This document shows positions 1 to 53,795 of a stretch of 53,795 nucleotides of DNA, piece after piece. The stretch is from an uncultured Granulosicoccaceae bacterium (lineage in GTDB: Bacteria > Pseudomonadota > Gammaproteobacteria > Granulosicoccales > Granulosicoccaceae). Numbering within the stretch: the stretch's first letter is position 1; each line of letters begins with the position of its first letter. The stretch is from assembly GCA_938045275.1 (NCBI GenBank), contig CALIMV010000320.1, positions 1 through 53,795 on the forward strand, in the 5' to 3' direction. The position numbers were made by a program, and so were the translations under genes. The notes beneath the pieces were generated by a model, which was given only the letters and a program-made list of their open reading frames with translations, had not been told where the DNA came from and ran no database searches.

Positions 1-2
1 CA

Positions 3-2036
3 TCCGCTCAGTATTCCATAGCTCAGGATATACCTAACACCCCAGTGATTAACGCTTTGGCGCAAAGCGGTATTGTGTTTGATAATGCCTGGGCAACACC
101 ATCTTGCACAACAACCCGTGGGTCAATAATAAGTGGGCAGCACGGTGTTAATAGTGGCGTGACCACCACGCCGTCATTATTGGATACAAACACATTGACA
201 CTGCAGCGCTATCTTGGAAATAACAGTACAGTGAATTACGCAACAGCTGTTGTTGGAAAATGGCATTTGGCCGGAGGTAATGCTGAGGGTCAGTTAACAC
301 ACCCAAATGAAGTTGGTGTTGATTATTATGCAGGCAACATCAGCGGCACACTGGACGATTACAATAACTGGCCACTGAATATCAATGGAACTCAGTCTGA
401 CTCAAATACGTATCACACCACTAAGGTAACTGATCTTGCCATTGATTGGATTGCACAGCAAACTACATCGTGGTTTATGTGGCTTGCCTATGTTAGCCCA
501 CATTCACCGTTTCATTTGCCACCGGATAATTTGCATAGTCAAACGCTGTCGGGCACACAGGCTGACATTGACGATAATACGAGGGCTTATTATCTGGCAG
601 CCATTGAAGCCATGGACACAGAAATTGGACGACTTTTAAACTCCATACCTGAAGATGAATTGGAAAACACACTAGTTGTATTCATTGGCGACAATGGCAC
701 ACCACGAGCTGTAATAGACACGGCTGCCTATGAGCGGTCTCACGGCAAGAATTCACTGTATGAGGGTGGTATACGTGTGCCGATGGTGGTAGCCGGGAAA
801 GGTGTGACGCGAATCAATGAGCGCGAATCCGCTTTGGTGAATTCAGCAGATCTCTTTCCGTCAGTGGTTGAGGCTGCAGGTTTATCAATTCCGTTGCAAC
901 TTGATGGCCAAAGCTTTTACGCTTTGCTCTCTGACCCCGGCGCTGCTTCTCGTGAATTTAATTACAGTGAATTTGTAGACAGCAGTGCAAATGGGTGGAC
1001 TGTCAGAAACGATGAATACAAATTAATTGTGTATGCTGATGGCACCCGCGAACTGTACAACCTGATAAGCGACCCTCGAGAGGTCAGTAATCTTATTTCT
1101 CAGGATCAACTGTACAGTGCGGAGATTGCCGCTTTAGAAACCTTTGGTGCTTCTGTTCGCAATCAGGAAAACACCGATCAAGCCGATAGTGAAATTAACA
1201 TAACGAACGCAATCCTGGTTAATCAATCACCTCGTTGTTCTGATTATGTAAATACATACACATCCAGCGCAACTGATATTTCGAACAACGCAGTATTTAA
1301 CGGTAATCTTGAAATCACTGTTGATGCCAGCCAATGCGTGTTCAATTCAAACGCCATTCCGAATCATGATTTTAATGATGGCAGCAATGGGTTTCCGAAT
1401 AATGTATCTGAACAGGTTGATCAGTACCGTGTGCCTGTTTCACCCCAATTGGCACCAGAAAAAACGGCACTTTCTCTGCAAGTTGACAATGCAATTATGC
1501 TTAATGGGGTTAAAGTTGATATTCTGGCTGCAGGTTGCTTTGGTGTTGGTAATGGAAAGGTCGGTTGTTCCGATTCAACACAAGCCTGGCGGTATGATCC
1601 CATGAGCCCGGCAGCGGGTTTTAACGTGGATTCTCACAATGCACACGCACAATCTGATGGTACCTACCATTATCATGGTGAGCCAAAGGCTTTGTTCTCT
1701 TCAACTGAGCTTGCAGTTTCACCGGTTGTAGGATTTGCCGCAGATGGCTTTCCGATATACGGTAGTTTTATTGATGATAATGGTACTGTCAGAAAAGTAC
1801 AGTCCAGCTATCGTTTGAAATCCGGGGCTAGACCTACTGGTGAAGGAGAACCAGGTGGAAACTATGATGGTACATTCAGGGACGATTACGAATACGTTGC
1901 AGGCTTAGGAGACCTCGATGAATGTAATGGCATGTCATTCGGTGATGATTATCGTTACTACATAACCGACGAATACCCTTATGTACTCGGTTGTTTCAGC
2001 GGTACTCCGGATGAGTCCTTCACCAAGGGGCGATAA
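3..2036 (+). CDS. Sulfatase fused to C-terminal YHYH domain (5' end outside window)
   Basis: The frame is open to the left edge, so the true start is upstream; a GTG at 45 is only an internal codon. The N-terminal half is an alkaline-phosphatase-fold sulfatase: the nucleophile Cys is encoded at 105-107 in a C-T-T-T-R core followed by a GQHG-type stretch, KWHL follows near 260, and the metal-binding GDNG is near 687. The usual C-x-P-x-R core has Thr in place of Pro. After about residue 400 the protein changes character. The last ~230 residues form a YHYH domain, with the YHYH motif at 1664-1675, GFAADGFPIYG near 1730-1765 and a DECNGM stretch near 1915. A sulfate-ester hydrolase acting outside the cytoplasm is likely; the substrate is unknown. 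The fusion is unusual. The sulfatase and YHYH families are seen directly; localisation is inferred because the signal peptide lies outside the window. Confidence 0.85.
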   Translation, partial: SAQYSIAQDIPNTPVINALAQSGIVFDNAWATPSCTTTRGSIISGQHGVNSGVTTTPSLLDTNTLTLQRYLGNNSTVNYATAVVGKWHLAGGNAEGQLTHPNEVGVDYYAGNISGTLDDYNNWPLNINGTQSDSNTYHTTKVTDLAIDWIAQQTTSWFMWLAYVSPHSPFHLPPDNLHSQTLSGTQADIDDNTRAYYLAAIEAMDTEIGRLLNSIPEDELENTLVVFIGDNGTPRAVIDTAAYERSHGKNSLYEGGIRVPMVVAGKGVTRINERESALVNSADLFPSVVEAAGLSIPLQLDGQSFYALLSDPGAASREFNYSEFVDSSANGWTVRNDEYKLIVYADGTRELYNLISDPREVSNLISQDQLYSAEIAALETFGASVRNQENTDQADSEINITNAILVNQSPRCSDYVNTYTSSATDISNNAVFNGNLEITVDASQCVFNSNAIPNHDFNDGSNGFPNNVSEQVDQYRVPVSPQLAPEKTALSLQVDNAIMLNGVKVDILAAGCFGVGNGKVGCSDSTQAWRYDPMSPAAGFNVDSHNAHAQSDGTYHYHGEPKALFSSTELAVSPVVGFAADGFPIYGSFIDDNGTVRKVQSSYRLKSGARPTGEGEPGGNYDGTFRDDYEYVAGLGDLDECNGMSFGDDYRYYITDEYPYVLGCFSGTPDESFTKGR

Positions 2037-2181
2037 ACCCAACTTCTGCTGTACGGGTGTTTGCGCTTTATTTTGGCTGTTGGATAATAACCAATATTGC
2101 TAGTCTATTTTAAGATTTACATAAGCATTCTGTGTAAGTAGTGTTAGAATTTTCGTCATGACATCCGGAGGGCAGGCGCCT

Positions 2182-3357
2182 ATGATGTATCCCACTGACG
2201 AAAACATCACAATCGACCAGCTTGTACTCGACCCCTATCCAATCTACCGGCGCTTGCGGGCCGAATCGCCTGTGGTCTCCGTGCCTGCAGTGGGCCGCAT
2301 TTTAATAACTAAAGCTGCGGATACTCAAAAAATAAAAATGAACCCTGAGCTGTTCAGCTCTGATGATCCGAATACACCAATGGAGCGCGCTTTTGGTGCA
2401 AAAACTTTGATGAGACGCGACGGTGAGGACCACATGCGGCTCCGTCAAGCCATGATGCCGTCAATGTCACCAGGGCAGGTAAAGCGAGTCTGGTCAGAGC
2501 AGATCGAATCAGTTGCTACTGAATATATTGATCGGCTACCGAAAGGCAGGAAAATAGACTTTTTCACCGAATTTGCAGGCCCATTTTCTGCCCGATGTGT
2601 TGCCATTGTTTTAGGAATACCGAGTGCATCAGATGCTGATATTCAACGCTGGTCTCAGGTGTTAATCGATGGTGCGGGAAATTTTGGTGGGATACCTGAA
2701 TTGTTTGAGAAAACAGATGATGCGAATAGGGAAATGGATGAGTGCATAGCACATTCAATAAAAACCCGGGACTCAACCTTTGAATTTAGTGCGCTTGGTA
2801 TTCAAACGAGTGCTGCTGACCCCATTGAGTACGAACACATTGTGTCGAATATTAAAATAGCGATTGGCGGTGGCATCAATGAGCCAAGAGACTCAATCAT
2901 GACAACATTGTTCGGGTTGTTGACCAACCTGGACCAGCGCGACGCAATTATCGAAAAGCCGGAATTGTTTGGTCAGGCGTTTGAAGAATCGGTGCGTTGG
3001 GTAGCGCCTATTCAGGTTAGTTCAAGGCGAGTCACCGACAACACCCAAATTAGAGGGTTTGATATACCCAAAGGTAAAGTGGTAATGACAATTCAAGCGT
3101 CGGCAAATCATGATGAAGATGTTTACGAAGATGGGCATAAATTCAATATCTTTAGAAAGAACAAGCGTCATCAAGCTTTTGGTAACGGCCCGCATTTCTG
3201 CATGGGCACGCATTTATCTCGCCGAATGATTGCCGATATTGCTTTGCCAATGCTGTTTGATCGATTCCCGAACATGGAATTACCTGACCCGTCCGAAGTT
3301 AAATGGCGTGGATTTGGTTTTCGTGGGCCGATTAATCTCCCACTGGTTCTAAATTGA
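2182..3357 (+). CDS. Cytochrome P450
   Basis: A bacterial class I type P450 of about 391 residues that would hydroxylate or dealkylate a small organic substrate using an external ferredoxin/reductase. The K-helix ExxR is present as EESVRW (near 2985-3002), and the heme-binding loop FGNGPHFCMG near 3178 supplies the Cys thiolate ligand. The I-helix reads GGGINEPRD rather than the common AGxxT, a variant seen in some bacterial P450 groups. An ATG at 2158 is in frame, but GGAGGG at 2167-2172 sits nine bases before ATG 2182, so I place the start there (MMYPTDEN). No ferredoxin gene lies beside it. It is 121-145 bp downstream of the sulfatase and may have its own promoter in that AT-rich gap. The family is certain; the substrate is unknown. 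Confidence 0.93.
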   Translation: MMYPTDENITIDQLVLDPYPIYRRLRAESPVVSVPAVGRILITKAADTQKIKMNPELFSSDDPNTPMERAFGAKTLMRRDGEDHMRLRQAMMPSMSPGQVKRVWSEQIESVATEYIDRLPKGRKIDFFTEFAGPFSARCVAIVLGIPSASDADIQRWSQVLIDGAGNFGGIPELFEKTDDANREMDECIAHSIKTRDSTFEFSALGIQTSAADPIEYEHIVSNIKIAIGGGINEPRDSIMTTLFGLLTNLDQRDAIIEKPELFGQAFEESVRWVAPIQVSSRRVTDNTQIRGFDIPKGKVVMTIQASANHDEDVYEDGHKFNIFRKNKRHQAFGNGPHFCMGTHLSRRMIADIALPMLFDRFPNMELPDPSEVKWRGFGFRGPINLPLVLN

Positions 3358-3640
3358 CAATAATCTCCGTCGGCCGGTTCAATATCAATTTCAAAATCAA
3401 GTGTACCGGTCTGCAATTTCCACCAGACTTTTTAGCCTTCGCTACTGTGCATCGCTTGTTATCGGGGCAATGCGAGTCGGGCAAAGCCAGATTATTCTTT
3501 ATATCTAGTTTGTAAATACCGGTGATAGCGCAGTTTCGGGCAAATCGCTGTGGATTGGATTAGACAATACTGCATTGTGCTGATAGGGTCAAAGCAGTAA
3601 AGGCGAGACCACACATGTTTTCAGCTGGAGGGTTAAACGT

Positions 3641-4663
3641 TTGATCTGGTATTTGGCGAGAAGAGCATTCTCGCTGTTGCTTGTTTTCCTTGGCCTGGCA
3701 ATCCTGATTTTCGTTATCGCCCGCATAGTACCGGGTGACCCTGCCCGAATCGCGTTGGGCCCGCTGGCGACCGCAAATCAAGTAGCGGAAATGCGCACGG
3801 AAATGGGGCTGGACTTGCCCTTTGTTCAGCAGCTTTGGAATTACCTTTCTGGCCTTGCGCGCGGAGACCTCGGCAAATCGCTTTTGACCAGTCGGGATGT
3901 AATGAGTGATATTCGCCACGCTCTACCTGCTACTTTCGAATTGGTTCTGTTTACCATCATTTTACAGATAGCGCTTTCTATACCGCTGGGAGTGCTCGCA
4001 GCGGTGTACAGAGACACCTGGGTAGATAACGTTACTCGAATCATTTCGCTGATCGGTGTGGTCACACCCGGATTTGTGCTGGCAATAATTCTGCAACTCA
4101 TAGCCAGCTATCACTTGACCTTTTTCCCAATAACCGGACGTCTTGATACTGCGCTGAATTTTAAAGCGGATACAACCGGGTTATTGTTAATCGACTCAAT
4201 TCTGGCTGGGCGTTGGGATGTCTGGACAGATGCACTACGACACTTACTGTTACCTTCTCTTGCACTGGCAGCTGCCGGCGTGGGGCAGGTCATGCGCATT
4301 ACTCGTTCTTCAATGATCGAAGTAGCTAACCGAGATTTCATAGAAGCCTCGCGTGCCTATGGTATTCCTGAGCGGGTTATTACCTTTCGCTATATGTTGC
4401 GTCTTGCTTGTGTTGCGCCACTGACTATTCTCGGGCTCGAGTTTGCATCGCTTATTGGAAACGCCTTTATTGTTGAATTCGTTTTCGGCTGGCCCGGGAT
4501 AGCAAGTTATGGTGTTCGCACAATTTTACACAAAGACCTTAATGCAGTGATCGGTGTTGTATTGGTCTCTGGTGTCTTTTTTGTGGTGATGAATCTGTTT
4601 ATTGACGTCTTGCTTGGCATTATCGATCCGAGACACAGGATGCGTGAGGCATCAAATACATGA
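3641..4663 (+). CDS. Peptide/opine/nickel-type ABC transporter permease (DppB-like)
   Basis: Inner-membrane permease of the DppB/OppB family, 340 residues, with the family-typical N-terminus (a hydrophobic helix ending in RIVPGDPAR) and the cytoplasmic EAA-type loop around EASRAYGIPERVI that contacts the ATPase. The start is a TTG at 3641, supported by GGAGGG at 3627-3632 with eight-base spacing; no better ATG lies upstream in frame. It opens a + strand operon: its last codon overlaps the next permease by ATGA. The 283-bp gap before it (3358-3640) carries no convincing gene and presumably holds the operon promoter. Downstream hydantoinase-like and DUF917 genes suggest a cyclic amide or peptide-like substrate, which is inference. 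Confidence 0.93.
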   Translation: MIWYLARRAFSLLLVFLGLAILIFVIARIVPGDPARIALGPLATANQVAEMRTEMGLDLPFVQQLWNYLSGLARGDLGKSLLTSRDVMSDIRHALPATFELVLFTIILQIALSIPLGVLAAVYRDTWVDNVTRIISLIGVVTPGFVLAIILQLIASYHLTFFPITGRLDTALNFKADTTGLLLIDSILAGRWDVWTDALRHLLLPSLALAAAGVGQVMRITRSSMIEVANRDFIEASRAYGIPERVITFRYMLRLACVAPLTILGLEFASLIGNAFIVEFVFGWPGIASYGVRTILHKDLNAVIGVVLVSGVFFVVMNLFIDVLLGIIDPRHRMREASNT

Positions 4664-5568
4664 GCGCTTTGATACCTGACAAACCTGGTGAAGCTGCGCA
4701 CAATGCGATCGATACTGCGCGCCACTTAAGCGGTGGACAGATGGCGTGGTATCGATTCTCTCGCAACCCTGCTGCCCTCATAGGTGCAACGATTGTCATT
4801 TCGGTTTTTTTCGCAGCCATATTTGCACCGTGGCTTTCTCCACACCCCGAATCGGCTGGTGCCCATGTAGATTTCATGAATCGGCATTCAGCTCCTGACG
4901 CTCAATTCTGGTTCGGCACCGACAATGTCGGTCGCGATATATTTACTCGCGTACTGTATGGCTACCGAGTGTCGCTCGGCATGGTTGTCGGCGTACTCGG
5001 TGTTGCGGTTCCTCTGGGTGTTGTTCTCGGTCTTGTTGCCGGTTATTTTGGCGGGCGTACTGGATTCATCGTAATGCGATTCACCGACATTATGCTTGCT
5101 ATTCCGCCGCTTGCAATGGCGTTGGCTATTACAGCTGTGTTGTCTCCGAACCTGATTAACGCCATGATAGCGATTACTCTGCTGTGGTGGACTTGGCATA
5201 CGCGCCTAATCTATCGCATCGTTCGAGCACAAATGAATGAAGATTATGTGGAAGCGTCCAAACTGGCTGGAGCCAGTCACTTTCATATTATGTTTAGGGA
5301 ACTCTTGCCAAATTGCATTTCAGCTATTTCTGTAAAGATAACGCTCGATGCCGGCTTCGTTATTTTATTTGGGGCGGCACTTTCTTTCTTAGGTCTGGGA
5401 ATTCAACCACCAACACCAGATCTGGGCACAATGGTCAGCACAGGATCAGAATATCTTCCAGAGCATTGGTGGGAAGCTTTAATGCCTGGTCTTGCCATTC
5501 TGTACGCAATACTCGGATTTAATTTGCTCGGCGATGGACTTCGAGACATGATGGATGTCGAACTTTGA
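4660..5568 (+). CDS. Peptide/opine/nickel-type ABC transporter permease (DppC-like)
   Basis: The second permease of the importer, 302 residues, of the DppC/OppC family. It has the long N-terminal cytoplasmic stretch before the first membrane helix, the conserved FGTDNVGRDIFTR segment and the EASKLAGASHFHIMFRELLPN loop that couples to the ATPase. The ATG at 4660 overlaps the upstream stop (ATGA), consistent with translational coupling and 1:1 assembly with the DppB-like partner. The end overlaps the ATPase gene by 14 bases if that gene starts at 5555. Confidence 0.93.
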   Translation: MSALIPDKPGEAAHNAIDTARHLSGGQMAWYRFSRNPAALIGATIVISVFFAAIFAPWLSPHPESAGAHVDFMNRHSAPDAQFWFGTDNVGRDIFTRVLYGYRVSLGMVVGVLGVAVPLGVVLGLVAGYFGGRTGFIVMRFTDIMLAIPPLAMALAITAVLSPNLINAMIAITLLWWTWHTRLIYRIVRAQMNEDYVEASKLAGASHFHIMFRELLPNCISAISVKITLDAGFVILFGAALSFLGLGIQPPTPDLGTMVSTGSEYLPEHWWEALMPGLAILYAILGFNLLGDGLRDMMDVEL

Positions 5569-7273
5569 TATGAGTAATCTCATTCTTGACATCAGTGATC
5601 TTAATATCGGTTTTTCAACCTATGGGCAGTACAAACAGGTTTTGCACGACGTCAGCCTGCAAGTAGGTGATGGTGAAAGAGTTGCGCTGATTGGTCAATC
5701 CGGGTCAGGTAAAACAGTCACCATGCGCGCCATCATCGGCACATTGCCTGTGCCTCCTGCAAAAATAACGTCAGGTTCCATTCTGTATCGGGATACGGAA
5801 CTGCTAACCCTGAACAAAAGAGATCGCAATAAGCTTAAGGGCACCGGCATTTCAATCATTTTGCAAGACCCGCTTTTATCGTTTAACCCTGTGCTGACGA
5901 TTGAGCGTCAGATGCGTGATGTTATCCGCTATGCCGATGTACGATTGGGTCGTAAGCGCAGTGCAAGCGAACACCAGTCCATTATGCAGTCCACATTACG
6001 CAAAGTGCAGCTGGCTGACACAGATAGAATTCTGAAAGCGTACCCAATGCAACTGTCGGGCGGAATGCGCCAACGCGTATTGATCGCCTTGTCACTGCTT
6101 AACAACCCCAAGCTGCTGATTGCTGATGAGCCTGGTACTGCACTTGATGTGACCACACAACAAGAAATTCTGACCTTGCTCAATACGCTGGTAGCAGATG
6201 AAGGCTTGTCTTTATTGTTGATTACTCACAACCTGGGCGTGGTGCGCGAAACTGCGGACCGGGTATACGTGATGGAGCAAGGACATATTGTTGAGCACGG
6301 CACACTTGAACAGGTATTTGCAACTCCTGCCCATGAATACACTCGAAGGCTAATGGATAGCGTACCGCCACTTTATGGAAAACGGGTACGCACCGTTACC
6401 AATGAACATGATGTGCAGTCAGCAATACAGATTGACAATCTGTCTAAAGTATTTACGCGTAAAACCGGCTTGCTCAGAATGCAACGCGTAAACAACATCG
6501 CTGTGAATCAAACGACACTTGACATACATCACGGCGATATCTTTGGCATTGCCGGAGAGTCCGGATCGGGTAAGACGACGCTGGCTCGCATGCTGCTCGG
6601 TTTGTACGAACCCAGTGATGGCACTATTTCGTTTAATGGAGATTCTGTACAAGCACTCGCGGGTTCCGAAGCATTTCGTCGAAAAATACAAATTGTCTAC
6701 CAAAACCCTGGTTCTTCATTGAACCCTAAGAGAACAGTTGCTCAACAACTGTCGGTTCCGATGATATTCTCTGGAGAGCGCAAAACGGCCGTTGCATCGC
6801 GTGTCAAAGAACTGTTGAGCATGGTGGAATTACCCGAATCTTATGCATCAATGTATCCCCATGAGCTATCCGGTGGACAAAAACAACGTGTTGCCATCGC
6901 AAGAGCCCTGTCGGTTAAGCCAGAGATTTTGGTGCTTGACGAACCGACGTCAGCATTGGATGTACTAATACAAAACACAGTCATTGAACTTCTATTGCGT
7001 TTGCGTAAAGAATTTAACCTTACCTATATATTCATCTCCCACGACTTAAGTTTAATGCGAAATTTTTGTAATCGGGTCGCAATCATGTTTCGCGGCAGTA
7101 TTTGCGAACAAGGTGCTACAGAGAGTATATTCAGCAATCCGCAACATGCTTATACACGGGCGTTACTGAGTTCAATTCCCGTTATAAGTGATGAGGAAGC
7201 CACACAGAAACCGACAGTTACAGCAGCCGAAAAGGCCGCTGTGCTTGCCACTTCAACAGCAGTAAATCAGTGA
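5555..7273 (+). CDS. Fused dipeptide-type ABC ATPase (DppD-DppF double NBD)
   Basis: A single 572-residue protein carrying both nucleotide-binding domains of the importer, where many systems use two genes. The first domain has Walker A GQSGSGKT near residue 48, signature LSGGM near 168 and Walker B LLIADEP near 189. The second has GESGSGKTT near residue 334, LSGGQKQR near 438 and LVLDEP near 458. Both H-loops (ITHN, ISHD) are intact, so both ATP sites should be active. After the first domain comes the family-typical oligopeptide extension (ATPAHEYTRRLMDSVPPL). An alternative ATG at 5570 lies just after the upstream TGA; either start is possible. The C-terminus is Ala/Thr-rich. Confidence 0.93.
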   Translation: MSNFDMSNLILDISDLNIGFSTYGQYKQVLHDVSLQVGDGERVALIGQSGSGKTVTMRAIIGTLPVPPAKITSGSILYRDTELLTLNKRDRNKLKGTGISIILQDPLLSFNPVLTIERQMRDVIRYADVRLGRKRSASEHQSIMQSTLRKVQLADTDRILKAYPMQLSGGMRQRVLIALSLLNNPKLLIADEPGTALDVTTQQEILTLLNTLVADEGLSLLLITHNLGVVRETADRVYVMEQGHIVEHGTLEQVFATPAHEYTRRLMDSVPPLYGKRVRTVTNEHDVQSAIQIDNLSKVFTRKTGLLRMQRVNNIAVNQTTLDIHHGDIFGIAGESGSGKTTLARMLLGLYEPSDGTISFNGDSVQALAGSEAFRRKIQIVYQNPGSSLNPKRTVAQQLSVPMIFSGERKTAVASRVKELLSMVELPESYASMYPHELSGGQKQRVAIARALSVKPEILVLDEPTSALDVLIQNTVIELLLRLRKEFNLTYIFISHDLSLMRNFCNRVAIMFRGSICEQGATESIFSNPQHAYTRALLSSIPVISDEEATQKPTVTAAEKAAVLATSTAVNQ

Positions 7274-7280
7274 GGAAATT

Positions 7281-8822
7281 ATGTACCGAATAGGAATTGA
7301 TGTTGGCGGTACAAATACCGATGCAGTCATTATGGACGGCGATGCCATTGTTATTGGTGCCAAGTCGCCAACAACTGAAGATGTTATGTCCGGTGTTGTG
7401 CAAAGTCTGGAGAAAGTACTTGGTGACACTGGCATTAGAAAGTCGGAAATTACCGCTGTTATGATCGGCACAACGCATTTTACCAATGCTGTTGTTGAAC
7501 GACGAAATCTTACACAAACAGCTGCAGTGCGACTGTGTTTGCCCGCTGCTCAGTGTCTGCCGCCAATGGTGGACTGGCCGGATGATATTCGTGAGGCTGT
7601 AGGCGGAAACTACTGGATGGCAAAAGGCGGCAATGAATTTGACGGACGCAACATCTCGGAGTTGGATGAATCAGAGTTGAAAGACATTGCACGAATCATT
7701 GGTAAAAAGGGCATTGACACTATAGCGCTATGCTCGGTGTTCAGCCCGGTTAACGATGAAATGGAGAAACAAGCTCAAAGCATTATGCAAAGCGTGTTAC
7801 CGGAAGCGAACTTTACCTTGTCAAGCGAGATTGGCAGGCTTGGTATTCTTGAGCGTGAAAGCGCTGCCATAATGAATGCGTCGTTGTATCAGTTGAGTCA
7901 CCACACAGTCGGTGCTTTTGCAAAAGCGCTGAAGTCCATGGACTTGACTTGCCCTTATTATATAACGCAAAACGACGGCACTCTAATGAGTGCCGCGTTT
8001 GTTCAAGCCTATCCGGTTCTGACGTTTGCCAGCGGACCAACCAATTCGATGCGCGGTGCATCGTTTTTAACAGGCGAGCAAGATGCAATCGTAGTTGACG
8101 TCGGAGGAACGTCAACTGACGTGGGCTCTTTGGTTAAAGGTTTTCCTCGTCCGGCAAGCACAGCTGTAGATGTTGGCGGTGTTCGTACTAATTTTCGTAT
8201 GCCTGATGTGTTTTCCATAGCGTTGGGTGGCGGCACTATCATCAATACAGATAACGGCATTACCGTTGGTCCGCAGTCGGTGGGTTATCGGCTTAAAGAG
8301 AAAGCAAAAGTGTTTGGTGGCGACACCCTTACCAGCACTGATATTGCCGTTGGGCTTGGTATTGCAGATATTGGCGATGCAGCGGGTGTAAAAGAAATCG
8401 ATATGTCCGTACTGAACAGCATCAAGTCCAACATCGATGAAATGATTGTCAATGCGGTTGAGCGAATGCGAGTGTCTGCTGAGAAAATACCGGTATTGGC
8501 TGTAGGCGGTGGCAGCATATTGATACCTGACAAGGTAGGTGATCTGCCGGTTATACGACCCGATCACTTTGATGTGGCCAATGCCGTTGGGGCCGCCATC
8601 GGTCAGATTAGCGGTGAAGTAGATCGCATATTCAGCCTGGCGGAAAAATCTCGTGATGATGCACTGGCTGAAGCTCGCAAAGAAGCTACCCAGAAAGCGA
8701 TAGCTGCTGGAGCTAATCCGGATTCAATAGAATTGCTCGATCAGGAAGACGTGCCACTGGCCTACTTGCCAGGTAATGCGACACGGATACGTCTGAAAGT
8801 GGTTGGTGATTTGTATGGATAA
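7281..8822 (+). CDS. Hydantoinase/oxoprolinase-family protein (HyuA-like, short form)
   Basis: A 513-residue member of the hydantoinase A/oxoprolinase family, an ASKHA (actin/sugar kinase) fold whose members hydrolyse or carboxylate five-membered cyclic amides, often with ATP. The N-terminus has the signature DVGGTNTDAV; GTTHFTNAV follows near residue 65; a second phosphate-binding-like VDVGGTSTDVG lies near residue 273, and GGGTIINTDNG follows. It is shorter than full HyuA (~700 aa) and no HyuB partner is present; two DUF917 proteins follow instead, an arrangement common for this subfamily. ATG 7281 is preceded by GAGGA at about 7271-7275. The gene is seven bases after the transporter ATPase. 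Family is clear; hydantoin, thiohydantoin or oxoproline as substrate is inference. Confidence 0.88.
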   Translation: MYRIGIDVGGTNTDAVIMDGDAIVIGAKSPTTEDVMSGVVQSLEKVLGDTGIRKSEITAVMIGTTHFTNAVVERRNLTQTAAVRLCLPAAQCLPPMVDWPDDIREAVGGNYWMAKGGNEFDGRNISELDESELKDIARIIGKKGIDTIALCSVFSPVNDEMEKQAQSIMQSVLPEANFTLSSEIGRLGILERESAAIMNASLYQLSHHTVGAFAKALKSMDLTCPYYITQNDGTLMSAAFVQAYPVLTFASGPTNSMRGASFLTGEQDAIVVDVGGTSTDVGSLVKGFPRPASTAVDVGGVRTNFRMPDVFSIALGGGTIINTDNGITVGPQSVGYRLKEKAKVFGGDTLTSTDIAVGLGIADIGDAAGVKEIDMSVLNSIKSNIDEMIVNAVERMRVSAEKIPVLAVGGGSILIPDKVGDLPVIRPDHFDVANAVGAAIGQISGEVDRIFSLAEKSRDDALAEARKEATQKAIAAGANPDSIELLDQEDVPLAYLPGNATRIRLKVVGDLYG

Positions 8823-9903
8823 GGTCAGGAAAATAGAAGATCACGATCTTGATGCAATTGAAGTGGGAGCTGCCATACTCGGCACAGGCGGTGGTGGCAA
8901 CCCCTACATAGGAAAATGGCGGTGTCGTCTGCAACTGCGTCAGGGACGTCGAATAGACGTCATTCCACTCGATGAACTCGACGATGATGCGCTTGTTGTT
9001 TCGCTCGGAGGAATCGGTGCGCCAGTTGTCGGCGTTGAAAAAATTGAGCAGGGAGAGGAATGTCTACGAGCATTGCGGGCAATCGAACAGGAGCTGGATT
9101 GCACTGTCGACGCACTGATCTCATCGGAGATCGGTGGCGCTAATTCAATGGAGCCGATGCTCACTGCGGCGCAAGCCGGTATCCCGGTGGTTGACGGCGA
9201 TGGTATGGGACGCGCTTTTCCGGAAATGCAAATGACTACCTGGTCAATCTACGGGCACAAAAGTACACCTGCCGCTATGGCAGATGAAAAAAACAATATT
9301 GTCATTATTCGCGAAGCCAGAGATGAGCGCTGGGTTGAAACCATTGCGCGCGCAAACGTTGTGGCCATGGGGGCAGCAGCCGGTATTGCCGATGCGCCGA
9401 TGCGGGGCGCGTTTGTCAAAAAAAACGCTATTCCGTATACCATCACCCAGGCACTGTCATTGGGCAACACGGTTTTAGAAGCACAACGAAACAATCAGAA
9501 TCCGATTCAGGCGGTTATAGCGCATGAAAACGGTAAGCTGTTAATGACGGGTAAAATTATCGACCTGGAGCGGCACTTAAAGGGAGGCTTCGCCGTTGGC
9601 CAATTGAGCATCGAAGGGTTTGGCGAGAATCAAGGTGAGCTTGGTCAAATAGATTTGCAAAATGAGTTTCTGGTGTTTCGACGAAACGGGCAAGTGGAGG
9701 TGTGTGTACCGGATTTGATAGTGGTACTCGATGTTGATACAGGCTTACCCATTACAACTGAAGTTTTACGCTACGGTCAGCGCATCGCCATACTGGCACT
9801 ACCCAGTCACGATCTACTCAGAAGTCCTGAAGCGCTTGCCGTAGTCGGACCGGCAGCCTTTGGTTATCATGATGTGACGTTTAATCCGATGGAGCGCTAC
9901 TAA
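8815..9903 (+). CDS. DUF917 / S-methyl-thiohydantoin-desulfurase-like protein, copy 1
   Basis: A 362-residue DUF917 protein with the diagnostic N-terminal LGTGGGGNPYIG loop, an SEIGGANS segment and VDGDGMGRAFPE, then a C-terminal domain with the conserved PDLIVVLD and PITTE. To my recollection Pfam now names the family after S-methyl thiohydantoin desulfurase; this should be checked. The frame can extend to a TTG at 8803, but ATG 8815 overlapping the upstream stop (ATGGATAA) with a GGTGAT upstream is the likelier start. It is translationally coupled to the HyuA-like gene. It and the next gene are clearly tandem paralogues, and may form a hetero-oligomer (inference). Confidence 0.85.
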   Translation: MDKVRKIEDHDLDAIEVGAAILGTGGGGNPYIGKWRCRLQLRQGRRIDVIPLDELDDDALVVSLGGIGAPVVGVEKIEQGEECLRALRAIEQELDCTVDALISSEIGGANSMEPMLTAAQAGIPVVDGDGMGRAFPEMQMTTWSIYGHKSTPAAMADEKNNIVIIREARDERWVETIARANVVAMGAAAGIADAPMRGAFVKKNAIPYTITQALSLGNTVLEAQRNNQNPIQAVIAHENGKLLMTGKIIDLERHLKGGFAVGQLSIEGFGENQGELGQIDLQNEFLVFRRNGQVEVCVPDLIVVLDVDTGLPITTEVLRYGQRIAILALPSHDLLRSPEALAVVGPAAFGYHDVTFNPMERY

Positions 9904-9971
9904 TGGAGCGCCATTAAAGTGCAAACATGTCCACATGAAGAAGCTCGCCAATCCAATGGAGAATTACTGGT

Positions 9972-11090
9972 ATGAGTGCTGGTGCAACTGTTCCTGATCG
10001 TCTTTCCCAAATAGCTGTGGAAGATATGACGAACATCGCGTTGGGCGGTGCGTTTCTTGGCACTGGTGGCGGTGGTGATCCCTATATCGGAAAATTATTG
10101 GCTGAACAAGCACTGCGCCAGCACGGGCCTGTTGATGTGTTATCGGTTGATGAACTCGACGATGACGATCTGATCGTACCGGTAGCCATGATGGGTGCGC
10201 CGACCGTGATGCTTGAAAAGCTCCCGCGCGGCGATGAAGCCAATGCCGCACTCGATGCTTTGGAAAAGGTGCTGGGCAAAAAAGCACGTGCTGTTTTTTG
10301 CATCGAGGCAGGTGGCCTTAATTCAACCATACCCGTTGCCGTAGCGGCCACTGCAGGACTGCCGATAGTCGATGGCGATGGTATGGGCAGGGCGTTTCCC
10401 GAGCTACAGATGGTTTCCATGAGCTTGCACGATATTAGCGCCTGCCCAATGGTTATGGCAGACGAAAAAGGTAATTCGATCGTACTGAATACGGTAGACA
10501 ATCTGTCGACCGAGAAATTTGCGCGGGTGATTACTGTCGAGATGGGTGGTGCCGGATTGATTGCCTTGTATCCGATGACAGGTGCTGAAGCCAAAAAAGC
10601 CACACTGCGCGACTCCATGTCATTGATCAATGCCATCGGTATCATCATTCAGAGTGAGCAGGTAGCTAATCGAAACCCGGCACAACGTCTCTGCGAAGAC
10701 CTTGACGGTGTCAGGCTATTTGAGGGTCGCGTGATGGACGTTGATCGCAGAACCGAAGGTGGTTTTGCAAGGGGTAGCTGTGCAATACAGGGCCTGGGTG
10801 CAGATACAGGCCGCTCTTTGACTCTGGAATTTCAAAATGAATTTCTGCTGGCGAAAACGTCGTCAGGAAACCCACTGGCGATGACACCAGACCTTATCTG
10901 CCTGCTCGATCTGGAAACCGGCCAGCCAATTACAACCGAGCAGATGCGCTATGGTTTTCGTGTGATCGTTTTTGGTTTGCCATGCAATTCGCAATGGCGT
11001 TCAGACAAAGGACTGGAGCTTGTTGGTCCGCGCTATTTTGGTTACGATCTTGATTATCAACCAATAAACGAACTAAACCTATCTGGATAA
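9972..11090 (+). CDS. DUF917 / S-methyl-thiohydantoin-desulfurase-like protein, copy 2
   Basis: A 372-residue paralogue of the preceding gene, sharing LGTGGGGDPYIG, a conserved DELDDDDL stretch, a GGLNS segment, VDGDGMGRAFPE and the C-terminal PDLICLLD and PITTE. The duplication is old, since the two proteins differ at most positions outside the motifs. ATG 9972 has GGAG about 10 bases upstream (near 9958). A 68-bp spacer separates it from copy 1. Together with the HyuA-like protein and the peptide-type importer it suggests stepwise opening of an imported cyclic, possibly sulfur-bearing, amide. The substrate is not visible in the sequence. Confidence 0.85.
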   Translation: MSAGATVPDRLSQIAVEDMTNIALGGAFLGTGGGGDPYIGKLLAEQALRQHGPVDVLSVDELDDDDLIVPVAMMGAPTVMLEKLPRGDEANAALDALEKVLGKKARAVFCIEAGGLNSTIPVAVAATAGLPIVDGDGMGRAFPELQMVSMSLHDISACPMVMADEKGNSIVLNTVDNLSTEKFARVITVEMGGAGLIALYPMTGAEAKKATLRDSMSLINAIGIIIQSEQVANRNPAQRLCEDLDGVRLFEGRVMDVDRRTEGGFARGSCAIQGLGADTGRSLTLEFQNEFLLAKTSSGNPLAMTPDLICLLDLETGQPITTEQMRYGFRVIVFGLPCNSQWRSDKGLELVGPRYFGYDLDYQPINELNLSG

Positions 11091-11184
11091 ACACGGCGGC
11101 AAATAGACGAAACGCATATCAGAGTAACGCTTTTTATAGAGAGAAAAACCACTAAATTTTCATCCCAATTTCAAGGAGCAAAGA

Positions 11185-12771
11185 ATGAGGTTAATAAATA
11201 AAAATAATGTAGTGAAATGCATAGGTAAATCCCTGGCAATAATGGCATTCACTGTTTTTACAACAGTTGCACACGCCCAGAACATTGCAACCGTTAACGT
11301 CGTGCAAATATTTGGCACGATTGACCCGGCCAAAGTGAACGACTACACCGAATACATGGCCGGTGTGAATTTGTACGAAGCTTTAACTACGCTCGATGGC
11401 GATGGCAACATACTACCGCTATTGGCAGAAAGCTGGGAAGTGTCCGATGATACGTTAACTTATACATTCAAATTGAAGTCTGGTGTTTTTTTCCAGGACG
11501 GGTCACCGGTAGAGGCTAAAGATGTGGTGTACTCGGTATCGCGACTGATGGCGATTAACGAAGGACCAGCTTATCTGTTTGAGGGTGTACTGGATGAAAA
11601 TTCGGTATCGGCTATCGACGAAAGCACTGTTCAGTTTAAACTCAACAAAGTGTACACCCCGTTCCTCACTAATACGCCCATACTGTTTGTCATCAACAGC
11701 GATGTTGCTAATGAGAATAAAACCGATAGCGACCCCTGGGCGCAGGATTATCTGGCTAACAATTCACTAGGCGCCGGTGCGTACAGCCTCGATAGTTGGG
11801 AGCGGGGCGCAACAATGAACATCAAAAAATTTGATGATTATCATCTGGGTTGGGATGACCAGGCTATCGATGAGGTGCATTTTATTGTTACCAATGAAGA
11901 AGCTACAGTTAAAGCGCTTGCCGCTTCTGGCAAACTCTCAATGTCTAGCGATGCACAAGCCCAGGAAACCTATGACTCCATCGCAAAGATGGACGGCTAC
12001 CGCATTGTTTCGTATCCAACTGCAACCAACTTTTATCTGAAATTGAATCACCAGGTTGCACCAACCGATGATGTAGATATTCGCAAGGCAATTGCTTATG
12101 CCACCGATTACAACACAATCCGAGAAGCACTGCTGCCTGGCGAACCACTCGCAGGTCCAATGCCGAACGTATTTGCCGATGCTTATTTGAGCGATCTTGA
12201 AGCGCCCACCTACGATTTAGCAAAGGCCAAAGAGCATGTAGCTAGCAGTAGCTACGCCGACAAAACACCTATCCCGGTTGAAATTATGTTTGTTGCCGGA
12301 CTTGCATTCGAAGAGGAAATTGCGTTGTTAATGAAGTCCAATCTTGATCAGATTGGTTTCGACACCATTCTTAAGGCAGAACCGTGGAACCGCATGACAG
12401 AACTTGCCGCCAAACCAGAAACCACGCCAGCAATCAATGAAGTGTTTTATGGCGCAACTTATCCATCGCCAGATAGTTATTTCTTCACCCAGTACCATTC
12501 GCGCGCGAAGGGCACCTGGGCATCCATGGAATGGGTATTGGATGATGAAATAGATCAGATGATTGATGAAGCGCGAGAGACCGGAGACATCGCCGCACAG
12601 AATGAGATCTACAAAAAAATTCAACGCAAATTAGTTGATCAGCAGTCTGATGTGTTTTTGTTGACTCAAACCAGCCAACAGGCATTCTCATCTTGCATGG
12701 ATGGATTCACCTGGGTTCCAATGCAGAGCTTTGAATTTAATTTTCATACAATGAAATGGGTGTGCGAATAG
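11185..12771 (+). CDS. Extracellular solute-binding protein, family 5 (peptide/opine type)
   Basis: Periplasmic binding protein for the importer encoded at 3641-7273; 528 residues, normal for family 5. Residues 1-32 form a Sec signal peptide (Lys/Asn-rich start, hydrophobic core, cleavage near AHAQ). The mature part has the family's early conserved blocks: YEALTTLDGDGNILPLLAESWE and FKLKSGVFFQDGSPVEAKDVVYS region. SD AAGGAG lies just before ATG 11185. It is the last gene of the operon, after the enzymes, whereas binding-protein genes usually come first. Its end faces the convergent choline-sulfatase-like gene across a hairpin. Confidence 0.93.
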   Translation: MRLINKNNVVKCIGKSLAIMAFTVFTTVAHAQNIATVNVVQIFGTIDPAKVNDYTEYMAGVNLYEALTTLDGDGNILPLLAESWEVSDDTLTYTFKLKSGVFFQDGSPVEAKDVVYSVSRLMAINEGPAYLFEGVLDENSVSAIDESTVQFKLNKVYTPFLTNTPILFVINSDVANENKTDSDPWAQDYLANNSLGAGAYSLDSWERGATMNIKKFDDYHLGWDDQAIDEVHFIVTNEEATVKALAASGKLSMSSDAQAQETYDSIAKMDGYRIVSYPTATNFYLKLNHQVAPTDDVDIRKAIAYATDYNTIREALLPGEPLAGPMPNVFADAYLSDLEAPTYDLAKAKEHVASSSYADKTPIPVEIMFVAGLAFEEEIALLMKSNLDQIGFDTILKAEPWNRMTELAAKPETTPAINEVFYGATYPSPDSYFFTQYHSRAKGTWASMEWVLDDEIDQMIDEARETGDIAAQNEIYKKIQRKLVDQQSDVFLLTQTSQQAFSSCMDGFTWVPMQSFEFNFHTMKWVCE

Positions 12772-12782
12772 CATAGAAGTAA

Positions 12783-12816
12783 TTGCCATTGCCACCTCTT
12801 GCGGTGGTGATGGCAA
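12783..12816. terminator. Bidirectional hairpin between convergent genes
   Basis: Arms 12783-12796 and 12803-12816 pair over 14 positions (two interruptions that can form wobble or small mismatch) around a six-base loop. It lies between the stop of the + strand binding protein and the end of the - strand sulfatase. No strong T-run follows on either side, so it may be a weak intrinsic terminator or a 3'-end stabilising structure. Confidence 0.55.
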
Positions 12817-12875
12817 CCGCTAGTCAGCTACTCACATTGGTTACGCGTATTAATTGCTCACGTTAATTACTGACA

Positions 12876-14387
12876 TTAATTACTCACGGGCAAATAATCA
12901 AATGCCCATTCGTTATATCCACCAACTCCTCGATACCACGGTACTTTCTGACCGGGCAGTTCGTCATGATTCCAGCGAACTTCCACACCTGATTTAACGG
13001 CCTCACGAATAATGGCGCGCCGTTGCTGGCTTTGGACAATTTGTTCACTTAGCGCCTGTTCATCCCACTTTGATTCTACTTCTTCTTCAAACTGTTTCAC
13101 GACATCGGCGAATTCGGGCTTAAAGGCCAAATTTTGTAGCTCTAATGGATCTGCATCAAGGTCGAACAGCAAGTTAGGATCTGTTGACGAAGAAATAAAC
13201 TTCAGGTTTTCGCGTCTTATCATGAACAAAGGTACGGTGGTGGCTTCGGCAAGGTATTCTGCGTAAACGGCCCGTTCTGAAACTCGACCAGTTTGGTCAA
13301 TGAATGCAGTCAGGTCAGTGCCTTCGAGGTTCTCTGTCGTTTGACGCCATTGACCCTTGGTTGCCAGACCATTAAAAGTGGGTAGTAAGTCAACCAGTGA
13401 AACCAGCTCAGATCGGCGTTGTGCTTCAATCCACGGTGCGCAAATGAGCAAAGGTATACGCAGCGACTTCTCATAAAAGTGTTTTTTGAACCACATACCA
13501 CGTTCACCAAGCATATCGCCGTGATCTGAGGTAAAAACAATAGCTGTGTTTTTGTGTACACCGGTTGCTTTTAGTGCTTCGATAATATCGTTAATCATAT
13601 TATCCAAATAACTAATCGACCCGTAGTAGGCGCGCCTGGCTTGCTGTACTTGCTGGTCAGAAAATTCGAAATTGAGCATCCCGAAATCTTTGAGTAATCT
13701 TACTGAGTGAGCATCGTGTTGCGCTTCGGGTAAAGCTCCTACGGCAGGTTTTGGTATTTCTACATCGCTGTATAAATTCCAATACTCCTCTTTGCATAAA
13801 TACGGCTCGTGTGGATGGGTATAAGACACTTGCATAAAAAATGGTCTGTCGTCATCGGACCGAGCGATATCGAATAGTGCCCTTACCGCTTGATGAGTGA
13901 CATCTTCATCAAAATCTATCTGTACGCTACGTTCACACATTCCTGAAATAGTGACTGATCTGGGGTCATTAGTATCTCGTTTTCCCTCGTTACCCCAATT
14001 AGGTACCCAGCTAAAATCCGCTGGATACAGATCGGGTGTTAATCTTTTTTCAAATCCGTGGTATTGGTCGGGCCCTATAAAGTGCATTTTTCCTGACAAT
14101 AAGGTTTGATAGCCAAGTCGTCGAAGATGATGGGCATAAGTTGGAATTTCTGCGGAGAACTCGGCCGCATTGTCGAAAGCACCAATCGCTGAGCACAGTT
14201 GACCGGCTGCCATCGAGAAACGCGACGGTGCGCAGAGTGGGAAATTGCAATAAGCGTTTTCAAAAACCACACCATTGGCCGCCAGAGTGTCTAGTGATGG
14301 CGCATGGCATACCGGATCACCGTAAAATTTCAGCGATGCCGCAGCGAGCTGATCTACTTGAATGAATAATATATTTGGCTTAGTCAT
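12876..14387 (-). CDS. betC: Choline-sulfatase-like sulfatase
   Basis: A cytosolic-type sulfatase of 503 residues that closely follows the choline-sulfatase pattern: PNILFIQVDQL at the start, AYCNFPLCAPSRFSM containing the nucleophile Cys (formylglycine after maturation, residue 52 from this start) in a canonical C-x-P-S-R, then GKMHFIGPDQYHGFEKRL and FTSDHGDMLGERG for the metal site. The C-terminal ~60 residues match the choline-sulfatase C-terminal domain in layout. There is no signal peptide. Two ATGs are adjacent; the second, 14387, has GGAG at better spacing. It is the last gene of a - strand operon with a polar-amino-acid-type ABC importer, so the sulfate ester is probably imported first. 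No betA/betB genes are nearby. Choline-O-sulfate is the family substrate; another sulfate ester remains possible. Confidence 0.82.
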   Translation of the reverse strand: MTKPNILFIQVDQLAAASLKFYGDPVCHAPSLDTLAANGVVFENAYCNFPLCAPSRFSMAAGQLCSAIGAFDNAAEFSAEIPTYAHHLRRLGYQTLLSGKMHFIGPDQYHGFEKRLTPDLYPADFSWVPNWGNEGKRDTNDPRSVTISGMCERSVQIDFDEDVTHQAVRALFDIARSDDDRPFFMQVSYTHPHEPYLCKEEYWNLYSDVEIPKPAVGALPEAQHDAHSVRLLKDFGMLNFEFSDQQVQQARRAYYGSISYLDNMINDIIEALKATGVHKNTAIVFTSDHGDMLGERGMWFKKHFYEKSLRIPLLICAPWIEAQRRSELVSLVDLLPTFNGLATKGQWRQTTENLEGTDLTAFIDQTGRVSERAVYAEYLAEATTVPLFMIRRENLKFISSSTDPNLLFDLDADPLELQNLAFKPEFADVVKQFEEEVESKWDEQALSEQIVQSQQRRAIIREAVKSGVEVRWNHDELPGQKVPWYRGVGGYNEWAFDYLPVSN

Positions 14388-14465
14388 CATCAGCTCCGGT
14401 TGATTGCCATGTGTTTGGAACTATCAGGCAGGCTTTACTGCACTGCCTGATAAGCGGTGTGTAAC

Positions 14466-15311
14466 TTATTTTGCAAACAATAACTCGCGTTGAATGACAG
14501 GAGACGCTTTAGGGTCGAGGCCAAACTCGGTTAGAAACTCTTCGTACCATTGCTGAGTTCGACCAGTTTCGTAGTAATACAAAATGGTGTGGCTGATCCA
14601 GTCTCTAAACGTTTTATCAGCTTCTCGTCGTACAGCGATTGAGGATGGTGAACTAAAAGCGGGAGAGGGGATCACAATTTTTCCCTCACCGAATTTCTTT
14701 CTAGCTGCTAACAGAGGTGGATGAAACAGTGATACTGCATCGACACGACCAGACTGGAAAGCGGCCAATGCGGCACCGTTGTCTGGAAAGCGCTGAATAT
14801 CTGCATTTGGGATAGTGCGCGTTAAAAACGCGTCCATGCTTGTTGCCTGCGGTACAGCCACTTTAACTTTATCGTTGTTTAGGTCTTCCCAGGTATCGAC
14901 TTTCAGATCGTCTTTGGCCAATACTGCAAGTGAAATATAGAGTAACGGTTGAAAAGGGTAGTCTACGACCATGGCACGTTTTGGCGTTGCATCCAGGAAC
15001 ATCATATCAATTTTGTTCGCCTGCAATGCAGCGATAGCAGTTGCCCAGGTTACCTCAACTGGCACCATCTCTACTTCCAATTCTTCAGCCATACTGTTAC
15101 CGATCGAGATAATCAGGCCACTTTCCCATTTTCCAGTTGTGGGGTTTTTCGAATACCATGGCGGAGCTTGGGTAACACCCATGCGCAATTTGCCAGACTC
15201 CTTGATGGTTTCCCATGTTGATTTTTCTTGAGCGTGTGCAGTTGTATTGATTCCCAGAGCGGCGCATACAAACAGTAAACCCACTACCAGTAAATTGCGG
15301 TACTTTTTCAT
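14466..15311 (-). CDS. Polar-amino-acid-type ABC transporter substrate-binding protein
   Basis: Family 3 periplasmic binding protein, 281 residues from the start used. The frame opens at 15347, but an internal ATG at 15311 has GGAGAG just upstream and begins a clean signal peptide (MKKYRNLL..., cleavage near AHAQ), so I use it. Mature features include KLRMGVTQAPPWYSKNP near the start, EVTWATAIAALQANKIDMMFLDATPKRA, and QSGRVDAVSLFHPP. Its gene lies between the ATPase gene (upstream) and the sulfatase gene (downstream, 78 bp away). The ligand could be the sulfate ester hydrolysed by the neighbour; the sequence does not decide this. Confidence 0.9.
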   Translation of the reverse strand: MKKYRNLLVVGLLFVCAALGINTTAHAQEKSTWETIKESGKLRMGVTQAPPWYSKNPTTGKWESGLIISIGNSMAEELEVEMVPVEVTWATAIAALQANKIDMMFLDATPKRAMVVDYPFQPLLYISLAVLAKDDLKVDTWEDLNNDKVKVAVPQATSMDAFLTRTIPNADIQRFPDNGAALAAFQSGRVDAVSLFHPPLLAARKKFGEGKIVIPSPAFSSPSSIAVRREADKTFRDWISHTILYYYETGRTQQWYEEFLTEFGLDPKASPVIQRELLFAK

Positions 15312-15365
15312 CTTTCTCTCCACGTTGATAAACAAAAATGCCTTCATCGGATTTCCATGGCTTTT

Positions 15366-16142
15366 CTACTCAGGCAATTTAAACAGCGAGTGACCTTCAA
15401 GAAACTCGCGCATTCGTTGTGTTTTCGGATGCTTTAAGATGTCGTGCGGCACCCCTTGTTCAAGAATAACTCCATCATCCAGAAACAGAACTCGATTTGC
15501 AACATGATAGGCAAAACCTAATTCGTGCGTGACTATCACCATTGTCATGCCATCCTCGGCGAGTTGTCGCATGGTTTTAAGTACTTCTCCAACCAGCTCA
15601 GGGTCGAGTGCTGAGGTAACCTCGTCAAACAGCATGACTTCCGGGTCCATGGCCAGAGCACGGGCAATGGCTACACGTTGTTTTTGACCGCCAGATAAGC
15701 GTGACGGGTATTCATCTGCCTTATCCAACAGTCCAACACGTTCCAGCTGAGCTTGCGCCTTTTGAATTGATTCTGATTTTCCGCGCTTGAGTACCGTGAT
15801 TTGTCCTTCCATAACATTCTGAAGAACTGTCATATGTGGAAATAAATTGAAATGCTGAAAAACCATACCGATTTTTGAACGGAGCTTGCATAGTTCACTT
15901 TCTCGATAGTAAATTTTTCCCGATTTTTCTGCGCCGACCCTATCCCCGTGCAAATAAATATGACCGGCGGTTGGTGTTTCCATAAAATTGATACAACGCA
16001 GTAGCGTACTTTTACCCGAACCGCTGGAGCCCAACATCACAACGGTTTCTCCGCTATTTACTGTCAGGTCAATTCCTTTGAGTACTTCAAGCTCTCCAAA
16101 AGATTTGTATACCTGCGCTAGTTTGACGGTTTCGTTTGGCAT
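15366..16142 (-). CDS. Polar-amino-acid-type ABC transporter ATP-binding protein
   Basis: 258-residue GlnQ/HisP-like ATPase with Walker [11 protein letters not shown]-loop [13 protein letters not shown], signature LSGGQKQR, Walker [15 protein letters not shown] and an intact H-loop VTHE. Walker B has V in place of the usual P after DE, common in this family. The gene starts four bases after the permease stop. It is a homodimer-type ATPase serving two permeases. Confidence 0.94.
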
Positions 16143-16145
16143 CCT

Positions 16146-16814
16146 TTAAGCATCACTTTTGCGTAGAGTTCGTTCCAGTACATAAGTTAACTGAACAATC
16201 GGGTACAGCACAACAAAAAATAAAATCGCTACTGCAGTGTATGCTTCAATAGGGTTGTAATTTAAATCAGCAATTAATTTCGCCTTGCTCAGGGTTTCAA
16301 CATAGGCCACCACAGAAGCCAGTGTTGACATCTTGAATACTTCAATGCCTCGATTGGTGAGTGCAGGTAATATTCTGCGCAAGGCTACCGGCAGAATTAT
16401 TCGTCGCATTGTTTGAGAATACGTCATGCCTATTGCTTTGCCGGCTTCCCACTGACCCGGTTCAATCGATTGTATGCCAGCTCGATAAATCTCTGCTGAA
16501 AACGCCATAGTGTTCAGTGATATTCCCAGCACGGCTGCAAGAAACGGGTTAACGTCGATACCGGTGAGTATTGGGAATGCATAGTAAAACCAGATGATTT
16601 GAACAAGCACTGGCGTATTTCGGAAAATTTCCACTAGAGCTGTAGCAGGCCAGCGTATCCAGCGGTTTTTCGCGTATCGGCAAATACCAACGATCAGTCC
16701 AGTACTCAATCCGATAACGACCGTTACCAGAAAAATCCAGACAGTCCCTTTTAATCCGACCATCAGCACTGGCCAGTTTTGAATGATGGTGGCGAAGTCC
16801 CAGTTATGTTGCAT
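16146..16814 (-). CDS. Polar-amino-acid-type ABC transporter permease 2
   Basis: HisM/GlnP-family inner-membrane permease. The open frame extends to 16859 inside the upstream gene, but ATG 16814 begins one base after the upstream TAG, giving MQHNWDFATIIQNWP, which fits the family N-terminus; residues before it would be non-homologous. The EAA loop is EAGKAIGMTYSQTMRRIILPVALRR region, with about five membrane helices and FRNTPVLVQIIWFYY. Pairs with the other permease as a heterodimer. Confidence 0.9.
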   Translation of the reverse strand: MQHNWDFATIIQNWPVLMVGLKGTVWIFLVTVVIGLSTGLIVGICRYAKNRWIRWPATALVEIFRNTPVLVQIIWFYYAFPILTGIDVNPFLAAVLGISLNTMAFSAEIYRAGIQSIEPGQWEAGKAIGMTYSQTMRRIILPVALRRILPALTNRGIEVFKMSTLASVVAYVETLSKAKLIADLNYNPIEAYTAVAILFFVVLYPIVQLTYVLERTLRKSDA

Positions 16815-16815
16815 G

Positions 16816-17526
16816 CTAGCGCACCGTGCTTTCGCCGCTGCGAGCCAGTCGGTGTTCAATCAATAATGAAACCTGGCTGAATACAAATATTAAAATAAAG
16901 TACATGACAGCCACCACCGTATATACTTCCAGCGGTCTGAAGGTTTTCTGTGCAAGATCGTTGGCCTGATACATCAAATCTGTGTACGCTACGGTTGATA
17001 CCAGCGTCGTTGTTTTGAGTAATTCAATCGAACGCTCCATGAATGCCGGTATCATGCGTTTAACTGCCTGAGGCAGAATAATCCGACGCATGCTTTGCCA
17101 ATAGTTCATGCCGATAGCCTTAGCCCCTTCCCATTGCCCTTTGTCGATTGACTGAATGCCTCCACGAAAAATTTCTGCGAAGAACGCCGATGACTGAATT
17201 GAGAACGTCAGAACTGAGGCGATCAAGGGTGTCATGCGAATATCGATGAGTATGGGCAGTGCGAAGAAAAACCAGAATAGTTGCACAAGAGGAGGTGTTG
17301 TTCGAAAGAACTCGATAATAAAACTGGCTGAAAAGGACAGCGGTTTAAAACGGGATAACCTGGATACAGCAAGCATTAGCCCAAGAGGAATGCCAAACAG
17401 CAGCGCCAAAGAAGTCACTTTAAGTGTATTTAGCAAACCCAGCGCTAACAGATCGATATCAGAAAATACGGCTATAAAATCCCACTCATACATATCTATG
17501 TTTCTATGTTGCTCGCAAGCTGACAT
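16816..17526 (-). CDS. Polar-amino-acid-type ABC transporter permease 1
   Basis: First gene of the - strand importer-sulfatase operon; HisQ/GlnP-family permease with FFRTTPPLVQLFWFFF, the EGAKAIGMNYWQSMRRIILPQ loop and five predicted helices. The upstream ATG at 17526 gives 236 residues; an internal ATG at 17493 (MYEWDFIAV) better matches family N-termini, but neither has a clear SD, so I keep the longer form with that caveat. The 228-bp gap to the divergent hydrolase (17527-17754) should contain promoters for both directions. Confidence 0.88.
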   Translation of the reverse strand: MSACEQHRNIDMYEWDFIAVFSDIDLLALGLLNTLKVTSLALLFGIPLGLMLAVSRLSRFKPLSFSASFIIEFFRTTPPLVQLFWFFFALPILIDIRMTPLIASVLTFSIQSSAFFAEIFRGGIQSIDKGQWEGAKAIGMNYWQSMRRIILPQAVKRMIPAFMERSIELLKTTTLVSTVAYTDLMYQANDLAQKTFRPLEVYTVVAVMYFILIFVFSQVSLLIEHRLARSGESTVR

Positions 17527-17754
17527 CGAGCCTGATTTGAATGCCTTCAGGCGACTAGTGCGTATGTAGTTTTATCATACCTGCCTAAAATGGTTAAATC
17601 ACCCCGAGTTTGGGTTTAATGCTCATTCGGGAATACTTGAGCTGGACAGCGATATTGTGTTAAATCATGGTTTGCTTATTCAATTTTTTGAACAGCAGGG
17701 ATGTATCTTTATGAATGATCAACGGCGGTGCTTTACTGATACGCGTCCAATCCA

Positions 17755-18453
17755 ATGGCAACACTGATACTTATCCCAGGTCTTCTTTGTGATGCAACAG
17801 TATGGCAGCCGTTGCTGGATAAAATTAATAGTAAAAAAGTTTCGGTGGCCGATTTATCTACCCAGGACAGTCTGACTCAAATGGCGATGGATTGTCTTGA
17901 TTCCCATACAGGACGGCTTGAAGTGGCCGGACACTCTATGGGTGCACGCGTGGCCATGGAGATGGCAAGGCTGGCGCCGGAAAGGGTTCAGCGTTTGGTT
18001 TTACTCGATACCGGCATGCATCCATTGCGCGAAGGTGAAATTGAAAAACGCCGAGATGTCGTGGACTATGCCAATGAGTTTGGCATGGAGGCTTTGGCTG
18101 AACGATGGCTTCCTGGCATGGTGTACGAACCTAATCAAAAAAATACATCTTTGATGGTATCCCTGACCAACATGGTATTGCGCTGTGATACTGCTATGCA
18201 TGCTCGTCAAATAAAAGCACTGACTGACAGACCGGATGCGTCCAGTTACATTGCCAATATTCTCTGTCCGGTTTTACTTATCGTTGGACGACACGATCAA
18301 TGGAGTCCTGTGTCACAACATGAGGATATGTTGCAGCTGTTACCCGATGCACGTCTTGAAGTTATAGAAGATGCAGGGCACTTTGCGCCTTTGGAGCAAG
18401 CTTCAATCGTGGCAAAGCTTATGGCTTCCTTTTTACTCGACAATCAAGCCTGA
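17755..18453 (+). CDS. Alpha/beta hydrolase
   Basis: A 232-residue single-domain alpha/beta hydrolase. The nucleophile Ser61 sits in GHSMGA, the acid is probably Asp181 in GRHDQWSP, and the base is His209 in AGHFAP. An oxyanion-hole-type IPGLLCDATVW lies at residues 7-17. The length fits small esterases of the MhpC/BioH type. The start ATG 17755 has no clear SD. It stands alone, divergent from the amino-acid-type importer and 275-290 bp from the next operon. The substrate is unknown. Confidence 0.85.
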   Translation: MATLILIPGLLCDATVWQPLLDKINSKKVSVADLSTQDSLTQMAMDCLDSHTGRLEVAGHSMGARVAMEMARLAPERVQRLVLLDTGMHPLREGEIEKRRDVVDYANEFGMEALAERWLPGMVYEPNQKNTSLMVSLTNMVLRCDTAMHARQIKALTDRPDASSYIANILCPVLLIVGRHDQWSPVSQHEDMLQLLPDARLEVIEDAGHFAPLEQASIVAKLMASFLLDNQA

Positions 18454-18693
18454 CATAAAAGCATTGTTAAAGTCAGCGATGTTGTTCAGGCGCGAAGAGA
18501 TTTACCGGCTTATTAAGTTTGAATTCAATGCATAAATGTGATGTTGTATTTGCTTCCTACTAGCCATTCATTAATAGGGTGGTGGGAATATAAGTTATTG
18601 ATAAATAATAATTTGAGTGGAGCTAATATTGGTTCAAATGACCATACACAGTGACATCCACCGGATTTAGGTTTATTCTGATCAGGCTAATAG

Positions 18694-18708
18694 CTTTGAG
18701 CTTCAAAG
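18694..18708. promoter_or_regulatory. Short inverted repeat upstream of the LIV-type operon
   Basis: CTTTGA at 18694-18699 is mirrored by TCAAAG at 18703-18708 with a three-base spacer, 33 bases before the binding-protein start. It could be a small operator. Six-base arms are short and chance is possible. Confidence 0.25.
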
Positions 18709-18740
18709 TTAATGAATTTAAAGATTGAATGGAGCGAGGA

Positions 18741-19976
18741 ATGATAAAAGCCAGAATGATAAAAACCAATCCGACATTTTCAGTTCGAAAGCTTGTCCGG
18801 CAACTCGGCAGCGCTGTGCTGATTGCAGGACTTGCATTCACCGCGCAGGCTGCTGATACCATCAAGATTGGTGCTGTTGCACCGAAAACCGGTCCTCTGG
18901 CCGGTGGTGCCACCGTAACGCAATGGCCAAATGTTCAGCTGTGGGTGGAAGAGGTAAACGCTCGCGGTGGTCTCAAGCTTAAAGACGGTCAGCGTATGAT
19001 TGAGCTTATTGAATATGATGATAAAACCAATCCAGGCGAACACATCAAAGCCGTACAACGACTGGCAACACAAGACAAAGTTGACTTTATCATCGCTCCA
19101 TACGGTACCGGTTTTAATGTTGCAGCCGCACCAATTTATGCAAAATACGGTTATCCGCAAATAGCTGTCAGTGCCATAACCGATAAAATGGATGAGCTTA
19201 CCGCCAGATACCCTGGCTTGTTTTTCACACTTGGCACAACCACGTCGTTTGTTAACGGGGTAAAAGATATCCTTGTCGATATGCGAGAGTCGGGCAAAAT
19301 CGGCAATAAAGTGGCTATGGTTAACGTAGCTGATGCCTTTGGCATCGAATTGGCCGAAGCCGCTCGGCCTATTTTCACCGATGCCGGTTTTGAACTCGTG
19401 TATGACAATTCCTACCCGCTCGGTACACCAGATTTGTCTCCAATTATCAAGGGTGCCAAGGACGCTGCGCCTGATGCGTTTGTTGCCTGGTCGTATCCAC
19501 CAGATACATTTGGTTTAACCGAACAGGCCATCATTGAAGACCTTGATGTTGGTGCGTATTACACCGCGGTCGCCACTTGCTTTCCAGCGTTTGCCGGAAA
19601 GTTCGGTTCAAAAATTGACGGTGTATTGGGTGCCGGAGGTGTTAACCCGGATACCGACAAAATGAAAGACTATTTTGCCAAACACAAGGAAATTACTGGT
19701 AAAGATGCCGATGGTTGGGCGTCAGCGAATACCTATGTGTCTATGCAGATTCTCGAACAGGCTATTGAAGGTGTCGGCGAAGTCGATCGTGAGAAAGTCA
19801 CGCAATACATAAAAGACAATGCATTCGATACCATCATGGGCGAGATCAGTTTTGAGAATCAGGTATCAAACAAATTCTGGACTGTAGGCCAGTGGCAAGA
19901 TGGTGTTTACCGTGGTGTTGCATCTTCCAATATGGAAGGCGCAGCTGAAATAAAACAAAAATCAGGTTGGAACTAG
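18741..19976 (+). CDS. livK: Branched-chain-amino-acid-type ABC transporter substrate-binding protein
   Basis: Periplasmic binding protein of the LivK family, 411 residues. An in-frame ATG at 18729 exists, but GGAG at 18731-18734 lies six bases before ATG 18741. The signal peptide ends near AQAAD. Conserved features include IKIGAVAPKTGPLAG at the mature N-terminus and a ligand-domain stretch IIAPYGTGFNVAAAP. This type of binding protein often serves aromatic acids, urea or amides rather than Leu/Ile/Val; the aldehyde and alcohol dehydrogenases downstream point to an aromatic or phenylpropanoid substrate (inference). Confidence 0.92.
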   Translation: MIKARMIKTNPTFSVRKLVRQLGSAVLIAGLAFTAQAADTIKIGAVAPKTGPLAGGATVTQWPNVQLWVEEVNARGGLKLKDGQRMIELIEYDDKTNPGEHIKAVQRLATQDKVDFIIAPYGTGFNVAAAPIYAKYGYPQIAVSAITDKMDELTARYPGLFFTLGTTTSFVNGVKDILVDMRESGKIGNKVAMVNVADAFGIELAEAARPIFTDAGFELVYDNSYPLGTPDLSPIIKGAKDAAPDAFVAWSYPPDTFGLTEQAIIEDLDVGAYYTAVATCFPAFAGKFGSKIDGVLGAGGVNPDTDKMKDYFAKHKEITGKDADGWASANTYVSMQILEQAIEGVGEVDREKVTQYIKDNAFDTIMGEISFENQVSNKFWTVGQWQDGVYRGVASSNMEGAAEIKQKSGWN

Positions 19977-19997
19977 TTATTGAAGGAATAACTAGTT
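19971..19997 (+). terminator. Perfect hairpin spanning the livK stop codon
   Basis: AACTAGTTATT (19971-19981) and its exact complement AATAACTAGTT (19987-19997) flank a five-base loop; the livK TAG is inside the left arm. Only a short TT follows, so it is more likely a partial terminator or a 3' stabiliser that keeps binding-protein mRNA higher than permease mRNA. Confidence 0.55.
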
Positions 19998-20053
19998 TTG
20001 GATCTGAACAAAGTAAAGACTAGCGTTCCAATGGCCGGAAGATCAGATCGTCT

Positions 20054-20917
20054 ATGGATATACTGATCTCCGGTTTATTGCTTGGCGGTACTTATGTACT
20101 TATCGCCATGGGTCTTAATTTGCAGTACGGTGTTGCTCGCATTATGAATCTTGCTAATGGCGAGATGATTGTGCTGGGTGCGCTGGCCAGTTTCTGGGTG
20201 TTTACCACTGCATCAGTTAGTCCTATTTTCACCGTAGTGCTTATCTTTCCTGTTGCGTTGCTGGGTAACTGGCTTGTTTATCGGTACCTGTTAATACCAT
20301 TGGTACGCCGTGCCAAAAACCAGGGGCAATTAGAAGTTGATTCCATTCTGGCAACATTTGGCATGAGTTTCATTCTGGTTGGTATTGTCGTGTCTATCAA
20401 CGGTGAGTACTTTACGTATTCTTTTCTGGCCAGCCCGTTCGAAGTACTGGGCTCCACTGTGGCACTCAATCGACTGGTGGCATTTGTTTTTGCTGTCGTT
20501 ATCGCTTTGGTACTTTATCTGTGGTTAAACCGCAGTCGAGCCGGTATGGCGGTTCGTGCGGTTTCGGTCAATTCAGCTTCAGCTCGCTTGGTTGGCATAA
20601 ACGTAGAAAAAGTTTCTGCACTTGCGTTTGCCATTGGTGGGGCAGTAACGGCAGTTGCTGGTGTACTGATATCAACCTTCATTACACTTGATGCGTCAGT
20701 GGGCGTTATGTTTACGATGAAAGCGCTGATCATTGTAATAATGGGTGGAGTAGGCGACATTCGTGGGGCTATTATCGCCGCCTTGATTCTAGGTTTGGTC
20801 GAAACAGCTGTGGCCACACTGATCGACCCGGGCTTAACGTTGGCAGCTGCGTATCTGATATTTCTGCTGGTATTGTTGTTCAGGCCGCAAGGGTTGTTTG
20901 GAAAGCCGCAAACATGA
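20054..20917 (+). CDS. livH: Branched-chain-type ABC transporter permease LivH
   Basis: 287-residue LivH-family permease. It begins MDILISGLLLGGTYVLIAMGLNLQYGV, as is typical, and contains the conserved RAVSVNSASARLVGINVEKV coupling segment and GGVGDIRGA near the end. Eight or so membrane helices. ATG 20054 follows the livK gene by 77 bases, across the hairpin. Its stop overlaps livM by four bases. Confidence 0.94.
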   Translation: MDILISGLLLGGTYVLIAMGLNLQYGVARIMNLANGEMIVLGALASFWVFTTASVSPIFTVVLIFPVALLGNWLVYRYLLIPLVRRAKNQGQLEVDSILATFGMSFILVGIVVSINGEYFTYSFLASPFEVLGSTVALNRLVAFVFAVVIALVLYLWLNRSRAGMAVRAVSVNSASARLVGINVEKVSALAFAIGGAVTAVAGVLISTFITLDASVGVMFTMKALIIVIMGGVGDIRGAIIAALILGLVETAVATLIDPGLTLAAAYLIFLLVLLFRPQGLFGKPQT

Positions 20918-21840
20918 ACGCAGCTTCTGTTAAAAATCTGTCGATTGCGATTGTTTGTATTGTACTGGCTGCACTGATTCCATTTGTGTTTAACGGCTAT
21001 TGGCTTAGCATCGCGCTAACCGCCATGATGTACATAGCGTTAAGCACCAGTTGGGCACTTTTCTCTGGTCCCACACACTATATTTCTCTGGCCAGCGGTG
21101 CTTTTTTCGGCATTGGTGGCTATTTAGTTGCCACAGGTATGAGCGACTACAACTTATCGTTCTGGTTGATGATGGCTATTGCCGCCGTGGTCGCCACAGT
21201 ACTGGCAGCACTCATCGGTATGGCAACGCTTCGGTTATCCGGTGTTTACTTTGTTATTTTCACGCTCGGGCTTGCCGAGATGATTCGAAATCTTGTGTCC
21301 TGGGTGCAAAATAACTTTCTTGGTTCACGTGGTTTATACGTGCTCACCGATTTCACAGAGGCGCATATCTACTGGATGTTGTTAACAGTCTCAGTCATTG
21401 TGTTTGCTCTGGGGTGGGTTATTTCTCAATCACGATTAGGCTTTGCCATGCGCATCATCGGCAACGACGAGACAGTGGCCCGGCATGTCGGCATTAATAC
21501 AGCCAAAGCAAAAGTACTGTTGTTTATGACCACAGGATTTTTTGCTGCCATTGTAGGGGCCATCATCGCGCCACGATACTCCTATATAGAACCGAATCTG
21601 GTTTTCTCACCAGAACTCAGTTTTCTTGTGGTCATCATGGCATTGCTTGGTGGTATGCACAGGCTGTGGGGGCCGCTGCTTGGTGTTATACCGTTTACGC
21701 TGATATGGGAGGCCATCAGTATCTGGCTTCCCAATTTTACCACCCTGTTTTTGGGGCTTACTTTTCTTATCATCGTGTATTTTTTACCTAATGGTGTGGT
21801 GGGTTTACTAGAAAAACTGCGTGCAAGGGTGGCAACATGA
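20914..21840 (+). CDS. livM: Branched-chain-type ABC transporter permease LivM
   Basis: 308-residue LivM-family permease: YIALSTSWALFSGPTHYISLASGAFFGIGGY and later RIIGNDETVARHVGINTAKAK coupling region and GGMHRLWGPLLG. The usual G-N at the ISL/GH start is kept in recognisable form. ATG 20914 overlaps livH, and its own end overlaps livG by ATGA, so the three genes are translationally coupled. Confidence 0.94.
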   Translation: MNAASVKNLSIAIVCIVLAALIPFVFNGYWLSIALTAMMYIALSTSWALFSGPTHYISLASGAFFGIGGYLVATGMSDYNLSFWLMMAIAAVVATVLAALIGMATLRLSGVYFVIFTLGLAEMIRNLVSWVQNNFLGSRGLYVLTDFTEAHIYWMLLTVSVIVFALGWVISQSRLGFAMRIIGNDETVARHVGINTAKAKVLLFMTTGFFAAIVGAIIAPRYSYIEPNLVFSPELSFLVVIMALLGGMHRLWGPLLGVIPFTLIWEAISIWLPNFTTLFLGLTFLIIVYFLPNGVVGLLEKLRARVAT

Positions 21841-22568
21841 ATACCGCCCGCACACTACTTGAAACGATTAACTTAACCAAGTCCTTTGGTGGGCTGGTCG
21901 CTGTTAATGGATTAAATTTCAGTGTTAAGGAAAGAGAAGTGGTTGGCATCATCGGACCAAACGGTTCGGGAAAGACAACGGTTCTGAATTTGATTTCTGG
22001 TGCATTGCGCCCGACAGTTGGTAGCATCCAACTTGCAGGTCAGCAGATTTCAAACAAGTCAGCGCACCATATTGCCCGTAACGGCGTTGCTCGTACTTTT
22101 CAGCTGGTGCGCGTATTGCCGGGGCTAAGTGTCACTGACAATGTGATGGCTGGTGCCGTGTTTGGTCGCAAGCGATTGTGGAAGAACCATGCACTGAATC
22201 ATGCAGAATCGCTGCTGCAGCGAGTCGGGTTGGAAGACAAGCGATCATTGCCCGTATCATCATTAACTTATATCGATCAGAAGCGGGTGGAGCTTGCTCG
22301 TGCTCTTGCCGGGGATCCGCAAATATTGCTGCTTGATGAATGGTTGGCAGGTTTGAATCCGAGTGAATTGCAAACCGGGATTGCATTGATTCAATCACTG
22401 AGCGAGGAGGGCAGAACTATTGTACTGGTCGAGCACGTCATGGATGCAATTCGTTCGCTATGTCATCGCTGTATTGTTATGAATTCAGGTCAGCTTCTCG
22501 CGTCAGGCACGCCGGACGCCGTACTCTCTGATTCAGCGGTTATCACTGCATACCTGGGTGAAGACTAA
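21837..22568 (+). CDS. livG: Branched-chain-type ABC ATPase LivG with altered signature motif
   Basis: 243-residue LivG-family ATPase. Walker A is GPNGSGKTT, the H-loop is VEHVMD and the Asp/Glu of Walker B are present (LLLDEW). The ABC signature reads LTYID instead of the LSYGQ/LAYGQ type, and the residue after DE is Trp rather than Pro. I recall a LivG subgroup with similar substitutions, so this is probably a natural variant, not decay. In a LivG/LivF heterodimer the altered signature would complete the ATP site of LivF, whose H-loop residue is Gln, leaving one canonical site. Confidence 0.92.
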   Translation: MNTARTLLETINLTKSFGGLVAVNGLNFSVKEREVVGIIGPNGSGKTTVLNLISGALRPTVGSIQLAGQQISNKSAHHIARNGVARTFQLVRVLPGLSVTDNVMAGAVFGRKRLWKNHALNHAESLLQRVGLEDKRSLPVSSLTYIDQKRVELARALAGDPQILLLDEWLAGLNPSELQTGIALIQSLSEEGRTIVLVEHVMDAIRSLCHRCIVMNSGQLLASGTPDAVLSDSAVITAYLGED

Positions 22569-22607
22569 CATGAAAAAAACTGTTCCTATTTCTGGATACT
22601 GCGCATC

Positions 22608-23891
22608 ATGTTAGTTGTTGCTGATTTGAACGTACACTATGGTATGCACGAAGCGCTTCGCTCGGTTAGTTTGAGCGTAGCGCTTGACGAAATTGTTGTC
22701 ATACTCGGTGCTAACGGTGCAGGCAAGAGCACATTACTGAGTGCGATCGCTGGAATCTGTGAAGGAACAGTTAACGGACACATCGCTCTTGCAGGGGAGT
22801 CGTTGCGCAATCTGGACACAGCACAGATCGTTGAGCACGGCGTAGCTTTTGTTCCGGAAGGTCGAGGTGTGTTCAGTGATCTTTCTGTAGAGGAAAACCT
22901 GCAATTAGGCTCGTACTCAGAACACGCTCGGCACAATGAACAGGTTAACCTTCAACAAGTATTATCATTGTTTCCAAAGCTTGCGGAACGAAAAAAACAG
23001 ATAGTGAGAACCATGTCTGGTGGCGAACAACAAATGGTGGCTATTGGACGAGCATTGATGTCAGCACCATCAATACTGATGTTAGATGAACCATCGCTCG
23101 GGCTTTCACCATTATTGTGCAAAGAACTATTCAGCTCATTGAAACGCGTGCGAGACTCTGGCGTTGGTGTTTTACTGGTAGAGCAGAATGCCAAACAAAG
23201 TTTGAGTATTGCTGACAGAGGCTACTTGCTTGGCAACGGTAGTATTATTGGCGAAGACAGCGCGACAAACTTGCTCAACGATCCTAACGTACAAGCAGCT
23301 TATCTTGGTGGTGCTATAGCGTCGCAGGCAGCGCCCATTACTGTTGCTGCAGTTCAACAGGGTGTTAATGGCGGCCATACATTGCCGGACAGCTCAGTTG
23401 GTATTCCCTCTACTATAAATGTTACACCTTCAGTATCTCAACAGCATGTACAAACCGTATCATCAGATTCGATGCTCAATGAAAACATTGATGCATTGGT
23501 ATCAAGGGCCAGTTCCAGCGCATCGAAACACCGCACCGCGAGTGCGAATACACCGGTGCAGGTGGTGAAGTTATCGTCTATACCATCATCTGTTGGTGAA
23601 GGTAAACCCACCGACAGTGTAAGTAAACCTGTAGCTCCTATAGCTCCTGTTGAATTGCCACAAACACAAGACAAAAAAATACAGGCACTACTTGCCGAGT
23701 TTGAAACAGCAGCAAAAAATGCCGCAACAGGAACTAAAAACACTAAAACCGAAGCTGCGAAAAAAAGCCACGGCCGTACCACAAGTGAGGACAGTCATCC
23801 ATTGCCGCATATTCCGGTATACAAAAAATCCACCGTTACCGTGTACCGGCGTGACGATGCCGGGAATCTTCGTAAACAGGAAGAATCATAA
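22608..23891 (+). CDS. livF: Branched-chain-type ABC ATPase LivF with long disordered C-terminal tail
   Basis: The first ~237 residues are an ordinary LivF ATPase: Walker A GANGAGKST, signature MSGGEQQ, Walker B LMLDEPSLGLSP and the family-typical LVEQNA in place of an H-loop His. LivF normally ends here, but the frame continues for about 190 residues (from about 23316), rich in Ser, Thr, Ala, Val, Gln and Pro, ending in a basic/polar segment (IPVYKKSTVTVYRR). A short possible helix, DKKIQALLAEFETAAKNA, lies inside. The stop is two bases before the aldehyde dehydrogenase start, so gene order argues against a frameshift artefact, though a missed frameshift near 23320 should be excluded. The tail's function is unknown. 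Confidence 0.9.
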   Translation: MLVVADLNVHYGMHEALRSVSLSVALDEIVVILGANGAGKSTLLSAIAGICEGTVNGHIALAGESLRNLDTAQIVEHGVAFVPEGRGVFSDLSVEENLQLGSYSEHARHNEQVNLQQVLSLFPKLAERKKQIVRTMSGGEQQMVAIGRALMSAPSILMLDEPSLGLSPLLCKELFSSLKRVRDSGVGVLLVEQNAKQSLSIADRGYLLGNGSIIGEDSATNLLNDPNVQAAYLGGAIASQAAPITVAAVQQGVNGGHTLPDSSVGIPSTINVTPSVSQQHVQTVSSDSMLNENIDALVSRASSSASKHRTASANTPVQVVKLSSIPSSVGEGKPTDSVSKPVAPIAPVELPQTQDKKIQALLAEFETAAKNAATGTKNTKTEAAKKSHGRTTSEDSHPLPHIPVYKKSTVTVYRRDDAGNLRKQEES

Positions 23892-23893
23892 TC

Positions 23894-25351
23894 ATGGCAA
23901 GAAAACTCGACTATTACAGTGGGGGTGAGTGGGTCAGTTCACCGAATCGATTCGGTGATACTAATCCTGCCAACGGCGATATTTGGGCTGATGTGGCTGA
24001 CGCCGATGTAAGCGCAACACAACAGGCCATTCAAACTGCACAAGAGGCGTTTGCTGGTTGGGCAAGTTTGCCGCACACTAAACGCGCTCACTTCATGATC
24101 GCCATGGCTGAGGAATTTGCCAATCGCCAAAGTGATGTCGTTGATGCATTAAAAGCTGAGGCTGGTGGCTGGTTTGGTAAAGGCATGTTTGAATCCGGTT
24201 ATGTGCCCGAAGTATTTTATGCTGCTGCAGCGACAACTTATGCACCCATAGGTGAAGTTATGCCGTCTGAGCACCACAAATTATCCATTGCGTCGCGTCG
24301 GCCAATAGGTGTGGTCAGCGTGATTTCTCCATGGAATTTTCCGGCACTGCTGAGTAGTCGTGGATTCGCGTTTCCGTTGGCAGCTGGTAATACCATCGTA
24401 TTGAAACCGTCTGAAGAAACGCCCTACACAGGCGGGTTGATATTTGCTGAAATCGCCGAGGCAGTTGGCTTACCACCCGGTGTGTTAAATGTGGTGACCT
24501 GCTCTCGCAATAACGTTATGGATGTTGGTAATGAATTGGTCGAAAACCCCCTTGTCAAAGGCATATCGTTTACAGGCTCAACTGCTGTGGGGCGACAGAT
24601 TGCTGCCAAAGCCGGAGCGCACTTGAAAAAAGCCTGCGTGGAACTCGGTGGTAAAGATGCTTTGATCATTTGCGATGATGCCGATATGGAAAGAGCCCTT
24701 GGTGCGGCGAATTTCGGCAGCTTTATGCATCAGGGTCAGATCTGCATGAGTGTGGAAAAGGTACTGGTTCATCAAAGTATTTACGCAGAATTTTTACAAG
24801 CTTTTATTAAGCGTGCGGGCGCTTTGAAAATGGGCGACCCGTCGGAGAGTGATGGCAACGTTATTGGACCACTGATTAATGACAAGCAAGTCGACAATGT
24901 TCAATCTCAGTTACAAGACGCTATTGCAAAAGGTGCGAAAGTGGAAGTGGGCGGACAAATACAGGGGCGGTTTGTGCAGCCAACCATACTAACCGGCGTG
25001 ACAGCGGACATGTCCGTTTATCAAAATGAAACCTTTGGACCGGTCGTGCCCGTTATTCCGTTTAATACCGATGATCAGGCAATCGCCATAGCCAATGATA
25101 CTGAATACGGTCTTTCCTCCGGTGTAATCACCAGGGACGAACAACGTGGGTTGGCCATTGCACACGCATTAGACACTGGTATGTGCCACATAAACTGTAG
25201 TTCAGTCAATGATGAACCGCATATACCATTCGGAGGGTCAAAGGCTTCGGGCGTGGGTCGCCACGGTGGTCGGTGGTCAACCGAAACGTTTACCGAAACG
25301 CGGTGGATAACTATCGACAGAGGTGGCAGACCGTATCCACCGATGTTTTAA
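23894..25351 (+). CDS. NAD(P)-dependent aldehyde dehydrogenase (vanillin/benzaldehyde type)
   Basis: 485-residue aldehyde dehydrogenase oxidising an aldehyde to the acid. The general base is Glu250 in ELGGKD, the nucleophile Cys284 in GQICMS, and the cofactor loop is FTGSTAVGR. SPWNFP and the C-terminal PFGGSKASGVGRHGG are family-typical. Overall it resembles vanillin/benzaldehyde dehydrogenases. It is two bases after livF, with AGGAAG inside the livF tail serving as SD. It probably oxidises the aldehyde made by the SDR encoded next. Exact substrate is inference. Confidence 0.92.
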   Translation: MARKLDYYSGGEWVSSPNRFGDTNPANGDIWADVADADVSATQQAIQTAQEAFAGWASLPHTKRAHFMIAMAEEFANRQSDVVDALKAEAGGWFGKGMFESGYVPEVFYAAAATTYAPIGEVMPSEHHKLSIASRRPIGVVSVISPWNFPALLSSRGFAFPLAAGNTIVLKPSEETPYTGGLIFAEIAEAVGLPPGVLNVVTCSRNNVMDVGNELVENPLVKGISFTGSTAVGRQIAAKAGAHLKKACVELGGKDALIICDDADMERALGAANFGSFMHQGQICMSVEKVLVHQSIYAEFLQAFIKRAGALKMGDPSESDGNVIGPLINDKQVDNVQSQLQDAIAKGAKVEVGGQIQGRFVQPTILTGVTADMSVYQNETFGPVVPVIPFNTDDQAIAIANDTEYGLSSGVITRDEQRGLAIAHALDTGMCHINCSSVNDEPHIPFGGSKASGVGRHGGRWSTETFTETRWITIDRGGRPYPPMF

Positions 25352-25420
25352 GCAATCCAACGTACAGCTAGTGGGCATGGAGATGGGTTTAAGCCGCAGA
25401 TCGATGAGAGAATGTAAGTT

Positions 25421-26230
25421 ATGACAAATCAGAGTTGGACAACTGGTAAGTTGCTACGCGATAAAACGATCGTCGTAACGGGCTGCTCATCGGGTATCGG
25501 TAAGGAAACATCGCGGCTCATCAAGCAACTTGGTGGTGATGTTTTAGGTGTGGATGTTAACAAAACTGATGATCACGTTGACGAATTGTACATAGCTGAT
25601 ATGTCTGATCGGCGAACGATTAAAGCGTTGATCAACGCATTGCCGACAGGAATTGACGGCATTGCCAACATCGCTGGTCTGCCGCCAACGGCACCTGCGG
25701 AAAAGGTTGTATTGGTGAATTTGGTTGGTTTGAAGTTCTTCACAGAAAACATGATTCCAAAACTTAACGATAATGCCTCTATCGTTAATCTTGCATCACT
25801 TGCAGGTTTTGGCTGGCCAGCAGCACTTGAGAGTATCAGGGCGAGCGAGCATCTGGAATTTGAAGATGTGGACGCCTTTATGCGCGAATACAACATCACA
25901 AACCATGATGGCCGAAGTTATTTCTTTTCCAAAGAAGCGCTGGTAGTTTGGACAATGAAGGAGCGCTGGGCATGGCGAGAACGAGGCATACGCATGAATG
26001 CTGTTTCTCCAGGACCGGTAGATACCCCCATTTTAAAAGATTTTTTAGAAACCCTCGGAGAACGTGCTGAAGAGGATGCCAGGGTAATGGACCGACCAGG
26101 ATTGCCCGAAGATGTAGCGCCGGTGGTCACTTTTTTATTGTCTGATATGACAAGTTGGATTCGTGGTACCAACCTACCGGTTGATGGGGGCATGAGTTCA
26201 CATTTGCACTGTAAGATAAACCAGCTGTAG
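25421..26230 (+). CDS. Short-chain dehydrogenase, coniferyl-alcohol/3-alpha-hydroxysteroid dehydrogenase type
   Basis: Classical SDR of 269 residues. The cofactor motif is TGCSSGIG (20-27), followed by NIAG (83-86), Ser126 in NLASLAG, and Tyr167/Lys171 in YFFSK. The spacing of the acidic residue after beta-2 (GVDVNKTDD) suggests NAD. The long insertion before the catalytic Tyr (ESIRASEHLEFEDVDAF region) is shared with coniferyl-alcohol dehydrogenase and 3-alpha-HSD. It lies 69 bp after the aldehyde dehydrogenase in the same operon; an alcohol to aldehyde to acid sequence is a natural reading. Confidence 0.88.
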   Translation: MTNQSWTTGKLLRDKTIVVTGCSSGIGKETSRLIKQLGGDVLGVDVNKTDDHVDELYIADMSDRRTIKALINALPTGIDGIANIAGLPPTAPAEKVVLVNLVGLKFFTENMIPKLNDNASIVNLASLAGFGWPAALESIRASEHLEFEDVDAFMREYNITNHDGRSYFFSKEALVVWTMKERWAWRERGIRMNAVSPGPVDTPILKDFLETLGERAEEDARVMDRPGLPEDVAPVVTFLLSDMTSWIRGTNLPVDGGMSSHLHCKINQL

Positions 26231-26241
26231 AGAGACTATAA

Positions 26242-27864
26242 ATGAACACGACAACACTGATCGTTTGGATTGTTGCCATACTAATAGTGCTGGCAATTCT
26301 GGTTGTACTATTTGCGTCATTCTATAAACGTTCAACTGGCGACTTCAGTTTAATTCGCACAGGCCTGGGCGGTCGGAAGGTAGTCATGGATGGCGGTGTG
26401 CTGGTATTGCCGTATTTCCATGAATTAACGCGTGTCAACATGCAAACGACACGATTCGAAGTGTCGCGTTCGGCAGATCAGGCACTTATTACCAAAGACC
26501 GGATGCGTGTTGATGTTGGTGTTGAATTTTATGTATCGGTTGACCCATCGATCGATGCTGTGACGCGTGCTGCACAGACACTCGGTAATCGCACGTCCAA
26601 TCCAGAAAAATTACATGAACTTATTGACGGTAAGCTAATTGATACTTTGCGTTCAGTTGCAGCACGCATGACGCTGGATGAGCTACATGAGAATCGCGGT
26701 GATTTTGTGGCTGAGGTTCAACAGAATGTCGCAGCGTCCTTAAGCCGCAATGGCCTTTCACTCGAAAGCGTATCATTAACCTCACTCGATCAAACACCTT
26801 TTAATTCGTTAGATGAGAATAATGCGTTTAATGCCGTTGGTATGCGTCGTTTGGCAGAAGTCATAGCAGATTCGAAAAAAGAGCGCGCACTGATCGATCG
26901 GGATGCTGAGGTTGCCGTACACCGATCGACTATGGAAGCCTCTAAATTGAAACTCGGCATCGATCTTGAACAACAAGCTGCCGAATTGGAACAAGTACGA
27001 GAAATTGAAACGCTACGAGCACAGCAGTTGTCTGAAATTGCTGAAAGAAAAGCCAAGAGTGAGCAAGCTACTAATGCTGCGCGTATACAAATGGAACGGG
27101 CCATCCGCACTGAAGACATCGCGCGTGAGCAAGCAATAAGTGAAGCAGAAATTCAGCAAGCGACCGCGCTGGAAGAGGCAAAGCTGCGACGTAACATTGC
27201 TGTTTCGGCCACGTCTCAGGAGGAGAGCAAGGCACAAGCTGCCGCTGATCAGGCGCGGGCAGAAGCCGTCGCTGCGGCTGAAGCCATAGCTACAGCACGA
27301 GCCGTAGCCACTGCACAACGTGAAAAGCAAGTGGCATTGCTGCAAGCGAAAAAACAAAGTGCGATCAAAGCCGAAGATCTATTTGCAACAGCGCAGGCGC
27401 AAGCTGAAGCCTCAGTAGAGCAGGCCAAAGCGACGTTGTCCAAAGCCAACGCAAAAGCTGAAGTCAACAAACTGCGGTTGGAGTCACAGCGAGCCAAACT
27501 CAGTATTGAAGCCAATGCCAGACGTGAGTTGAACGAGGCTGATAATTTACTCTCCAATGAAATTGTGGCACTCAAGGCCGAAATGGCGAAGCTGGAAGCC
27601 TTGCCGAAAGTGGTCGCAGAAATGGTTAAACCTGCCGAGAAAATCTCATCGGTCAATATCCATCATGTGTCCGGTCTAGGTAGCAGTGGTGGTAACAATG
27701 GCGGTGATCAATCCAAACCGGTTGTCAATCAGGCACTTGATTCTGTAATGGATATGGCTGTGCAGCTACCAGCGTTAAAAAAGCTTGGTGAGGAGCTTGG
27801 CATCAGTATGGATAAGGGTCTGAGCGGCGTTACCGACGCACTGGATTCGGATAATAAATCGTAA
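26242..27864 (+). CDS. Flotillin-like SPFH-domain membrane protein
   Basis: 540 residues: an N-terminal membrane helix (about 5-27), an SPFH/band 7 domain to about residue 210, a long Ala/Glu/Lys/Gln-rich coiled coil to about 450, and a Gly/Asn-rich stretch (SSGGNNGG) before a short C-terminal segment. This is the YqiK/flotillin layout, a scaffold of membrane microdomains. ATG 26242 is 11 bases after the SDR stop and in the same direction, so it is likely co-transcribed with a catabolic operon, which is unexpected. No NfeD-like partner lies beside it. Confidence 0.9.
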   Translation: MNTTTLIVWIVAILIVLAILVVLFASFYKRSTGDFSLIRTGLGGRKVVMDGGVLVLPYFHELTRVNMQTTRFEVSRSADQALITKDRMRVDVGVEFYVSVDPSIDAVTRAAQTLGNRTSNPEKLHELIDGKLIDTLRSVAARMTLDELHENRGDFVAEVQQNVAASLSRNGLSLESVSLTSLDQTPFNSLDENNAFNAVGMRRLAEVIADSKKERALIDRDAEVAVHRSTMEASKLKLGIDLEQQAAELEQVREIETLRAQQLSEIAERKAKSEQATNAARIQMERAIRTEDIAREQAISEAEIQQATALEEAKLRRNIAVSATSQEESKAQAAADQARAEAVAAAEAIATARAVATAQREKQVALLQAKKQSAIKAEDLFATAQAQAEASVEQAKATLSKANAKAEVNKLRLESQRAKLSIEANARRELNEADNLLSNEIVALKAEMAKLEALPKVVAEMVKPAEKISSVNIHHVSGLGSSGGNNGGDQSKPVVNQALDSVMDMAVQLPALKKLGEELGISMDKGLSGVTDALDSDNKS

Positions 27865-27911
27865 TGACAAACTTGAGCGATATATTGAGCCAAAAGCAGC
27901 GGTCAAACCAT

Positions 27912-29396
27912 TTAGAATAAAAACCCGGGTTCGCTGGATATTGCGTGTTTTTCAGTAAATGCCGCAACGCCTTCAAAGCCCAAGTTTCTGCCAATGCCAG
28001 ATTGCTTAAACCCACCAAACGGTGCACGAAAATCCTGCGCCATTGCTCCGTGATTATTTAAATAGGTATATCCGGTTTCTAACTGCCGCGCTATGTGTAA
28101 AGCGCGGCCTTTGTCTTGGGTCCACACCGAAGAACAAAGACCGTATTCACTGTCGTTTGCCATGTTGATAGCATCGGTGTCGGTAACAAACGGAATGATT
28201 GGCAGTACCGGGCCAAACTGCTCGTCTTTGACGACGGACAAACGTTTGTCAGGGTTCAGTATTAAAGTTGGTTTTTGAAAAAAGCCGCTTGAGTACAAAT
28301 TTTCATCGGGCACCTGGCCAAGCTGACGCACCTCGCAGCCATTGGCAGAAGCTTCGGCCAGCATATCTCGCACTAATTTTAATTGCTTGGCATTATTGAC
28401 TGGTCCCATGGTGGTTTCGGCCAGTAATCCGTCGCCCACAACCGCTTTATCGCACATGGCCTTCATGCCGTCGATAACTTCATCGTATCGATTGACGTGT
28501 ACGTACAATCGTTTCATCGCCATGCAGATTTGCCCGGAAGTTGCAAAAACCGAGAAGTACATTTTCGCAAATGCGGCATCGTCTAATGTTGCATCGTCCA
28601 GAACAATCGCGGCATCGTTCCCTCCCAGTTCAAGAATTACCGGTGTTAAATTGTTCGCAGCCACTTTCATAATGTGTTTGCCGATTGGTATTGAGCCAGT
28701 AAAATTAACCGTGCGAACCAACGGATGTCCAACCAGCGAATCACCGATCTCGTAAGCGTCGCCAGTTAGTATGTTAACAACACCAGGTGGAAACAGCTGA
28801 GCAATAGATTGTAGTGTCTGCATTGGCGCCAGGCTTACATTCTCTGGCAATTTAATGACCACCGTGTTGCCGGCCAGTAACGCTTGCGGTAATTTTGCGC
28901 CTAAAATTGATAATGGCCAATTCCATGGGACTATCAGTGTTGCAACACCTCGCGCCTGACGAGTAATTAATGTGTCAAACGGAGGGCTGTTAATTTTTTC
29001 ATCGGCGGAGATTCTACCGGCGTAGCTAGCCGTTAACATGAATCGATCACCCAGACGCGACAATTCCATTTGTGTTTCTCGAAGAACTTTACCGTGTTCA
29101 CGAGTGAACAGTGTTGATCGGGTTGCCATACCGGCTTTATCGATAGTAAGCGCAGCGGCAGCTTCCCTTAATTTCGCCGCTCTCTCAGCATAGGATAGAG
29201 CCGACCATGCAGGAAAGGCCGCGTGAGCGCTGGTAACTGCGGCTTCTACATCGTCTACAGATGCAGCCGCTGCATACCCAACAAGTTCATTAGGCCTGGC
29301 AGGGTTGAATAGCTCATAGACTCTCTTTGCGGTAGCAGGGCGTGCAGTGCCATTGATAAAAAGTTCAGTGGTTATTGGCGATTCTGGGCGTGGCAT
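27912..29396 (-). CDS. Aldehyde dehydrogenase, second family member
   Basis: 494-residue aldehyde dehydrogenase on the opposite strand, convergent with the flotillin gene 47 bp away. Glu256 in ELGGND is the base and Cys291 in SGQICMA the nucleophile; PWNWPL and the C-terminal PFGGFKQSGIGRNLG complete the pattern. It differs clearly from the 23894-25351 enzyme (SIPIGK cofactor loop, ELGGND), so it is not a recent duplicate. Divergent from the 29652 gene with a 255-bp AT-rich shared upstream region. Substrate unknown; coniferaldehyde-type aldehydes fit the neighbourhood. Confidence 0.92.
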   Translation of the reverse strand: MPRPESPITTELFINGTARPATAKRVYELFNPARPNELVGYAAAASVDDVEAAVTSAHAAFPAWSALSYAERAAKLREAAAALTIDKAGMATRSTLFTREHGKVLRETQMELSRLGDRFMLTASYAGRISADEKINSPPFDTLITRQARGVATLIVPWNWPLSILGAKLPQALLAGNTVVIKLPENVSLAPMQTLQSIAQLFPPGVVNILTGDAYEIGDSLVGHPLVRTVNFTGSIPIGKHIMKVAANNLTPVILELGGNDAAIVLDDATLDDAAFAKMYFSVFATSGQICMAMKRLYVHVNRYDEVIDGMKAMCDKAVVGDGLLAETTMGPVNNAKQLKLVRDMLAEASANGCEVRQLGQVPDENLYSSGFFQKPTLILNPDKRLSVVKDEQFGPVLPIIPFVTDTDAINMANDSEYGLCSSVWTQDKGRALHIARQLETGYTYLNNHGAMAQDFRAPFGGFKQSGIGRNLGFEGVAAFTEKHAISSEPGFLF

Positions 29397-29651
29397 TTTT
29401 TCTCAGCGCGGTTAGCTTGGCGAATTTCTTGGCATTTGGAGCGGTTAATTAAATAGTAAACAAATAAGGTGCGAGAGTACAATTCTGGGCTAATTATGAA
29501 CTGATTTAGGGCTTTAAGTCGACGTATTCGATATAGTGTGAAGAACAAAGAGAGTCCATAATGTGCTCGAAACTAGAATAATATGGCTAATTCTCTATTG
29601 CATTTCGATACCTTAGTTCGTACAGTGAAGAAAACGTTAAGGAGACGGTAA

Positions 29652-30545
29652 ATGAGTACCTTCGTTATCAATCCCCATGGTCGCTTACACGAATGGATAG
29701 CGCATGAGAAAGGTTACTTTCAACAGACTGGCTTAACTGACTACCAACTCAACGCTCATAGTTTGTTAACGAAAGACGCCACAAAGCAGCAGGTAAGTAA
29801 AGGCGAATCAATCGATAACAAACAAGGTGCTTATCAAACCTATGAACAAGGCAGAGATGCATCGATCAGTTGTGCTTGCCATTGGACTGTAAATATGGCG
29901 GCAGCTGCCAGTCACGGAAATTTGTGGGGCGAATGTTACTCGGTTTCTCCGTGTGCCATTATGGTGCCAGATACGTCTTCGATAACTAAAGCGGAACACT
30001 TGGCAGACGTAAACATTCATGTGGGTTACCAATCAGGTAGTCACTACACAACCATTCAGGCGCTGGAACCCATTCTTCCTGCTCAAAATATCAAGCTGGT
30101 ATTTGGTGGAACGCCGGCTGATCGAATTGATCAAATACTCGACGGAGTAGCGCCTGCAGTAACGGTATTTGGTCCACAGCTTTATATGTTAGAACAACTC
30201 GGGTTCCGAAAAATAATCGATTGCACGTTTATGATCGCAGCGATGATTCCTGAGGGTGTAGCAACCCCACAGGTACAAGCGTACTATGAAGCGCTTCGAT
30301 TAGCGCAAGCCGATATAGATCAACAGCATCAATCTTATGTTCACTACTATAAAAATGAACTTCCTGAACGTCACGCAGAGCTTGTTGATGTTCGGCGTTT
30401 TGGCCCGGGAGAGCGAATTGTATTTGAACCCTATACAAAATCTATGTACGAACGTACTCAGGCATGGGTACAAGAGAGGGGTATTTTTGATACGCATATC
30501 GAAACACCGATGGACTATAACAATGCGGTGCTGCGTGTAGGTTGA
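29652..30545 (+). CDS. Periplasmic-binding-fold protein without signal peptide (NMT1/SsuA-like), function unknown
   Basis: 297 residues. The N-terminus (FVINPHGRLHEWIAHEKGYFQQ) resembles the start of NMT1/SsuA/TauA-type binding domains, but no signal peptide precedes it, so the protein is probably cytoplasmic. A Cys cluster (ISCACHWTVN, then GECYSVSPCAIM) sits in the first domain where solute-binding proteins normally have none. Enzymes built on this fold, such as the desulfinase DszB and dihydroxyphthalate decarboxylase, are cytosolic, so a catalytic role is possible. SD AAGGAG lies upstream of ATG 29652. The next gene, 76 bp on, is a flavoprotein hydroxylase; they may act in one pathway. 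I cannot assign a function. Confidence 0.65.
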   Translation: MSTFVINPHGRLHEWIAHEKGYFQQTGLTDYQLNAHSLLTKDATKQQVSKGESIDNKQGAYQTYEQGRDASISCACHWTVNMAAAASHGNLWGECYSVSPCAIMVPDTSSITKAEHLADVNIHVGYQSGSHYTTIQALEPILPAQNIKLVFGGTPADRIDQILDGVAPAVTVFGPQLYMLEQLGFRKIIDCTFMIAAMIPEGVATPQVQAYYEALRLAQADIDQQHQSYVHYYKNELPERHAELVDVRRFGPGERIVFEPYTKSMYERTQAWVQERGIFDTHIETPMDYNNAVLRVG

Positions 30546-30621
30546 GTTAGTAAATTGGCTCATCAAGTCTCCGTGAGACTCCTTTTTCAGCTGTGCTCCT
30601 CAGGTATCAAACCATGCTGAA

Positions 30622-32364
30622 ATGAACAGCGGTAAGAGCAACGAAATACACCCGGTCGTGATCATCGGCGCTGGACCAACAGGTACAGCGCTGGCGATCG
30701 ATTTAGCACTTCGTAATACCCCATCCATTTTAGTTGAGCGTTATGCACAACCTCAGAAAATTCCAAAAGGTCAAAATCTAACTCAACGAACCGGCGAGCA
30801 CTTTAACTTCTGGGGCATCACAGATGAAATCAAGAAAGCCACACTCATTCCTCCAGAATACGGTAATGAGGGGCTGGTTGCTTATGGTTCGTTGCTGTCA
30901 GGTTATCACTACGATTGGTTTAAGCGCGGGGCGGTTGGTGCATTCTACGCAGCTGAAAATGAACGCTTGCCTCAATATGAAACAGAGCGAATATTGCGAA
31001 ACCGCGCCGAACAATTCGACTGTATTACCAAACTTTATGGTTGGCGATTTGTCGATTGTCAGCAAATTGATGATCGTGTCAATGTAAAGCTTGTTCAGAC
31101 TGATGGTAACGGACAAAAAGAGGTAAGCTCATCTTATCTTGTTGGGTGTGATGGTGCGCGTTCGCTTGTGCGTGAAGCCGCTGAAATTAGTCAGTCAAGT
31201 GATGATTCACAACGTAGGATGGCGTTGCTGGTATTCCAATCTCGGGAATTACACGATATTCTGGAATCACGTTTTCCAGGTAAAACCATATTTAACGCCT
31301 TGGACTCGGCGTGCGAAGGGTATTGGAAGTTTTTTGGCAGGGTAGATCTTGAAGCCAACTGGTTTTTTCATGCACCAGTGCCAAATGATGCGACTCTTGA
31401 AAACATTGATTTCGGTCAGCTGCTTCACACTGCCGTCGGCGCTGAATTTAATTTTGAACTTAGCTATACCGGATTTTGGGATTTAAGGTTTGCTCACGCA
31501 AATAACTATCGCCGTGGGCGAGTCTTCGTGGCTGGTGATGCTGCGCACAGCCATCCACCCTATGGTGGGTACGGCGTTAACATAGGCTTTGAAGATGCCC
31601 GGAATCTATCGTGGAAATTGGCAGCAAAATACCATGGCTGGGGCACTGATAGTTTGATCGACAGTTACAGTACTGAGCGACACCCGGTTTTTGCTTCCAC
31701 ACGTGATGACTTTATCCTGCGTATGATAAAAAATGATGCTGCCTTTGTCAGTCAGTTCTCGCCGCAGAAAGACCAACACGCCTTCGAACGGGCATGGTAC
31801 CGAAGGGCGAATCAAGGTCAGCGAGAAGTTGTTGGTTATGTTCCGCATTACCTGGGTTCACCCATTGTTGATACATCGTGTTTGCAGTTGAAATGTGCTG
31901 ATGATTGCGACGACGCCGAGACAACGCTCCCCAAGCTGTCTGGTGCAAAGGGCATGCACACACACGAGCCTATAGCCGGTATGCATTTGTCTCCTGGGTA
32001 TTTTAATGATGCACAAAAGTTGTTTAGTCGCTTATCACAGGATTTTACTTTGCTGATTCCGCCTGGCGGTGAATTGGTCGCTGACAAATTCAAGCAAGCG
32101 GCAACGGCCTTGGGCATTCCGCTACGGTGTCTGAATGTCACTGTTAACCCTCAAGCTAAAAGCTCTGAGCAACCCACATTGGAAGAACAAACCAAACAGC
32201 AGCATCAAGCGGTTGAAAAAGATGAATCGCAAACATATGCGTGTGTGCTGGTACGGCCCGATCGCTTCATTGCCTGGGTCGAACAAAAACACGTACGGCA
32301 ATCGATAATGAATTCAGATTGTGCGTTCAATGTTTTGGCTCATTGTACGGCGAGCCAGATCTAG
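30622..32364 (+). CDS. FAD-dependent aromatic-ring monooxygenase (class A, PHBH fold)
   Basis: 580 residues. The Rossmann motif is GAGPTG (16-21) with an acidic end of beta-2 (LVER), then VGCDGARSLVRE (the DG motif), and GDAAHSHPPYGGYGVNIGFEDARNLSWKLA binding FAD ribityl/phosphate near residue 306. The C-terminal ~150 residues form a thioredoxin-like domain typical of phenol hydroxylase/MhpA-type enzymes (ending with ACVLVRPDRFIAWVEQ). It would hydroxylate a phenolic compound with NAD(P)H and O2. SD is weak. The neighbouring TRAP transporter may bring in its substrate. Confidence 0.9.
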   Translation: MNSGKSNEIHPVVIIGAGPTGTALAIDLALRNTPSILVERYAQPQKIPKGQNLTQRTGEHFNFWGITDEIKKATLIPPEYGNEGLVAYGSLLSGYHYDWFKRGAVGAFYAAENERLPQYETERILRNRAEQFDCITKLYGWRFVDCQQIDDRVNVKLVQTDGNGQKEVSSSYLVGCDGARSLVREAAEISQSSDDSQRRMALLVFQSRELHDILESRFPGKTIFNALDSACEGYWKFFGRVDLEANWFFHAPVPNDATLENIDFGQLLHTAVGAEFNFELSYTGFWDLRFAHANNYRRGRVFVAGDAAHSHPPYGGYGVNIGFEDARNLSWKLAAKYHGWGTDSLIDSYSTERHPVFASTRDDFILRMIKNDAAFVSQFSPQKDQHAFERAWYRRANQGQREVVGYVPHYLGSPIVDTSCLQLKCADDCDDAETTLPKLSGAKGMHTHEPIAGMHLSPGYFNDAQKLFSRLSQDFTLLIPPGGELVADKFKQAATALGIPLRCLNVTVNPQAKSSEQPTLEEQTKQQHQAVEKDESQTYACVLVRPDRFIAWVEQKHVRQSIMNSDCAFNVLAHCTASQI

Positions 32365-32467
32365 GCCTGGCTTTATACATTTATTAGACATAAAGTACCA
32401 AAGGCAATGATTAGTCGTACACATAAAATTGACAGCAATACTTTGGCAAAGTAGATTAAAGTTGGTT

Positions 32468-32515
32468 AACATTGGCAATCAAATGTTGATCAGTCTGACA
32501 CGAGAAATCTGACAC
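32468..32515. promoter_or_regulatory. Repeat elements upstream of TRAP operon
   Basis: TCTGACAC occurs at 32494-32501 and again at 32508-32515 (14-base period). Just upstream AACATT (32468-32473) faces AATGTT (32482-32487). They sit 28-75 bases before the dctP start and could bind a regulator. Short repeats, no known regulator assigned. Confidence 0.3.
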
Positions 32516-32542
32516 CAGAATAATGTCAAACAGGAGGAGAAT

Positions 32543-33544
32543 ATGCTTTTAAAAAAATCCGCATTTTGCATGGCCGCTTCGGTTTTGATGCTCACAGCAT
32601 CGCTGGGCGCAACTGTTGCATCGGCCGACGAATTAAAGTTAGCGCACTTTTCATCAACAAAATATCATTTGCACAACGAGATGTTTCTTCCGCTTGCGGA
32701 GAAAATTGCAGAAGCCACCGGTGGCGACACAACCATACGTGTTTATCCAGGTGGTGAGCTGGGCAAGGGGCCGGTAAAACAATACGACCGTGTTATTGAT
32801 GGTGTTGCGGATATTGTCTATGCATTGCCGGGTTATACCGCATCTCAATTCAAGAAATCATTGCTGGTAGAACTGCCGGGTGTTATACCAGGCGATCAAA
32901 ACATAACTGCCAAATTGTGGGACAACATAGATCATCTGGAAAAAGAATTTACGCGAACCAAATTATTAGGCCTGTGGTCTGCTCGACCTGGATCGTTGTT
33001 AATGGCGAACAAAAAAATTGAAAGTATGGCTGATCTGCAGGGTTTGAAAATTCGCGTGCCGTCAAAAAATACAGGCCGTGTGGTTGAAGCCTGGGGCGCA
33101 ACTGCGGTTTCAATGCCTATTACACAAGTCTATCAATCAATGGAAACCGGTGTCGTTGACGGAGCCTTGGTTGATACGTCGGTATTGGGCAGCTTTAAAC
33201 TTGGGGAAGTCACCAAGTATGTTACTCAGGGTATGATCGGATCTAACTCGTTATTCATGTTGATTATGAACCGAGATAGTTGGGATGGGCTCGATGCTGA
33301 CACACAAGGCAAGCTCGAAGCACTGACGGGCAAGGAAATGTCCTTGGGTGGAAATGAAACCATGACGAACGCTGCGGTTAATTCAGAGAAAGCCTGGGTA
33401 GAAGGTGGTGGTGAAATTGTGACTTTATCAGACGATGCCGCGGCTGAATTTGATGCTGCCAGTGCTGCTTTGGCTGAAGCAGTCATTGCCGAACTGGAAG
33501 GCGAGGGCATCAAGGCTGCTGACTGGGCTGCTGCGCTTAAATAG
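32543..33544 (+). CDS. dctP: TRAP transporter substrate-binding protein DctP
   Basis: 333-residue DctP-family binding protein with a Sec signal peptide (cleavage near ASADE). The family Arg that clamps the substrate carboxylate is in GLKIRVPS, and GVVDGALVD follows. AGGAGG at 32532-32537 lies five bases before ATG 32543. First gene of a complete dctPQM set. TRAP systems import carboxylates and related acids using the ion gradient; an aromatic or organic acid feeding the monooxygenase just upstream is plausible but unproven. Confidence 0.94.
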   Translation: MLLKKSAFCMAASVLMLTASLGATVASADELKLAHFSSTKYHLHNEMFLPLAEKIAEATGGDTTIRVYPGGELGKGPVKQYDRVIDGVADIVYALPGYTASQFKKSLLVELPGVIPGDQNITAKLWDNIDHLEKEFTRTKLLGLWSARPGSLLMANKKIESMADLQGLKIRVPSKNTGRVVEAWGATAVSMPITQVYQSMETGVVDGALVDTSVLGSFKLGEVTKYVTQGMIGSNSLFMLIMNRDSWDGLDADTQGKLEALTGKEMSLGGNETMTNAAVNSEKAWVEGGGEIVTLSDDAAAEFDAASAALAEAVIAELEGEGIKAADWAAALK

Positions 33545-34062
33545 TGGAGGCGAATGCCTTAGCGCAAAACACAGGCGTTCCGCGTTTGGCGGAGCGCTTG
33601 CTTAAATTCGTTGCTCTTATAGGCGGATTGTTCCTGTTCGCTATTATGTTGCTTGTTAGCGTAGCTGTATTTTGTCGCAAGGTACTTAACGATCCGATTC
33701 TAGGCGATTTCGAGATTGTTAAAATTGGGTTGTCACTGGTTGTTATGATGGCTATGCCTTATGTCACGCTTCGAGGCACTCATATTCGGGTTGATATTCT
33801 CGATCAGTTCATTGGCAGCTATGGTCGCTTTATTGGCGACGTTTTCGCTCGGCTGGTCAGTTGTTTTGTGTTCTCGCTTTTAATCATAAAAACATGGAAC
33901 AAAATGCTTGACGCCCACAAGTATGGCGATGTCACCAATATGTTAGAGATACCGGTGTCGATTGCATACGGCGCCATTACAATTGGCTTCGGCCTTTCCA
34001 TTCTGGTTCTTCTAGGTCAACTTATTTCTCAGTGTCGACACGGTCCTTCAAACTATGAGTGA
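33544..34062 (+). CDS. dctQ: TRAP transporter small permease DctQ
   Basis: 172 residues with four membrane helices and the family segment RKVLNDPILGDFEIVKIGLSL. The start is a GTG that overlaps the dctP stop (TAGTG); no in-frame ATG fits better. Its end overlaps dctM by eight bases, so translation of the three genes is coupled. Confidence 0.92.
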   Translation: MEANALAQNTGVPRLAERLLKFVALIGGLFLFAIMLLVSVAVFCRKVLNDPILGDFEIVKIGLSLVVMMAMPYVTLRGTHIRVDILDQFIGSYGRFIGDVFARLVSCFVFSLLIIKTWNKMLDAHKYGDVTNMLEIPVSIAYGAITIGFGLSILVLLGQLISQCRHGPSNYE

Positions 34063-35356
34063 AACGCTCATTGGCGTGTATGGTATTGCCGCACTTTTCT
34101 TTTGTCTTGTCGCACGACTGCCGGTAGGTATGGCGCTGCTAGTCGTCGGATTCGGCGGTATTTGGGTGATTGATGGACAACGTGCAGCCGTTGCCACTAT
34201 GTCGTCAGAAACGTATTCGTCAGTAACTGGCTATGGCCTTTCTATCATCCCACTGTTTATCTTAATGGGAAATATGGCCGGTGCGGCTGGTTATTCGCAG
34301 CGTCTTTACGAGGCTGCTTATGCTTGGATAGGCCGACTGCGTGGTGGGTTGGCGTCAGCAACGGTGCTTGGCTGTGCCGCATTTGCAGCTGTATCAGGTT
34401 CGTCGGTGGCAACCGCTGTTACGATTGGCAAAGTCGCGTTGCCGCAGATGAAACGTTATGGCTATGGCGATGGGCTTGCTACTGGTTCGGTTGCAGCCGG
34501 TGGCACGCTTGGTATTCTGATACCACCGTCCACCGGATTTGTGTTGTATGCCATTTTGACTGAAGAGAGTATCGGTAAGTTATTTATCGCCGGTATATTA
34601 CCCGGTATTTTGCTCGCGTTTCTGTTTGTGGTTGTTATTTATATATTCACTACTTTTAAACCGGAACAAGGTCCACCAGGACCTGCTACAACAACTCAAG
34701 AGAAAATGACCGCCACATTTCGTTCATTTCCGTTGGTCGTTGTAATACTGGTTTCAATTGGCGGCATTTACATGGGTGTGTTCACGCCGGTAGAAGCTGC
34801 CGGTGTAGGTGCAACGCTGGTAACCATTATTGCGTTCGTGTCCGGTTCCGTTTCAATCAGGCAATTGCCAGACATATTACTCGAAACCGTTTCTACTACG
34901 GCAATGCTCTACCTGATCATCATCGGTGCGCATGTGTTCGGACCCTTTCTAGCGCTTACCCATTTGCCCGAAACGCTTGCGCTTGGCTTGAAAGACATGG
35001 GGCTCGATACGTATTCAACGCTACTGTTGATTTTGCTTGGCTACATTATTCTCGGCATGTTCTTTGATGGACTGGCTATGCTGGTGGTTACGATGCCGGT
35101 GGTGTACCCCATTGTCACAGGCCTTGGCTTTGACCCCATTTGGTTTGGCGTTGTAGTAGTGGTGGTTATTGAAATGGGATTGATCACTCCGCCAGTGGGT
35201 ATTAACGTATTTGTTGTAAAGGGTGTAGCTGGAGACGTACCTATGGCCACTATTTTTCGTGGTGTGTTGCCATTCTGGTTTGCGATGGCGGTATGTTTGG
35301 GTTTGTTGATTGTCTTTCCGCAGATAGCGTTGTTTTTACCAGGGCAGATGAAGTAG
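34055..35356 (+). CDS. dctM: TRAP transporter large permease DctM
   Basis: 433-residue DctM, about 12 membrane helices, with the family hallmarks GYGLSIIPLFILMGNMAG, AAFAAVSGSSVATAVTIGKVALP and AGGTLGILIPPS, and near the end EMGLITPPVGINVFVVKG. Complete; the last gene of its operon. The 357-bp gap that follows holds no clear terminator. Confidence 0.95.
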   Translation: MSETLIGVYGIAALFFCLVARLPVGMALLVVGFGGIWVIDGQRAAVATMSSETYSSVTGYGLSIIPLFILMGNMAGAAGYSQRLYEAAYAWIGRLRGGLASATVLGCAAFAAVSGSSVATAVTIGKVALPQMKRYGYGDGLATGSVAAGGTLGILIPPSTGFVLYAILTEESIGKLFIAGILPGILLAFLFVVVIYIFTTFKPEQGPPGPATTTQEKMTATFRSFPLVVVILVSIGGIYMGVFTPVEAAGVGATLVTIIAFVSGSVSIRQLPDILLETVSTTAMLYLIIIGAHVFGPFLALTHLPETLALGLKDMGLDTYSTLLLILLGYIILGMFFDGLAMLVVTMPVVYPIVTGLGFDPIWFGVVVVVVIEMGLITPPVGINVFVVKGVAGDVPMATIFRGVLPFWFAMAVCLGLLIVFPQIALFLPGQMK

Positions 35357-35713
35357 TAACTTGAATTGGATGCAAATCAGTATGGTTTGAATCGGTTTGT
35401 ATTATCTGTGCTTGCTGGTCGGGCATTTTCTGTGAGGCTACCATCACCTGGATTTTAGCGCCGCAACCCTTTCATGTAATTTAATACTAAATGCATGCCA
35501 TAAACTCCCAAACATTATCCAACAATCTCAAATTCAACAATTTCAACAGGCTTTTATAACTTTTGTTCTATTCGATTGCCCCTGAACGGGTAATACAGTC
35601 CTCTATGTTGGTGATACTGTAATTCAATTCGATTGTCCATAATAATCATCTGGTAAGAAGTTTGCAAAGAATACGTCGACTCACACACGCTGTTAGGTGC
35701 AAGGGCAAATAAG
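35357..35713. other. Intergenic region with a short direct repeat
   Basis: No gene seen. It is AT-rich toward its right end. ATTCGATTGCC at 35570-35580 recurs as ATTCGATTGTCC at 35627-35638, and TACAGT/ACTGTA half-sites lie between them. These may belong to the promoter of the small membrane protein gene at 35714. Confidence 0.4.
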
Positions 35714-36037
35714 ATGTTCATAGATTCGCAATTGAGCGGACAGATATTAGAAGTAGTTGGTGTTGCGGGTTTTTTGTTCTATATGCTGTCTTATACCTTA
35801 TTGCAGTTAGGAAAGATTTCGGGGCAGTGTTACACCTACACCTTGCTGAATATGTTGGCAGCGTCGCTCGTTTTAATAAGTCTGTTCAATCAATTTAATC
35901 TCGCTTCTGCATTAATACAGATTTCCTGGATAGCGATTTCAATCGTAGGTGTATTCAGGCTCAGGTTCAGTGGTCGCAAGCGAAGAAAGAGGAAACGTCT
36001 TAGAATGATCAATTACCAAAAGCCATTTCAAAATTGA
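35714..36037 (+). CDS. CBU_0592-family small membrane protein
   Basis: 107 residues with three predicted membrane helices and a strongly basic C-terminus (SGRKRRKRKRLR). The segment GFLFYMLSYTLLQLGKISGQCYTYTLLNMLAASLVLISL region matches the CBU_0592 family pattern, whose function is unknown. No strong SD before ATG 35714. It stands alone and is convergent with the glutamate dehydrogenase gene. Confidence 0.75.
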   Translation: MFIDSQLSGQILEVVGVAGFLFYMLSYTLLQLGKISGQCYTYTLLNMLAASLVLISLFNQFNLASALIQISWIAISIVGVFRLRFSGRKRRKRKRLRMINYQKPFQN

Positions 36038-36280
36038 AATTGTACTTTGAAATTTTACTAACAGACACGGCATGAGTTGGGTAAGTAGAACTTGGTGCGG
36101 CCAGCTATCTTGCAGAAATGCCAAACTCGAGCGAATCTTACATCTGAGTCCAGCACCATTCGAATCAATCGTATTGCCCAATATTAAAACTGTGCTACGT
36201 CAAGCTGCGTCTATTGTGTGGCCGGTTTATTGTGCGGCGGGTTTATTTGCGGCGCGTTTGTTGCGCAGCGATATCGCACC

Positions 36281-39262
36281 CTATGCCACAACCCGTCCTA
36301 ACTGTGCTTCGATTATATCTGCGTAAAGGCTGGCGTCATCGCCTGCATAAACCAACCCTGATGCGAGCTTACTGGCTAAAATGGCGTACTTAACTTTTTC
36401 AGGTAAGTGGGTTTGAATACGAGGAGCAAATTCGTCTGAATTTTTGATGATCTTTGGCATGTGCGCCAGCATGGCTTTTTGTTGTTTGGGTAAAGTGAGT
36501 TGCTCTGGGTTAGATTCAAAATAGTCGAACATTCGGGCGTAGTGTGTATTAATTTCCTGACTTAACAAGCTGGATATTTCTGTGTATGTTTCGCTACCAT
36601 CCAACTCACGGTATTTTCGAATCACTGCTCGTGCTTCTACTTCAGCCATATTATTTAGAATATCGATTACGTCATTTACGTACTCATCTTTGTTTTTCAA
36701 AAATTCTTCATCAGAAAATACTAAATTAGCAATGATTTCGTATGAGGAGGATATAACGCCGCATTTGTTTGCCGATGCGTCGCGCATAATAACGACCCCA
36801 TTATGTTGTAATTTTTGTCTCGCAGCAGGGGTAATGAATGAGTTGGCGCCTTCAACAATGACCCGGGAACTGGCGATACCTTCATCGTTGAAATAACGAT
36901 CTACATTATTGTCGTTTATAGTTTCCGGTCGACCACCAGCGGGAATAAAAAGATCTGTTTCTACAGTGAAAATAATGCTATTAAATACTTTGTAGAATGT
37001 ATCGGTTGATATCCAATCCTCTTCAAGACCAGAATCGGTCATAGTGAGTTTTTTGAATACATCACTAATGCCTTCTTTGCGTGTTTTCATGCGATACAAA
37101 ATAAAACCGCCGACATGCAGCGAGTCTGGCTCATAGCCTTCAATATCATTTTTTAATACGATCTTCGATAGTGCGTCTCTGTCAAGACCTTCTGGGTCAA
37201 ATAATGCACCGGTACCGTCTACAATGAGTTTGATAGCCACCTTGGGGCAGCGCTCCAGTAACAAACGCATACCATTCCCGGCAACATCTCCATTCGGACC
37301 ACCGGTAAATTTAACGCTGAATGCATCGTTGTGCATATCGGTGCCCAATTCTTGCATTATGACTTCGGCAAATCGAATGACGCCGATAGATGTAACGCCA
37401 TATTCTTTATGGTTGATACCAATTTCTTTACTCGACATTATGCCTTTGCCAAGCAAATAGCCGCGCCTTTCAGCCAGCTTTGCCATACGTTCAATCATGA
37501 TGTTGTGCATGTTTTCGTCAGGGCCAAGTTCAATTGGTTCTTCCTGCCCGTAGTAGTCAACCACTCTGGGGTCTTTTGCCTTACCGTTTTCATCTGTTAC
37601 AAACAAGTCCAGAAAGGCATTAGCAAAAGCGTGCTGCATTTTGTATAGATATTGATCTCGCTGCTCATGCGTGGTGCGGGGATCTATGTTCAGTATGGCA
37701 ACCATTTTCGAGCCACCTTCATAGATATCTTTGTTCTTAAGGTGTTGAGTATGTGCCAACACGTAGTTTTCCTTGAATAGTGTGCTGGCATTGTTTGCAT
37801 AGTCGTCAATACTTTGTGTTATTACCGTGCGCCAGCCACCACGCGCGATATCGGAAAAGCCGATGTGGAAGCCGCTACCGCGTCGGCCGGAAAAAAAAGT
37901 AATTCGGAACGGTCGCTGGGCTGGTAAGTCATCGGTAAAATCAGGCCCAAGTTCTTCCAGATAATGTGGGTCCAGGCGAAAACTGAGTGCATGTTTCTCT
38001 ATCACGAAAAAATTGCTCTTTAAACAGTTTTTTATAAACGAAAGGGCGCAGCGAAAAACAACCCTCCTGAAATTATCCAGTATGCGTCGACCAGAATTGA
38101 AATTTTCTACAAGCTCTGTCACGCTTCCCAACTTTGCAGCGTACACTTGCTCTCTGTTTGTCAGGCTGGGGTCAAAGCGTGTATAAAACAGTTCCACCAA
38201 TTGAATGCTGACGCTGGGATTGTGGTGGAAAGCGCGGGCGATATTATCGCGTTCGTAAATTTCGGGTGCGTTGTGTGCCAGATTAGTATGACAAAACCCG
38301 ACTAGTGCGGTAATTAGTGTGGAATCTGGCCCACTCATAACGCCGCTTTTAATTAGCGTAGCGTAGCTTGGGGCAGTTGTGGATGTGATTTGAGTACTGT
38401 ATAGCTCACGTTTTAAGTTGGTGTAGACTGTCGAGTCTTCGCTAAGCTCTGATTTGTCCCTCGGTTTAACATAAAATGTGGCTAAAAAGTAGGGTGTTAA
38501 CGCATTGGTTACACTCAAATGATAAGCGCGTCGTACACCGATTTCCAGACGCTGAAATACTTCCAACACCTGCTGTAAAAAACCGGCATGGGGTGGGTTC
38601 GTTACACCAAATGAAACCCGCGTTTCTTTATATTCTGTGGGCTCAACGCTTAGAAATATCCCGCTGTTTAATTGCGTAGATATAAATATACGCATAACCC
38701 TTGCCACTCTTTCTGGAGGGGAAGTTAAGACGTATTCCAAATTACTGCTGGTGAAAACGGATACAACGTTATCAATGCGCTCGTCGCTGAATTCTGGAAA
38801 ATCATTTTTCACATGCGCCACGATTTCATTTCGCGTATTGTCAGACAGAGAGACCAGTGCCGAGTTTGATGCATTCGATTCAGCAGACAGTTTAAAATCG
38901 CATCGTAAAACTTCCAGTGCATGCTCATTGTCTGGTAATGGGTTAAATGAAGTTGTGATTTCAGCGTAACTCAAAGGTTTGTCTGGTAATTCTTGTATGG
39001 TGCGGTATATTGAACCGGTTCTTGACAATTGCGCTATGATCAAACGCTCTTCTCGATCAACCAAGGTGATCTTTTCAAGTGTTTCAAGCTTATCCAGGCT
39101 GATCGTCAGCAAAGTAAGTGCTTCAACCTCGCGTTTGTTCAAGTTCAGAAAATAGGGACTCATTTCCTGCTTTATCCAATCGAGATTTGCATCAGCTTGA
39201 GATCGATACGCTGTTAAATTTTCAAGGATGGAGTTGGCAACAGAGGTTTCTGAACGTGACAT
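36281..39262 (-). CDS. Large NAD-dependent glutamate dehydrogenase family protein (993 aa)
   Basis: Oxidative deamination of glutamate (or a related amino acid) with NAD. Catalytic-core motifs are clear: GRRGSGFHIGFSDIARGGWRT, YEGGSKMVAIL, KFTGGPNGDVAGNG, VDGTGALFDPEGLD, FIPAGGRPETIN and RVIVEGANSFITPAARQ. The length is near 1000 residues, well short of the ~1600-residue bacterial GDH class and closer to the ~115-kDa class; an N-terminal regulatory part of ~350 residues is present but reduced. Start ATG 39262 has AGGAA about ten bases before. Divergent from the OsmC gene. Confidence 0.88.
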   Translation of the reverse strand: MSRSETSVANSILENLTAYRSQADANLDWIKQEMSPYFLNLNKREVEALTLLTISLDKLETLEKITLVDREERLIIAQLSRTGSIYRTIQELPDKPLSYAEITTSFNPLPDNEHALEVLRCDFKLSAESNASNSALVSLSDNTRNEIVAHVKNDFPEFSDERIDNVVSVFTSSNLEYVLTSPPERVARVMRIFISTQLNSGIFLSVEPTEYKETRVSFGVTNPPHAGFLQQVLEVFQRLEIGVRRAYHLSVTNALTPYFLATFYVKPRDKSELSEDSTVYTNLKRELYSTQITSTTAPSYATLIKSGVMSGPDSTLITALVGFCHTNLAHNAPEIYERDNIARAFHHNPSVSIQLVELFYTRFDPSLTNREQVYAAKLGSVTELVENFNSGRRILDNFRRVVFRCALSFIKNCLKSNFFVIEKHALSFRLDPHYLEELGPDFTDDLPAQRPFRITFFSGRRGSGFHIGFSDIARGGWRTVITQSIDDYANNASTLFKENYVLAHTQHLKNKDIYEGGSKMVAILNIDPRTTHEQRDQYLYKMQHAFANAFLDLFVTDENGKAKDPRVVDYYGQEEPIELGPDENMHNIMIERMAKLAERRGYLLGKGIMSSKEIGINHKEYGVTSIGVIRFAEVIMQELGTDMHNDAFSVKFTGGPNGDVAGNGMRLLLERCPKVAIKLIVDGTGALFDPEGLDRDALSKIVLKNDIEGYEPDSLHVGGFILYRMKTRKEGISDVFKKLTMTDSGLEEDWISTDTFYKVFNSIIFTVETDLFIPAGGRPETINDNNVDRYFNDEGIASSRVIVEGANSFITPAARQKLQHNGVVIMRDASANKCGVISSSYEIIANLVFSDEEFLKNKDEYVNDVIDILNNMAEVEARAVIRKYRELDGSETYTEISSLLSQEINTHYARMFDYFESNPEQLTLPKQQKAMLAHMPKIIKNSDEFAPRIQTHLPEKVKYAILASKLASGLVYAGDDASLYADIIEAQLGRVVA

Positions 39263-39517
39263 AGGCTAATTATTCCTAATTTAAACGTATCCGTTGTGAG
39301 TATGGTATCTGTAAGGCGGTATATGCAATAGACCGTTGAGTTACCTAGGTAAATTGAGAACCATCGTTGGCATCGCAGGCGGTCGCTACCATAATAGTCT
39401 TTTGTGATATTTTATATAGAAAAAATTATACATCCAACGAAAGTTGGCATACACCATGAATTCTTCGATCAAGAGGGTTGAGTAAACCTTTTGAGTGAGT
39501 TACTCAGCGAGAAAAAT

Positions 39518-40039
39518 ATGACGAATTTTAAAAAAGTGTTTGAACACAAACAGGAAATATTGCGTAATCGCCCGGATAAGACTCGGGTTCAAGTTTCAGC
39601 TGAAAGTAAACTGGTGGAAGCTTTTCGCAGTCATGTAAAAGTACGGGATTTTGAGATCATTGTTGACCAACCCGGCAATATGGAAAGTACCGACCGGGGG
39701 CCACGACCCAGTGAGTATGTATTAGCAGCTTTGGCAGCCTGTCATGAGGTCACTTATCGGCTCTACGCCGATGCGATGGATATCTCGCTCGATAGTGTGG
39801 CCGTTTCAGTTACAGGTGTTTCTGATGCGAAGGGTTTTTTTGCGTTAGATGAAGATACGCCAGCTGGGTTTTCTGAAATATTTGGTACGATCGCCATTGA
39901 AAGCGACGCTACAGATGACGAAATCGAGCGTCTTCGACAAGCGGTCAATCGCCATTGTCCAGTGCTTGATGATATTCGTCGCCCTGTCAGCGTCGATCTG
40001 ACAATTGAGCGAGTTGGAGATAAGCACTTAAACGAGTAA
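39518..40039 (+). CDS. OsmC-family peroxiredoxin-like protein
   Basis: 173 residues. The two redox cysteines of the OsmC/Ohr fold are Cys75 (ALAACHEV) and Cys147 (NRHCPVLD), consistent with thiol-dependent reduction of organic peroxides. An upstream TTG at 39491 is in frame, but ATG 39518 is closer to family N-termini. The shared upstream region with the glutamate dehydrogenase gene is 255 bp. Confidence 0.87.
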   Translation: MTNFKKVFEHKQEILRNRPDKTRVQVSAESKLVEAFRSHVKVRDFEIIVDQPGNMESTDRGPRPSEYVLAALAACHEVTYRLYADAMDISLDSVAVSVTGVSDAKGFFALDEDTPAGFSEIFGTIAIESDATDDEIERLRQAVNRHCPVLDDIRRPVSVDLTIERVGDKHLNE

Positions 40040-40097
40040 AAATCTATAGGCAGTTGTTACGCAGTTGCCGATTGGGTTGCCTGTGACTAAATACAAT

Positions 40098-40301
40098 TCA
40101 CTGTTTTTCGCCAAAAAATCCGGCAACGATAAATAGAATCATACTGACACCCATAAACGCATAAGCACTTTTGTTTAGCCATGTAATCTGTTGTTCAGAT
40201 AAAATACCGCGCGATCGGCATAGCGACGCAACCAATGAAATTAAACCACCAATAATAGCCAGTGCTATGACAGTTGATCGATTAAGTAGCCAGTCGGGCA
40301 T
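40098..40301 (-). CDS. Small two-helix membrane protein, hypothetical
   Basis: 67 residues with a hydrophobic helix at about 10-28 and another at 46-62, separated by a polar loop containing SRGILSEQQITWLNKSAY. The composition looks like a real small inner-membrane protein rather than a shadow, and no gene overlaps it. SD is weak. Function unknown. Confidence 0.5.
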   Translation of the reverse strand: MPDWLLNRSTVIALAIIGGLISLVASLCRSRGILSEQQITWLNKSAYAFMGVSMILFIVAGFFGEKQ

Positions 40302-40359
40302 ACTGACTCTGTTTTACATGCATAAGATTGAGCATAAGATTGAGCATATTGGTAACCGC

Positions 40360-41247
40360 TCAGTCGACGCGCTTTGAATAGGCATCCAGAAAATCCGCGG
40401 CTGCCTTACTGCCACCAGAGAATGATTTCATAGCTTCTTCGTGTAGTAGCGTCATCACTTCTTTTTTAATTTCATTGGCACGAGGGCTATTGACTACACC
40501 TTCAATTGTACGTGGTCGAGGAATATCTATTTCTATAACAGCGCGTGTACTGGTAGGAAGATTGGTCATAATTAACAGTCGGTCAGCCAGAAATATTGCT
40601 TCATCGATGTCGGTAGTTACAAAGAAATTCGTGTTGCGGTCTTCTTCGTAGATATTGGCGTAGTACTCCCACATTAATTCCTTGGACATGTTATCGAGGC
40701 CACGAAACGGCTCATCGAGTATCATGATTTCTGGTTTATTAATCATGGCTCTGGCCAGTTCAGCTCGTCGCTGCATACCCCCTGAAAGCTGTTGTGGATA
40801 TTTATCACGAAATGCCTCCAAACCCACTTTGTTTAGCAAAAACTCAGCTAGATCGGTCGATTCTTTTGTATCTTCACCGCGCGCACGCGGACCATACATA
40901 ATATTGTCGTAGGTAGTCATCCACGGAAACAGGGCGGATTCCTGAAATAGAACCAGACGGTCCTTGCCTGGACCGGTTATGGGTTTGCCATTTAGCGTAA
41001 TGCTGCCTGAATCAGCTGTTTCGAAACCAGCAATCAGTTGTATCAACGTACTTTTTCCACATCCTGATGGTCCAATCATCACCGTAAGCTTGTTGCTTTC
41101 TATGGTGAATGAACAATCAACGACAACCTCTTTGGCAAATGGACCCGCCCCATAAGATTTATAGACATTGCTCGCAACAATTTCGCTGCTGAACTGTTCT
41201 CTTGAATCGGCGTTAGCCGTTGAGTCGTCTTTTAGCTCTGTACTCAT
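40360..41247 (-). CDS. NitT/TauT-type ABC ATPase, H-loop His replaced
   Basis: 295 residues, SsuB/TauB-like. Walker A GPSGCGKST, Q-loop LFQESALFPW, signature LSGGMQRR and Walker B MILDEPFRGLD are intact, but the H-loop that normally reads VTHD is VTTD (codon ACC, encoded near 40610). The N-terminal ~25 residues are a polar extension. Its partner ATPase at 42085-42942 has the opposite defect. Last gene of a - strand importer operon; six bases after the permease stop. Likely part of methanesulfonate or sulfonate uptake for the msm genes (inference from neighbourhood). Confidence 0.92.
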   Translation of the reverse strand: MSTELKDDSTANADSREQFSSEIVASNVYKSYGAGPFAKEVVVDCSFTIESNKLTVMIGPSGCGKSTLIQLIAGFETADSGSITLNGKPITGPGKDRLVLFQESALFPWMTTYDNIMYGPRARGEDTKESTDLAEFLLNKVGLEAFRDKYPQQLSGGMQRRAELARAMINKPEIMILDEPFRGLDNMSKELMWEYYANIYEEDRNTNFFVTTDIDEAIFLADRLLIMTNLPTSTRAVIEIDIPRPRTIEGVVNSPRANEIKKEVMTLLHEEAMKSFSGGSKAAADFLDAYSKRVD

Positions 41248-41253
41248 AATTTG

Positions 41254-42084
41254 TTACCGTGTCTTTAACCAGGGAGTCAGCAAACCACCAAGCTGCCGTA
41301 ATAATTCGCTGCTAAAATAACCGGCAATACCAATACTGATCATTCCAACCACAATTTGCTCATAAGAACCGCCAACATAAGAGCTCCAGATAAAAAAGCC
41401 AAGCCCACCACCTTCGCCACCACCCGAACTGCCACCGCCCGAAATCATTTCCGCAGCAACCACAACCTCCCAGGTTATGCCCATTCCCACAGCTGATCCC
41501 ACGACGATTGAAGGAAGTGTTGCCGGTAACACGATTCTACGAAAGATATCCCACTGTGATGCACCCATTGATTGTGCGGCTTGTAAGTATTGTTTGTTAA
41601 TAGATCTGGCACCACCGAGTACATTGATTACGATGGTATAGAACGCGCCAAGGAAAGTAACAAATGCGATGGATAGTTCTTGTGTGGGCCAAAAAATGAT
41701 TGATGCTGGCACCCAAGCCAATGGCGGTATTGGTCGCATGATTTCAAATGTTGGGAAATACATGCCATAAAAAGTTTTGTTAACAGCCATGAATAGCCCA
41801 AGTGGTATGCCGATAATCATAGCAGCGGTAAACCCGCCGAAGACCCGCAAAAAACTCATATACCAACTCTGCCAGTAGCTCGGATTACCGATCAACCCAC
41901 CCCAGCTGACAAACACATCGCTGGGAGGTGGAACCAATCCGAGAAACGGAAATCGATATCCGAACAACTGCTCAGAGCGCGCACCTACTTCCCATATAAC
42001 CAGGAAAATGGCTATGGCTATGAGGCCGCGCAATGCTGCACGACTGAATAACTTGCTTCTAAAATTCTTTATGTTCATAGTCAA
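41254..42084 (-). CDS. NitT/TauT-type ABC transporter permease 2
   Basis: 276 residues, SsuC/TauC-like, six helices, with FEIMRPIPPLAWVPASIIFWP and the coupling segment AAQSMGASQWDIFRRIVLPATLPSIVVG. A Gly/Ser-rich loop (GGGSSGGGEGGG) lies before the last helices, longer than in typical SsuC. The gene abuts the upstream ATPase stop with no gap. Pairs with the permease at 42942-43826. Confidence 0.93.
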   Translation of the reverse strand: MTMNIKNFRSKLFSRAALRGLIAIAIFLVIWEVGARSEQLFGYRFPFLGLVPPPSDVFVSWGGLIGNPSYWQSWYMSFLRVFGGFTAAMIIGIPLGLFMAVNKTFYGMYFPTFEIMRPIPPLAWVPASIIFWPTQELSIAFVTFLGAFYTIVINVLGGARSINKQYLQAAQSMGASQWDIFRRIVLPATLPSIVVGSAVGMGITWEVVVAAEMISGGGSSGGGEGGGLGFFIWSSYVGGSYEQIVVGMISIGIAGYFSSELLRQLGGLLTPWLKTR

Positions 42085-42942
42085 TTAGCCTTCCTTTTCA
42101 CCGGCATCGAAGGCTTTCTGTGCTTCTTCATGCACAACATCTTTTGCTTCGTTCATAATTTCCCTGAATCTCTGCGATGTCAGAACGCTATAGTCTCGTG
42201 GATGAGGAATATCCACCTCTACGATTTTTTTCGGCTTGCAGGGTCTGGAAGACATGATAATTAGCCTATGACCAAGGAAGATAGCTTCCTCAAGATCGTG
42301 CGTAATGAAGAAGATGGTGACTTTGTTGCGATAGTATATTTCTAACAAGGCTTCATGCATCACCGACTTTGTTAGAGAATCAAGTGCACGGTAAGGCTCA
42401 TCAAATAGCAATACTTTGGGATCATTCATCAGCGCTCGTACAATTTCCACGCGACGCCGTAACCCTGAAGAAACCTCACCTGGATAATTATTTTCTGTTC
42501 CGCTCAAACCGGCATCAGCCATCATTGAACGAGCTTTGTCATAGATTTCCTGCTTACTTAATTTACCCGCCATCATCGGGCCGAAGGCGATGTTGTCGAG
42601 ATTCGTTTTCCACGGAAAGAGGGCACCATTTTGGAACACTACTATGCGGTCCGAACCAGGCACCGCTTCAGGTTGCCCAGGGCCACACAGAAGTTCACCA
42701 TCAAGATGTATTGAACCGGAAGTAATGTCGTGAAATCCGGCAATCGCATTCAGTAGCGTGGTTTTACCACAACCTGATGGTCCGACTATCATGCAAATTT
42801 CACCCGCAGGTATGTCGATCGAACAATGATCAACCGCCATAACTGCGGCACCATCCGGGTCGTAAATTTTGACTACATCTTCGATACGGATGGCACCTTC
42901 AGTTACCGTATCGGTTGCTTGTTCAGTTATAACCGTACTCAT
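42085..42942 (-). CDS. NitT/TauT-type ABC ATPase, degenerate signature
   Basis: 285 residues. Walker A GPSGCGKTT, Q-loop VFQNGALFPW, Walker B LLFDEPYRALD and the H-loop ITHD are intact, but the ABC signature reads VSSGL in place of LSGGQ/LSGGM, with an Arg-rich continuation. In a heterodimer with the ATPase at 40360 the canonical site would combine this protein's Walker motifs and His with that one's LSGGM. The start overlaps the upstream permease stop by one base. Confidence 0.92.
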   Translation of the reverse strand: MSTVITEQATDTVTEGAIRIEDVVKIYDPDGAAVMAVDHCSIDIPAGEICMIVGPSGCGKTTLLNAIAGFHDITSGSIHLDGELLCGPGQPEAVPGSDRIVVFQNGALFPWKTNLDNIAFGPMMAGKLSKQEIYDKARSMMADAGLSGTENNYPGEVSSGLRRRVEIVRALMNDPKVLLFDEPYRALDSLTKSVMHEALLEIYYRNKVTIFFITHDLEEAIFLGHRLIIMSSRPCKPKKIVEVDIPHPRDYSVLTSQRFREIMNEAKDVVHEEAQKAFDAGEKEG

Positions 42943-43826
42943 TAGTTATCTCCAAGAGCAAGTTCACGAACTCGCCACTGCATCAGGTAGTCTCCCAGTA
43001 TTCGCACCATAGCACTGGTGGTATAACCAACTATGCCGAGAGTGATCATGCCAATAATGATTTTCGGATATTCAATCATCATGTAGGAGGTGTTTATTAG
43101 ATAGCCAAGGCCATACTGGCCTGACACCATTTCACCGGCTACCAGCGAGAACCAGGCAACGCCAATAGAAATTTGCAGACCGGTGAATATGTAAGGCATA
43201 GCACCCGGTACTACCACATGCTTGAAAGTTTGCCAGCGATTTGCACCAAGGCAACGGGCCGCTCTACTGTATGATTCGTCGATGGATTCGACACCGAGCA
43301 TGGTATTGAGTGTTGTTGCAAAAAATGAGGCGAGAAAAGTCAGGAAAATAACCGGAGTTTCTGAACCGGCAAACATGATAATTGCTAACGGCACCCAGGC
43401 GAGTACTGGAATAGGGCGAAGTAGTTCGAACAACGGAAAGATAAACTCGCGAAATGTCTTGGACCATCCTAAAAACAAACCCAGTGGTACGCCCAGTGCG
43501 GTTGCCAGAAAAAAGGCAAAGGCGATTCGGCGCAGGCTGATTCCGATATGTTTGTAGTACTCCGGAGTATAGACAGATAAACCATAGTAAGGCTCTTTGC
43601 TAAACCATTCGGTGAAAACCTCGGTTGGCCCGGGCATGTCTACAAAACGCGGTAATTTCCACACTTCAACTGAAAAAAACCAGAATGCCAAAACGGCAGC
43701 AAATCCGATTAGCATTAGATAAGGTCGAGGGCTCTTTAACCAGCTCGACAGTCGAAACATGGTAAGTGCTGCACTGCTGACTTCCGAGCTGCTCGCACTC
43801 GTGGTCGGATCCATAGATTTGTCCAT
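42942..43826 (-). CDS. NitT/TauT-type ABC transporter permease 1
   Basis: 294 residues. The N-terminal ~30 residues are polar and Ser-rich; then six helices with FELLRPIPVLAWVPLAIIMF and the coupling segment AARCLGANRWQTFKHVVVPGAMPYIF. Related to but distinct from permease 2. A 245-bp gap containing a hairpin separates it from the binding-protein gene upstream. Confidence 0.93.
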   Translation of the reverse strand: MDKSMDPTTSASSSEVSSAALTMFRLSSWLKSPRPYLMLIGFAAVLAFWFFSVEVWKLPRFVDMPGPTEVFTEWFSKEPYYGLSVYTPEYYKHIGISLRRIAFAFFLATALGVPLGLFLGWSKTFREFIFPLFELLRPIPVLAWVPLAIIMFAGSETPVIFLTFLASFFATTLNTMLGVESIDESYSRAARCLGANRWQTFKHVVVPGAMPYIFTGLQISIGVAWFSLVAGEMVSGQYGLGYLINTSYMMIEYPKIIIGMITLGIVGYTTSAMVRILGDYLMQWRVRELALGDN

Positions 43827-43987
43827 GCCTGTTGTTCTCTATTCAGTTACTTTGTGGCGACTGACCTTTGGATCTAACCGCACATATAAGGCACTAATTA
43901 AGGCTAAAGCCCTAAATAAGGCCTTGCTTCAATCATGCACACACGACAAGCTCTTCAATACGTTGCTATACGTGTGGTGAAAAATGA

Positions 43988-44020
43988 CTGCCCCACCAAG
44001 TACTGTATTTGATGGGACAG
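43988..44020 (-). terminator. Hairpin between binding-protein and permease genes
   Basis: Read on the - strand, CTGTCCCA (44020-44013) pairs with TGGGGCAG (43995-43988) over eight positions with one G-U, around a 17-base loop, followed by TCATTTTT. It fits a partial intrinsic terminator letting the binding protein be made in excess of the permeases. Confidence 0.55.
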
Positions 44021-44071
44021 TTTGCAGCATATTAGCAATAACTTAATTTGTTACTACTTTTTCAACAATTG

Positions 44072-45226
44072 CTACTCTTTTGGACCTGTATATTCTGAGT
44101 CCGGTAGGGCTTTGATTTCTCCAATTGGTGCCGTCAAGCCACGCTCTTTCAGAATTTCTTCAGTAAATTCTGTCATGACAGCATTGTCGCGAAGCTTATC
44201 AACCTTAATGGTTTTGATTGAATGTAAGAACACAGTTGCGGTGTCAATCAGTGCCTGTGCTTTTGGTGTAATCGCAAAGGCCATTTCGTTACGCACATCT
44301 GTACCGCCTTGTTCTTTTGGTGTACTACCAGCCATTGCTTTCCACAAAACCTCTTGCGTAAATCCTGTGGTTTGTTCTTCCGCCATTTCAACGACAGCCA
44401 TTGTGTTGGCAGGGTCGGCCATGAACAACTGAGCATCAAGCTCTGCATTTAACCAGGCTTTAACAACGTCGGGACGTTTGTCGATCAAGTCACCGCGCAT
44501 ATCAATAAAGCCACCATCATTTTCATCAACCGACGCACCTGATGCTACCTTGCGCGCAAGTCCTTCATGTACAAGGCGAGATGCCGTTGGTTCCCAGATT
44601 GCCGCCGCGTCTAATTTTCCGGCGCGAAATCCACTGGTGATGACTTCAATGTTCTGGTTCAGGTAACTGGCAGGTTCGATGCCTTTTTTCTCGAATACGG
44701 CAAGGGCAAAGCGGTCAGTGCAAGCACCTTTAGGAACGGCTACAACTTTTCCGTCCATCCACTGGATTGCTTCATCAGCGTTGGCAAATTCCGGGGCGTC
44801 GTTTTTAACCAGCATGTTGTTGCACTGATCCCATGCCAAACCGGCGGTAGCAACGATACGAATGTCAGCAACCTTATCTTTAGTGGTGGCTACTATTGCA
44901 GGCATATCTCCCATATAGCCAATGTGTTGTTTGCCGGCAAGCATGGCGTTTACAATTATGCCGCCCTGTAAACCAATCTGAAATTCTACCGTTGAGCCCT
45001 CAGGCAAGTACTTTTCGTAAAGTTTGAGACCCTTCATTACTACGCCTGACCAGGCTTCGGTATAGTAGGGTTGGTAGCCCACTACCAAATTTACCGGATC
45101 ACCAATTTCACCGTAATCCAGTTCAGCGGCAGAGGCGTTTGACGTGAAACCTGCTGTAGCAATTCCAATGGCTGCAACGAATGCCAGCGCTGTATGATGC
45201 TTAATCTTTCTGATATTACTTAACAT
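44072..45226 (-). CDS. NitT/TauT-type ABC transporter substrate-binding protein
   Basis: 384 residues with a signal peptide (cleavage near ASAAE). The family pattern is VNLVVGYQPYYTEAWSG, GGIIVNAMLAGKQHIGYMGDMPAIV and FRAGKLDAAAIWEPTASRLV. These proteins bind nitrate, taurine, alkanesulfonates or similar. Upstream of two permeases and two ATPases on the same strand, and 3 kb from the methanesulfonate monooxygenase genes, so methanesulfonate is the likeliest ligand (inference). Known msm clusters carry a linked ABC importer of this class. Confidence 0.92.
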   Translation of the reverse strand: MLSNIRKIKHHTALAFVAAIGIATAGFTSNASAAELDYGEIGDPVNLVVGYQPYYTEAWSGVVMKGLKLYEKYLPEGSTVEFQIGLQGGIIVNAMLAGKQHIGYMGDMPAIVATTKDKVADIRIVATAGLAWDQCNNMLVKNDAPEFANADEAIQWMDGKVVAVPKGACTDRFALAVFEKKGIEPASYLNQNIEVITSGFRAGKLDAAAIWEPTASRLVHEGLARKVASGASVDENDGGFIDMRGDLIDKRPDVVKAWLNAELDAQLFMADPANTMAVVEMAEEQTTGFTQEVLWKAMAGSTPKEQGGTDVRNEMAFAITPKAQALIDTATVFLHSIKTIKVDKLRDNAVMTEFTEEILKERGLTAPIGEIKALPDSEYTGPKE

Positions 45227-45896
45227 TTAGACTCCTCTAATACATCTGTGGTTGGTTGTATATAAACGCAAATACTCCTTTACTACTACCTGTAATTGTT
45301 ACCATTACTTTTGTTTTTACTGCATTGAATCTACTTGAAATTGCACAAATTGACTAGTGTATTGATTTCCGATCGATACAATTGATTTGTCCTATTGCTC
45401 ATAGAATTCGATTCAAATATATTTCTTACAAACAAAAAAAGCACGGCATAACTTTTAAAATTGCAGCCGCATTGGGACGTTTTGTACCTCATGTGAATAG
45501 CCAAATAGCCAACATGAGTACCGCGACTACCAATATCAGTCGTACAAGTCGTACTAGTCCATCAGTATTATGCTCATCTGGACCGAGATCGTGATTAGCC
45601 TGATATTGATTTAATTTTTTTTTAATTATTCCGCCCTTGTATGTTACTGATTTGAGGTTTGAATTCGAAACTTGAAGATGTCCACGATATATCACCTAAA
45701 TCATTGACATAAAGATAGAAAAGTCGATTCAAACATACATTTGCTCATCGCGATTTAACTCTTAGTCTACTTGCGGTCTACTTGCGTTTGCAATTTCATT
45801 TCAATTTTGCACTGGAATAATATAAATACAATTCAAACAATGCTCCTTTTTATTGCTCTTTTTTAGTGCCAGTTAATTTCAAAATGCTATTGGCCT
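45227..45896. other. AT-rich intergenic region
   Basis: A 670-bp AT-rich stretch between the importer operon and the LysR gene, both on the - strand. It should carry the importer promoter. The only coding candidate is the small - strand frame at 45489-45695. I see no clear repeat or terminator. Confidence 0.5.
45489..45695 (-). CDS. Possible small single-helix membrane protein
   Basis: 68 codons from a GTG. The C-terminal part has a convincing membrane helix (LVRLILVVAVLMLAIWLF) preceded by an acidic/polar segment (HDLGPDEHNTDG). The N-terminal half looks less gene-like and the start is weak. Plausible but unproven; could begin internally. Confidence 0.3.
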   Translation of the reverse strand: MIYRGHLQVSNSNLKSVTYKGGIIKKKLNQYQANHDLGPDEHNTDGLVRLVRLILVVAVLMLAIWLFT

Positions 45897-46811
45897 TTAA
45901 CTTCCAAATTCTTTACGTAATTGGCCGTTGCTAAAGGCATCTTTCATCAAGTCAACGGTTGCTTTTGCCATTGGTTGTATTGGCGCGCCCTTTGCCCAAA
46001 CCAAACCAATTTTCTGGCTTACAGTCGGGCCGCTTAACACTATTTCGCGTGTTCCTTTAAAGGCGTTGTTGGCACGTGTGAAATTTTCCGGAACGATAGT
46101 GGCAACTTCGCCGCTCATAACGTGGAAGGCAAGTTGAAATATTGAATTTGATTCAAGTTGTGGTCTAGGTTGACAGTCTGCTGCAGCAAAGGCTTCATCC
46201 ATGATGCCGCGTTCATGCATAAATGGAGACAAAAGGCATAATGGCAATTTGGCTGCATCTTTCCACGTAACAGTCGATTTCTTTTTTAACCAGTCGTTAT
46301 CGGGCAATAATAAACTTAGCCTGTCTTTGTAGAGCGACATTGTCATAAAGCGGTCGAGTGGTTGCTGGTCAAGATAAGTAATGCCTACATCGAGCTCGAA
46401 ATTGGTTAACCCGAGAGTCATTTGTTCGAGACCAACAAACTGAATGTCGATTTGTACGGAAGGGTGTCTTTCGTTGAACAGTCGACTGAACATAGGTAAC
46501 AAAGGCGAGCTCATTGGCATAGCACCAATCCGTAACCGACCGTGCATGTTGTCACGCATGATAGCGAGTTCTTCCATCATGGCGGCACGATCTGCTAACA
46601 GTCGCTTAGACCATTCAACAATGCGAAGCCCTTCTTCGGTAAATCCCTGAAATTTCTGGTGCCGAAGGATAATTGGAATCCCGAGTTCCTCTTCCAGGTG
46701 TTTTATTCCACTGGATAACGTTGGCTGTGACACGTTGCATCTTTCCGCGGCGCGTCCGAAGTGGCTTTCCTGTTCGAGGGCAACAACATAATGAAATTGA
46801 CGAAGAAACAT
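45897..46811 (-). CDS. LysR-family transcriptional regulator
   Basis: 304 residues. Winged HTH at about 1-60 (FGRAAERCNVSQPTLSSGIKHLEEELG), then the effector-binding domain. It is divergent from the TauE-type gene and sits between the importer operon and the panB-like/msm operon, so it is the only regulator in this module and probably controls it, perhaps with a sulfonate, sulfite or C1 signal (inference). Only 33 bases separate its start from the longest TauE frame, which is one reason to start TauE later. Confidence 0.92.
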   Translation of the reverse strand: MFLRQFHYVVALEQESHFGRAAERCNVSQPTLSSGIKHLEEELGIPIILRHQKFQGFTEEGLRIVEWSKRLLADRAAMMEELAIMRDNMHGRLRIGAMPMSSPLLPMFSRLFNERHPSVQIDIQFVGLEQMTLGLTNFELDVGITYLDQQPLDRFMTMSLYKDRLSLLLPDNDWLKKKSTVTWKDAAKLPLCLLSPFMHERGIMDEAFAAADCQPRPQLESNSIFQLAFHVMSGEVATIVPENFTRANNAFKGTREIVLSGPTVSQKIGLVWAKGAPIQPMAKATVDLMKDAFSNGQLRKEFGS

Positions 46812-46988
46812 GCACTACTCCGTGAACGCAGCTGACATGTTACTGTGGTATCTGTGTTTATCGCAACACTTAAGTTTTCAAGCAATGAGCAAGTATCTTT
46901 TAATGAATTTAGGTGTGCATGGGTCACAAGTCTATTTGCGAGCTACGCAAGCCAACCTTTCGAACAGCGCGAAAACACCCAAACCATT

Positions 46989-47735
46989 GTGATTGATCTA
47001 TCGCATTACTTGCTCCTGGCTCTGATTATCATGTTTGTAGGAATCATGATTGGTGCTATCGGTGTCGGTGGCGTATTGTTGGTACCAGCGTTGATACACG
47101 TGGCTGGCATCGAGATACACATTGCCATTGCTGCCTGCATGTTCAGTTACGCTTTTAGTGGTGCGGTCGGTGCTACTATCTATGCAAGGCAAGGCACAAT
47201 ACGCTGGGCAACTGGTTTGTGGTTGTGTCTGGGAGCAATGCCTGGCGCCTACCTGGGCGCTTTTGTTGTCTCCGGTTTAGCGCTTCGTACTATCACGCTG
47301 GTTATTGCTTTGTTTGTTGTACTTGCCGGCTTACATGCCATGCGCGATTCTCAAAACAAGGCGCACGGTCACCATATTCAATCAAAAATCTTGTTGGTAC
47401 TCATAGGTATTATTGTGGGTTTTGGTTCTGCGATATCGGGCACGGGTGGACCTTTGTTGCTGGTACCTTTGCTGGTATCGATGAATTGGCCAGCGCTTAC
47501 TGCTGTTGGCTTAAGCCAGGTAATTCAGTTGCCAATTGCAGCGCTTGCAACACTTGGAAATTACCTGCATGGCGAAGTTGATGTGAAGCTGGGCCTTGGT
47601 ATCGCTATGATCATGGTTATTGGTGTGGCTATTGGTGCTCGATTAGCGCATCGTGTTCCCGGTTTGCTGCTTCGTCGAGTAGTTGCAGTGGTGCTGCTGG
47701 CGGTAGGCGCGTCCATGCTATGGCAGCAATTTTAA
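46989..47735 (+). CDS. Sulfite exporter TauE/SafE-family membrane protein
   Basis: About 248 residues from GTG 46989 (preceding the first helix, IDLSHYLLLALIIMFVG). The frame runs up to 46845, but the extra 48 residues are polar, unlike family N-termini, and would leave no room for the divergent promoter. Eight helices in two repeats, with IGVGGVLLVPAL and ISGTGGPLLLVPLL, the two TauE half-motifs. Members export sulfite or sulfoacetate or import/export other small anions. Sulfite is the product of methanesulfonate oxidation, so the position upstream of msm fits. The start is uncertain. Confidence 0.85.
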   Translation: MIDLSHYLLLALIIMFVGIMIGAIGVGGVLLVPALIHVAGIEIHIAIAACMFSYAFSGAVGATIYARQGTIRWATGLWLCLGAMPGAYLGAFVVSGLALRTITLVIALFVVLAGLHAMRDSQNKAHGHHIQSKILLVLIGIIVGFGSAISGTGGPLLLVPLLVSMNWPALTAVGLSQVIQLPIAALATLGNYLHGEVDVKLGLGIAMIMVIGVAIGARLAHRVPGLLLRRVVAVVLLAVGASMLWQQF

Positions 47736-47830
47736 CTTTCAAATAAACGGTTTATGGCCCATCTAGTGGGGTACGGCGCCGGTTTGGGTGCACGGGTGCT
47801 GTATAGGCATTAGCTATCAAATTGCATGAA

Positions 47831-47866
47831 TGATAGATATCATCTATCAGGTGATCGTTTCTATCA
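47831..47866. promoter_or_regulatory. Operator-like palindrome upstream of the panB-like/msm operon
   Basis: TGATAGAT (47831-47838) and ATCTATCA (47842-47849) form a perfect inverted repeat with a three-base spacer; a third half-site, TTCTATCA, lies at 47859-47866. It sits just upstream of a candidate -35 element. A dimeric regulator site is likely; the cognate regulator is unknown. Confidence 0.5.
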
Positions 47867-47868
47867 TG

Positions 47869-47897
47869 TTGACAGGGTGCAGGCCCGATCGTACCTT
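47869..47897 (+). promoter_or_regulatory. Candidate sigma-70 promoter for the panB-like/msm operon
   Basis: A consensus -35 TTGACA (47869-47874), a 17-base spacer and a weak -10 TACCTT (47892-47897). It is about 95 bases before the GTG start of the operon and directly follows the palindromic half-sites, which suits an activator-dependent promoter. Confidence 0.45.
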
Positions 47898-47991
47898 GTG
47901 TAGGGTTGAATCGGCGATAACAGCCAGCTAAGAACAAGAAATATCGAACGAGACCAAGTATTTAACTACAACAAATCTGCAGGAGAAATCA

Positions 47992-48870
47992 GTGTCGGAG
48001 ACCCCGAAAAAACGAAGAAAAATCACTATCCGGGAACTTCAGCGCAAAATGCGCGAGAAGGAACAGATTGTTCAACTGGCTGTCTATGACTATCGAAACG
48101 CCGTAATCGCCGATCGCTTGGGTGTTGATATTCTCTGTGTATCTGATACCGGCGGGATGGTTTTGTTCGGGCACAAAAGTACAGTTTCAGTGACTTTCGA
48201 GGAGGTCATGATGATGGCTATGGCCGTTGATCGAGGCAGTCAATACGGATTGCGAATGGTCGACATGCCTTACTGGAGTTTCCACGTTTCCCCAGAACAA
48301 GCTGTTGAGAACGCTGGTAAGTTTGTGGCTCAGGCCAATGCTGAGGTAATGAAGTGCGAAGGTAATCAGCATCATGCCAAAAATATTGAAGCGATAGTTA
48401 AAGCCGGTATTCCTGTCCAGGGTCACATCGGCATAACCCCCATGCGAATGCCGCAACTGGGAGGATTTTTTGCTCAAGGAAAAACCGCAGATCGTGCCAA
48501 GGAACTCATTGACGATGCCATGGCCATGGTCGATGCAGGTTGTTTCTCGATAATGTGTGAAGTGACGAGCGAAGAGGTGTGTCAATACCTGACAGAAACG
48601 CTTTCTGTTCCTGTGATCAGCCTGGGAGCCGGCAACAAAGCGCACGGTGTGCATATCATCGGTTCCGATCTGTTCCATTTATACGAAGAACATCTGCCAC
48701 GACATTCCAAAGTTTATACAGATCTGATTCCGATTATTGAAGATGTTTACAAGCGTTATATGGAAGATGTCAAGGGTCAGACTTACCCTGGTCCTGAGCA
48801 TACTGTTTATATGCCTGAAGACGAATTGAAAAAGTTTGCAGCAATGATGAACTGGAAACCAGGCGCGTAG
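47992..48870 (+). CDS. PanB-like (ketopantoate hydroxymethyltransferase family) protein heading the msm operon
   Basis: 292 residues, about 28 longer than E. coli PanB, from a GTG with GGAG just upstream. PanB transfers a hydroxymethyl group from methylene-tetrahydrofolate to a 2-oxo acid. By alignment from memory, the Mg ligands and catalytic residues are all present: Asp52, Asp91, Lys121, Glu123, His145 and Glu190 (E. coli 45, 84, 112, 114, 136, 181), with uniform spacing. However DSLGM is DTGGM, and the conserved D-G-Q after GAG is A-H-G-V (residues 217-220). No panC or panE is near. It is 57 bases before msmA on the same strand, so a C1-related role, perhaps condensing the formaldehyde unit from methanesulfonate, is a hypothesis. 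It could also be a housekeeping-like duplicate. Confidence 0.85.
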   Translation: MSETPKKRRKITIRELQRKMREKEQIVQLAVYDYRNAVIADRLGVDILCVSDTGGMVLFGHKSTVSVTFEEVMMMAMAVDRGSQYGLRMVDMPYWSFHVSPEQAVENAGKFVAQANAEVMKCEGNQHHAKNIEAIVKAGIPVQGHIGITPMRMPQLGGFFAQGKTADRAKELIDDAMAMVDAGCFSIMCEVTSEEVCQYLTETLSVPVISLGAGNKAHGVHIIGSDLFHLYEEHLPRHSKVYTDLIPIIEDVYKRYMEDVKGQTYPGPEHTVYMPEDELKKFAAMMNWKPGA

Positions 48871-48927
48871 TGCGCCTATGGATGCAACCATCGTAGACCT
48901 AACTTACAAGTAGCAGGAGATCATACA

Positions 48928-50172
48928 ATGGCCCGTAGCAGAAATCACGAACAGTGGACTAGTCCACCCCCGTTTACTAGCAGCGAGTATGTTGATAGTC
49001 GCATTTATTCAGACCAGGAAATTTTCGAGGAAGAACTCGAAAAAATATTTAAAAAATCCTGGATTCCTGTTTGCCACGAATCTGAATTACCTGAGCCGTA
49101 TGACTTTCGGACCGTCACCATTGCCAAAGAGCCTGTTATTCTGACTCGCGCAAAAGACGGTAAAATTCGTGCTTTTCTTAACGTTTGTCCGCATCGTGGC
49201 AATATGCTGGAACGTTCACCGTCTGGTAGTTTTCTGGATGGCTCCCCATCCGGTAATCCTAGACACATCACCTGCATGTTTCACGCCTGGCAGTTTGATA
49301 TGAAAGGTCGTTGTATATACATTTCGCGACAGGAAGAAGGCTATCAGGACAGACTGAAGAAACAGCAAATGGGCTTGCGGGAACTCAAGTGTGAGGTTTA
49401 CTTTGGTGGATTTGTCTGGGTAAGTCTTAACGATCAGATTGATATGACTGTTGAAGAATGGTCGGCCGGTTCTCTTGCTGTACTGAAGCCATCTCTGGAC
49501 GAAGAACCGCTTGAAGTGTTCCATTATCACAAGGCGATCATTCCGTGCAATTACAAGCTGTGGCACGACACCAATTGCGAGTTCTACCACGACTATTTGC
49601 ACTACCACAATCGTATTACCGGTTTTAACGATGCGTACTTTGCGCGTAAGAATACCGGATTCGATAATGGGCATATCAATGTCGGTAGCTTCGAGGTGCA
49701 GTACGACAATTATGAAGGTTCACATTCCCGTGAAGAAATTTCATTTCCGCACTTGCCGCCTAATCACTGGTACATGATTGATATGTTCCCTGGCGTTAAT
49801 TTCAACTTGCGTGGGTCGTCCTTGCGCTGCGATATCATGACGCCACTTGGTCCGGATAAAGTCATGATCGAGTTCCGTGGTCTCGGACTCAAGAGCGACG
49901 ATGCGGTTACTCGACGCGCACGAATCGATCACCATAATTCGATTTGGGGACCGTTCGGACGAAACCTTCACGAAGATCTATTGGCTGTAACTGGTCAGGG
50001 CGCTGCGATGAACCCGAGAGCGGAAAAGCGCCAGATTTTGCATGGCCGCCATGAAAACGAAACCATTCACGACGAGAACGGTATGCGACATTTCTATGAA
50101 GAATGGGGGCGCTGGATGGACCGTATGCCCAGTAATCCTGACAAACCGTTTGCCGAATCTGCCGGTGCTTAA
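48928..50172 (+). CDS. msmA: Methanesulfonate monooxygenase hydroxylase alpha subunit
   Basis: 414 residues; Rieske non-heme iron oxygenase that converts methanesulfonate with O2 and reductant to formaldehyde and sulfite. The Rieske motif is C87-P-H89 and C116-M-F-H119, with 26 residues between (normally 15-17). This long spacing is the published hallmark of MsmA. The mononuclear iron ligands should be His221 and His225 or His227 (NCEFYHDYLHYH region) plus Asp350 (HEDLLAV). Length equals MsmA. SD GCAGGAG precedes ATG 48928. It is followed by the small subunit, ferredoxin and reductase in the msmABCD order. An aromatic dioxygenase is the alternative, but the spacing argues against it. Confidence 0.9.
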   Translation: MARSRNHEQWTSPPPFTSSEYVDSRIYSDQEIFEEELEKIFKKSWIPVCHESELPEPYDFRTVTIAKEPVILTRAKDGKIRAFLNVCPHRGNMLERSPSGSFLDGSPSGNPRHITCMFHAWQFDMKGRCIYISRQEEGYQDRLKKQQMGLRELKCEVYFGGFVWVSLNDQIDMTVEEWSAGSLAVLKPSLDEEPLEVFHYHKAIIPCNYKLWHDTNCEFYHDYLHYHNRITGFNDAYFARKNTGFDNGHINVGSFEVQYDNYEGSHSREEISFPHLPPNHWYMIDMFPGVNFNLRGSSLRCDIMTPLGPDKVMIEFRGLGLKSDDAVTRRARIDHHNSIWGPFGRNLHEDLLAVTGQGAAMNPRAEKRQILHGRHENETIHDENGMRHFYEEWGRWMDRMPSNPDKPFAESAGA

Positions 50173-50214
50173 TAAGCACGCTGGATAGGTTTGGATAATA
50201 TAACCAAAAAAATG

Positions 50215-50244
50215 GAACGGTGGCGCTATGGCGCGTCACCGTTC
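50215..50244 (+). other. Strong intercistronic hairpin between msmA and msmB
   Basis: GAACGGTG (50215-50222) pairs with CACCGTTC (50237-50244), and inner GCGC arms (50223-50226, 50231-50234) extend the stem around a TATG loop with a two-base bulge. No T-run follows, so a 3'-end stabiliser or processing site is more likely than termination. Confidence 0.55.
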
Positions 50245-50281
50245 AGTACGTGCAAAATCTGTGAATTCGTGGAGAAACAAG

Positions 50282-50764
50282 ATGTCTAGTGCAGACGCTG
50301 TCCGGGACAGCATTTATCGATCCTGTATGTACAAGGACGACATGGAGTGGGAAAAGTGGTTGAACTTGTGTGATGAGGACTTCCAGTATTCCATCACAGC
50401 CTACAGTCCTGAAATAAGAAATGACATGATTTATTTAAGTGGTGGCCGTGACGAAATGCTTGGCATGATGAAAATGTTGCCAAAGCATAATTCAGATCAT
50501 TCACCACTCAAGCGACATTGCTCAGTTTACACGGTCGATCTTGAAGATGATGGTGCAACCGCTACCGCTGTGTCTTCGGTCGTGGTGTATCAAACTCAGT
50601 TAGACGGCATAAATTGTCATGTTGATGCCGGTAGTTCGAATGTGTTTTTGGTGGGGCGTTACTTCGACAAATTTCGCATTGCTGATGGTGTTGCAAAGTT
50701 TGTTGAGCGTGAAGTTAAATTGGACACTCGAAAATTAGACAAAGGCACACACTACCCAATTTAA
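50282..50764 (+). CDS. msmB: Methanesulfonate monooxygenase hydroxylase small (beta) subunit
   Basis: 160 residues, NTF2-like ring-hydroxylating oxygenase beta-subunit fold; it packs with MsmA and has no metal. The open frame extends to 50228, inside the hairpin, but ATG 50282 has GGAG at good spacing and gives MSSADAVRDSIY. Contains WLNLCDEDFQYSITAYSPE and RHCSVYTVDLEDDG, family-typical positions. Slightly shorter than the 181-residue reference I recall. Confidence 0.86.
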   Translation: MSSADAVRDSIYRSCMYKDDMEWEKWLNLCDEDFQYSITAYSPEIRNDMIYLSGGRDEMLGMMKMLPKHNSDHSPLKRHCSVYTVDLEDDGATATAVSSVVVYQTQLDGINCHVDAGSSNVFLVGRYFDKFRIADGVAKFVEREVKLDTRKLDKGTHYPI

Positions 50765-50904
50765 GTCTCTTGGTATTTTAATTAATACGCTCGTAATAAC
50801 CAGCTATTAGGGTATTGCAATTACTGTGATGCGATTACCAAGCTGCGAGCTCAATAATTTATTAATTCTGGCTACACCTGGGTAGCTCGGGGAAATCTGA
50901 TTTT

Positions 50905-51270
50905 ATGTCCTGGAAAGTGGTTTGCGCGAATGCCGATGTGGAAGATAACGCCATAAAACTCTTTGATGTTGACGGGGTTTCGATACTGGTTGCTAGAGTA
51001 GGTGAGCAGTATGCTGCTTACCCGCCGGTATGTCCTCATATGGAAGAGCCGCTGGAAGAGTCGGGCATTTGCGGAAAAGGAAAGCTCACTTGTACAAAGC
51101 ACCTGTGGCAGTGGGACATGATTACCGGAAAAGCTGAACCGGGCCCTGCGGAAAAGCCATTGCTAATGTATGAAGTTCGAATCGATGATGGGCAAGTCAT
51201 GGTTAATCTTGAACAAGAGCTCGAATATGATTTCGATGACGAAGATGACGACGACGATGATGACTACTAG
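50905..51270 (+). CDS. msmC: Methanesulfonate monooxygenase Rieske ferredoxin with acidic tail
   Basis: 121 residues. Rieske cluster ligands are Cys43/His45 and Cys63/His66 (CPH ... CTKH, 17 residues between), with the following LWQWD typical of TmoC-like ferredoxins. It carries electrons from MsmD to MsmA. The last 13 codons (51229-51267) are almost all Asp/Glu, an unusual acidic tail. ATG 50905 lies 140 bp after msmB. Complete. Confidence 0.88.
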   Translation: MSWKVVCANADVEDNAIKLFDVDGVSILVARVGEQYAAYPPVCPHMEEPLEESGICGKGKLTCTKHLWQWDMITGKAEPGPAEKPLLMYEVRIDDGQVMVNLEQELEYDFDDEDDDDDDDY

Positions 51271-51335
51271 CCGTTCTGACAATCAACATCACTCCTCATG
51301 TGACTATCTTATTCGTTCATGAAGCGTATTAATTC

Positions 51336-52376
51336 ATGAAAGTCACTATCACCAAGAAGCAGGAAACACACAGCTTCGATCTGGAAAATTCTGACTCTGT
51401 TTTACTAGCCGGTTTGCGCAGTGGTTTGGCGCTTGACTACGAATGCGCCACCGGTACGTGCGGTACATGTCGTGCGAAGCTGGTTAGTGGAGATTTAGAT
51501 CTTGGCTGGCCAGAAGCGCCAGGCAGAAAAAATCTGAAAACAAAAAGCGGCGAATTTTTAATGTGTCAGGCCCGAACCCGTTCAGACTGTGAAATAAAGG
51601 TTCCTGGCGTATTGGCCAAATTGCCGCCGGAAACGATCAGACCGCGTCATTTCTCTGGAACGCTGAAAGACTGCCAGAAACACACCGATGATGTGATGAG
51701 TTTTAATGTTGAACTCAACGAAAATATGTCTTTTCAAGCTGGCCAGTTTGTGATTATGCAAAGCTCGTCGATAGAGGGGTATCGTGCCTACTCAATGGTC
51801 AGTGATGAAATAGAAACTCGATCTCTGGAATTTGTTATCAAGAAGCTTCCAAGCGGTGAATTCTCAGATTGGATCTTTAGCTCGGCGTGTGAAAACACCG
51901 AACTGTCGCTTTATGGTCCTTTTGGTAAAGCAATATTTGAAGCCGATGGCGAAGATAACATTCTTTGTATAACGGGAGGCTCCGGTATTGCTGGCATGAT
52001 GTCTATTTTAGAGACAGCATGTCGAAAAAAATATTTTGCTGACAAGAAAGGTGAACTCTTTTTTGGTGTGAGGACAGTCGACGATATATTTTTTCTCAAC
52101 CGCTTGGAAAATCTTGCGCAACAGTTTCCGGAAAATTTGACGATCACAATAGCCTTGTCTGATCAAGCGACTGCACCTGAGCTTCCGACATTACCTGCAA
52201 ATGTTAAGTTAACAACAGGGTTTGTGCATTTGGCGGCACGAAATTCGACTCTTACAGCCGCAAATACGATCGCGTACATCGCGGGCCCCCCACCAATGGT
52301 TGATGGGGCAATTAAGGATCTTATAGTCGAAGCAGGCTTTGGCGCAGATCGCATTCGTTACGACAAGTTTGCTTGA
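51336..52376 (+). CDS. msmD: Methanesulfonate monooxygenase NADH reductase
   Basis: 346 residues: an N-terminal plant-type 2Fe-2S domain with Cys37, Cys42, Cys45 and Cys77, then an FAD domain with RAYSMVS and an NAD-binding domain (CITGGSGIAGMMS, later IAGPPPMVDGA). It passes electrons from NADH to the ferredoxin. Same order and size as MsmD. Starts 65 bp after msmC. Confidence 0.9.
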   Translation: MKVTITKKQETHSFDLENSDSVLLAGLRSGLALDYECATGTCGTCRAKLVSGDLDLGWPEAPGRKNLKTKSGEFLMCQARTRSDCEIKVPGVLAKLPPETIRPRHFSGTLKDCQKHTDDVMSFNVELNENMSFQAGQFVIMQSSSIEGYRAYSMVSDEIETRSLEFVIKKLPSGEFSDWIFSSACENTELSLYGPFGKAIFEADGEDNILCITGGSGIAGMMSILETACRKKYFADKKGELFFGVRTVDDIFFLNRLENLAQQFPENLTITIALSDQATAPELPTLPANVKLTTGFVHLAARNSTLTAANTIAYIAGPPPMVDGAIKDLIVEAGFGADRIRYDKFA

Positions 52377-52389
52377 TGCAAGTTTGCTT
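52364..52389 (+). repeat. Short tandem direct repeat across the msmD stop
   Basis: CAAGTTTGCTT occurs at 52364-52374 and 52379-52389, period 15, with the msmD TGA between. Probably a small duplication; no function apparent. Confidence 0.4.
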
Positions 52390-52453
52390 AAGTCTGATTA
52401 ATAAGAGCAAAGAGCGTTATCAATACGGTTTTGGATAGATAAAGGATAGACTG

Positions 52454-52810
52454 ATGTTGTACTGGGCAATTGGATACGACGAGCACTGGAATCGTGATAT
52501 CGGTTTCGATGTGCCAGCGATTTGCGATCATCCCGATTGCGAAAAGGCCATTCACCGCGGAGTGGAGCATGTTTGCGGCAGTGAGCCCTACGGTGGTGAT
52601 TCAGGTTGCGGATTGTATTTTTGTGAAGACCACCTTGAACTCAAAACGCTCGATGCCAGCAAGGAATCAACAGCACTTTGTGCTCAATGTTCTTCAGGCA
52701 AAGAGCCTTTTGAACCAACGCCAGATACCAAAGAGTGGGTCGATTACAAAGAAACCAGTCATTATTGGGCTGGATGGCGAACTTATCATCAAGGCAAGGT
52801 CTCGTCATAA
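52454..52810 (+). CDS. Cys-rich putative zinc-binding protein of unknown function
   Basis: 118 residues, soluble, with nine candidate metal ligands in three clusters: Cys24/His26/Cys29, Cys41/Cys52/Cys57/His60 and Cys76/Cys79. The spacing suits zinc. The C-terminus is Trp/His-rich (HYWAGWRTYH). AAGGATAG precedes ATG 52454. It follows msmD by 77 bp on the same strand and may be the last gene of the msm operon. I do not recognise a function; the layout recalls widespread hypothetical proteins with a small zinc finger. Confidence 0.7.
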   Translation: MLYWAIGYDEHWNRDIGFDVPAICDHPDCEKAIHRGVEHVCGSEPYGGDSGCGLYFCEDHLELKTLDASKESTALCAQCSSGKEPFEPTPDTKEWVDYKETSHYWAGWRTYHQGKVSS

Positions 52811-52865
52811 GCTACCCGCAACAGCTTCGTAAAATTCATACGACTTCAAAAAGTATTTTCCTATG

Positions 52866-52891
52866 AAAAAAGGCGCAACCAAGGTTGCGCC
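52866..52891 (-). terminator. Intrinsic terminator for the sox operon
   Basis: Perfect nine-base stem GGCGCAACC (52872-52880) and GGTTGCGCC (52883-52891), followed on the - strand by six T residues (52871-52866). Strong for soxD; on the + strand it has no T-run and may only stabilise the msm transcript end. Confidence 0.8.
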
Positions 52892-52938
52892 CTTACGTAA
52901 TGATGAAATTGGGCTTTTGTTGGCCCGATGTCAGGTGA

Positions 52939-53568
52939 CTATGAGCTGCTGTTTATAGGCGGGCAATCTTTCATGCAGCGTTCCACTGCCGCGTCTGGCC
53001 GGTCATCTACTATGAACCCGTCACGATTTGGCATCTCTATCTCGGACAACGACTTGGCATCCAGGACCGCGTCGGCAGGAACCAGATCGTTCAAATGGAA
53101 TAGGTAGGCACTGACCGCATAGACTTCATCGTCGGTTAGGGATTGAGCCGCGTCCATTGGCATTGCGCGCTTCACGTAGTCAAACAGTATTCCGGGAAAA
53201 GGGTACATGCTGCCGATTGTCAGCTTACGCTTATCGGTCATGAATGAGCCAACCCCACCGTACATAGCACCATAAACAGGACCACCATCTGCATTGGCGC
53301 CGTGACAAGACGCGCAGCTATTGTCGTAGACTACCTTGCCTTCATCAACACTTCCAGAGCCAGCCGGCAGGCCGGCACTGTCAGGGGTGCGAATATCGAT
53401 GTTCCAGTTTGCTAGATCTTCTTCTGTAACGGGCTCGCCGTACTTCGGCATAGGAGCCGATTGGGCAGCGACTCCGACCGATACAATGAGTGTGATAACG
53501 CTGGCACCGGCTAATGTGTAGCGAAGCAATTTAGACGATATATAAGAAGATTTATTAGGCGATTGCAT
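52939..53568 (-). CDS. soxD: SoxD-type cytochrome c (sulfane dehydrogenase subunit)
   Basis: 209 residues with a signal peptide (cleavage near VAAQS) and one heme site, Cys85-Cys88-His89 (CASCHG), with an axial Met in RAMPM (136 or 138). The stretch AWxID-like (LANWNIDI), GLPAGSGSV, IGSMYPF, AQSLTDDEVYAVSAYLFHLNDLV and MPNRDGFI match SoxD/SorB cytochromes. It accepts electrons from SoxC in periplasmic sulfur oxidation. Its ATG overlaps the soxC stop by 14 bases. Only one heme is present, as in the shorter SoxD forms. Confidence 0.88.
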   Translation of the reverse strand: MQSPNKSSYISSKLLRYTLAGASVITLIVSVGVAAQSAPMPKYGEPVTEEDLANWNIDIRTPDSAGLPAGSGSVDEGKVVYDNSCASCHGANADGGPVYGAMYGGVGSFMTDKRKLTIGSMYPFPGILFDYVKRAMPMDAAQSLTDDEVYAVSAYLFHLNDLVPADAVLDAKSLSEIEMPNRDGFIVDDRPDAAVERCMKDCPPINSSS

Positions 53569-53794
53569 TGTTAACCTCCCCGGCTTCGTTAATTGACCAT
53601 GGAAAAATTGCGTTGTGGTGTTGGACGAATCCGGTGATGGCTCGGGTTTTCTTAAGGTCTTCTACTGTTGGTTGCACGTAACCGGTTGAGTCGACGGCTC
53701 GGCTGGCTATTTGCACGGGGTTGCCGTCCCAATTCCATCGATATCTGAATCGTGCCAGGCATTTGTCGAGAACCGGCTCTTCGAGTTGGGCTTC
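53555..53794 (-). CDS. soxC: SoxC C-terminal fragment (sulfane dehydrogenase molybdenum subunit; 5' end outside window)
   Basis: The last 79 codons are visible before TAA at 53557-53555, continuing to the right edge. They encode ARFRYRWNWDG, SRAVDSTGYVQPT and HHNAIFPWSINEAGEVN, which match the C-terminus of the molybdopterin-containing SoxC. With soxD it makes up the sulfane dehydrogenase. The rest of a sox cluster is expected to the right. The molybdenum-binding part is outside the window. Confidence 0.85.
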   Translation of the reverse strand, partial: EAQLEEPVLDKCLARFRYRWNWDGNPVQIASRAVDSTGYVQPTVEDLKKTRAITGFVQHHNAIFPWSINEAGEVNNAIA

Positions 53795-53795
53795 C

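Follow-up and report, generated by a model that had tools for sequence, protein, structure and literature searches.

A PanB-like gene within a methanesulfonate cluster

The window analysed here is a 53,795-nucleotide stretch (contig CALIMV010000320.1, assembly GCA_938045275.1) from an uncultured Granulosicoccaceae bacterium, and contains a methanesulfonate (MSA) gene cluster in which a gene encoding a PanB-like protein, here termed PanBm, directly precedes the genes of a methanesulfonate monooxygenase (MSAMO). PanB itself is 3-methyl-2-oxobutanoate hydroxymethyltransferase (EC 2.1.2.11). The features of the cluster are as follows.

40360..41247, minus strand: second ABC ATPase of the cluster (visual reading of the sequence; homologous genes at clade loci)
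41254..42084, minus strand: ABC permease, MsmH-like (visual reading of the sequence, homologous genes at clade loci; named after its place in the gene order)
42085..42942, minus strand: ABC ATPase, MsmG-like (visual reading of the sequence, homologous genes at clade loci; named after its place in the gene order)
42942..43826, minus strand: ABC permease, MsmF-like (visual reading of the sequence, homologous genes at clade loci; named after its place in the gene order)
44072..45226, minus strand: MsmE-like sulfonate-binding protein (NMT1_2; SsuA family 88.8 bits, below cut-off)
45897..46811, minus strand: divergent LysR-type regulator (family match)
46845..47735, plus strand: TauE/SafE sulfite exporter, upstream of the PanBm gene (PF01925, 134.5 bits)
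47981..47985, plus strand: AGGAG, resembling a ribosome-binding site, six bases ahead of the GTG start (direct sequence reading)
47992..48870, plus strand: PanBm, PanB-like protein of 292 aa with a GTG start (PF02548, 271.6 bits; in a clade of its own, support 100/100)
48928..50172, plus strand: MsmA, methanesulfonate monooxygenase hydroxylase alpha subunit (CXH-X26-CXXH spacer and context)
50228..50764, plus strand: MsmB, hydroxylase beta subunit (name from context; SnoaL_4, 31.6 bits)
50905..51270, plus strand: MsmC, Rieske ferredoxin (PF00355)
51336..52376, plus strand: MsmD, ferredoxin-FAD-NAD reductase (family matches)

The msmA gene begins 57 bp downstream of the PanBm gene and is followed by msmB, msmC and msmD, all on the plus strand. 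The spacing CXH-X26-CXXH is suggested as an MSAMO signature in a passage of PMC4433239, and the window holds the features by which an MSAMO is recognised, namely an X26 MsmA (CPH-X26-CMFH) with linked B, C and D components in order. The MsmB score against Ring_hydroxyl_B (26.8) was slightly below the cut-off of that family. A sequence-only reading of this DNA had placed PanBm at the head of the msm operon; msmABCD do follow it directly, but 256 bp ahead of it, in the same orientation, is the TauE gene, so that the operon may begin with TauE and have PanBm as its second gene. No THF-, glycine- or ZTP-type riboswitch reached the Rfam gathering score upstream of PanBm in the window or in six clade loci.

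The msm operon closes with a Cys/His-rich 118-aa ORF (52454-52810) that has no Pfam or NCBIfam match and has a homologue (81%) at the equivalent site in locus L023. Away from the cluster, positions 9972-11090 encode an S-Me-THD-like protein (PF06032/PF20906).

PanBm retains the catalytic residues of PanB but has an altered pocket

PanBm matched PF02548 with 271.6 bits (residues 10-267, profile positions 1-258 of 259), its sole Pfam match at E up to 0.001, and so falls outside PF08714 (Fae). It also matched E. coli PanB (1m3u; E = 4.6e-45), to which it is homologous over nearly its whole length, although the E. coli protein has 264 aa compared to the 292 aa of PanBm, a length that certain other PanBs share. 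D45, D84, K112, E114, H136 and E181 (E. coli numbering), the PanB metal ligands and catalytic residues, are all present in the window protein, as the sequence-only reading had stated, and are kept in 71-73 of the 73 clade rows aligned, two of which end before D45. The same reading was also right on two motif changes in the window protein, DSLGM being DTGGM and DGQ being HGV preceded by Ala. The Val of HGV occurs in 73/73 clade rows whilst 54/54 other PanBs have Gln, and hence these changes are not noise. S46 is replaced by Thr in the window protein and in 67 clade rows, with Ser in four and the position missing in the two cut rows.

The pocket differs further from that of E. coli PanB, to which the clade is only 29-34% identical. 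In the alignment, I202, I212, V214, Q211 and F229 of the E. coli enzyme correspond to L, H, I, V and H, respectively, in 73/73 clade rows, and changing I202, I212 and V214 alters the 2-oxo acid or aldehyde scope of E. coli PanB (PMC7610986). New polar residues (R88, R152, H128, H221, H238, N125 and Q143) are invariant in the clade. A structure model built from a 23-member clade alignment was poor (mean pLDDT 55) and residue roles are accordingly those read from the alignment.

Profile scores make the PanB annotation of the clade borderline, judged by sequence. The window protein scored 212.1 bits with TIGR00222 (panB, cut-off 207.55), 4.5 above the cut-off, and 250.2 bits with NF001452, below the cut-off of 272. 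Four other clade members gave 200.8-213.8 and 241.7-249.7 bits with the two models, respectively, compared to 272.6-347.7 and 328.8-370.9 bits for three non-clade PanBs. The TIGR00222 cut-off therefore splits the clade (200.8-213.8 bits), with three of five scored members above it and two below.

PanBm forms a separate clade found in diverse bacteria

When 84,980 species genomes were scanned once for the window protein, 66 loci encoding proteins of 72-96% identity were obtained, and since the scan used six exact peptide patterns it is biased towards close relatives. The tree comprised 73 clade rows (the window, the 66 loci and six further rows, two of which are the same genes as those of L030 and L066) and 54 other PanBs, E. 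coli included; a distant piece, L157, was excluded from both the tree and the residue count. The clade formed one side of a branch with support of 100/100 and a stem length of 3.51 substitutions, and PanBm failed to group with the 54 other PanBs, although its position among them is unsure given the long branch. Other clade members share 72-96% identity with the window protein whilst the 54 non-clade PanB-family proteins share 30-36%. On these sequence comparisons, PanBm is a separate clade outside the other PanBs and appears to be a variant of PanB not previously reported.

Taxon labels of clade members were Pseudomonadota, Actinomycetota, Bacteroidota, Myxococcota and Thermodesulfobacteriota, although most of these genomes are metagenome bins and certain names are doubtful (two Bordetella parapertussis bins and one Crocinitomicaceae). 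A tblastn search of 72,556 plasmids (E up to 1e-40) found no close plasmid-borne relatives, with 174 records matched, all at <60% identity, and the 40 of 174 matches listed at 35-37%.

Neighbours of PanBm are often methanesulfonate, sulfite or THF genes

In order to count neighbours, seed searches were made at 67 loci (the window and the 66 others). MsmA, MsmB, MsmC, MsmD and MsmE were found at 30, 28, 30, 27 and 30 of these, and TauE, GcvT-like, FolD, Fhs and SoxC-type genes at 42, 27, 15, 10 and 7, respectively, with PanC at none; the SoxC-type sulfite dehydrogenase was identified via TIGR04555 for one member. Grouped together, msm or sulfonate-transport genes (any of MsmA, MsmB, MsmD and MsmE, or else two or more sulfonate-ABC genes above 50% identity) lay near PanBm in 47/67 loci, sulfite genes (TauE/SoxC) in 46/67 and THF one-carbon genes (GcvT-like, FolD or Fhs) in 37/67. 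At least one of the three groups was present in 61/67 loci, and in 43/46 of those where 3 kb or more is available on either side; none was present in L030, L045, L053, L059, L061 and L063, the last three of which offer under 3 kb on one side. The immediately next gene was msmA in 23 loci. Where MsmA was out of reach (37 loci), TauE/SoxC was found in 22, THF genes in 24 and MsmB-E in 11; several betaproteobacterial loci hold MsmE, some also MsmB/C/D, at the edge of the stretch. No MsmA-E gene was in reach at 26/67 loci, no THF gene at 30/67 and no GcvT-like gene at 40/67, the window being among the loci without THF or GcvT-like genes. The X26 spacer was found in 29/30 clade-locus MsmAs (window counted), with a spacer of 17 in L074.

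As controls we used 20 non-clade panB stretches from the same genome set, chosen by size of contig. PanC was found in 12 of these and HpcH in one; an ABC ATPase was matched in three and an ABC permease in one, these ABC matches all being at <35% identity, with no seed match to msm, TauE, GcvT, FolD, Fhs or SoxC in any of the 20. Fisher p values for clade versus control loci were 1.6e-7 for TauE, 2.9e-6 for THF genes and 7e-10 for PanC, and are optimistic since the loci are related. Across the 29 loci with both proteins, PanBm and MsmA distances correlated (Mantel rho 0.64, 0/2000 permutations) and PanBm showed the higher conservation of the two in 97% of the 406 locus pairs. The sequence-only reading had raised the question of a PanB paralogue of msm clusters set apart from housekeeping PanB, and both the 100/100 clade separation and the recurrent linkage speak for one; that the linkage might be unique to this strain is refuted, with the clade tied to methanesulfonate clusters in diverse bacteria.

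A small protein with a cNMP-binding domain (PF00027, checked for L062) is encoded directly after PanBm in 14/67 loci (betaproteobacterial, e.g. L062, L067 and L071), and in 12 loci a gene for an NtrC-type regulator lies immediately ahead of it.

PanBm is common but not universal in methanesulfonate clusters

We also began from MsmA, searching 369 gammaproteobacterial, 385 alphaproteobacterial and 397 Hyphomicrobiales genomes (E up to 1e-60; class and order labels deduced from the anchor genomes G000, G065 and G080) and then seeking PanBm in the MsmA-positive genomes. The count leaves out the window's own genome and the anchors G065 and G080, which were chosen for having PanBm. PanBm was present in 10/16 genomes with an X26 MsmA (G296, G138, G661, G751, G867, G1190, G873, G1048, G1172 and G850, of which G138 is the genome of L066, though drawn independently) and in 0/7 with X17-only relatives (Fisher p = 0.0075), and was absent from the X26 genomes G1005, G1021, G1043, G1154, G1191 and G1196. 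PanBm in MSA clusters is thus common but not universal, and since it had no match in 6/12 Hyphomicrobiales genomes with an X26 MsmA (anchor G080 excluded) MSA use seems not to need it. The six X26 loci lacking PanBm retain msm, TauE and LysR, and four of them MsmE and ABC genes, but had no GcvT, FolD or Fhs seed within ~10 kb, whereas of six Hyphomicrobiales loci with PanBm four had GcvT or Fhs and the other two were cut by contig ends (p = 0.06). PanBm and THF genes may therefore travel jointly as an optional module of MSA clusters.

Two of the PanBm-bearing alphaproteobacterial genomes, G661 (L241) and G751 (L243; L242, L144), encode a 788-811 aa MsmA-like ORF with the X26 Rieske motif as well as a separate motif-less MsmA-like ORF of ~365-374 aa near LysR-TauE-PanBm-Fhs, which could represent a fused or duplicated oxygenase. 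In L233 (G1154, no PanBm) msmA lies in two ORFs (query 4-165 and 185-412), reflecting a frameshift, sequencing error or decay.

Genomic context weakens a pantothenate role for PanBm

The genome from which the window derives (5.75 Mb, 82% complete) contained no PF02548 match other than PanBm and no match to PanC (PF02569). PanC was likewise absent from G029 (98% complete) and G005 (90%), where PanBm is also the only PanB match. The usual pantothenate route is therefore unlikely in the window's genome and in G029. We further searched 48 clade-carrying genomes, most of them metagenome bins, for PF02548 and PanC. Clade members scored 255-277 bits with PF02548, and another PanB of at least 290 bits was present in 31/48 carriers; 10/48 had a single PF02548 match, and PanC was present in 35/48 and not found in 13/48. 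Six of the ten single-match carriers had no PanC, whilst G076, G089, G094 and G103 had panC, and for these four a pantothenate role of PanBm keeps some probability. Of what the sequence-only reading had named as counting against its idea, a sole panB that serves pantothenate synthesis, one part holds, in that PanBm is the only panB found in its 82%-complete genome, yet no panC was found there or in G029. A second panB, not found in that genome, does occur in most carriers.

Within the window's genus no PanB match was found in 17/27 genomes and no PanC match in 19/27 (own genome included), and two of the eight PanC matches were fragments. This suggests that pantothenate auxotrophy or uptake is widespread in the genus (G001-G026). 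Besides the window's own genome, G005 was the only sampled member of the genus with PanBm, and outside the genus the family had it in G027 and G029; the lineage would appear mostly to be without a pantothenate pathway, with the PanBm gene presumably an accessory.

We regard it as highly improbable that in PanBm the operon has captured an ordinary PanB of pantothenate synthesis. PanBm being the only PF02548 gene found in its genome, the passing of the TIGR00222 cut-off and the panC of the four single-PanB carriers speak for this, but are set against the missing panC in its own genome and 13 carriers, the higher-scoring PanB in most carriers, the NF001452 score under cut-off, the separate clade with its altered pocket, and panC near 0/67 clade loci compared to 12/20 other panB loci. 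The pantothenate role was set aside, being weakened by the missing panC and the second PanB, save for the four single-PanB carriers with panC.

Proposed role of PanBm in loading C1 units onto THF

What PanBm might do was considered against the C1 metabolism of its carriers. Of 49 carriers, three (G061, G087 and G092) had Fae, the formaldehyde-activating enzyme for H4MPT, and 43 had Fhs, the copy in the window's genome being a piece at a contig end; three genomes are entered twice in the Fhs survey. Fhs was also found in 22/24 relatives without PanBm and is thus non-discriminating. The uncatalysed condensation of formaldehyde with THF was calculated by He et al. 2020 (PMC7073904) to be too slow, allowing a doubling time of only 24 days, and the same paper names PanB as a conceivable catalyst that would add formaldehyde to an oxo acid and then run the reverse reaction. 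An E. coli strain deleted for panB and ltaE behaved no differently (PMC7073904), and ordinary PanB thus gave no sign of this activity in living cells. PMC4814558 reports evidence that PanB can, as a side activity, cleave methylene-THF.

The reading that we favour, at a little below even confidence and from comparative sequence evidence, is that PanBm passes the MSA-derived C1 unit to THF, either directly or via a 2-oxo acid shuttle. PanBm would then be a PanB with a new job in the catabolism of methanesulfonate and probably also of other C1-sulfonates. The MSA monooxygenase converts CH3SO3- to formaldehyde and sulfite. PanBm, as a metal-dependent C1-transfer enzyme, would help to move the formaldehyde carbon to THF as 5,10-methylene-THF, its PanB chemistry running towards THF loading directly or through the 2-oxo acid shuttle, and FolD and Fhs would oxidise the product to formate with ATP gain, unless the C1 unit entered assimilation; the sulfite would be handled by TauE and SoxC. 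We infer the substrate, the direction of the reaction and the participation of a 2-oxo acid. The kept catalytic residues argue for a metal-dependent transfer of C1 units that involves a 2-oxo acid or a ligand of that kind, and the changed pocket for a substrate other than 3-methyl-2-oxobutanoate, whilst THF loading is favoured because the recurrent partners are THF and sulfite enzymes and because Fae is rare and Fhs frequent amongst carriers. Counting against it are the 30/67 loci with no THF gene, the 26/67 with no MsmA-E in reach, and the similar frequency of Fhs in relatives without PanBm. A broader version, which we consider possible but doubtful, would make PanBm the missing folate counterpart of Fae, a dedicated enzyme derived from PanB that loads the C1 unit of MSA (as formaldehyde, or from hydroxymethanesulfonate with sulfite being freed) onto THF and having spread horizontally with msm into five labelled phyla.

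Four alternatives to THF loading by PanBm bear on the same evidence, that of an ordinary PanB having been dealt with above. The sequence-only reading had the C1 unit captured on a 2-oxo acid, and this retains the support of the PanB catalytic residues, but the recurring partners are GcvT-like, FolD and Fhs rather than enzymes of hydroxymethyl-2-oxo acids, and transfer of the C1 unit to THF is therefore more probable than its retention on the oxo acid. In its full form, with PanBm placing the C1 unit of formaldehyde or methylene-THF on some 2-oxo acid different from 3-methyl-2-oxobutanoate and the hydroxymethyl 2-oxo acid being assimilated, we judge this unlikely: the enolisation residues are retained with an altered side-chain pocket, E. 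coli PanB takes formaldehyde and both wild type and variants take other 2-oxo acids (PMC7610986), and L029 and L030 have an HpcH/HpaI aldolase and D-2-hydroxyacid dehydrogenase beside PanBm, yet amongst the seeded families these two occur in 2/67 loci compared to 37/67 for THF genes. Outside the seeded families, aminotransferases are present in a few clade loci.

Distinctly unlikely, on the sequence evidence, is that PanBm moves the hydroxymethyl group of hydroxymethanesulfonate, the expected MSAMO product, to THF and frees sulfite in one step. The hydroxymethanesulfonate adduct breaks down slowly at neutral pH. Such a role would fit with the invariant new polar residues (read from the alignment), the TauE/SoxC genes near 46/67 loci (including 22/37 with no MsmA in reach) and the ABC sulfonate-type importers adjoining PanBm in L028, L060 and L065, again with no MsmA in reach, and with both products around the equilibrium favours the adduct (PMC6459274; at pH above the bisulfite pKa, K is about 2e-4 M); against this, the idea is pure inference and the retained enolisation residues exceed what such a reaction would need. 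Finally, THF loading could be the work of the GcvT-like neighbour, with PanBm confined to formaldehyde protection or a regulatory or accessory task. GcvT-like THF domains (aminomethyltransferase, TMAO demethylase, sarcosine oxidase), which belong to a different family from PanBm, perform THF C1 chemistry, the family neighbours PanBm in 27/67 loci and the L062 neighbour is nearest to aminomethyltransferases and the TMAO demethylase THF domain, although below NCBIfam cut-offs; with 40/67 loci, the window included, having no GcvT-like gene in reach, we find this quite improbable. Glutathione-linked formaldehyde oxidation is a possible alternative sink.

Relation to known systems

Fae (PF08714) has the job that genomic context suggests for PanBm, placing formaldehyde on a C1 carrier, but is of a different Pfam family and uses H4MPT. 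Filomicrobium strain Y is reported (PMC4424283) to have both THF and H4MPT pathways, which counts against a simple replacement of Fae.

Table 1 of PMC4433239 (2015) lists for the same strain a ‘3-methyl-2-oxobutanoate hydroxymethyltransferase’ beside msm under ‘C1-moiety transfer’, together with TauE, GcvT, SoxC, SoxD and ABC genes, and the text of that paper calls the genes linked to methylotrophic pathways and the corresponding segment of strain W identical. The gene order in strain Y (LysR-TauE-GcvT-PanB-SoxC-SoxD-ABC-msm) is the same as in L235 (G1048), and it is by this order that we equate the strain Y gene, which appears in PMC4433239 as one table line and one phrase, with PanBm. The sequence-only reading knew of no description of such a route; the linkage, at least, is listed in that table. 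No report of the PanBm clade, its signature or its spread was found within the open-access PMC literature, subscription papers being outside this field, and the linkage, which is genuine and widespread, is for the most part unreported within the literature searched.

MSA is described in PMC4433239 as a relevant sulfur-cycle compound. Its breakdown yields formaldehyde that the cell must handle, and PanBm is a candidate for a missing catalyst of the reaction between formaldehyde and THF. PanBm proteins may be misnamed as pantothenate enzymes, in which case some likely auxotrophs would resemble partial producers, and PanBm could mark MSA clusters alongside msmA, though some such clusters are without it.

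Further clusters containing PanBm

Four Actinomycetota loci (L050, L076, L078 and L080, including Pseudonocardia asaccharolytica) place PanBm close to genes for a small Rieske ferredoxin and an Amidohydro_2 protein, joined at three of these loci by one for a Rieske + DUF2231 protein, with no MsmA in reach; these clusters may serve another C1-sulfur substrate. In L029 and L030 PanBm also adjoins a HAD hydrolase, beside the aldolase and dehydrogenase noted above, with TauE additionally present in L029, and these two loci are the best spot in which to seek 2-oxo acid chemistry.
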